The notes beneath the pieces were generated by a model. That model was not told the DNA's origin, did no database searches, and worked only from the letters and a program-made list of their open reading frames with translations. 32,463 bases of DNA. Origin: a bacterium (lineage in GTDB: Bacteria > Verrucomicrobiota > Kiritimatiellia > RFP12 > DVOR01). This document shows, in pieces, positions 1 to 32,463 of the stretch; positions within the stretch are counted from its first letter, which is position 1; each line of letters begins with the position of its first letter. The position numbers and the translations under genes were made by a program. The stretch lies in assembly GCA_030535915.1 (NCBI GenBank), contig JAUNQZ010000006.1, positions 1 to 32,463 on the forward strand, written 5' to 3'.

Positions 1-874
1 AACATTTCCCGGGTGTTACCCCATATTTCGCTTTAAATTGTCTGCGGAAATAATTTACAGTATTGAAACCACAAGCATTACTGACTTCTTCTATGGTGTG
101 GATTCGTTCTGCGAGCATTTTATGAGCGACTTGAAGTCGATGTTGAATCAAGATGTCAAACGGCGTACGATTCATGAAGGTTTTGAAACAACGCCCAACT
201 TCACTGCGACTCACATTTGCTGTACGGGCAAGATCATCAAGCGAAATCGACACGTTATAGTGACTATAAATAAAATCCAACATTTTTTGTAATCGTATTT
301 GGTTCATCAGTTGAATACGATTTAACGGATGCCGAGGAAAGGTGTTGAGGTTGGAATAAATGTATTCAAAAAGATAACTTATGGCTCGCTGAATCCTCAT
401 TTCGTAACAAGGAGGTTGCGTCCGAAAAGAATGATAAATGTCTTGTATAAAACGATGTACGTCTTGTAAAGAGGTGTCATTGGCACGAAAGACAATAAAG
501 GGTAAGTCCTCACATTGTTGGAGGGGCGTTATATATTTTTTATAGATTTGACTACTTTCTGGAGCGATTAACCGACCCGAAAAAACAACATTGGGCATGG
601 GATCTGCAATTGCACCTGAAAATTGTTTAATGCCATGAAGAATATTTCCATTTACAAAAATGCTATCTCCAGCATTTAGCAAAAGGTGTTCTTCTCCGAC
701 TTGATAATCTAAAACGCCGCGTTCTGCGGTTGCGATTTCAAAGCCTGGATGCCAATGTAAGGGCCCTGTCCATTGGTCCAATGTTTCCAATTCATCATGA
801 AAGAACGAAATCGGAAAACGAACAGAATCATAGTCGATTTGCTCTCGCAATTGATTATCTAGAATGATTGGCAT
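1..874 (-). CDS. AraC-family transcriptional regulator, C-terminus cut by window edge
   Basis: The minus strand reads open from an ATG at 874 to the left edge (291 codons, no stop), starting MPIILDNQLREQ. Residues about 35-110 look like a cupin sensor domain (LHWHPGFEIA, then a GDSIFVNGNILHG stretch). The last ~100 residues hold two helix-turn-helices: SLDDLARTANVSRSEVGRCF, and IEEVSNACGFNTVNYFRRQF followed by KAKYGVTPGKC, the classic AraC/XylS ending. Probably only a few residues are missing. A GGAGAG Shine-Dalgarno precedes the ATG. The family usually senses a small molecule, often a sugar, through the cupin and activates nearby genes. The ligand and targets are not evident; the divergent neighbour is the nfeD operon, and the cognate genes may lie left of the window. 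Confidence 0.9.
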   Translation of the reverse strand, partial: MPIILDNQLREQIDYDSVRFPISFFHDELETLDQWTGPLHWHPGFEIATAERGVLDYQVGEEHLLLNAGDSIFVNGNILHGIKQFSGAIADPMPNVVFSGRLIAPESSQIYKKYITPLQQCEDLPFIVFRANDTSLQDVHRFIQDIYHSFRTQPPCYEMRIQRAISYLFEYIYSNLNTFPRHPLNRIQLMNQIRLQKMLDFIYSHYNVSISLDDLARTANVSRSEVGRCFKTFMNRTPFDILIQHRLQVAHKMLAERIHTIEEVSNACGFNTVNYFRRQFKAKYGVTPGKC

Positions 875-904
875 GCTTCTCTCCAACAATAAACATCTAT
901 TAAT

Positions 905-933
905 ACTATACCATCTCATAACATAATTTACAA
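905..933 (-). promoter_or_regulatory. Sigma-70-like promoter of the AraC-family gene
   Basis: On the minus strand a -35 TTGTAA (928-933) is followed after 17 bp by -10 TATAGT (905-910), with TGG directly upstream of the -10 (extended -10). This puts a start site about 25-30 nt before the ATG at 874. Confidence 0.7.
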
Positions 934-1007
934 CGATAAGTAACACTTTTAAGACAATAGCTGTCGTTTATCGATAAAAAAGACTTTCGCTTTACTTATA
1001 AATAAGG

Positions 1008-1013
1008 TATAAT
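1008..1013 (+). promoter_or_regulatory. -10 element of the nfeD-SPFH-rnc operon promoter
   Basis: A perfect TATAAT lies 33 bp before the nfeD ATG. No good -35 is seen at 16-18 bp spacing (985-990 reads TTTCGC), so the promoter may need an activator. The divergent AraC-type gene, whose promoter is about 75 bp away, is one candidate (inference). Confidence 0.55.
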
Positions 1014-1045
1014 AGAGGGGTTATTTGCTAAAGGAGAATGTGCCT

Positions 1046-1495
1046 ATGCCAATTTCATTTGGTCTCTTGTGGATTTTACTCGGCGTCCTCTTCCTCTTTT
1101 TAGAATTTGTTTGTCCGGGTTTTGTCATCTTTTTCTTTGGTCTTGCGGCATTGATTACTGCAGGCTTTTGTTATCTTATTCCTGGGTTGTCCATTGCTTG
1201 GCAAGTCGGCATCTTTATTTTTGCCTCCATCACAACACTCTTTGTTGGAAGAGCTATTTTTAAGCAAACCTTTAAAGGTCGACAAGAGACGCTAACAAAC
1301 AATGCTGATGACCCTGAGTTTACGGGTCGCATTGTTCTTGTTACCCAACGCATCACCCCTGAAATTGCAGGCCGCATTGAAGTCAATGGTTCGACCTGGA
1401 CGGCAACGGCTGAGACCACGCTTGAAGTCGGCGAAAAGGCTGTCATCCTCGGTCGTAAAAATATCACATTTTCGGTTCAAAAAATAAACGCCTAA
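1046..1495 (+). CDS. nfeD: NfeD-like membrane protein
   Basis: A 149-residue short-form NfeD protein. Residues 1-75 hold three to four hydrophobic membrane segments (starting FGLLWILLGVLFLFLEF). The C-terminal ~70 residues (GRIVLVTQRITPEIAGRIEV onward) resemble the small OB-fold beta domain of the family. NfeD proteins are encoded next to, and work with, SPFH/stomatin proteins in membrane quality control or microdomain organisation; here an SPFH gene follows 16 bp downstream, as in E. coli ybbJ-qmcA. The start at 1046 is chosen because AAGGAG (1031-1036) sits 9 nt upstream; an in-frame TTG at 1025 would lie before that site. First gene of a four-gene operon. Confidence 0.88.
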   Translation: MPISFGLLWILLGVLFLFLEFVCPGFVIFFFGLAALITAGFCYLIPGLSIAWQVGIFIFASITTLFVGRAIFKQTFKGRQETLTNNADDPEFTGRIVLVTQRITPEIAGRIEVNGSTWTATAETTLEVGEKAVILGRKNITFSVQKINA

Positions 1496-1511
1496 AGACA
1501 AGGAGAAGCAC

Positions 1512-2426
1512 ATGGAACTCTCAATTATTCTCATCGTTGTGGCAATTGTCGTTGTTGTCATCCTCTACTTTTCCTCTCATATTGTTCCCCAACGATCGGC
1601 ACACATTGTGGAACGCCTCGGTCGTTATCATCGCACCCTTGAAGCGGGCTTTCATATTTTGGTCCCCTTCATTGATCGTGTGGCATACAAGCGCACCTTG
1701 AAGGAAACCCCTATTGATGTGCCACCGCAACAGTGCATCACCAAAGATAATATCACCGTTGATGTCGATGGGATTATCTACCTTCAGGTGATGGACCCCG
1801 TAAAAGCGGCATATGGTATCGAAAATTACATTTGGGCATCTTCGCAGCTCGCTCAAACCACGATGCGTTCTGAAATTGGTAAGCTTGATCTCGATCAAAT
1901 CTTTGAAGTTCGCGAATCCATCAATGCGGCAATCTGCGGTGCGGTTGATAAAGCTTCGGATCCTTGGGGAATTAAAGTTACCCGTTACGAAATCAAATCC
2001 ATCACCCCGCCTCGTACCATTCGTGATGCGATGGAAAAACAAATGCGCGCCGAACGCGAAAAGCGTGCAATGATTGCCGAATCCGAAGGTGAACGCCAAG
2101 CTTGCATCAATCGTGCAGAAGGTGAAAAACAAGAGGCTATCGCACGCTCCGAAGGTGAAAAGACCCGTCGTATCAATGAAGCCGAAGGTCGCGCACAGGA
2201 AATTCTCCTCGTGGCTCAAGCGACTGCAGATGGTCTCTCTGCCATTGCTCAAGCCATTAGCACAACCGAAGGTGGCGCAGATGCCGTTAATTTGCGTCTC
2301 GCAGAACAATACATTGCTGAATTTGGTAAGCTCGCCAAGGAAGGTACCACGATGGTCCTCCCCTCCAATCTTACGGATATCGCATCGGTTGTAAAAGTTG
2401 CAGCCTCTGTCATGCAGAAAAAGTAA
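1512..2426 (+). CDS. qmcA: SPFH/stomatin-like protein (QmcA/paraslipin type)
   Basis: A 304-residue protein with one N-terminal membrane anchor (about residues 4-20, rich in I and V), an SPFH/band-7 domain (about 25-185, including VERLGRYHRTLEAGFHILVP and the DPVKAAYGIENY region) and an Ala/Glu/Lys-rich coiled coil (about 185-240) built from repeated EGE/EGEK units. This matches QmcA/paraslipin in length and order. Such proteins form large oligomeric cages or microdomains in the inner membrane and modulate membrane proteases. The NfeD partner is immediately upstream. AAGGAG precedes the ATG. Specific membrane clients are unknown. Confidence 0.92.
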   Translation: MELSIILIVVAIVVVVILYFSSHIVPQRSAHIVERLGRYHRTLEAGFHILVPFIDRVAYKRTLKETPIDVPPQQCITKDNITVDVDGIIYLQVMDPVKAAYGIENYIWASSQLAQTTMRSEIGKLDLDQIFEVRESINAAICGAVDKASDPWGIKVTRYEIKSITPPRTIRDAMEKQMRAEREKRAMIAESEGERQACINRAEGEKQEAIARSEGEKTRRINEAEGRAQEILLVAQATADGLSAIAQAISTTEGGADAVNLRLAEQYIAEFGKLAKEGTTMVLPSNLTDIASVVKVAASVMQKK

Positions 2427-2429
2427 CCC

Positions 2430-3110
2430 ATGCTCTTAGAAGACGCACATCAAACATTTCCCTATCAATTCAAATCGAAAGATCTCTTGCAAGAGGCCTT
2501 AACGATTCCTGCAACCAATGGTAATTACAACTATCAACGATTGGAATTTTTAGGAGATGCCGTTTTACAGCTCTTAATCTCTGAGACGCTTTATATTGCG
2601 TACCCAAGGGCGGATGAAGGCACGCTTACGCTTATGCGAAAACTCCTTGTCTCAGGGGATGCCATCTATCAACGCAGTGCTCGACTCTATCCCCAATGGA
2701 ATCAATTGATTGCTTCGCTCAACACCAACTTTCAAGGGAATAAGAAAGCAACAATTGATATCATTGAGGCGCTTATTGGAGCGGCTTGGTTAGATGGTGG
2801 AAGAGCCGCTGCAGAGACCTTTGTGTCAGCACTTATTCTCCCCGAAGATATTCAAGCGTTGCACATCCTTGAAAACGCCCCCCTCACCAATCCCAAGGGG
2901 GCACTTCAAGAATTTGCTCAAAAACGCTTTCAGGTTGACCCCCGCTACGAGTGCCGCAAACAAGAAGGTCCCAAGCATAAGCCCACCTTCACATGTGCAG
3001 CCATTGTTCTCGATAAAGAAGCTATCGCAACCGGCGCTTCGCTCAAAGAAGCCGAAGCTAATGCAGCGCTTCAACTCCTTCAACAACTCCGTCAACAGGA
3101 CCTTTTCTAA
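2430..3110 (+). CDS. rnc: Ribonuclease III
   Basis: A 226-residue double-strand-specific endoribonuclease that processes rRNA precursors and structured mRNAs. The signature QRLEFLGDAVLQL is at residues 36-48, with catalytic-site E39 and D43. The second acidic pair is D110 and E113 in IDIIEALIGAAWLDGG. A dsRNA-binding domain spans about 152-222 (NPKGALQEFAQKRF through EAEANAALQLL). The usual ALTHxS motif reads ALTIPA here, and the signature begins YQRLEF rather than NERLEF, so it is a somewhat divergent member with the acidic residues intact. It starts 3 nt after the SPFH stop with no clear Shine-Dalgarno, suggesting translational coupling. Confidence 0.93.
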   Translation: MLLEDAHQTFPYQFKSKDLLQEALTIPATNGNYNYQRLEFLGDAVLQLLISETLYIAYPRADEGTLTLMRKLLVSGDAIYQRSARLYPQWNQLIASLNTNFQGNKKATIDIIEALIGAAWLDGGRAAAETFVSALILPEDIQALHILENAPLTNPKGALQEFAQKRFQVDPRYECRKQEGPKHKPTFTCAAIVLDKEAIATGASLKEAEANAALQLLQQLRQQDLF

Positions 3111-3116
3111 ACACTT

Positions 3117-3962
3117 ATGAACGACTACGAACTCCTTGATAGTGGTAATGGCGCCAAGCTTGAACGCTTCGGTGACCTTGTCCTTGCGCGTCCTTGTGCA
3201 CAAGCCGTTTGGCAACCGCAATATAGCAAGCGTTGGAAATCCGCCGATGCGACCTTTGATCGTGAAGATGGTCATCATTGGCACGGTCGTAACCGTCTCC
3301 CCAAAGAATGGATTATCAATGTCGATGGCACGAAGTTTCGTCTCTCTGGCACAGACTTTGGCCATCTCGGGATTTTCCCTGAACAACGCGCTCAATGGGC
3401 ATGGATTAAAGATACCGTTCGTACAGCGAAAGCCAAAGGTCGTGACACCATTCGTGTGCTGAATCTCTTTGCCTATTCGGGTGGATCAACTTTAGCCTCT
3501 GCAATTGGGGGAGCTGAAGTTTGCCATGTGGATGCTTCCAAAGGGATGGTTCAATGGGCGCGTGGAAATGCAGAAACCAATGGTTTAGCGGCTCATCCCA
3601 TTCGTTGGATTGTTGATGATGTTCACAAATTTATGAATCGTGAACTTCGTCGTGGTCGCTCCTACGATGGCATTATCCTTGACCCTCCCACCTATGGTCG
3701 TGGAGGTAATGGTGAAACTTATAAGATTGAGCGTGACCTTACCGAGACGCTTCGTCTTTGCCGCAACTTACTCAGCGACAATCCCCTCTTCCTCCTTTTA
3801 AGTGCACACACGCCAGGTCATACACCTATTGTTTTAGAGAATATCCTCACGCAAGCGCTTCATGGTTTAGGCGGAACCTTCTCTGCTGGTGAAATGTGCC
3901 TCACAGGAGCACCTGAAGTCTTTAAACTTCCCTCGGGAGCATATGTGCGCTGGCAACGCTAA
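3117..3962 (+). CDS. Class I SAM-dependent methyltransferase, RlmI/COG1092-like
   Basis: A 281-residue Rossmann-fold methyltransferase. The SAM-binding motif I is [15 protein letters not shown] (about 114-128), followed by an acidic VDAS strand end and [11 protein letters not shown]. The catalytic-type motif is [11 protein letters not shown] (about 186-196), as in RlmI/RlmK 23S rRNA cytosine-C5 methyltransferases and related proteins. It lacks the N-terminal PUA domain of full-length RlmI, so the exact substrate (rRNA or other) is uncertain. It starts 6 nt after rnc, is last in the operon and is followed by a strong terminator. Pairing with rnc suggests an RNA-maturation role (inference). Confidence 0.82.
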
Positions 3963-4032
3963 AGATATTCGTTGAACCATTCTAAATGGTCTCAACAATT
4001 AACACGAATAATCTAATAGCCTTATTAAAAAT

Positions 4033-4065
4033 AAAAAGCGGACGATTTTCATCGCCCGCTTTTTT
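4033..4065. terminator. Bidirectional intrinsic terminator between converging genes
   Basis: An A-run, a stem AGCGGACGAT / ATCGCCCGCT (one mismatch) around a TTTC loop, then a T-run. It serves both the plus-strand methyltransferase (ends 3962) and the minus-strand hexosaminidase (ends 4084). Confidence 0.88.
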
Positions 4066-4083
4066 AATGCTTATCCCCTACCC

Positions 4084-5943
4084 TTATTTTTCAAACGAAG
4101 GCAAGGTATAATAACGGCAAGCATTGGGATAATGTTGACGCTTGGGCACATCGTAGGTCTTCTTTTCACTTTCAGGAGCACCTACCGGCAAAATGGAAAC
4201 AGAAGCCTTGCGATCCTTCGACGCGAAGGTGATTTCATACGTCTTACCAGCGTCAAGTTTCACGCCAAAAGAATAATGTGCTTCTTCACGCACAAAGCCA
4301 ACCGTTCCATCAACAGGAGAAACTGCATAGAGCGAAAGTTCGTCCGATCCTTCGAGCAATTGTGGTTCTGCAGTCACTTCAACAAAATAAGTACTCGTCC
4401 AAGCCTTCGGTTTTTCGGTGCCGAGGATGGGTGCATGCTTCTTCATATCCTCAATGAACGCATCATAAGTACGGCTATTTTCCTTTGCCCATGTACGCTG
4501 AGCAAAGACCGCACAGTTCTTATGAATCATCGGCAAGAGATCACGGCCACAGAGGCCTGGGTCAGTCAAGAATGCATTGTCATTCCAAACGGCCCATGCG
4601 GCACCCAATACAAGAGGATTGGTCGGATCAACACTGCAATCCCAACCCCCACGCTTAAAGGTACCAGGCGTCCAATTTTCATAGACAGGACGAACATTAA
4701 GATCGTCTCCATAAGCACCAACATTACCCGTACCATTCGGCACAACATAGGAGTGAACATCGAGAATATTGATGATTTCGTAGCCATCTTTCACCGCATC
4801 ACGAGGATCTTGCCAGTCAAGCGACCAAATGTGCATTTGGGTACCCTTGACAACCACAGGGGTCTTTCCCTTCTTTGCACGGAGAGAACCCCAGAAGCGA
4901 GGCGTCTTACCCTTTGCAATAATGTGCTTAAGGAGTTTGTCTGTAAAGGCACGATAGCTCTCTGCATCACCATAATATTCATCTGTACCAATATGAATTA
5001 CATCACCAGAGAAAATGCCTTCATCAATGTATTCATCAAAGATTTTCTTCACAAAATCAAAGGTTTCAGGATTATCCAAATCCAACATTGCAGCGCGTTC
5101 ACAATCGTGCTTATGACCCACCGAGCCCTTATACATTAAGTCCGGGCGCACACGCACCATCGCAAGGGCATGACCCGGCACATCGAGTTCCGGAACGATT
5201 TGTACACCCTTTGCAGCTGCACGCGCCACGAGCGATTGATAAGTTTTTTTGGAGAATGCACCTTCCTTTGCGGTGAGACCTTCAATTGAAGATTCCAAAC
5301 GGAAAGCACCCGCGGAGGGTTCAATCGCAAGCACATCTTGAGCGGTCTTCACGCCCGGATAGTTATGCAACCAAATGTAGTTATCCGACAAGTGAAGTTG
5401 GAGGTCGTTCAACTTATAGTACGAGCAAAGATCAATGAGTGTTTCAATGGTGGCAGGTGCAAAGTACTTACGACCACAGTCAAACATAAATCCACGCACT
5501 TTGTATTGCGGCCAGTCAACCGCCTTACCCGAGGGGAAAGTGCCATTTTCATTCTGGAAGACCTGAACCAATGTACGCGTACCCCAATAAGCACCCAAAG
5601 GTGTAGGCGCCGTAATGGTAATGGCATCGGGAGAGACTTCAAGGATGTAACCTTCTTCATTCTCAAGGATACCAGGGACAACCTTTAAACGGATATCACC
5701 CTTGATAGGTGTTGCAGATGCATCCACCACTTGAGATTGCTTAAGATCTTCCGCAAAAGCATCCGCATGAAGGCGCAACTGAGGACATTGAGAATCAAGC
5801 ACAATACGGGGCGTGGCTGGCAAAGTATAGGCCACAGCCTCGCCATCCGTCCATTCACGCAAATCAGGTATCACGACTGGCTTTGCACAAAATGCAGCCG
5901 AAGCCATACCCATTGCAACTACAAAAAGAGTGGATTTTGTCAT
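4084..5943 (-). CDS. Secreted beta-N-acetylhexosaminidase, GH20
   Basis: A 619-residue exo-glycosidase removing terminal GlcNAc or GalNAc. A Sec signal peptide (residues 1-19, MTKSTLFVVAMGMASAAFC) is followed by the GH20b-like N-terminal domain (about 40-140). The TIM-barrel begins near VRGFMFDCGRKYF (substrate-binding arginines probably R150 and R158), passes VPELDVPGHA (250-259) and reaches the catalytic pair D321-E322 in HIGTDEY (family consensus HxGxDE). QMHIWSLDW and a later Trp-rich segment would line the pocket. A beta-rich tail of about 110 residues follows. GH20 enzymes act by substrate-assisted catalysis through the N-acetyl group. Single-gene unit with its own promoter; AAGGAAG precedes the ATG. 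Role: probably host-glycan foraging, together with the sialidase at 27900. Confidence 0.93.
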   Translation of the reverse strand: MTKSTLFVVAMGMASAAFCAKPVVIPDLREWTDGEAVAYTLPATPRIVLDSQCPQLRLHADAFAEDLKQSQVVDASATPIKGDIRLKVVPGILENEEGYILEVSPDAITITAPTPLGAYWGTRTLVQVFQNENGTFPSGKAVDWPQYKVRGFMFDCGRKYFAPATIETLIDLCSYYKLNDLQLHLSDNYIWLHNYPGVKTAQDVLAIEPSAGAFRLESSIEGLTAKEGAFSKKTYQSLVARAAAKGVQIVPELDVPGHALAMVRVRPDLMYKGSVGHKHDCERAAMLDLDNPETFDFVKKIFDEYIDEGIFSGDVIHIGTDEYYGDAESYRAFTDKLLKHIIAKGKTPRFWGSLRAKKGKTPVVVKGTQMHIWSLDWQDPRDAVKDGYEIINILDVHSYVVPNGTGNVGAYGDDLNVRPVYENWTPGTFKRGGWDCSVDPTNPLVLGAAWAVWNDNAFLTDPGLCGRDLLPMIHKNCAVFAQRTWAKENSRTYDAFIEDMKKHAPILGTEKPKAWTSTYFVEVTAEPQLLEGSDELSLYAVSPVDGTVGFVREEAHYSFGVKLDAGKTYEITFASKDRKASVSILPVGAPESEKKTYDVPKRQHYPNACRYYTLPSFEK

Positions 5944-5974
5944 ATTAAACTTCCTTTTTATCTAGACTTTTCAT

Positions 5975-6003
5975 AGCATACCATAATTATAGGGTAAAAG
6001 CAA
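5975..6003 (-). promoter_or_regulatory. Promoter of the GH20 hexosaminidase gene
   Basis: Minus-strand -35 TTGCTT (5998-6003), 17 bp spacer ending in TGG, and -10 TATGCT (5975-5980). The upstream stretch 6004-6190 shows only weak inverted repeats and no gene. Confidence 0.7.
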
Positions 6004-6192
6004 AATGAAAAGCAACTTTTTGAGCGTTTCATCCTCAAGTATACATCCGCACAACGCAAGTCTACCCTTGAGCAAACTTAAACCGACAATCTTCAAGAAG
6101 AAATTTAAGCCTTACGCTCGCAAGCAAATGACACAACACACTTTAATAGATGATTCAGGATTGATCTCGAAAGCGTAGGCGTGAAAACACAT

Positions 6193-6223
6193 AAAAAAAG
6201 CCCGCCGAGGAAGGCGGGCTTTT
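6193..6223 (-). terminator. Intrinsic terminator of aspS
   Basis: A perfect GC-rich stem AAAGCCCGCC / GGCGGGCTTT around a 6-nt loop, with an A-run on the plus strand that gives a U-tract in the minus-strand transcript. It lies 5 bp past the aspS stop. Confidence 0.92.
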
Positions 6224-6227
6224 ATCA

Positions 6228-8036
6228 TTAGGCCTGCGGTTGAGCGGGCTTCGGTTGTCCGCCATGCGGACGCACCGTAATGTGAAGTTCACGAAGTTGC
6301 TTTTCTGTCACTTCAGCAGGCGCATGCATCATGAGGTCTTCAGCCTTCTGGTTCATCGGGAAGGCAATCACTTCACGGATGTTTTCTTCACCCGCAAGAA
6401 GCATTACCATACGATCAACACCAGGAGCGACACCGGCGTGAGGCGGTGCACCAAACTTAAATGCGTTCAAGAGGCAGCCGAACTTCTGTTCAACCACTTC
6501 AGGACCGTAGCCTGCCATTTCAAAGGCCTTGTACATAATGTCGGGACGATGGTTACGAACTGCACCAGAGGAGAGTTCAATACCATTACAAACAACATCG
6601 TACTGATAAGCAAGGATATCATCCGGATTCTGATTGAGGAGAGCATCCATGCCACCTTGAGGCATCGAGAAGGGGTTATGCGAGAAGATGATTGCACCGG
6701 TTTCAGGATCGCGTTCAAAGAACGGGAAGTCTGTAATCCAGCAGAAGCGGTAAGCATTCTTTTCGATAAGGTCAAGGTCTTGCCCCATCTTCTTGCGAAG
6801 CGCACCCATCATCGTGGGGGTCTTGTCTGCGGTATCGCAGATGAAGAAGATTGCATCGCCATCCTTGAGATTACCCGCAGCTGCGAGTGCATCAAGTTCT
6901 TCTTGTGTGAGGAACTTTGCGAGGGGGCCCTTAATCTTATCTGTATCCCAAACGAGGTAAGCGAGACCCTTTGCACCGAGTTCTTGCTTTGCCCAAGGTT
7001 CGAGCTTGTCAAAGAAGCTACGCGGCTTGGTCTTGATGCCCGGCACAGGGAGTGCACGAACGATTGCGCCATTCTGGACGGCCTTAGCAAATGCACCGAA
7101 ACCAGACTTCGCAAAGATATCGCTCACATCGATAATCTTGAGGGGGTTACGCAAATCCGGCTTGTCCGAACCATAAGTAAGCATTGCTTCACGGTAGGGA
7201 ATACGACGGAAAGGTGCCTGATCAATCGTCCAATCTTTAGGAGAGAATTCTGCAAAGGCCTTGCTAAGGACCTTTTCGACAACCGCAAAGACATCTTCCT
7301 GTGTTGCATAGGACATTTCAATATCAAGCTGATAGAATTCGCCCGGCGAACGGTCTGCACGCGAGTCTTCGTCACGGAAGCAAGGAGCAATCTGGAAGTA
7401 GCGGTCAAAACCAGCCACCATCAAAAGCTGCTTGAACAACTGAGGCGCCTGCGGCAACGCATAGAACTTACCATGGTGAACGCGCGAGGGTACGAGATAG
7501 TCACGGGCACCTTCGGGGCTCGAGCAAGTCAAAATCGGGGTTTGATATTCGTTGAAACCCTGTGCTTCCATTTCCTTACGGAGGAAGCTGATAAGCTTGG
7601 AACGGAGAACGATGTTCTTATGAACGCGTTCACGGCGCAAGTCCAAGTAACGGTAGGTCAAACGCATATCTTCTGCAGGATCGGTTTCATCCGGAATGTA
7701 AATAGGCGTTGTTTCGGAAGCCGATTCAACCACACATTCATTCGCCACGAGTTCAACTTCACCTGTCGGCAATTCAGGATTGATGGTGGAAGGTTCACGA
7801 AGAACGACTTCACCCGTCACAGTAATAACGCTCTCGAGTTTCACCTTTTCGATTTCGCCGAAGAAGCTACGGCTCGGGTGAACCACGACCTGCGTCAATC
7901 CATAATGGTCGCGTAAATCGATAAAAAGAATACCGCCATGGTCACGCTTACGAAAAACCCAACCCGAAATACGAGCGGTTTTCCCTGCGTCTGCGGCACG
8001 GAGTTCATTACAAGTATGTGTACGGTAACAGTGCAT
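6228..8036 (-). CDS. aspS: Aspartyl-tRNA synthetase, bacterial type
   Basis: A 602-residue class II synthetase charging tRNA-Asp in the cytoplasm. An N-terminal OB anticodon-binding domain (about 1-105, [10 protein letters not shown]) is followed by [21 protein letters not shown] (catalytic core), motif 2 [10 protein letters not shown] (220-229), a GAD-type insertion and motif 3 GVDRMVMLL near residue 550. The C-terminal tail ends in a Pro/Gln-rich stretch. Length is normal for bacterial AspRS. GGAAAGAGAG lies just upstream of the ATG. Position 33 in the anticodon-binding domain is His and the downstream loop has Ser where E. coli has Lys, a pattern more like non-discriminating AspRS that also charge tRNA-Asn (inference; see findings). 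Confidence 0.97.
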
Positions 8037-8070
8037 GATAGCTCTCTTTCCTTAAAAAATAAACCGCACT

Positions 8071-8100
8071 AGTATATCACAAATGCTGTAAATATCCTAA
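8071..8100 (-). promoter_or_regulatory. Extended -10 promoter of aspS
   Basis: Minus-strand -10 TATACT (8071-8076) preceded by TGA (extended -10); the -35 region (about TTAGGA) is weak. It allows aspS transcription independent of the upstream ispF operon, from which it is separated by 80 bp without a clear terminator. Confidence 0.6.
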
Positions 8101-8116
8101 TATTTTTTTGTTTTTA

Positions 8117-8596
8117 TTAATTAAGGTTAGAAACAGTTGCAACAGCCATTGCAGAGATTCCTTCTCGACGACCAATTGCACCGAGACCTTCAACGGTTGT
8201 TGCTTTAATTGAAACCGCTGTTTGATCACATTCCATAGCTTCCGCAAGGACCTGACGCATCGCAGGAATATGTGGCATCAATTTGGGTCGTTCAGCAAGT
8301 ACCGTTGCGTCAATATTGACAATGCCATACCCCTTCTCTTTGAGGCGTGCAACCACAGCTCGCAAGAGCGCGACGCTATCTGCACCTTTCCACTTTGGAT
8401 CAGTATCTGGGAAATGTTGACCAATATCCCCATCTGCAATCGCACCTAACAGTGCATCCATAATTGCATGCGTTAAAACATCCGCGTCCGAATGTCCCAA
8501 AAGCCCATATTCATAAGCAATTTCAACACCACCGAGAATAAGTTTGCGATCTGAAACCAACCGATGCGTGTCAAACCCAATACCTGTGCGTATCAT
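8117..8596 (-). CDS. ispF: 2-C-methyl-D-erythritol 2,4-cyclodiphosphate synthase
   Basis: A 159-residue enzyme of the MEP isoprenoid pathway, converting CDP-ME 2-phosphate to ME-cPP with release of CMP, as a zinc-dependent trimer. Metal-binding D8 and H10 are in GFDTHRL, with a further conserved [20 protein letters not shown] and [18 protein letters not shown]. The ending [19 protein letters not shown] is typical. The start at 8596 has GGAGG immediately upstream; in-frame ATGs farther upstream would overlap the preceding gene and add a non-homologous tail. Last gene of the 11695-8117 operon, 13 nt after the metallo-beta-lactamase-fold gene. Confidence 0.96.
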
Positions 8597-8609
8597 TTTT
8601 CCTCCAATC

Positions 8610-9407
8610 TTAAATCTCAAAAATAGCACCACTCGCAAGCGCTTGTAAACGATTCCCAAGGCGTGCTTTTAGAAAAGCATAAGGTTCATCCCCTGTACAA
8701 TGACCTGTGTAGTAGACCGTGGGGGTTGTTGCAAGCGTAGTGGCAAGAAATACCAATCGTTCTCGATCGTCCAACACCTCAGGATTTAATTTCGCAAGAT
8801 GAAACCCGCCAATAAAAACATCTGGCTTCACCGCCGCAAGCCAATTCAACACACCACAATGTGCACATCCACTGATGCAAATTTTGCGCCCCTCAACGGT
8901 CAACAAAAGCGCAACCTCATGGCGAAAATCATCGGGTTCAAAGCTTCCCTTGTCACATCGCATCAAGCCATACGCATTACGCGGCTCAACATCAGCGTTT
9001 AAGGGCAAACATACAAGCGTCGCTTCTGGAGAGAGAGAGGTCGTTTCTGAGAGAAATTTTAATTGCGGATGAGTGGCTAAATGAGGCTTAAGTCCAATAT
9101 ATTTCTCTCTACCATTATAATAATCATCAAATGCAGATGGATGAAGATAAATTGGCGTTACAACATCGTGTTGGAGAAAGGTCTCCAAACCTCCACCATG
9201 ATCATAATGCCCATGCGAAATCACTACGCCTTGCAATGGTTGTAATGAAGTTTGAAGCACCTTTGCATTCTTCAAAAACAAATCACTTTGACCGAGATCA
9301 AAGAGCCATCGTTCCCGACCCGTTTCAAGTAGCAAACTCAAGCCATGCTCAGCCTCAAATGTAGAGGTTAAAGGATGATTTTCGACCAAGACCGTACACC
9401 GTACCAT
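8610..9407 (-). CDS. Metallo-beta-lactamase-fold hydrolase, COG1237-like
   Basis: A 265-residue protein. The metal-binding motif [10 protein letters not shown] (residues 64-73, HxHxDH type) and later [11 protein letters not shown] and YYTGHCTGD segments match the COG1237 subgroup, related to the archaeal RFA-P synthase-annotated proteins and distinct from beta-lactamases or glyoxalases. No signal peptide, so cytoplasmic. The substrate is not known in bacteria. The start at 9407 is preceded by GAGGG within the end of mtaB, 8 nt after its stop; a longer open frame upstream is only the shadow of mtaB. Co-transcribed with mtaB and ispF, both enzymes with metal or Fe-S centres, but no functional link is shown. 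Confidence 0.85.
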
Positions 9408-9415
9408 GTGTTCCC

Positions 9416-10633
9416 TCAAGCGTGGAAAATTCCATTTGCATAGTGTGTCGGCCGAAAGACTTGTCCAACACCTCGAACGGCTTCCGCAGGCAACCGACAA
9501 CGCAAGCGTTCCGCGGACCATCCCTCCCAAAAACCCTCGCGTTGCCGTTCTGGGATAACAAAAAGGTCGCGTCCAAGATAACGTGGCATTAACGCTTCTC
9601 GTTTTGCATTTGCAAGTGCGGTAAGCTGTTGAACACGTGCATGCTGCAAATGCTGTGGCACATGATGAGGAAAATCTGCAGCCGCCGTTCCAGGTCTCCG
9701 TGAATAGGGGAAAATATGTGCCCCCGTAAAGGGATACGCCTCCACGAGGTCACACGTCGCTTGTGCATCTGCGTCCGTTTCTCCTGGCAAGCCAACAATC
9801 CAATCCGCACCTAAACCCGCCAATGGCAAGCGATTAACGATATGATCCAATAAGCCTCGCACATCCTTTACCGTATAACGACGACCCATTGCCTTTAACA
9901 ATGTATCCGATCCCGTTTGTAACGGTAGATGTAGAAATGCACAAAATCGTTCCCTCGCATCTGCAATAAAATCAACTAACGCGCGATCATCTAAAAGTCC
10001 TGGTTCAAGTGAACTTAAACGAAAGCGCCCCGTACCCTTCACCTCTGCCAATCGTTGGAGCAATGTGAGGAGCCCCGCACCCGTCTCAGGATCACGATAA
10101 AGCGCAAGATGACAACCGGTTAAAACAATCTCTTGATACCCCTCTGCAAATAGCGCCTCTGCTTGTTTCAACAATTGCGACATCGGCTCAGAGGTCGGCT
10201 TCCCACGCATATAAGGCACAATACAATAAGCACAAAATTGATCACACCCATCTTGAACAATGAGTGAAGCTCTTGTTTTCGGCCGAGACTTCACCACAGG
10301 TGCAACCACCGTAGGTTCCAAAGCAAGCACACGTGCGACCCATGAGGCTTTCTCCGCATGCGGAATCATCCCATCCACAAGCGAAGCTTCTATTAACCCT
10401 GCAGCACAACCACTTAAAATGAGTTTCGCTAAAGGATATTTTTGACGAAAGAGACGAATCATTCGACGGACTTCTTGAACCGCCGTCTCAGTCACTGCAC
10501 AGGAATGTATCGCAATCAACGCAGCCTTTTCCGGAGCAACCGACTGCCAGCCGTGTGCTTCAAGCGCAGCACGCCATTCAGCGGCCTCTGCTTGATTTAA
10601 ACGACATCCAAAAACATGTATTGCGAACCGCAT
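9416..10633 (-). CDS. mtaB: tRNA N6-threonylcarbamoyladenosine methylthiotransferase (MtaB-like)
   Basis: A 405-residue radical-SAM methylthiotransferase that converts t6A37 to ms2t6A37 in ANN-decoding tRNAs. The N-terminal UPF0004 domain carries the auxiliary cluster cysteines C10 (FGCRLNQAE), C45 (HSCAVT) and C76 (SGCAA). The radical SAM motif is C130-x3-C134-x2-C137 (CDQFCAYC). The conserved LPLQTGSDTLLKAMGRRYT, GLGADWIVGLPGE and FPYSRRPGT blocks follow, and a short TRAM-like domain ends the protein. FGCRLNQAE favours MtaB over MiaB. A near-perfect Shine-Dalgarno (GAGGTGA) precedes the ATG, 9 nt after the upstream stop. Confidence 0.93.
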   Translation of the reverse strand: MRFAIHVFGCRLNQAEAAEWRAALEAHGWQSVAPEKAALIAIHSCAVTETAVQEVRRMIRLFRQKYPLAKLILSGCAAGLIEASLVDGMIPHAEKASWVARVLALEPTVVAPVVKSRPKTRASLIVQDGCDQFCAYCIVPYMRGKPTSEPMSQLLKQAEALFAEGYQEIVLTGCHLALYRDPETGAGLLTLLQRLAEVKGTGRFRLSSLEPGLLDDRALVDFIADARERFCAFLHLPLQTGSDTLLKAMGRRYTVKDVRGLLDHIVNRLPLAGLGADWIVGLPGETDADAQATCDLVEAYPFTGAHIFPYSRRPGTAAADFPHHVPQHLQHARVQQLTALANAKREALMPRYLGRDLFVIPERQREGFWEGWSAERLRCRLPAEAVRGVGQVFRPTHYANGIFHA

Positions 10634-10642
10634 GATGTCACC

Positions 10643-11695
10643 TCAATAGAGATATTTATCGGTTGCAATTGGCACGCTTTTATAAGGATGCTGAACGCGT
10701 TGCAAAATACGATTAGCATACGCCTCTGCATAGGTTACACCTTCCATTCGTTCAGCCGTGCGACCATTATAACGCTGAAGCGCCACGCGCCAAGAATCAA
10801 AATAAGCCGTTGGTCGTTGTTTGAGCGATGCCCCAGAAACCCCATAACCCTTACGCGCCAAAAATGCAATCCCCGCACGTAAATTCTTTTCTAATGTACC
10901 CTCATTTCGAGACGAAGGCTTGCGCAAACCGAGATCCGTCTTTACAGGCGCCCAATCCCCAGGTACATTCACCTGCAAAGGATCAACCTCCCATGCACGC
11001 GTTGAACGCGGCCCATTCCCACCTGTCTCCTCAATCATCATTGATTTAATCAGTGCAGGATCCAACCGAGGAATGTCCATCAGCATCCCCTCAGCAGCAC
11101 CAATCGCCTTTGCTGGATTTTCATTAAATTCTTTAACGAGTTTTAAAATCAACGCATCATGTTTTTGATAACGATCCGCTTCAAAACCAATAAATACTGG
11201 CAGTTTTGTAGCCTCAAGCAAGGGTACTTCTGGCAATGGATGCGAAGTGCGAGCATACTCCGTTTGCTGATAATGCACCTTAAAAAAGGCTTCCAATCGC
11301 GAAATAATCTCCATATCCTCCACAAAGATATACCGCCGATCAATAATGAATCCACCCCATGCGTCAAAAGCATATTCTCGACCTTGCCATGTCAATGCAT
11401 AAACGCGATTCGTACAGAGCTCATTCGAAGATGAAACCTCCGTTGATGCGACCTCCCATGATCGACGATTCACACGCACATTTAACGCATCCACTTGCGA
11501 GAAGAGATTACAAATCCCATTTAAAGCTTCTGTCCCCAAGGCAATCTCCTCTCGCGAAGTACTCTCCGCGGTGGAACCTTCCTTATAAAAGACAAATTCC
11601 GGCAATGGCACGGCATATACAATTGACGCACATGCACACAAAACACCCCCCAACATGAAGCATCGCAAAGCCCCACGCCCCTTGAGAAAAATCAT
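10643..11695 (-). CDS. Secreted lysozyme/lytic-transglycosylase-like protein
   Basis: A 350-residue protein. Residues 1-28 form a signal peptide (KGRG n-region, hydrophobic CFMLGGVLCACASIVYA, cleavage after VYA). The middle (about 30-160) is not recognised. The C-terminal ~140 residues look lysozyme-like: IKSMMIEETGG with candidate catalytic Glu at 222/223, DPLQVNVPGDW (about 238-248), NLRAGIAFL, and SWRVALQRYNGR followed by YANRILQR. These correspond to the Glu motif, Q-N loop and final helices of phage-type lysozymes and SLT enzymes. Likely a peptidoglycan glycosidase in the periplasm. The start at 11695 is preferred over ATG 11725 because the predicted promoter would leave almost no leader for the latter. 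First gene of the mtaB-mbl-ispF operon. Confidence 0.68.
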   Translation of the reverse strand: MIFLKGRGALRCFMLGGVLCACASIVYAVPLPEFVFYKEGSTAESTSREEIALGTEALNGICNLFSQVDALNVRVNRRSWEVASTEVSSSNELCTNRVYALTWQGREYAFDAWGGFIIDRRYIFVEDMEIISRLEAFFKVHYQQTEYARTSHPLPEVPLLEATKLPVFIGFEADRYQKHDALILKLVKEFNENPAKAIGAAEGMLMDIPRLDPALIKSMMIEETGGNGPRSTRAWEVDPLQVNVPGDWAPVKTDLGLRKPSSRNEGTLEKNLRAGIAFLARKGYGVSGASLKQRPTAYFDSWRVALQRYNGRTAERMEGVTYAEAYANRILQRVQHPYKSVPIATDKYLY

Positions 11696-11735
11696 CTTTA
11701 CAACTTTAAATAACCATGTACACATATTTCCGTAT

Positions 11736-11764
11736 AGTTTATCAAAAATCACGCCAAACTTCAA
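11736..11764 (-). promoter_or_regulatory. Promoter of the lysozyme-like/mtaB/ispF operon
   Basis: Minus-strand -35 TTGAAG (11759-11764), 17 bp spacer ending in TGA, and -10 TAAACT (11736-11741). Transcription would begin near 11729, about 34 nt before the ATG at 11695. Confidence 0.6.
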
Positions 11765-12220
11765 CCCCTTCGCCGTTGGAGAAAAAGGTCGAAAATCAAA
11801 GCCTACGAAAGTGCATTTCAAAGTAGCCCTTTTTGACGATCAAAGACGACAATATTGAAGCTCAATATCGCCAATATTGAAATCGACATCCATTTGAGGT
11901 CAAAAAGAGGCTTCAGCAACCCCTTTTGAAAAAGGAACGAAAGAAACGAGACAAAGCGGCGATTTGTCGTTTACAAATGCGTGAAAAATGTAGCGCGGGT
12001 TTCATTAGAACTAAAAAGCGTCTCTAGTGAATGCTTTCAAAATTGTCAATACTCACGCGAGTAAAGAAGTAAGGTTTTCCCTACTTCAATTTTTATGATA
12101 GCGTTTTTTCGTGTAAGGAAGTTTTCATATATACTTTTTGTAGACGAGCAAATGGAATGGGAAGGCTTGATGCCACATTAAAAATGTAGCGTAAACGACA
12201 AAGATGTGTGTTAAAAAATC
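11765..12220. other. Gene-free divergent intergenic region
   Basis: About 450 bp between the divergent lysozyme-like operon and trxA promoters. No reading frame here has a plausible start, length or recognisable protein. It holds three CAATATTG-type sites (11850-11879), a 12-bp direct repeat AAAAATGTAGCG at 11984-11995 and 12180-12191, a GACAAA/TTTGTC inverted repeat (about 11950-11968), and a GTCGTTTAC at about 11966-11974 whose reverse complement lies at about 12190-12198. It could be regulatory or gene debris; neither is shown. Confidence 0.6.
11850..11879. repeat. Cluster of CAATATTG palindromes, operator-like
   Basis: Perfect 8-bp palindromes CAATATTG at 11850-11857 and 11872-11879 (22 bp apart, about two helical turns), with a one-mismatch copy CAATATCG at 11863-11870 between them. 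It lies about 90-140 bp upstream of the minus-strand operon promoter. Confidence 0.5.
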
Positions 12221-12249
12221 TTTTCATTTCTCTTTTATTTTGGTATAAT
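12221..12249 (+). promoter_or_regulatory. Promoter of trxA
   Basis: -35 TTTTCA (12221-12226), 17 bp spacer ending in TGG, and consensus -10 TATAAT (12244-12249). The start site falls about 35 nt before the ATG. Confidence 0.75.
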
Positions 12250-12290
12250 GCGTGCGTATGTATAACTATTGACACGATTAAGGAGTCTGT

Positions 12291-12614
12291 ATGACAGTTG
12301 AACATTTTGACCAGGCTGGTTTTGAGGCTGCTATTGCAACAGGTGTGACCCTCGTTGATTTTTGGGCTACATGGTGTGGTCCTTGCAAGATGCAGGGTGC
12401 TATCTTAGATAAAATGGAACTCCCTGAATCCCTCATTGGTAAAGTTACCGTTGGTAAATTGGATATTGATAAAGCGCCTTTGGTTGCTGCAAAATATCGC
12501 GTTCAATCCATTCCAACAGTAATCATCTTCAAGGATGGTGCACCGATTGAAACCCTTGTGGGTGTGACACGCGCTGAGGCGCTCATCGAAAAGCTCGAAA
12601 AAGCCATTGCTTAA
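12291..12614 (+). CDS. trxA: Thioredoxin
   Basis: A 107-residue cytoplasmic thiol-disulfide oxidoreductase. The active site WCGPC (about 27-31) lies in DFWATWCGPCKM, and the cis-proline loop reads SIPTVIIFKDG (about 77-87). VGVTRAEALIEKLEKAI is the usual C-terminal helix. Length and order are standard for Trx1, and no signal peptide is present. An AAGGAG Shine-Dalgarno precedes the ATG and an extended -10 promoter lies upstream. It probably supplies reducing power to ribonucleotide reductase and other general acceptors. A hairpin follows the stop. Confidence 0.95.
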   Translation: MTVEHFDQAGFEAAIATGVTLVDFWATWCGPCKMQGAILDKMELPESLIGKVTVGKLDIDKAPLVAAKYRVQSIPTVIIFKDGAPIETLVGVTRAEALIEKLEKAIA

Positions 12615-12629
12615 AAATTAGCCTTAATT

Positions 12630-12665
12630 GAAGGACACGCCTTTGTGCGTGCCCTTCTTCGTTTT
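12630..12665 (+). terminator. Hairpin after trxA, intrinsic terminator or attenuator
   Basis: Stem GAAGG-A-CACGC / GCGTG-C-CCTTC (one internal mismatch) with a 6-nt loop (12630-12657), then a T-rich tail. Only about 11 nt separate its tail from the next ATG, leaving no room for a separate promoter, so it is probably leaky or regulated. Confidence 0.65.
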
Positions 12666-12676
12666 GGTTCTTTATC

Positions 12677-13216
12677 ATGCGAAAGTTTTTTATTTCTCTA
12701 CTTTGTGTTTGTGTTTTTTCAACACTTCACGCGCAAGGTTATGCCTCTGTTTCTCCGCAAGCTTTTGCACAACAGACGCAAACCCTTCGTGAACTTCAAT
12801 ATTCATTGCAATCGCTTCAGTCTCGTTTGGATGCGATTGAACAACGCCAAAATTCGCTTGCAGCTCGAATGTCCTCTTTAGAGAAGGGCTCTCGATTCGC
12901 AGACAAGGATGATCTTGCAGCGTTGCGTTCAGATCTCAGTGCATTACGCGCTTCTCAAGGTGAGATGCGTGAGGCTGTGGTTGATGAGATTTCTGGCAAA
13001 ATGGCCAAACTTATCAATCAACGCGATGCCGCACAGAAAAAAGCACAAGAATCAAAGCAAAAATCTGGTTATGAACATGTGGTTGAAGCAGGACAAACCG
13101 TTTCTGCGATTGCTCAAGCTTACAAAGTTTCTGTAAGTTCCATTTTACGAGCAAACAACATTAAGGATCCCACCAAGATTCGTGTGGGTCAAAAGCTCTT
13201 TATTCCCGATCCGTAA
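12677..13216 (+). CDS. Exported coiled-coil protein with C-terminal LysM domain
   Basis: 179 residues. A signal peptide (1-19, MRKFFISLLCVCVFSTLHA) is followed by a long Gln/Ala/Leu/Arg-rich coiled coil (about 27-125) and a LysM domain (133-177: HVVEAGQTVSAIAQAYKVSV through IRVGQKLFIPDP). LysM binds N-acetylglucosamine-containing glycans, normally peptidoglycan, so this is likely a periplasmic wall-associated structural or scaffold protein. No catalytic domain is visible. No Shine-Dalgarno is evident before the ATG, and no alternative in-frame start exists nearby. It follows trxA through a terminator-like hairpin and precedes the Na/Pi transporter by 42 bp. Confidence 0.85.
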   Translation: MRKFFISLLCVCVFSTLHAQGYASVSPQAFAQQTQTLRELQYSLQSLQSRLDAIEQRQNSLAARMSSLEKGSRFADKDDLAALRSDLSALRASQGEMREAVVDEISGKMAKLINQRDAAQKKAQESKQKSGYEHVVEAGQTVSAIAQAYKVSVSSILRANNIKDPTKIRVGQKLFIPDP

Positions 13217-13258
13217 GTCAACCTCAGTTTTATCATCATCACTAAAGGAGTACTCATT

Positions 13259-15028
13259 ATGATGTCATTTTTAAGTTCTGCAACGGGTGGGTTTTCGATG
13301 GGAGCAACGATGACCCTACTCTTAGGTGGCCTGGGCATCTTTTTGCTAGGCATGAAGCAGATGTCAGAGGGTCTACAAGCCGTTGTGGGTCCACGCATTC
13401 GTAAGATTATTGGCTTAGCAACCAATAATCGTTTCGCAGGCGTGACGACAGGTACGATTGTGACAACCGTTATTCAATCTTCATCGGTTACAACGGTGAT
13501 GGTCGTTGGCATGGTGACCTCGGGTGTAATGACATTGGTTCAAGCTATTCATGTCATTTTGGGTGCAAACATTGGTACTACAATTACGGCATGGGTTGTG
13601 GCGATTTTCCCCAAAATGGGTGATTCCTTTGGTCTTGGTCTTACAGGTGTTGCGGCACTCATTTATCTCTTTGCCAAGCGTGAATCGTGGAAGTACACAG
13701 GTTTGGTATTGCTTGGGTTAGGGTTGGTCTTTGTGGGTCTCAACTTCATCACGGAGAGTGTTGAGCCGTTAAAGGAAATGACAAAGGCTGCGGCGGCAGG
13801 AGCCTCGCAATCGGATGGTTCAACCTTTACAAAAGTATTAGAATCTTTTAATGTCTTATCTCGAGATGGAACGCATTTTTCCATCACGGGCATGTTGATG
13901 TGCATCTTTGTGGGTGCGACCTTTACGGCGATTATTCAAAGTTCCTCTGCGACGACGGCAATTGCGGTATTGCTCGTAACCGGTGGTATGCTCAACTTTG
14001 AAACAGCCGCAACCCTCGTGCTCGGTATGAATATTGGTACGACCATTACCACTTGGTTGGCTGCGATTGGCGCTCCGACCAATGCTCGTCGTACAGCGCT
14101 TGCTCATACACTCTTTAATATTATTGGTGTTATTTTGATGGCGCCGCTCTTCCCCATTGTTTTGCCGATTGTCAATCAGTCGTTTGGCATTGCTCAAATG
14201 GATCCCACCTCTCTCGGCTTTGCAGTTGCGGGTGTGCATACGGCCTTTAATGTGATTAACACGCTCCTTTTCTTGCCTTTCACGCATTACTATGCGACCC
14301 TTATCACGCGTATCATTCCTGATGCAAAGGTCAAAGAAAGTCCTCGTCTCACCGTGCTCAATCCGCTCAAGACCGCACCCGTGGTGGCTGTAGAACAAGC
14401 CCGCCGCGAAGTGGAACGCATGAGCGTTCGTTGTGATGCACTCTTTGGTTCTTTACGAAAGATTATCGAAGGCCAAGGAAATGATGAGATTGAAAATGAT
14501 GTCTTCCATGCCGAAGATGAACTCGACATCTTACAACATGAGGTGTCGCAATTCCTCGGTGTGATTATGTCCACGAATCTCCCCTCCGATGTCGCTTATC
14601 GTGCACGTATGTTGTTGCGTGTGGCAGATGAATACGAATCGGTTTCTGATGAAGCGGCTGCGTTACTCAAACAACTCATCCGTATGCGTCGCCAAAACCT
14701 TACCCTTTCGGAACGCGGCCGTCAAGATTTGTTAAGCCTCCATGACCTTTGCAAGAACTTCTCTGTTAATGTTTCAGAGGCCTTCCGTCAAGGTAAATAT
14801 GCAGCCGATACGCTCTTAACACATATTCATTCTGATGCTGCTGGGATTTCTTCACGTGTGAAGGAAATTCGTAAAGCTCAAATGATGCGGATGTCCGAAG
14901 GGGACCCCACCCTCAATCCGTTGTGCTCCGTTATTATGTTGGATCTTTTAAATGTCTATCGCCGCTTGAAGGAAGATTTCCTCAATATCGGTGAAGCAAT
15001 GCTTGAAGAAAGCCACGCTCAAGCCTAA
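13259..15028 (+). CDS. Na+/phosphate cotransporter family protein with PhoU-like C-terminal domain
   Basis: 589 residues. The two inverted Na/Pi repeats each carry the hallmark QSSS: Q73-S76 in TTVIQSSSVTTV and Q227-S230 in TAIIQSSSATTAI, with GANIGTTIT and GMNIGTTITTW in the matching second halves. About eight to nine membrane segments fill residues 15-345. Residues about 375-580 are helical and charged, like the PhoU-type regulatory domain of NptA/YjbB-type proteins. It imports (or exports) inorganic phosphate coupled to sodium across the inner membrane. AAAGGAG lies 8 nt before the ATG at 13259; the next codon is also ATG. A strong terminator follows. Confidence 0.92.
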   Translation: MMSFLSSATGGFSMGATMTLLLGGLGIFLLGMKQMSEGLQAVVGPRIRKIIGLATNNRFAGVTTGTIVTTVIQSSSVTTVMVVGMVTSGVMTLVQAIHVILGANIGTTITAWVVAIFPKMGDSFGLGLTGVAALIYLFAKRESWKYTGLVLLGLGLVFVGLNFITESVEPLKEMTKAAAAGASQSDGSTFTKVLESFNVLSRDGTHFSITGMLMCIFVGATFTAIIQSSSATTAIAVLLVTGGMLNFETAATLVLGMNIGTTITTWLAAIGAPTNARRTALAHTLFNIIGVILMAPLFPIVLPIVNQSFGIAQMDPTSLGFAVAGVHTAFNVINTLLFLPFTHYYATLITRIIPDAKVKESPRLTVLNPLKTAPVVAVEQARREVERMSVRCDALFGSLRKIIEGQGNDEIENDVFHAEDELDILQHEVSQFLGVIMSTNLPSDVAYRARMLLRVADEYESVSDEAAALLKQLIRMRRQNLTLSERGRQDLLSLHDLCKNFSVNVSEAFRQGKYAADTLLTHIHSDAAGISSRVKEIRKAQMMRMSEGDPTLNPLCSVIMLDLLNVYRRLKEDFLNIGEAMLEESHAQA

Positions 15029-15050
15029 GCGGTACGACAATACGTAAATG

Positions 15051-15088
15051 GATGTACAAGTGGGTGTGCCTACTTGTACATCTTTTGT
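15051..15088 (+). terminator. Intrinsic terminator after the Na/Pi transporter
   Basis: A perfect 11-bp stem GATGTACAAGT / ACTTGTACATC, extended inward by GGG/CCT pairing, then TTTTGT. Confidence 0.85.
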
Positions 15089-15114
15089 AAAAAAGGTTAA
15101 AAGTTGTAGATAAT
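15085..15114 (+). promoter_or_regulatory. Putative promoter of the TonB receptor/ABC operon
   Basis: -35 TTGTAA (15085-15090), 18 bp spacer and -10 GATAAT (15109-15114). The leader to the ATG at 15173 would be about 50 nt. It overlaps the tail of the preceding terminator; moderate match only. Confidence 0.4.
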
Positions 15115-15119
15115 AAAGG

Positions 15120-15136
15120 TTAGAAATCCGTTCTAA
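15120..15136. promoter_or_regulatory. Inverted repeat at the predicted start site of the TonB/ABC operon
   Basis: TTAGAA-ATCCG-TTCTAA, a perfect 6+6 inverted repeat with a 5-bp centre, just downstream of the putative -10. The position suits a repressor operator. It does not match the Fur consensus well. Confidence 0.45.
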
Positions 15137-15172
15137 AGAGTGTCACTTGAACAACTCTAATAAAGGATTATA

Positions 15173-17308
15173 ATGAAAACTATTTTATCCATTTTTACAG
15201 TTATAACGATTTCATATCTCTTTGCGGAGGTTGCTGTTGATGCAACGCATCATGACACCTTGAAAGAAAATGAAGAGGTCATTGTTGTCACGGGAAATGT
15301 TGCTGCATTACCGAAATATCGCAAAATCATTAATGACGCCGGAACGCTCGTGGAGATGCCTCCTGAAAAGGTACCCTTTGTTGTTGACACCTTTACCGAA
15401 GATTTCATTGAAGATCGCAACACGACTGACCTCGACCAACTCCTCTCCTTACAGCCTGGCATTCATCAAGGTGGAAAAACGATGATGTCACGACATGCAG
15501 GAGCCTATACCATTCGTGGTTATGGTGGCAATGAAGTCCTCTTAAATGGCACCCCAATTACCGGAGGCACCGCCATTTATATGGACACAACTTTACTTGA
15601 AAGTGTCAGTATTGTAAAGGGACCCGTTGGCGGTGCATACGGCAGTCAAAGTAATGGTAATGGTGATGCTCTTGGCGGAGGAGGCTCCATTATCTTGCGT
15701 ACGAAGCAAGCCAACTTTGAAAAAGATTTTACGGATGTACTCTTGCGAGGAACCTATTCGAAAGCCTCGGGTTCGCGCATCAAAGCAATGGTTGATATTA
15801 ACCAACGCACAGAGGATGGTCAATGGGCTGCGCGCTTACCCGTCGCGTACGAATGGCGCGCACCTGGGTGGGCACCCGCTGGGGCTCCGCATGGCACAAC
15901 CCTCTCCGCTGCACCCTCCATTTCATTTAAAGCAACAGAGCGCTTAATCCTTGGTGCGGACTTCTTCTATCAATATAGCGACCAACCCGCGTATCAAGGG
16001 GTCCGTATCGTTAATGGAAAACCGATTGGAATGGGTTGGGATGGCACCTATACGCGCCCTGAAGACTATATGAAATATCAAGCGCATGGCTTTACTTTGC
16101 GTGCGGATGGTGACTTAACCGACTGGCTTGAAACGCATACGCGATTCTCCTTTACCCAAATGGAGGATCGTTACGATTATCGGGGGCCCAATTCGAGTCA
16201 TAATAGTAAATATGACATTGGATTTAATTGGGAGAATGAAAATGTCTTAATGCCTGAAGGTTATAATGGTCGCATTGCGGGGCGTTACGAATATGCTCAG
16301 GGAGATCGCTTGCGTCGACACTTTTATTTCGGAGAGAATTTAATCTTCAAGTTTGACACAGGAGATGTTGAGCACAAGTTCCTTGTTGGATTTGATAGTT
16401 TAGTCAAAGAATCGAGCGGTTGGGGATTCTTTGGCACAACGGCAGACTATTCGTCCGATTCCACGCGAACCGCAAAAATCGGAATTACCTTGCAAGAACT
16501 TATGGAGTGGAAAGGCTTTGCACTCATGACCGGTTTGCGAAGTGATTTCCATAATAGTGCAGAGCATGCCCACGCGTGGAGTTTCTCTCCTCGCTTTGGA
16601 CTCTCGTATGACATTATGGAAGAAGGTTGGGCGATTCTTTTTGCGAATCTCTCCTATACCGAAACTCCAAACTTCTACTACAAAAAGTATCCCGATGATC
16701 CAGGTTCAAACGCCTACTTAACGAGTTCTTGGCGATCGGTACAAAAAGAAGTTGGCTTACGCGTCAATCCCATTGAAACCCTTTGGTTGACGGCTTCTGC
16801 ATTTCGTATTGACCAATGCAACACTCCCGTCTTAATCAATGGTGGCACAGGGGATGGTTACTATTCTGAAGAAGGTAAATCCAATAGCCGTGGCGTTGAA
16901 TTCTCTGCAGCTGGTGATATTACCGAAAATTGGTCGGCGTATATTGCGTATGCCTATACCGATTATACGAGTGGAGATGTTTCCTTTGATCGCTATCCTC
17001 CACACGCGATTTCTGCTTGGACAAGTTATAAAGCCGAATGGTGCTATAATGCGGTCTTTGGCTTGGGCTTGCGATGGAGAGATGATTGGGAGATGACCTT
17101 CCGCGGACAGCGTGCCGACCCCATGTATCATGTCGACGACCTTTTAACCGTAGATGCATCGGTAGAGGTCCCCATTTCCGAATGGGCCTCCGTTAGCTTC
17201 GCAGTCCGTAACATTTTTGATAGCCGAGGGGTTGAATCCGCTCGTAATTTACAAGCCTTTGCAAATGACGGTCGAACATTTGAACTCTCATGGAAGATGT
17301 CCTTCTAA
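15173..17308 (+). CDS. TonB-dependent outer membrane receptor, siderophore-receptor-like
   Basis: 711 residues. A signal peptide (about 1-20) is followed by a TonB-box-like EEVIVVTG (34-41). The plug domain (about 60-180) includes LDQLLSLQPGIHQGG, YTIRGYGGNEVLLNGTPITGG and SVSIVKGPVGGAYG. A beta-barrel fills the rest and ends in Phe (ELSWKMSF) as required for outer-membrane assembly. NIFDSRGVESARN followed by GRTFELSW is the usual end of the FhuA/FpvA/FhuE class. Such receptors bind iron chelates or similar ligands and import them using TonB energy; the actual ligand cannot be read from sequence. AAAGGA precedes the ATG. First gene of an operon with an ABC ATPase and an FtsX-type permease; no periplasmic binding protein or BtuC-type permease is nearby. 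Confidence 0.92.
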   Translation: MKTILSIFTVITISYLFAEVAVDATHHDTLKENEEVIVVTGNVAALPKYRKIINDAGTLVEMPPEKVPFVVDTFTEDFIEDRNTTDLDQLLSLQPGIHQGGKTMMSRHAGAYTIRGYGGNEVLLNGTPITGGTAIYMDTTLLESVSIVKGPVGGAYGSQSNGNGDALGGGGSIILRTKQANFEKDFTDVLLRGTYSKASGSRIKAMVDINQRTEDGQWAARLPVAYEWRAPGWAPAGAPHGTTLSAAPSISFKATERLILGADFFYQYSDQPAYQGVRIVNGKPIGMGWDGTYTRPEDYMKYQAHGFTLRADGDLTDWLETHTRFSFTQMEDRYDYRGPNSSHNSKYDIGFNWENENVLMPEGYNGRIAGRYEYAQGDRLRRHFYFGENLIFKFDTGDVEHKFLVGFDSLVKESSGWGFFGTTADYSSDSTRTAKIGITLQELMEWKGFALMTGLRSDFHNSAEHAHAWSFSPRFGLSYDIMEEGWAILFANLSYTETPNFYYKKYPDDPGSNAYLTSSWRSVQKEVGLRVNPIETLWLTASAFRIDQCNTPVLINGGTGDGYYSEEGKSNSRGVEFSAAGDITENWSAYIAYAYTDYTSGDVSFDRYPPHAISAWTSYKAEWCYNAVFGLGLRWRDDWEMTFRGQRADPMYHVDDLLTVDASVEVPISEWASVSFAVRNIFDSRGVESARNLQAFANDGRTFELSWKMSF

Positions 17309-17318
17309 GGAATAAGAT

Positions 17319-18056
17319 ATGCAACAACAGCCTGCACTACAAGCCAACAATGTCTTTAAATCCTTTTGTGTAGACAAACAAAACATTGAGGTCTTAAAGG
17401 GGCTTTCTTTAACAATCCCCAAGGGTGCGTTTCATGCGGTTATGGGACCTTCCGGCTCTGGTAAATCAACCTTAATGAACTTGCTTGCAGGTTTGTTACC
17501 TGTCGACAAAGGGGATGTGGCGATTGCAGGACAATCCCTTGTGGGACGCTCTGACAAATCCCTTACCATCCTTCGTCGGCGCGAGGTTGGCATTATCTTT
17601 CAAGACTACAATCTTATCCCGACCTTGACCGTTGAGGAAAATATCATTCTCCCCGTTTTATTAGATGGGAAAATGGTCCCAACCCAACATCTTGAACATC
17701 TCCTTTCGCTTGTAGGTCTCCAGCATCGTCGGAATCAACCCGCCGATCGACTCTCAGGAGGCGAAGCTCAACGCACAGCCATCGCTCGAGCCTTTGTGGC
17801 CAATCCCCAAATCATCCTTGCAGATGAACCCACGGGAAACCTTGACACCCCTGCCGCAAAAGACTTCTGCGAAACATTAACCACTCTCAATCACAATTTG
17901 GGGACTGCAATTCTTCTCATTTCACACGATGCACAAGTTGCCGCAATTGCAGATGTTGTTCATATCTTGCGTGACGGGAAAATCCTTGGCGCCTTTGAAA
18001 CACATCATGATGCAGCCCATGTGGCCACGCGTTACTTGGAGTTTATCACGCAATGA
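17319..18056 (+). CDS. ABC transporter ATP-binding protein, LolD/MacB type
   Basis: A 245-residue ATPase. Walker A GPSGSGKST is at 43-51, Q-loop Q95 in IIFQDYNLIPTLTVEEN, signature LSGGEAQR at 145-152, Walker B IILADEP (165-171) followed by TGNLD, and the switch His at 203. The YNLIPTLTVEENIILP segment is typical of the LolD/MacB/FtsE group that partners FtsX-like permeases, rather than of siderophore importers (FecE/BtuD). It starts 10 nt after the TonB receptor with AAGGAA, and its stop overlaps the permease start (ATGA). Confidence 0.95.
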   Translation: MQQQPALQANNVFKSFCVDKQNIEVLKGLSLTIPKGAFHAVMGPSGSGKSTLMNLLAGLLPVDKGDVAIAGQSLVGRSDKSLTILRRREVGIIFQDYNLIPTLTVEENIILPVLLDGKMVPTQHLEHLLSLVGLQHRRNQPADRLSGGEAQRTAIARAFVANPQIILADEPTGNLDTPAAKDFCETLTTLNHNLGTAILLISHDAQVAAIADVVHILRDGKILGAFETHHDAAHVATRYLEFITQ

Positions 18057-20872
18057 ATGCAGCCTTAAAACTTCTCTTTCGAAATACCTTACGGAAAGAT
18101 AAGCTACGGCTCTTTTGTGCGTGGCTAGGAATTACTGCAGCGGTTGCACTCTTAACATGGGCCATTGGTCTAGCCGTTGTTTCTTGGAATCAATGCCGCC
18201 CCATGAGCGAACGTATCGGTAAACCCTTTGATTGTTGGGTGGCGACAAATCGCGCCTCCGGTGCCGCACCAAAGGGAACTGGTATGCAACGCTTAAGCCA
18301 TGCCTCTCCCTTCAAAATGATTCCAACCGAAGTTGTTGATGCCGTCAAAGCTTCCGATGATATTGAATCTTACATCTGTACAACCGTCTTTCGATGCCGT
18401 CTTGATTGGCGACCCGAGGGACGCCCCTTGCAAGGACCCGGCGTTGGGGGTGGCGTTGCGCCCGCACGCGACTTCCCCGATGGATGCCCCTATACCGAGG
18501 GACTCTCTGCCGGTCGTTGGCCCAATCCAAAAGCTGAAATTCCCGAATTTGTCATTTCCCAACGCGCCTTTGGTGAAGACCTTGAAGCTGCACCTCCCGT
18601 TGGGACAATGGTTCCTGTCGTCACCCCAACAGGGAATGTGGAAGCACGCATTTGTGGTTATCTCTCACCTGAGATTAAAACCTCTGCCGGTTTCCCTACC
18701 CTCTTTGCGAGTGACCAACTTGCAGACGCAACCACACTCGCTGAAACCGCAGGTGGGACGAATATTATTTTGATTAAATTAAAAGAAGGTCACAGCCCAG
18801 ACAAACTCGCGGAAACGGTTCGTACAATTGCTCCCGATGATGACGCTGCGACCCTTGTCTCTCGCGAAGCTCTTCTCAAACAACTTCGTAGTGATGCTCT
18901 AAATAACCTCCTTAATCAACTTCCCTTAATGGTTGCACTCGCAATTGTGGCAACAATGTGTATGATTATCAATGCACTCTGTATTGGGATTGAACAAAAT
19001 CGTACCCGTTATGCGCGTTTGCGAGCGTTAGGGATGAGTGCTTGGCAGCTCGCGCGTCTCGTTGTAAGAGAAGCGCTCTTTGTTTCAAGCTTAGGTGGCA
19101 TCGTTGGGTTACTTGTTGGCGGCGCTACACTTGCAGGATTTGTACTTACCCACCCCTTGGTCTTTCCAGATGGCTTATTGATTTCATGGGGGACACCGCT
19201 CATCATTCTTAGCATTCTCGCATTCTCAACGGCGATAGCGTCCATCCTCCCCATTCGCCGCGCCCTCAAATGTAAACCTTTTGAAGAACGCGCCGAGACC
19301 TCCATTCGTCCGCTCTCACATACCTTTTTTAAATCATTAGGATGTTTGCTCCTATTACTTCCCGTTCTTGTAACCCCTATTTACTTCCGTCATACAGCAC
19401 TTGCTTGTAGTCTTTGGTTCTTATTATTTGCTCTCCCATGTGCAATCTTTTCCATTCTTCACCTTGCGCGCTATCTCTTACCCTTTGTTGAACGCCTCCT
19501 TGCTCCTCTCCTTGGCAAGTTCTTTGGTCTTCGACCCGAACTTCTCCGCGGTTCACTTTCGCGTCATTGGCCAAGAAACGCACGCATGGTTCTCACCTTA
19601 ACCACAGGTCTAGGTGCATTTTTTGCGATTCACATTTGGGGAGCTTCTCTAACCAATCCCTTTATGCCCTCGCTTGAATTTCCACAAGCGATTGTCACTC
19701 TCACCCCCAATGGGGTCAGTCCTCAAATGGCTGCCGATTTATGCGGGGTAAAAGGTCGCATCGAAGGTCTTGAGACGCTCTCTTATCGTCCTTTCTCCGC
19801 GAATCAATATGTCCTCCATGAAGCCGACTATCAAGCGATTCAAGACCGCACAGGTCACCTTCCGGTCCAAAATAACATCCTTCTCATTGCTTCACAAGGA
19901 AACACTTGTATTCTTGATGATTCTCGACCCGAAGGCGTCACCGTTGGAGAAATGTTTGCGCGTCACACAGGGCTCAATGTCGGCGATTCATTCCGTATCC
20001 AACGCAAAGACATCCAAGGGAAGACCTTTGAAACATCCCTCACAATTAGCCATGTGGTAAAGTGCAATTGGCACCTCTTCTCTGCTCGCGCAGGATTGCG
20101 AGGACGAAATGGCGCGCCTATGCACACGTTAGGTCCCGTCTTCGTCCCATGGGAGGTCGCAGCAAAATGGGACCCCCAACAACACGAACGCATCTGCTTC
20201 CTTTGGCTTGATGGACTCCCCAAAACCGAAGCTGCAGAAGCCCTCTACTCTTCCTCTGAACGAATCGAAACCCACTTCCGAGCCCTCGTTGAAAAGGATC
20301 CCCACCCTTATCGCAATGAGGCTTGGAAGCATGCCCCCGGACGACGCCAATTTGCAACAAAAGAAATGGATGCCAACACTACACCAAAGCGTCCTCCCGC
20401 AAAGCCAGTTGTTCCCAATGTCACCGTCCGTTTGCGTGATGAAATTAGTGAGGGAACTCTTGCGCACAGTGCCGAACTCCTTGGCGATATGGCACGAATT
20501 CCGCTCTGGTCTCTCCTCATCTTAAGCACCGGGTTTATTTCACTCCTCGCCGCCAATGTGCGAGCCAATGCTGGAGAACTTCGAACGCTCCATGCCATTG
20601 GAATGACCCGTGCTCAAATGGGTCGATTCTTCTTTGCGCAAGCACTTATTCTCTCCTTTACCACCGCTATTCTAGCCTTACTTTTGGGTTCTACCATTGG
20701 CTGGGGATTCACAGGATGGACCTTAGCAAATATGCCCTTTGGAGGACTTCCAACCGTCTTTATCCTCCCCGTTGGTCGACTGTTGGAAGGCTTCGGCATC
20801 TTACTGCTCGCGGTCTTTATCTTAACCCCGCTCCCCATCCTTTGTCTTGTTCGAAAACTTTTACAGCGCTAA
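18053..20872 (+). CDS. Large FtsX/MacB-type ABC permease
   Basis: 939 residues. TM1 (about 19-42) is followed by a MacB-like periplasmic domain (about 45-280, with GLSAGRWPN and EIPEFVISQRAFGEDL). A first FtsX block lies about 284-400, including the cytoplasmic RTRYARLRALGMSAWQL loop, then central membrane segments about 422-525. A second, larger periplasmic domain (about 530-810) carries a Lys/Pro-rich low-complexity patch near residue 780. A second FtsX block (about 812-935) has ELRTLHAIGMTRAQM. This two-block layout is that of type VII ABC proteins, which transmit force to periplasmic partners or extrude substrates. It overlaps the ATPase gene by 4 nt. Pairing with a TonB receptor suggests a joint outer/inner membrane process; the substrate is unknown. 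Confidence 0.9.
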   Translation: MNAALKLLFRNTLRKDKLRLFCAWLGITAAVALLTWAIGLAVVSWNQCRPMSERIGKPFDCWVATNRASGAAPKGTGMQRLSHASPFKMIPTEVVDAVKASDDIESYICTTVFRCRLDWRPEGRPLQGPGVGGGVAPARDFPDGCPYTEGLSAGRWPNPKAEIPEFVISQRAFGEDLEAAPPVGTMVPVVTPTGNVEARICGYLSPEIKTSAGFPTLFASDQLADATTLAETAGGTNIILIKLKEGHSPDKLAETVRTIAPDDDAATLVSREALLKQLRSDALNNLLNQLPLMVALAIVATMCMIINALCIGIEQNRTRYARLRALGMSAWQLARLVVREALFVSSLGGIVGLLVGGATLAGFVLTHPLVFPDGLLISWGTPLIILSILAFSTAIASILPIRRALKCKPFEERAETSIRPLSHTFFKSLGCLLLLLPVLVTPIYFRHTALACSLWFLLFALPCAIFSILHLARYLLPFVERLLAPLLGKFFGLRPELLRGSLSRHWPRNARMVLTLTTGLGAFFAIHIWGASLTNPFMPSLEFPQAIVTLTPNGVSPQMAADLCGVKGRIEGLETLSYRPFSANQYVLHEADYQAIQDRTGHLPVQNNILLIASQGNTCILDDSRPEGVTVGEMFARHTGLNVGDSFRIQRKDIQGKTFETSLTISHVVKCNWHLFSARAGLRGRNGAPMHTLGPVFVPWEVAAKWDPQQHERICFLWLDGLPKTEAAEALYSSSERIETHFRALVEKDPHPYRNEAWKHAPGRRQFATKEMDANTTPKRPPAKPVVPNVTVRLRDEISEGTLAHSAELLGDMARIPLWSLLILSTGFISLLAANVRANAGELRTLHAIGMTRAQMGRFFFAQALILSFTTAILALLLGSTIGWGFTGWTLANMPFGGLPTVFILPVGRLLEGFGILLLAVFILTPLPILCLVRKLLQR

Positions 20873-20931
20873 GGTTTTCGAGCGTTTCATAACAAAGAAA
20901 AATTCACACGCGACAAACAAACCATTCACAC

Positions 20932-20966
20932 GAGCGATGGCAGAAATGTCGTCGCTCATTCTTTAT
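20932..20966 (+). terminator. Probable terminator of the TonB/ABC operon
   Basis: Stem GAGCGA / TCGCTC extended inward by GGCA/TGTC pairing across a one-base mismatch, with a GAAA tetraloop. The tail (ATTCTTTATC) is only moderately T-rich. Confidence 0.5.
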
Positions 20967-20990
20967 CGCTCACATTCCATTGTTTATCAC

Positions 20991-21019
20991 TTGCATTTCA
21001 CCTCTAAATCGCCTATACT
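20991..21019 (+). promoter_or_regulatory. Promoter of the flavodoxin-fold reductase gene
   Basis: -35 TTGCAT (20991-20996), 17 bp spacer, -10 TATACT (21014-21019), no TGn extension. The start site falls about 35 nt before the ATG. Confidence 0.75.
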
Positions 21020-21060
21020 TTTCGTGATGTGAGAAATTATCCCAAAAAGGATTTTACAAC

Positions 21061-21594
21061 ATGAAAAAGATTTTAATTTTATCCTCCTCCCCTCGCCCAA
21101 CAGGAAATACAGATCGCCTTTGTAATGCCTTTCGCAAAGGAGCAATGGAAGCTGGACACGAAGTCGAGAAAGTATGGTTAGGCAATAAACAAATCGGCTT
21201 CTGCCGTGCCTGTTATTGTTGTCACAATGGTCCATGTCCACAACACGATGCTGCCGCAGGTATTGTCGATAAAATGCTCAAAGCCGATGTCATCGTTATG
21301 GCGACCCCCGTCTACTTTTACACGATGTCAGCACAACTCAAAGCACTCATTGATCGTTCCGTGATGGTCTATCCGCGAATTATTAATAAAACTTTTTACT
21401 ATCTCATGGCGATGGCCGATGAGGATGGTGAAATGTTTAAAGGCACCATTGAAGCCTTGCGAGGATTTGTTGAATGTTGCGAAGGATCTAAAGAGGCCGG
21501 TATGGTGTGTGCCAAAGGCGTCTACGAAGTCGGCACCATTGATGCCACCCATTATCTCGATGAAGCATACGAACTTGGCAAAAGTATCCATTGA
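21061..21594 (+). CDS. Flavodoxin-fold NAD(P)H-dependent oxidoreductase
   Basis: A 177-residue cytoplasmic flavoprotein. The FMN phosphate-binding loop is SSSPRPTGNTD (8-18), with ATPVYFYTMSAQLKALIDR (81-99) as the second flavin-binding region. A cysteine cluster C48, C51, C53, C54 and C59 (CRACYCCHNGPC) sits where iron-sulfur flavoproteins and related FMN reductases carry their Cys motif, so Fe-S binding is possible but not assured. The likely role is two-electron reduction of quinones, flavins or other electron acceptors. AAGGA precedes the ATG. Monocistronic, with its own promoter and terminator. Confidence 0.88.
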   Translation: MKKILILSSSPRPTGNTDRLCNAFRKGAMEAGHEVEKVWLGNKQIGFCRACYCCHNGPCPQHDAAAGIVDKMLKADVIVMATPVYFYTMSAQLKALIDRSVMVYPRIINKTFYYLMAMADEDGEMFKGTIEALRGFVECCEGSKEAGMVCAKGVYEVGTIDATHYLDEAYELGKSIH

Positions 21595-21619
21595 ACGCCA
21601 CACCCTAAGAATTCGCTTT

Positions 21620-21646
21620 AGGCTCACACGAAAAGTGAGCCTTTTT
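21620..21646 (+). terminator. Intrinsic terminator after the flavodoxin-fold gene
   Basis: Stem AGGCTCAC / GTGAGCCT with a 7-nt loop followed by TTTTT. Confidence 0.92.
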
Positions 21647-21681
21647 CATTTAAGAAACACTCAATAGTCCCGATTTTTTAC

Positions 21682-21710
21682 TGTCTTTTTTCCTATAAAT
21701 ATGGTATATT
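21682..21710 (+). promoter_or_regulatory. Promoter of glnN
   Basis: -10 TATATT (21705-21710) preceded by TGG (extended -10); the -35 (21682-21687, TGTCTT) is poor. It places the start site near 21717, which rules out the in-frame ATG at 21712 as the translation start. Confidence 0.6.
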
Positions 21711-21744
21711 AATGGGGATTTTATCCTCATTATGGAGACAAACA

Positions 21745-23820
21745 ATGGATGTTAGTGCCCCAGAAATAGCATATGGCTCAGATGTATTTAATGAAAAAGC
21801 CATGCGCGAACACTTAGCAAAGGATACCGTAGAGGCGCTCTTGCACACGATGAATGATCGTGCACCGCTCGACCCTTCGGTTGCCAATGAAGTTGCTCAT
21901 GCCATGAAGCAATGGGCAATGGCGCGTGGCGCAACCCACTTCACCCATTGGTTCCAACCCCTCACCGGCAGCACTGCAGAAAAACACGATGCCTTCTTTG
22001 AACCTACGGGTGTCGCGGAAACCATTGCACGCTTTTCTGGTAAAAATCTCATCATGGGCGAACCCGATGCTTCGAGTTTCCCCTCGGGTGGTTTACGTTG
22101 TACCTTTGAAGCGCGTGGTTATACCGCTTGGGATGTCACCTCGCCAGCTTTCATCAAGCGCCACAGTAATGGCGCAACGCTCTGCATTCCCACCGTTTTC
22201 TGTTCTTACACAGGGGAAGTCCTTGACAAGAAGACCCCCCTCTTGCGTTCAATGCAAGCCATGGATCGTGCGACACGTCGCTTAATGGCATGCTTTGGTG
22301 AAACCGAAGGACATGCCGTTATTACCTTGGGTGCAGAACAAGAATACTTCCTCGTTGATAAACAACATTGGTTAAAGCGTCCAGACTTAATGCAATGCGG
22401 TCGCACCCTCTTTGGTGCTCCTCCGGCGCGTAACCAACAATTGGAAGACCACTACTTTGGCTCCATCAAGCCTCGCGTCTTGGCCTTTATGGAAGATGTT
22501 GAACGCGAACTTTGGATTTTAGGCATCCCCGCAAAAACCCGTCACAACGAAACGGCACCTGCACAGTTTGAATTGGCCCCGATGTTTGAAGAACTCAACC
22601 TCGCGGTCGACCACAACATGCTCATCATGGAAACGATGCGTAACATCGCCGATCGCCATGGTCTCGTTTGCCTCTTACACGAAAAGCCCTTTGCTGGTGT
22701 CAACGGCTCGGGTAAGCACAACAACTGGTCGGTTGCTTTTAATGGTCGCAATTTGCTTGACCCTGGAAAAAATCCACAACAAAATGCTATCTTCTTAGCA
22801 ACCTTGGCTTCCGTTATTCGTGCAGTCGATTTGCACGCAGACATTTTGCGTGCTGCAACCGCTTCATTGGGGAATGATTGCCGTTTAGGTGCTTTGGAAG
22901 CGCCGCCCTCGATTATCTCTATCTTCTTGGGCGACGACCTCTCAGAAGTCATTGCTCGCATCGAAAAAGGCAAAAGCGCTGATGAAGGTAAAAAGAGTGC
23001 CAAACTCCGCATTGGCGTTGACACCCTCCCTCCGATTCCGCGTGACACCACCGATCGTAACCGTACATCGCCCTTTGCCTTCACAGGTAATAAATTTGAA
23101 TTCCGTGCACCGGGCGCTTCACAAAACTGTTCCACCGTCTGCATGGTCCTCAACACCATTGTTGCCGAATCAATGGAAGTCCTCGCAGAAGCCATTGAAA
23201 AACTTCCCGCAGACCGTTTCCATGAAGGTCTCGAAAAAATTATCGGCGCGGTTATTCATGATCACAAACGTGTCATTTTCAACGGCGATGGTTATTCCAC
23301 CGCATGGGTTGAAGAAGCTGCCAAACGCGGCTTGCCAAACTTGCGGACGACGCCTGAAGCATTAGCCGTACAACTTGAACCTCAAAATCTTGCACTCTTT
23401 GAAAAGATGGGTGTCTTGATGCCAACCGAGGTCCAATCGCGTCACGATGTCTTCGTCGATGAATATCATCGTCGCCTCTGCTTAGAGGGTAAGGTCGCCC
23501 TCGAAATGGCGCGTACATTAATTGAACCTTGCGTAATCACAGAATTGAAGACGCTTGCCACGACCTTACAAAAGAGTGCTGCCATCGGCTTAACGGCTGG
23601 TCTTTCGAGTATTCGTGATACCGCCGAACAATTAGGCCAAGGTCTCGACACGATTCATGTAGGATGTGAAACCCTCGCAAAAGCACTTGCCGAAGAAAAT
23701 GACAAGGACGTCTTGGCTGCGATGGTTGAACTTCGTAAAGCCGTTGATGCCGTTGAAGTCCTCGCAGATGAAGCACGTTGGCCATTGCCAAAATATCGTG
23801 ACATTCTCTTCGTGCATTAA
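21745..23820 (+). CDS. glnN: Type III glutamine synthetase
   Basis: A 691-residue GSIII, making glutamine from glutamate, ammonium and ATP. Recognisable blocks: THFTHWFQPLTGSTAEKHDAF near residue 65, GEPDASSFPSGG, LGAEQEYFLVD, KTRHNETAPAQFELAP (ATP/metal site), GVNGSGKHNNWS, and GNKFEFRAPGASQNC. The C-terminal helical part (about 590-690) is typical of GSIII and absent from GSI/GSII. The start at 21745 is chosen over 21712 because GGAG (21734-21737) lies 7 nt upstream and the -10 box abuts 21712. It has its own promoter, so control is probably by nitrogen status; no PII or regulator gene is nearby. Length is slightly under the usual 700-730. Confidence 0.96.
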   Translation: MDVSAPEIAYGSDVFNEKAMREHLAKDTVEALLHTMNDRAPLDPSVANEVAHAMKQWAMARGATHFTHWFQPLTGSTAEKHDAFFEPTGVAETIARFSGKNLIMGEPDASSFPSGGLRCTFEARGYTAWDVTSPAFIKRHSNGATLCIPTVFCSYTGEVLDKKTPLLRSMQAMDRATRRLMACFGETEGHAVITLGAEQEYFLVDKQHWLKRPDLMQCGRTLFGAPPARNQQLEDHYFGSIKPRVLAFMEDVERELWILGIPAKTRHNETAPAQFELAPMFEELNLAVDHNMLIMETMRNIADRHGLVCLLHEKPFAGVNGSGKHNNWSVAFNGRNLLDPGKNPQQNAIFLATLASVIRAVDLHADILRAATASLGNDCRLGALEAPPSIISIFLGDDLSEVIARIEKGKSADEGKKSAKLRIGVDTLPPIPRDTTDRNRTSPFAFTGNKFEFRAPGASQNCSTVCMVLNTIVAESMEVLAEAIEKLPADRFHEGLEKIIGAVIHDHKRVIFNGDGYSTAWVEEAAKRGLPNLRTTPEALAVQLEPQNLALFEKMGVLMPTEVQSRHDVFVDEYHRRLCLEGKVALEMARTLIEPCVITELKTLATTLQKSAAIGLTAGLSSIRDTAEQLGQGLDTIHVGCETLAKALAEENDKDVLAAMVELRKAVDAVEVLADEARWPLPKYRDILFVH

Positions 23821-23823
23821 TTC

Positions 23824-23852
23824 TTGCGTTAACCCTTTACTTTTGGTAAACT
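23824..23852 (+). promoter_or_regulatory. Promoter of the zinc-ribbon/acyltransferase/dapL operon
   Basis: -35 TTGCGT (23824-23829), 17 bp spacer ending in TGG, -10 TAAACT (23847-23852), starting 4 bp after the glnN stop. No terminator hairpin separates it from glnN. Confidence 0.65.
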
Positions 23853-23880
23853 ATTTACATCAACACAAAGGAGAATTCTT

Positions 23881-24297
23881 ATGGACGACACAAACGATTT
23901 ACAAGACGCAGAAATTATGGCTTCCGACATTGTGTTTGATTGCCCACAGTGTGGTCATAATTTGGTCGTTGATTATCGTGCAGCAGGTTTACAAGTGCCC
24001 TGCCCAGATTGCGGAGCAATTATTCAGGCCCCCATTCCTGACGGCATGCAAATTGAAGACCTCGATAGCGATCCTGGCGAACTCTTACAGCAGCTCTTAC
24101 AGTCTCGTCGCATGCTTGTCAAGACCGAAGCTGCCGCCCAGCAAATGGGTGATAAAGTCGTGGAATTAACGGAAGAATTAGCACGTTGCCGTGCAATCAT
24201 CCAATCTATTCGTGCGCGTTTGGAAACATTGGAAGAAGCCAACGCAATGATTTCCTCCACGCATAAAGACATCTTAGATTCAATCGCTGAGATTTAA
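23881..24297 (+). CDS. Small zinc-ribbon and coiled-coil protein
   Basis: 138 residues. Residues 20-47 hold CPQCG and CPDCG separated by 17 residues, a four-Cys zinc ribbon. After an acidic linker, residues about 65-137 form a heptad-rich helix (QMGDKVVELTEELARCRAIIQSIRARLETLEEAN). There is no signal peptide or membrane segment, so it is cytoplasmic and probably oligomeric. Proteins of this layout seem common in PVC genomes but I know of no assigned role. First gene of the operon with an LpxL-type acyltransferase and dapL; AAAGGAG precedes the ATG. Function left open. Confidence 0.8.
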   Translation: MDDTNDLQDAEIMASDIVFDCPQCGHNLVVDYRAAGLQVPCPDCGAIIQAPIPDGMQIEDLDSDPGELLQQLLQSRRMLVKTEAAAQQMGDKVVELTEELARCRAIIQSIRARLETLEEANAMISSTHKDILDSIAEI

Positions 24298-24311
24298 AAC
24301 AAACCACAATC

Positions 24312-25235
24312 ATGCAAAAAACAAAAATAAGTTTTAAGCATCGCGTTGAATATGGGGTTCTACGCACGATTCAAGTGTGTATAACCCTTTTTCCAATTTC
24401 ATGGGTCGGAACATTTCTCTCTGGGCTTTTACGCTTCGTCTTTCGTTGCTTCTGGCCACTCAAAAAAGAAACCGTTTCGCGTATGAGGGAAGTCTTCGGC
24501 GAAGATTTTCCCGAATGGAAATGTCGACAAATCGCACGCCAATCGGTATGGAACTTGATGATGAACTTCATCGAACTCTTCCATGCAAAGAAAATGGACG
24601 AAGCCTATCTCCAAGTGCATCTCAAAGGCATTGAAGAAGCGCGTAAAAAAATTGGTGCTATCATTGATAAACATGGCGGTGCTGTGATTGCTTTGCCACA
24701 CATGGGCAACTGGGACCTGGCAGGAATTGCATCCTCCCTCATTGGCTATCCATTAATGGCCATCGCGCGTCCTCAAAATAACCCCTTGGTGGAGCGTTGG
24801 ATTGTTGCCAATCGTTTAAGCATCATCACTGTAGATCGTCGTAAACCGACCTCGTTCGTTCGTATTGCACACCACTTGAAAGGCCGCGGTCTCTTCGCAA
24901 TCCTTCCAGATGTTCGTCACAACAAGCCAGGTGTAAGCGTAACCGTCTTTGGCAAACCCAATGTTCAACTTGGCAAAGGTGTTGCTAAATTCGCACGCAT
25001 GTCCAATGTCCCCATCATTCCCTTTATGATGGAACGCCTCGATGCTTCACATCATAGTCTCACCTTAGGCGACCCCATCTATCCCGATATTGATGCAGAC
25101 TTTGATGCTGATGCCATTCGTATCACCCAAGCGCTTTGGGATATCTTTGAAGCACGCATTCGCGAAAAACCCGAACAATGGTTCTGGCACAATCGCCGTT
25201 GGATTTTGACGCCTCTCTATACAAAGTCAAGATAA
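24312..25235 (+). CDS. LpxL/HtrB-type lipid A acyltransferase
   Basis: A 307-residue inner-membrane acyltransferase transferring secondary acyl chains in lipid A (or a related lipid). The catalytic HxxxxD is H130-D135 in [10 protein letters not shown]. Further blocks are [36 protein letters not shown] and the family ending [14 protein letters not shown]. The N-terminus has one hydrophobic segment (about 18-45). It starts 14 nt after the zinc-ribbon gene and ends 25 nt before dapL. Which acyl chain and position it adds cannot be read from sequence. It supports a Gram-negative envelope with LPS or a lipid A-like lipid. Confidence 0.9.
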
Positions 25236-25260
25236 TTTAAAACAAAAGGAAACGTATAAA

Positions 25261-26487
25261 ATGATTCAAGTAAATGAAAACTTTGGTAAACTCCAAGCGT
25301 CCTATCTTTTTTCTGAAATTGCAAAACGCGTAAAAGCTTATCAAACCGCACATCCAGAAGCCAATGTGATTCGTTTAGGCATCGGCGATGTGACCTTACC
25401 CTTAGCCCCTGCTTGCCGTGAAGCCATGCATCGTGCCGTTGATGAACTCGGTGAAGAGGCAACCTTCCGTGGCTATGGCCCGGAACAAGGCTATGATTTC
25501 CTCCGTGAAGCAATCGCAGTCAATGACTACCAATCCCGCGGTTGTGATATCAAAGCCTCCGAAATCTTTGTAAGCGATGGCTCAAAGTGTGACTGTGCAA
25601 ATATCCAAGAACTCTTCGCACAAGACCTTCGCATCGCTATCCCTGACCCCGTCTATCCAGTCTATGTTGATACCAATGTTATGGCAGGTCGTACAGGCGC
25701 TGCTGAAAATGGTCGTTATACAGGCTTGGTCTATCTCGAAAGCACCGCAGAGAATAACTTCGTCCCTGCAACCCCTACAGAAGCCGTTGACCTTATCTAT
25801 CTTTGCTTCCCCAACAACCCCACAGGTGCAACCGCAACCCGTGAACAGTTGAAGGCATGGGTCGATTACGCCAAGGCAAACAACGCTCTCATTCTCTTTG
25901 ATGCGGCTTACGAAGCTTTCATCCGTGACCCTGAAATCCCTCACTCTATCTACGAAATTGAGGGCGCGAAAGATGTCGCCATTGAATTCCGCTCCTTCTC
26001 AAAGAAGGCCGGCTTCACGGGCGTGCGTTGTGCGTTCACCGTTGTCCCAGAAAATCTCATTGCTTACACCAAGACGGGTGAAGAAATCGCGCTTCACGCA
26101 ATGTGGAATCGTCGTCATACCACCAAGTTTAATGGTGTCTCTTATCCCGTCCAGCGTGCTGCAGAAGCGGTCTACTCTGCTGAAGGTTCCAAGCAGACAA
26201 CCGAACAGGTGGACTACTACCTCGGCAACGCAAAAATCATCCGTGAAGGCGTCAAGGCTCTCGGCTTTGATTGCGTTGGCGGCGACAACTCTCCCTATGT
26301 GTGGGTAAATGTCAAGGGCGACTCTTGGGAATTCTTTGATCGTCTCTTAAATGAAGCGCAAGTCGTCACCACCCCTGGTGCAGGCTTCGGCAAGTGTGGT
26401 CAAGGCTACATCCGCATCTCGGCCTTCAACAACCGCGAAAAGGTCATTGAAGCCATGGGTCGCATTGCTAAGGCTCTCGGTAAGTAA
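25261..26487 (+). CDS. dapL: LL-diaminopimelate aminotransferase
   Basis: A 408-residue PLP enzyme (fold type I) converting tetrahydrodipicolinate directly to LL-DAP with glutamate as donor, bypassing DapD/C/E in lysine and peptidoglycan synthesis. It starts with [65 protein letters not shown] and FPNNPTGA (183-190) line the active site, and the Schiff-base Lys is K248 in [12 protein letters not shown]. These are diagnostic for DapL over generic aspartate aminotransferases. AAAGGA precedes the ATG. DapL is found in plants, chlamydiae and other PVC bacteria and some other phyla. A strong terminator follows. Confidence 0.96.
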
Positions 26488-26499
26488 ATTTTCTTTAAC

Positions 26500-26537
26500 A
26501 GCCCCGTTGTTGGTCTCACCATCAACGGGGCTTTTTC
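26500..26537 (+). terminator. Intrinsic terminator after dapL
   Basis: Stem AGCCCCGTTG / CAACGGGGCT, extended by TGGT/ACCA, then TTTTT. Only 24 bp separate it from the PFK start, with no promoter visible between. Confidence 0.92.
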
Positions 26538-26561
26538 ATTTCTAAAAAGAGGAGTCATGCT

Positions 26562-27752
26562 ATGACAGGGAATATGCTCATCGCTCAAAGTGGCGGTCCG
26601 TCCATGGTGATTAACGAAAGTCTCGTCGGTGCTGTCCTTGCTGCCAAAATGTCATCCAAAATTGACAAAATTTATGGTGCACTCCATGGCATCCAAGGCA
26701 TCTTTGACGAACGCTTCATTGATCTCCGTGCAGAATCCGACGAAGTCCTTCTTCGTATTGCAAAGACCCCGAGCTCTGCGCTTGGTTCTGTCCGCCGTAA
26801 ACCAACGGCCGAAGACTGCAAGCAAATCTTTGAAATCCTTGCCAAGCATAACATCCGTTATTTCTTCTATATCGGTGGAAATGACTCTGCTGAAACCGCA
26901 AATATCATCGCTCAGGAAGCTGAACGTCAAGGCTACGATATGTGCTGCTTCCACATCCCCAAAACGATTGATAATGACCTTCTTTGCAATGACCACACCC
27001 CTGGGTATGGTTCTGCGGGTCGTTTCGTAGCTTGTGCCGTCCGCGGGGATGACCTTGATAACCGTGCATTAGGTGGCGTAAAGATTGATATCATTATGGG
27101 TCGTAATGCCGGCTTCCTCACCGCAGCTGCAGCACTTGCCAAGGAAGATGAAGACGATGGGCCTCATCTTGTCTATCTTCCTGAACGAACCTTTACCATC
27201 GATCGCTTTGTCGCCGACGTGGAGGCGTGCATGAAACAGTACGGTCGCTGCGTTGTCGCGGTAAGTGAAGGCATCCGTGGCGAAGATGGTCGCGCCATTG
27301 CAGAGAGCTTCTCCAACGAAACCGACGCCCATGGCAATGTCCAATTGACCTCTGGTGCGCTCGGCGAAAATCTTGCCAATATTATTCGCGAACGTCTCAA
27401 AATCAAACGCGTCCGTGCCGATACCTTTGGCTTTATCCAGCGTTGTTTCGTCGGTATCACCTCTGAAACTGATGCTGCAGAAGCTCGCCTCGTAGGTTCA
27501 CAAGCAGTGCAAGCTGCAACGAGTGGCAACTACAAGAGCGGCACCGTCGCTATCGTACGGACCCCTGGCGAAGGTTACAACATCTCCTACGAAATTGTCC
27601 CCCTCGCCAATGTTGCCAAGCATACCCGTGAAGTCCCCGATGCCTACATTAATGAAGCCGGCAACAATGTCACACAAGCCTTCATTGACTATGCGCGTCC
27701 CATCGTGGGAGCCCTCCCTCCCACCGCACGCTTCACCGCATTGAGAAAATAA
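26562..27752 (+). CDS. pfp: PPi-type 6-phosphofructokinase
   Basis: A 396-residue PFK-family enzyme. The N-terminal AQSGGPSMVINESL resembles PPi-PFKs. G105-G106-N107-D108-S109 replaces the GGDGS of ATP enzymes: an Asp at the fourth position is a mark of PPi use. P133-K134-T135-I136-D137 (PKTIDND) has Lys where ATP-PFKs have Gly, a second mark; D137 is the catalytic base. HTPGYGSAGRF and MGRNAGFLTAAAAL are conserved substrate-binding parts. It would phosphorylate fructose 6-phosphate reversibly with pyrophosphate. The third residue of the GGxD loop is Asn rather than Asp, as in some related clades. AGAGGAG precedes the ATG; it probably depends on read-through past the dapL terminator. Confidence 0.9.
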   Translation: MTGNMLIAQSGGPSMVINESLVGAVLAAKMSSKIDKIYGALHGIQGIFDERFIDLRAESDEVLLRIAKTPSSALGSVRRKPTAEDCKQIFEILAKHNIRYFFYIGGNDSAETANIIAQEAERQGYDMCCFHIPKTIDNDLLCNDHTPGYGSAGRFVACAVRGDDLDNRALGGVKIDIIMGRNAGFLTAAAALAKEDEDDGPHLVYLPERTFTIDRFVADVEACMKQYGRCVVAVSEGIRGEDGRAIAESFSNETDAHGNVQLTSGALGENLANIIRERLKIKRVRADTFGFIQRCFVGITSETDAAEARLVGSQAVQAATSGNYKSGTVAIVRTPGEGYNISYEIVPLANVAKHTREVPDAYINEAGNNVTQAFIDYARPIVGALPPTARFTALRK

Positions 27753-27777
27753 ACGAGCGAACAGCGATTAAAAAGTT

Positions 27778-27812
27778 AACGATGCGCGGGCAATGCCTGC
27801 GCATCGTTGTAT
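27778..27812 (+). terminator. Hairpin terminator after the PFK gene
   Basis: A 14-bp stem (AACGATGCGC + GGGC pairing with GCCT + GCGCATCGTT, one G-T wobble) with a 3-nt AAT loop. The T-tract is poor (GTATTC), so the call rests on stem strength and position. Confidence 0.65.
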
Positions 27813-27840
27813 TCAGTTCCTTAAAGATTAAAAATGACTT

Positions 27841-27869
27841 TTGCTTTTTCAACCGCATTATGCTATTAT
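27841..27869 (+). promoter_or_regulatory. Promoter of the sialidase operon
   Basis: -35 TTGCTT (27841-27846), 17 bp spacer ending in TGC, -10 TATTAT (27864-27869). The -35 is identical to that of the GH20 gene. Confidence 0.7.
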
Positions 27870-27899
27870 AAAAAAGTAAATTCTAGAAAGGAACATACA

Positions 27900-29339
27900 A
27901 TGAAGACAATTGCTTTTTTTGCCGCACTGTTGACCCTCTCCACAGCTTGTGCCGCCGTCTCCGACATTCGCGTTGAAGCCAATGGCGTCCCGACTTTTAT
28001 TGGTCGTTCTGACCTCTCGCAAGGCAAGGTCCATTGCGTTTCGGACAAGGCCAAATCAAACGAACGCATTACCCTTCAGTTTAAAGGTCAATACTCCGAC
28101 ATCCAATCGATTCGCCTCGGAGGAACCAAGGGTCGTGTCAACAAATCGACAGGCGAAGTCACCTTCGAAGTTCCTGTCAAGGAAGGTGCTTGCGAGTATA
28201 CCCTCTACATTGAACCCTCCAAGAAGGCAAACCTCATGAATAAAATTGTTCTTGAAGGTGTCCCTTTCCGTATTGGCAGCCTCATCACCTCTCCCAATCA
28301 AGAGGTTGTTGATGCGGGTCGCAAGTCTAAAAACTTCCGTATCCCTGGCATTGTTGAAACCCCGGATGGTACCCTTGTAGCGGTCTTTGACAATCGCTTC
28401 AATCACTCGGGCGACCTCCCCGCAGACATCACGGTAGGTGTTTCGATTTCGAAGGACAAGGGCACCACTTGGTCGCCAATTCGTACCGCAATGGATTGTG
28501 AAGGTCTTGCTGGTGGTAAAGGCATCGGTGACCCCACCATCCTCGTTGATCCCTCCAATGGTCGTATTTGGGTCGCGGCACTTCGTGCGCCCAATAGCGG
28601 TCACCCCATTTGGTCTTCTTCCAAGGGAACGGCCGACCCAAAGGATTGCGGACAATTCATCCTCGCCTATTCTGACAACAATGGCAAAACCTGGTCCAAA
28701 CCCATCAACATTACCGAAGATGTCAAGCGCCTCCAAGATCCTGACACCGCGGAATGGGGTCTCCTCTTCCAAGGTCCTGGCGCTGGCATTGCAATGAAAG
28801 ATGGCACCCTCGTCTTCCCCGCACAAGTCTGGGGTCACAAAGGTAAAGCACCACACCACGGTGTACTCGTCTATTCCAAGGACCATGGTAAAACATGGAC
28901 CTCGTCCAAGGCGATGACTTGGGGTGGTTCTGAATCCACCGTTGCCGAACTCCCTGACGGCTCCTTGATTTTCAACACCCGTGAAGGTGGCGGTCCTCGC
29001 ACCCGTATTACCGCTATCACCAAGGACTTGGGTGAAACCTGGACCAAACTCGAAACCGATCCCCTTCGTCAGCCCGGCAACCTCTGCCAAGCGGCTTACC
29101 TTGCTATCGGTAACGACCTCTACTTCTCAAACCCCAACTCTGGCAAGCGTGACACGATGACCCTCCGCAAATCCTCCGATGGTGGTAAGACATGGCCGAT
29201 TTCCATCGTCTATGATCCGCGTGCATGTGCAGGGTACTCTTCGCTCTGTCCCGTGGGTGATGACTCCATCGGTGTTATTTACGAAGGTCAATCGGACTAC
29301 CACTACTTCTTGCGTATCCCGCTTGAAGACCTCAAGTAA
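27900..29339 (+). CDS. Secreted exo-alpha-sialidase, GH33
   Basis: 479 residues. A signal peptide (about 1-19, ending TACAA) is followed by a beta-sandwich N-terminal domain (about 22-125) like the BNR-associated domain of bacterial sialidases. The six-bladed propeller opens with the RIP motif FRIPG (R147). Five Asp-box-like repeats follow (S/K-x-D-x-G-x-T-W) near residues 184, 258, 326, 374 and 425. Likely catalytic residues are E345 (ESTVAEL), the Arg triad R147/R361/R417, and the Tyr/Glu pair Y446 and E462. It releases sialic acid from host glycans. The start at 27900 has AAAGGA and a clean signal peptide; an in-frame upstream ATG at 27834 lies before the promoter. No sialic acid uptake or catabolic genes are in the window. 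Confidence 0.94.
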   Translation: MKTIAFFAALLTLSTACAAVSDIRVEANGVPTFIGRSDLSQGKVHCVSDKAKSNERITLQFKGQYSDIQSIRLGGTKGRVNKSTGEVTFEVPVKEGACEYTLYIEPSKKANLMNKIVLEGVPFRIGSLITSPNQEVVDAGRKSKNFRIPGIVETPDGTLVAVFDNRFNHSGDLPADITVGVSISKDKGTTWSPIRTAMDCEGLAGGKGIGDPTILVDPSNGRIWVAALRAPNSGHPIWSSSKGTADPKDCGQFILAYSDNNGKTWSKPINITEDVKRLQDPDTAEWGLLFQGPGAGIAMKDGTLVFPAQVWGHKGKAPHHGVLVYSKDHGKTWTSSKAMTWGGSESTVAELPDGSLIFNTREGGGPRTRITAITKDLGETWTKLETDPLRQPGNLCQAAYLAIGNDLYFSNPNSGKRDTMTLRKSSDGGKTWPISIVYDPRACAGYSSLCPVGDDSIGVIYEGQSDYHYFLRIPLEDLK

Positions 29340-29938
29340 TGGAACTTACCGAGGCCACACTTGCGCGAGAAGTCTGCTTTACCGCATTAGACTTTGAAAC
29401 CACGGGAACCACTCGCGGCTATAAAAGTCTCCCTTGGCAACTCGGCGCTATCCAATTCCGCATCGGAGAGCCTCTCTCCGATGCGCCTCTTTTTGACACG
29501 CTCATTGGCGTTCCACCAGAGCATCCCTTCTCAAAGCATGCCCCCGGCACCCACCTTGAACAACGCTCCGCCATCCTCGCAGCGCCACCCTTCCATACCC
29601 TCTGGCCGGCCCTCCACCAAGCCCTCTCCCAAACGCTTCCAACCGCACATAACTGTGCAACCGAGCGAAATCTCCTCTTACACTTTGCTCCGATGACCCG
29701 TTATCCTCATTGGGTCGACACACTCCCGCTCACACGCCGCATCTATCCAGGCCTCTCCTCCTACGCACTAGAAGATCTCATTCCACAACTCGGCCTCCAA
29801 GCACAACTCAGCGCTTACTTCCCCCATCGAGCCCCCCATGATGCAACCTACGATGCGTATGCTTGTGCACTCCTCCTCCAACATCTTCTCTCGCTCCCTG
29901 GTTGGAAAGACATTCCATTAACCGACATCCTCGCTTAA
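29339..29938 (+). CDS. DnaQ-fold 3'-5' exonuclease (DEDDh-like)
   Basis: 199 residues. Exo I is LDFETTG (D18, E20). Exo II is AHNCATERNLL, with E109 where most members have Asp. Exo III is H167-x4-D172 (HDATYDAYA). The fold matches the DnaQ/RNase T exonuclease group; whether the substrate is DNA or RNA is unclear, and there is no polymerase or BRCT domain. The ATG overlaps the sialidase stop by one base (TAATG), so it is translationally coupled to a secreted glycosidase, an unexpected partner. The coding strand is C-rich and G-poor, like the next gene. Confidence 0.82.
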   Translation: MELTEATLAREVCFTALDFETTGTTRGYKSLPWQLGAIQFRIGEPLSDAPLFDTLIGVPPEHPFSKHAPGTHLEQRSAILAAPPFHTLWPALHQALSQTLPTAHNCATERNLLLHFAPMTRYPHWVDTLPLTRRIYPGLSSYALEDLIPQLGLQAQLSAYFPHRAPHDATYDAYACALLLQHLLSLPGWKDIPLTDILA

Positions 29939-29941
29939 GCC

Positions 29942-30607
29942 ATGATTAAGACCGTTATCCAACACTCCCTTACCCTCCTCGCATGTGGCATCTCTCTCCT
30001 CTTCGCCTACATGAATACCCTCCCCCCAACAACAAGCGCCTCAACGACACCCCCCACCCCAACAACCCTTTTAACCGCCGTTCTCAGCGGTTTAATCTTC
30101 TCCACCGTAATCCTTGCCCTCCCCATTATTCTCAAACTCCTCTCCACCCCCCATCTCCTTAAAACATGGTTCACCCTCCCAAAACTCACCCTTAAGAAGA
30201 GTTTCATCGGCCTTGGCATCTTCCTCATCCTCTATCTCTTTACCTACCTAATCTACTGCGTTCTTGATCCCGCCGATGTCCAAAATAATCTCTCCTTTAT
30301 CCTCCTCCTTCCCGAAGCCCCCAAAGGCCTCATCTTCGCGATTGGTCTCTTCATTTGCGTTCTCTTCCCCCTCGCTGAAGAACTCCTCTATCGTGGCATC
30401 CTCCTGCGCGCCTTTCCCCCGTGCGTAGGACTTCTCGCGAGCACCCTCCTCTTCGCCCTTGCCCATGGCATCAATGGTTACCTCTACCCTATTCTTTTCA
30501 TTGGTTGGGGCTTTGGCCTCCTCGCCCTTCGCACCCGCTCCATCCTCCCGACCTTCCTCTGCCACGCAGCCTTCAACACCCTCAACTTCATCTTCCTCTT
30601 CATCTAA
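29942..30607 (+). CDS. CPBP-family intramembrane glutamic endopeptidase (Abi)
   Basis: A 221-residue multi-pass membrane protein. The four conserved CPBP motifs are E146-E147-x3-R151 (EELLYRG), FALAHG (H175) and HAAFN (H208, N212), all in hydrophobic helices. About six membrane segments are expected. Homologues range from CAAX-type prenyl proteases to bacteriocin self-immunity proteins; the substrate here is unknown. It starts 3 nt after the exonuclease. The coding strand is extremely pyrimidine-rich (30121-30180 has 29 C and 2 G), while the following NhaC gene is not. No clear terminator follows. Confidence 0.88.
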   Translation: MIKTVIQHSLTLLACGISLLFAYMNTLPPTTSASTTPPTPTTLLTAVLSGLIFSTVILALPIILKLLSTPHLLKTWFTLPKLTLKKSFIGLGIFLILYLFTYLIYCVLDPADVQNNLSFILLLPEAPKGLIFAIGLFICVLFPLAEELLYRGILLRAFPPCVGLLASTLLFALAHGINGYLYPILFIGWGFGLLALRTRSILPTFLCHAAFNTLNFIFLFI

Positions 30608-30656
30608 ACACCCCACCCAAAAACAAGGGTTCGTTGCTTTAACGGATTTAATTTCT

Positions 30657-30685
30657 TTGACATTCAACATTAAAAAGCGTATACT
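30657..30685 (+). promoter_or_regulatory. Strong promoter of the NhaC-type antiporter
   Basis: Perfect -35 TTGACA (30657-30662), 17 bp spacer and -10 TATACT (30680-30685). The leader to the ATG is about 65 nt. This is the best -35 in the window and the -10 has no TGn. Confidence 0.85.
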
Positions 30686-30755
30686 ACGTGTTCATAGGAA
30701 GGATAAGTATTAAAATCAACATAGATTTATTTATAAAATAGAAAGATCCATATTC

Positions 30756-32075
30756 ATGACGAACTCCTCTACTCAAACCTCTCTCCGTGCATGGGCGTTA
30801 ATTCCATTCTTTGTTTTTCTCTTCTTTTATTTAGGCTGTTCAATCCTGATGAAGGACTTCTCTGCCATTCCCATGCCGGTGGCTTTTTTGGTCGCCTCTG
30901 CAGTGGCTCTTTTTCAGAATCGTACCCGCACCTTGCAGGATAAGATTGATTCCTTCGCCCAAGGCATGGGAGAGCTCAATATTATGCTGATGTGTTTAAT
31001 TTTTATCCTCGCTGGCATTTTCTCTGCCGTTGCGAAGGAAATGAACGCGATTGATTCAGCGGTTATCCTCACGCGAACGCTGATTCCGGATCATCTTCTT
31101 TTAGTTGGGATGTTTTCGATTGCGTGTTTAGTGTCATTAGCTATTGGAACAAGTTGTGGCACGATTGCAACGCTAGTTCCGCTCGCATTGGAACTCGCTG
31201 CGTCGGTTCATCTTTCTCCAGAATGGATGCTCAGTGCAGTTGTTGGTGGTGCGATGTTTGGTGACAACATGTCCATCATTTCGGATACGACCATCGCTGC
31301 CACCCGAACGCAAGGCATCCCCATGCACGAAAAATTCGTAACCAATTTTAGTTTCGCCTTTCCTGCGGTGATTGCAACGGTGGTTGTCTATGCCTTTTTC
31401 TCTCCCTCTATCACCCTCGTTGATCAACTCCGTGCAATTACCTTGACGGATATCATTCTTGTACTCCCCTATTTAGTCGTACTCATTCTTTCGCTTTGCC
31501 GATTCAATGTTATCGCCCTCCTCTTCTTTGGCATTCTTTTTGCTGCAATCATCGGTTTAACTTGTCAACAATTTGATTCTTCCTTAACGCTCTTTAAAGC
31601 CATGCAAGAGGGCTTACTGGGAATGAGTGAAACAATGATGGTCGCGCTCCTTGCAGGAGGCATGATGGCATTGGTTCGTTCTAATGGTGGCATTGCTTAT
31701 ATTCTCACAGTGATTGGTCGTCGAATTGCCTCTACCCGTGCTTGTGAATATTGCGTCGCACTCCTCATTGCACTGGTCAACCTTTTCACCGCGAACAATA
31801 CCGTCGCCATTGTTATGACGGGTCCCATTGCGAAAGAACTCAGCCAGACGCATGGCTGCTCTCCGCGTCGTATTGCGTCTATTCTTGATGCGACCTCTTG
31901 TGTGGTTCAAGGGTTCATCCCTTACGGGGCACAACTACTCATTGTCGCTGGTCTCGTTCAACTCGCCCAAGGGGAACTCTCCATTTTCAAACTCATCACC
32001 CATCTCTATTACCAACATTTCCTCTTGCTCGCGCTTCTTCTCTTTATCTGGTTTAAGCCCCGTAAACATTCTTAA
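30756..32075 (+). CDS. nhaC: NhaC-family Na+/H+ antiporter
   Basis: A 439-residue integral membrane protein with about 11-12 hydrophobic segments. The diagnostic segment GAMFGDNMSIISDTTIAATRTQG spans about 165-187, preceded by SLAIGTSCGTIATLVPLALELA. A second half-repeat has NLFTANNTVAIVMTGPIAKEL and FIPYGAQLLIVAGL. NhaC-type proteins exchange sodium for protons (some act on carboxylates), so substrate certainty is moderate. It would help maintain the sodium gradient also used by the Na/Pi cotransporter. The Shine-Dalgarno is weak (GAAAG, 11 nt upstream), in contrast to the strong promoter. Confidence 0.88.
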   Translation: MTNSSTQTSLRAWALIPFFVFLFFYLGCSILMKDFSAIPMPVAFLVASAVALFQNRTRTLQDKIDSFAQGMGELNIMLMCLIFILAGIFSAVAKEMNAIDSAVILTRTLIPDHLLLVGMFSIACLVSLAIGTSCGTIATLVPLALELAASVHLSPEWMLSAVVGGAMFGDNMSIISDTTIAATRTQGIPMHEKFVTNFSFAFPAVIATVVVYAFFSPSITLVDQLRAITLTDIILVLPYLVVLILSLCRFNVIALLFFGILFAAIIGLTCQQFDSSLTLFKAMQEGLLGMSETMMVALLAGGMMALVRSNGGIAYILTVIGRRIASTRACEYCVALLIALVNLFTANNTVAIVMTGPIAKELSQTHGCSPRRIASILDATSCVVQGFIPYGAQLLIVAGLVQLAQGELSIFKLITHLYYQHFLLLALLLFIWFKPRKHS

Positions 32076-32113
32076 TAGAGGATTTTTACATTAGACAAAT
32101 CCATCCATAAATA

Positions 32114-32143
32114 AAAAAGCCCTCGGATTCCGGGGGCTTTTTA
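32114..32143. terminator. Bidirectional terminator between nhaC and the repeat gene
   Basis: AAAAAGCCCTCGG / CCGGGGGCTTTTT stem (one wobble on the plus strand) with an ATT loop. It serves both converging genes. Confidence 0.9.
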
Positions 32144-32170
32144 AATGCTAAAAGAATGCTACGCGTCAAC

Positions 32171-32463
32171 TTACTGAGCAACAGGCGCACACTTACAAGC
32201 ACGCTTCGCCTTCATGCACTTAGGTGCAGCATGCGGGCACTGCTTCATAAAACGAGGAGCCTTGCCCTGCTTCTTCAAGCAACGACCATGAGGACCCTTA
32301 CCATCCATCTTCTTCATGCACTTAGGAGTAGCAGCAGGGCACTGCTTCATGCAACGGAAACCCTTGCCCTTGCCTTGCTTCTTCAAGCAACGACCATGAG
32401 GACCCTTGCCATCCATCTTCTTCATGCACTTAGGAGTAGCAGCAGGGCACTGCTTCATGCAAC
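32171..32463 (-). CDS. Cys/Lys/Met-rich tandem-repeat protein, N-terminus off the window
   Basis: The minus-strand frame is open to the right edge and ends with a stop at 32171. The last 95 residues contain 11 Cys (about 12%) and many Lys, Gly, Pro and Met. They form two near-identical units beginning MKQCPAATPKCMKKMDGKG (36 and 34 residues) and a shortened last unit MKQCPHAAPKCMKAKRACKC. Per full unit Cys falls at positions 4, 11 and 24. The codon before the first visible Met is TGC (Cys), matching RC-MKQCP inside the array, so the Met is internal and more units lie upstream. The family is not recognised. Cys, His and Met density with basic charge suggests metal or anion binding, or a disulfide-linked secreted peptide; no function is claimed. 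Confidence 0.7.
   Translation of the reverse strand, partial: CMKQCPAATPKCMKKMDGKGPHGRCLKKQGKGKGFRCMKQCPAATPKCMKKMDGKGPHGRCLKKQGKAPRFMKQCPHAAPKCMKAKRACKCAPVAQ
32261..32463 (-). repeat. 108-bp tandem repeat within the Cys-rich gene
   Basis: A 95-bp block at 32261-32355 recurs at 32369-32463 with two base differences; the period is 108 bp (36 codons), so reading frame is kept. The array continues past the window edge. Confidence 0.9.

Follow-up and report, generated by a model that had tools for sequence, protein, structure and literature searches.

An orphan cysteine- and lysine-rich tandem-repeat protein, probably exported and apparently encoded across an assembly gap, in a presumably anaerobic gut bacterium

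Introduction

Metal binding is a common role of free thiols on exported cysteine-rich proteins. CusF and PcoE are periplasmic copper-binding Met/His/Cys proteins, and OmcA and OmcB are cysteine-rich envelope proteins of chlamydiae. Of the bacterial metallothioneins, PmtA has been found on the surface of cells (PMC11237414). The Vanabins of ascidians, in which 18 conserved cysteines form nine disulfides, bind V(IV) via the amines of lysine and arginine (PMC9486056), and thus a composition rich in both cysteine and basic residues can bind metal.

Here we describe a repeat protein encoded at the right end of the stretch of DNA analyzed (the window: 32,463 nucleotides, positions 1 to 32463 of contig C35, which extends to 33263). 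Like the bacterial metallothioneins SmtA and PmtA, it is small, cysteine rich, and poor in aromatic residues, but it differs from them in its predicted signal peptide, its repeats, its widely spaced cysteines, its very basic character, and the lack of a profile match. With the Vanabins it shares its richness in cysteine and in the basic residues that those proteins use in metal binding; however, Vanabins are eukaryotic and have nine disulfides, and the similarity to their profile (PF11437; E = 0.31, 11.7 bits against a cut-off of 25) is at chance level and not significant. Like CusF and PcoE, it would be exported and contains methionine and histidine, but we found no sequence similarity to either and no copper genes adjacent to its gene. 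OmcA and OmcB are likewise exported, cysteine rich, and from the same superphylum, but no profile match was found, and the host, with three penicillin-binding transpeptidase genes in its genome, has no apparent need for a disulfide-built wall. A Chlamydia-like disulfide wall was rejected as a need because of these transpeptidases.

Results

The repeat array is real. Its two copies on the plus strand (32260-32355 and 32368-32463) differ at 2 of the 96 bp compared, with a period of 108 bp; TRF reported 1.9 copies with a 97% match at the same period, and the self-match score of the repeat was 90, compared with a maximum of 10 among 100 shuffles. Since the second copy reaches the end of the window, its length there reflects truncation. 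The first-pass annotation, made from the letters of the window, had described two 95-bp copies with two differences, which is correct to within a base.

The units lie head to tail and in frame on the minus strand, where the open frame terminates at a TAA (32171-32173). Between the assembly gap and this stop (32171-32463, minus strand), 96 residues are encoded in frame. They comprise a full 36-residue unit, CMKQCPAATPKCMKKMDGKGPHGRCLKKQGKGKGFR (32354-32461); a next unit of 35 residues with a diverged end, CMKQCPAATPKCMKKMDGKGPHGRCLKKQGKAPRF (32249-32353); and a degenerate last unit with a CKC-containing C terminus, MKQCPHAAPKCMKAKRACKCAPVAQ, directly followed by the TAA (32171-32248). The layout of the full unit is MKQC-PAATPKC-MKKMDGKGPHGRC-LKKQGKGKGFRC, with 3, 6, 12, and 11 residues between successive cysteines. 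The cysteines at positions 4, 11, and 24 had been noted correctly before, but the unit contains a fourth, which directly precedes the next methionine. Each 36-residue unit also carries several methionines and one histidine and has a net charge of approximately +10, with KK and R sites within and between units. The total exceeds two units, as there is another on the far side of the gap (contig C35, 32564-32650) in addition to the degenerate one.

The differences between the unit cores all lie at third positions and are synonymous: four bases between units 1 and 2, and two between units 2 and 3. With about 22% of random changes being synonymous, the chance of four of four is roughly 0.002. On the basis of this substitution pattern, the gene looks translated and maintained. 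The earlier proposal of recent duplication or homogenization is a plausible one, but as the core differences are synonymous, selection at the protein level contributes as well.

The gene continues beyond the window. Exactly 100 N (C35 32464-32563) directly adjoin the right end of the window, inside the array, and the same gene resumes after them. The bases flanking the N run (...GGTTTCC and GTTGCATG... on the coding strand) are neighbors in an intact repeat. Read as exactly 100 bases, the gap shifts the frame; read as zero or as whole 108-bp units, it leaves the frame open. Because the flanks abut in repeat register, the N run suggests a scaffold placeholder and probably stands for whole 108-bp units in a collapsed repeat; the continuity of the gene across it is our inference. 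The source assembly comprises 1.67 Mb in 173 contigs and is 91% complete. In metagenome assemblies, a scaffold gap within a repeat can conceal the N terminus of such genes along with their repeat copy number.

Extending the sequence rightward, as the first-pass annotation had advised, revealed the start of the gene, an ATG at C35 32855 preceded by AAGGAATTCGT with a Shine-Dalgarno-like AAGGAA upstream. The N terminus, MKKMTLMAMVACFATFVFA/QKS, resembles a Sec-type signal peptide with an AxA-like cleavage site, as judged by eye, and because of this start the protein is probably exported. The part beyond the gap held no known domain that would account for the repeat, and the frame is interrupted only by the 100-N placeholder. 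From the N terminus, the protein consists of the signal peptide, a short CKYC domain, an Ala/Pro/Lys linker, unit 1 (beyond the gap), units 2 and 3, and the degenerate unit ending in CKCAPVAQ. Joined with a zero gap, it has 194 residues, including 40 lysines and 17 cysteines; its mature part of 175 residues contains 16 cysteines (9%), 10 methionines, and 4 histidines, with 46 Lys plus Arg against 5 Asp plus Glu and a pI of ∼10.2.

In our reading, the gene forms a single-gene unit. The approximately 200 bp upstream of it (positions 1030-1230 of locus L006) are without an obvious gene and contain a TTGACG at a promoter-like distance, which the consensus scan left unscored. On the other side, a palindrome with an A-run and a T-run (32113-32142; fold of -16.2 kcal/mol, z = -2.85) is probably a terminator common to the repeat gene on the minus strand and a convergent gene on the plus strand; comparable sequence is present at other places in the genome, and the palindrome went unflagged in the consensus scan. 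The convergent gene (30756-32075) encodes a membrane protein of the Na+/H+ antiporter family (PF03553, E = 2.8e-23). It lies outside the repeat system and served to place the genome, its nearest named relatives coming from Lentisphaeria and Kiritimatiellae metagenome-assembled genomes (MAGs), mostly of ruminant gut. Neither metal genes nor known metal regulators were found near the repeat gene, and no dedicated exporter or immunity gene adjoins it. Elsewhere in the window, a GH20 hexosaminidase-like protein (4084-5943, minus strand) and a BNR-repeat, sialidase-like protein (27834-29339, plus strand), both with a signal-peptide-like start, are consistent with the use of host glycans.

The protein is unusual, an orphan in all of the collections that we searched. 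No relative was found in the 17 genomes of the genus (16 besides its own), in the overlapping sets of 162 order, 346 class, and 388 phylum genomes, in viral contigs, or in phage or plasmid collections; a word scan of ∼85,000 species, which detects close relatives only, was also negative. Since the genus is diverged (the antiporter is at most 53% identical) and word scans are limited in this way, the searches could have missed relatives that are distant or evolve fast. Profile and sequence searches of Pfam, NCBIfam, PHROGs, and PDB returned no family match, in agreement with the initial view that the family is unknown, and literature searches yielded no report of such a protein.

Several candidates were discarded. 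The matches to PDB entry 2fy1 (E = 0.017) and to the profiles Ribosomal_S30 (E = 0.011) and Zn_ribbon_3 (E = 0.0096) are of low complexity or very short and fall below curated cut-offs. Other genomes gave weak matches (E of 4e-4 to 1) to protein P0002 or to the joined protein. Three of these loci (L023, L042, and L043) proved on inspection to lie where long open frames overlap one another in several reading frames, without a Cys-repeat protein, and were rejected as compositional. L041 and the remaining matches were covered by a composition scan of all fetched loci, including the 80 that bear the antiporter, which found no counterpart. The scan brought up one unrelated product in a Lentisphaeria MAG from the cecum of a roe deer (L046, 2841, minus strand), a signal-peptide-bearing, lysine-rich, coiled-coil-like protein of 134 residues with a cysteine-rich C terminus, which showed no resemblance in sequence to the repeat protein. 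The AlphaFold model of the repeat protein (pLDDT 45) has no confident fold and could not serve for a fold search.

Discussion

The composition of the repeats had initially been taken to suggest metallothionein-like metal binding. Membership in that family is not supported. Neither half of the protein matched PF02069 (Metallothio_Pro) at an E value of ≤10, a negative that excludes a clear match only, as HMMER filters drop most weak ones; the mature part has one CxC and one CxxC rather than densely clustered thiols, and it is very basic and preceded by the predicted signal peptide. By profile and cysteine pattern the protein is thus not a metallothionein, although it may work like one and may bind metal.

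The explanation that we favor, tentatively and at less than even odds, is that of an exported free-thiol metal binder. The product of the single gene would be exported through Sec, and in its mature form the short CKYC domain and the Ala/Pro/Lys-rich linker would be followed by no fewer than three and a half nearly identical units of 36 residues. Its cysteines would remain free thiols and, together with methionine and histidine, would bind copper, zinc, or similar soft metals, either in the periplasm or outside the cell; the lysines would hold the protein to anionic polymers of the envelope or of mucus. Metal capacity would then rise with each additional repeat unit. Whereas the gene structure on either side of the gap, the repeats, the lack of detectable relatives, and the composition are observed, the export, the state of the thiols, the binding of metal, and the tethering are inferred. 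Counting against metal binding are the wide spacing of the cysteines, without clusters of the metallothionein style; the high positive charge, which repels cations and suits the binding of polyanions no less well; and the absence of nearby metal genes, of metallothionein profile matches, and of a confident structural model.

The thiol state bears on a second suggestion of the first-pass annotation, that of a small secreted disulfide-rich product. DsbA, DsbB, VKOR, and DsbD (PF01323, PF02600, PF07884, and PF02683) were not detected in this 91%-complete genome, whereas the families were found in control genomes, making a disulfide-folded product less likely than metal-binding free thiols; a missing gene or another oxidase is possible. 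The host is presumably anaerobic, judging from its gut relatives. Since obligate anaerobes tend to exclude cysteine from exported proteins (PMC12453122), the cysteines retained here suggest a thiol role, although the exclusion is not strict in this genome, as exported-looking proteins of the window also hold cysteine (9 of 619 residues in the GH20 protein).

A stronger form of the metal-binding reading would make the protein the founder of a new family, an exported, thiol-rich, polycationic metal sponge of an anaerobe without a detectable disulfide-forming system, its capacity tuned by the copy number of the 108-bp unit. We regard this as rather unlikely. If true, it would mean free thiols doing the work outside the cytoplasm in a genome without a detectable Dsb or VKOR system, and it is easily tested.

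In a close rival to metal binding, the protein is a cationic component of the envelope or surface whose lysines bind polyanions (lipopolysaccharide, mucin, DNA, or acidic polysaccharide), with the cysteines forming oligomers or being secondary. The charge points to anionic polymers almost as well, through the excess of basic over acidic residues, the high pI, and the Ala/Pro/Lys linker; the GH20 and BNR-repeat proteins of the region suggest contact with host glycans, and a sequence without a confidently modeled fold fits as well. Lysine alone, however, leaves unexplained the four cysteines per unit that are kept through the repeats, and we consider this reading possible but somewhat doubtful.

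Compared with thiol-based metal binding, a secreted product rich in disulfides, such as a precursor cleaved into several cationic cysteine-rich antimicrobial peptides, appears improbable. Repeat precursors of cysteine-rich cationic peptides exist in eukaryotes, and the small units with four cysteines, strong positive charge, and KK and R sites would suit such processing, but the undetected Dsb and VKOR proteins, the lack of an adjoining exporter or immunity gene, and the lack of a family match all argue against it. A young lineage-specific gene, its repeats recently expanded and its function not settled, would account for the absence of relatives from the 16 other genus genomes and from the order, class, and phylum samples, but this too has a low probability, as a maintained gene is what one would expect from the synonymous-only core differences and from the gene's own Shine-Dalgarno sequence, signal peptide, and terminator-like palindrome, and fast evolution in so diverged a genus could hide relatives.

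Elsewhere in the window, a single run of genes on the plus strand (15173-20872) encodes a TonB-dependent receptor plug protein, followed by an ABC ATPase and a large FtsX-like permease.
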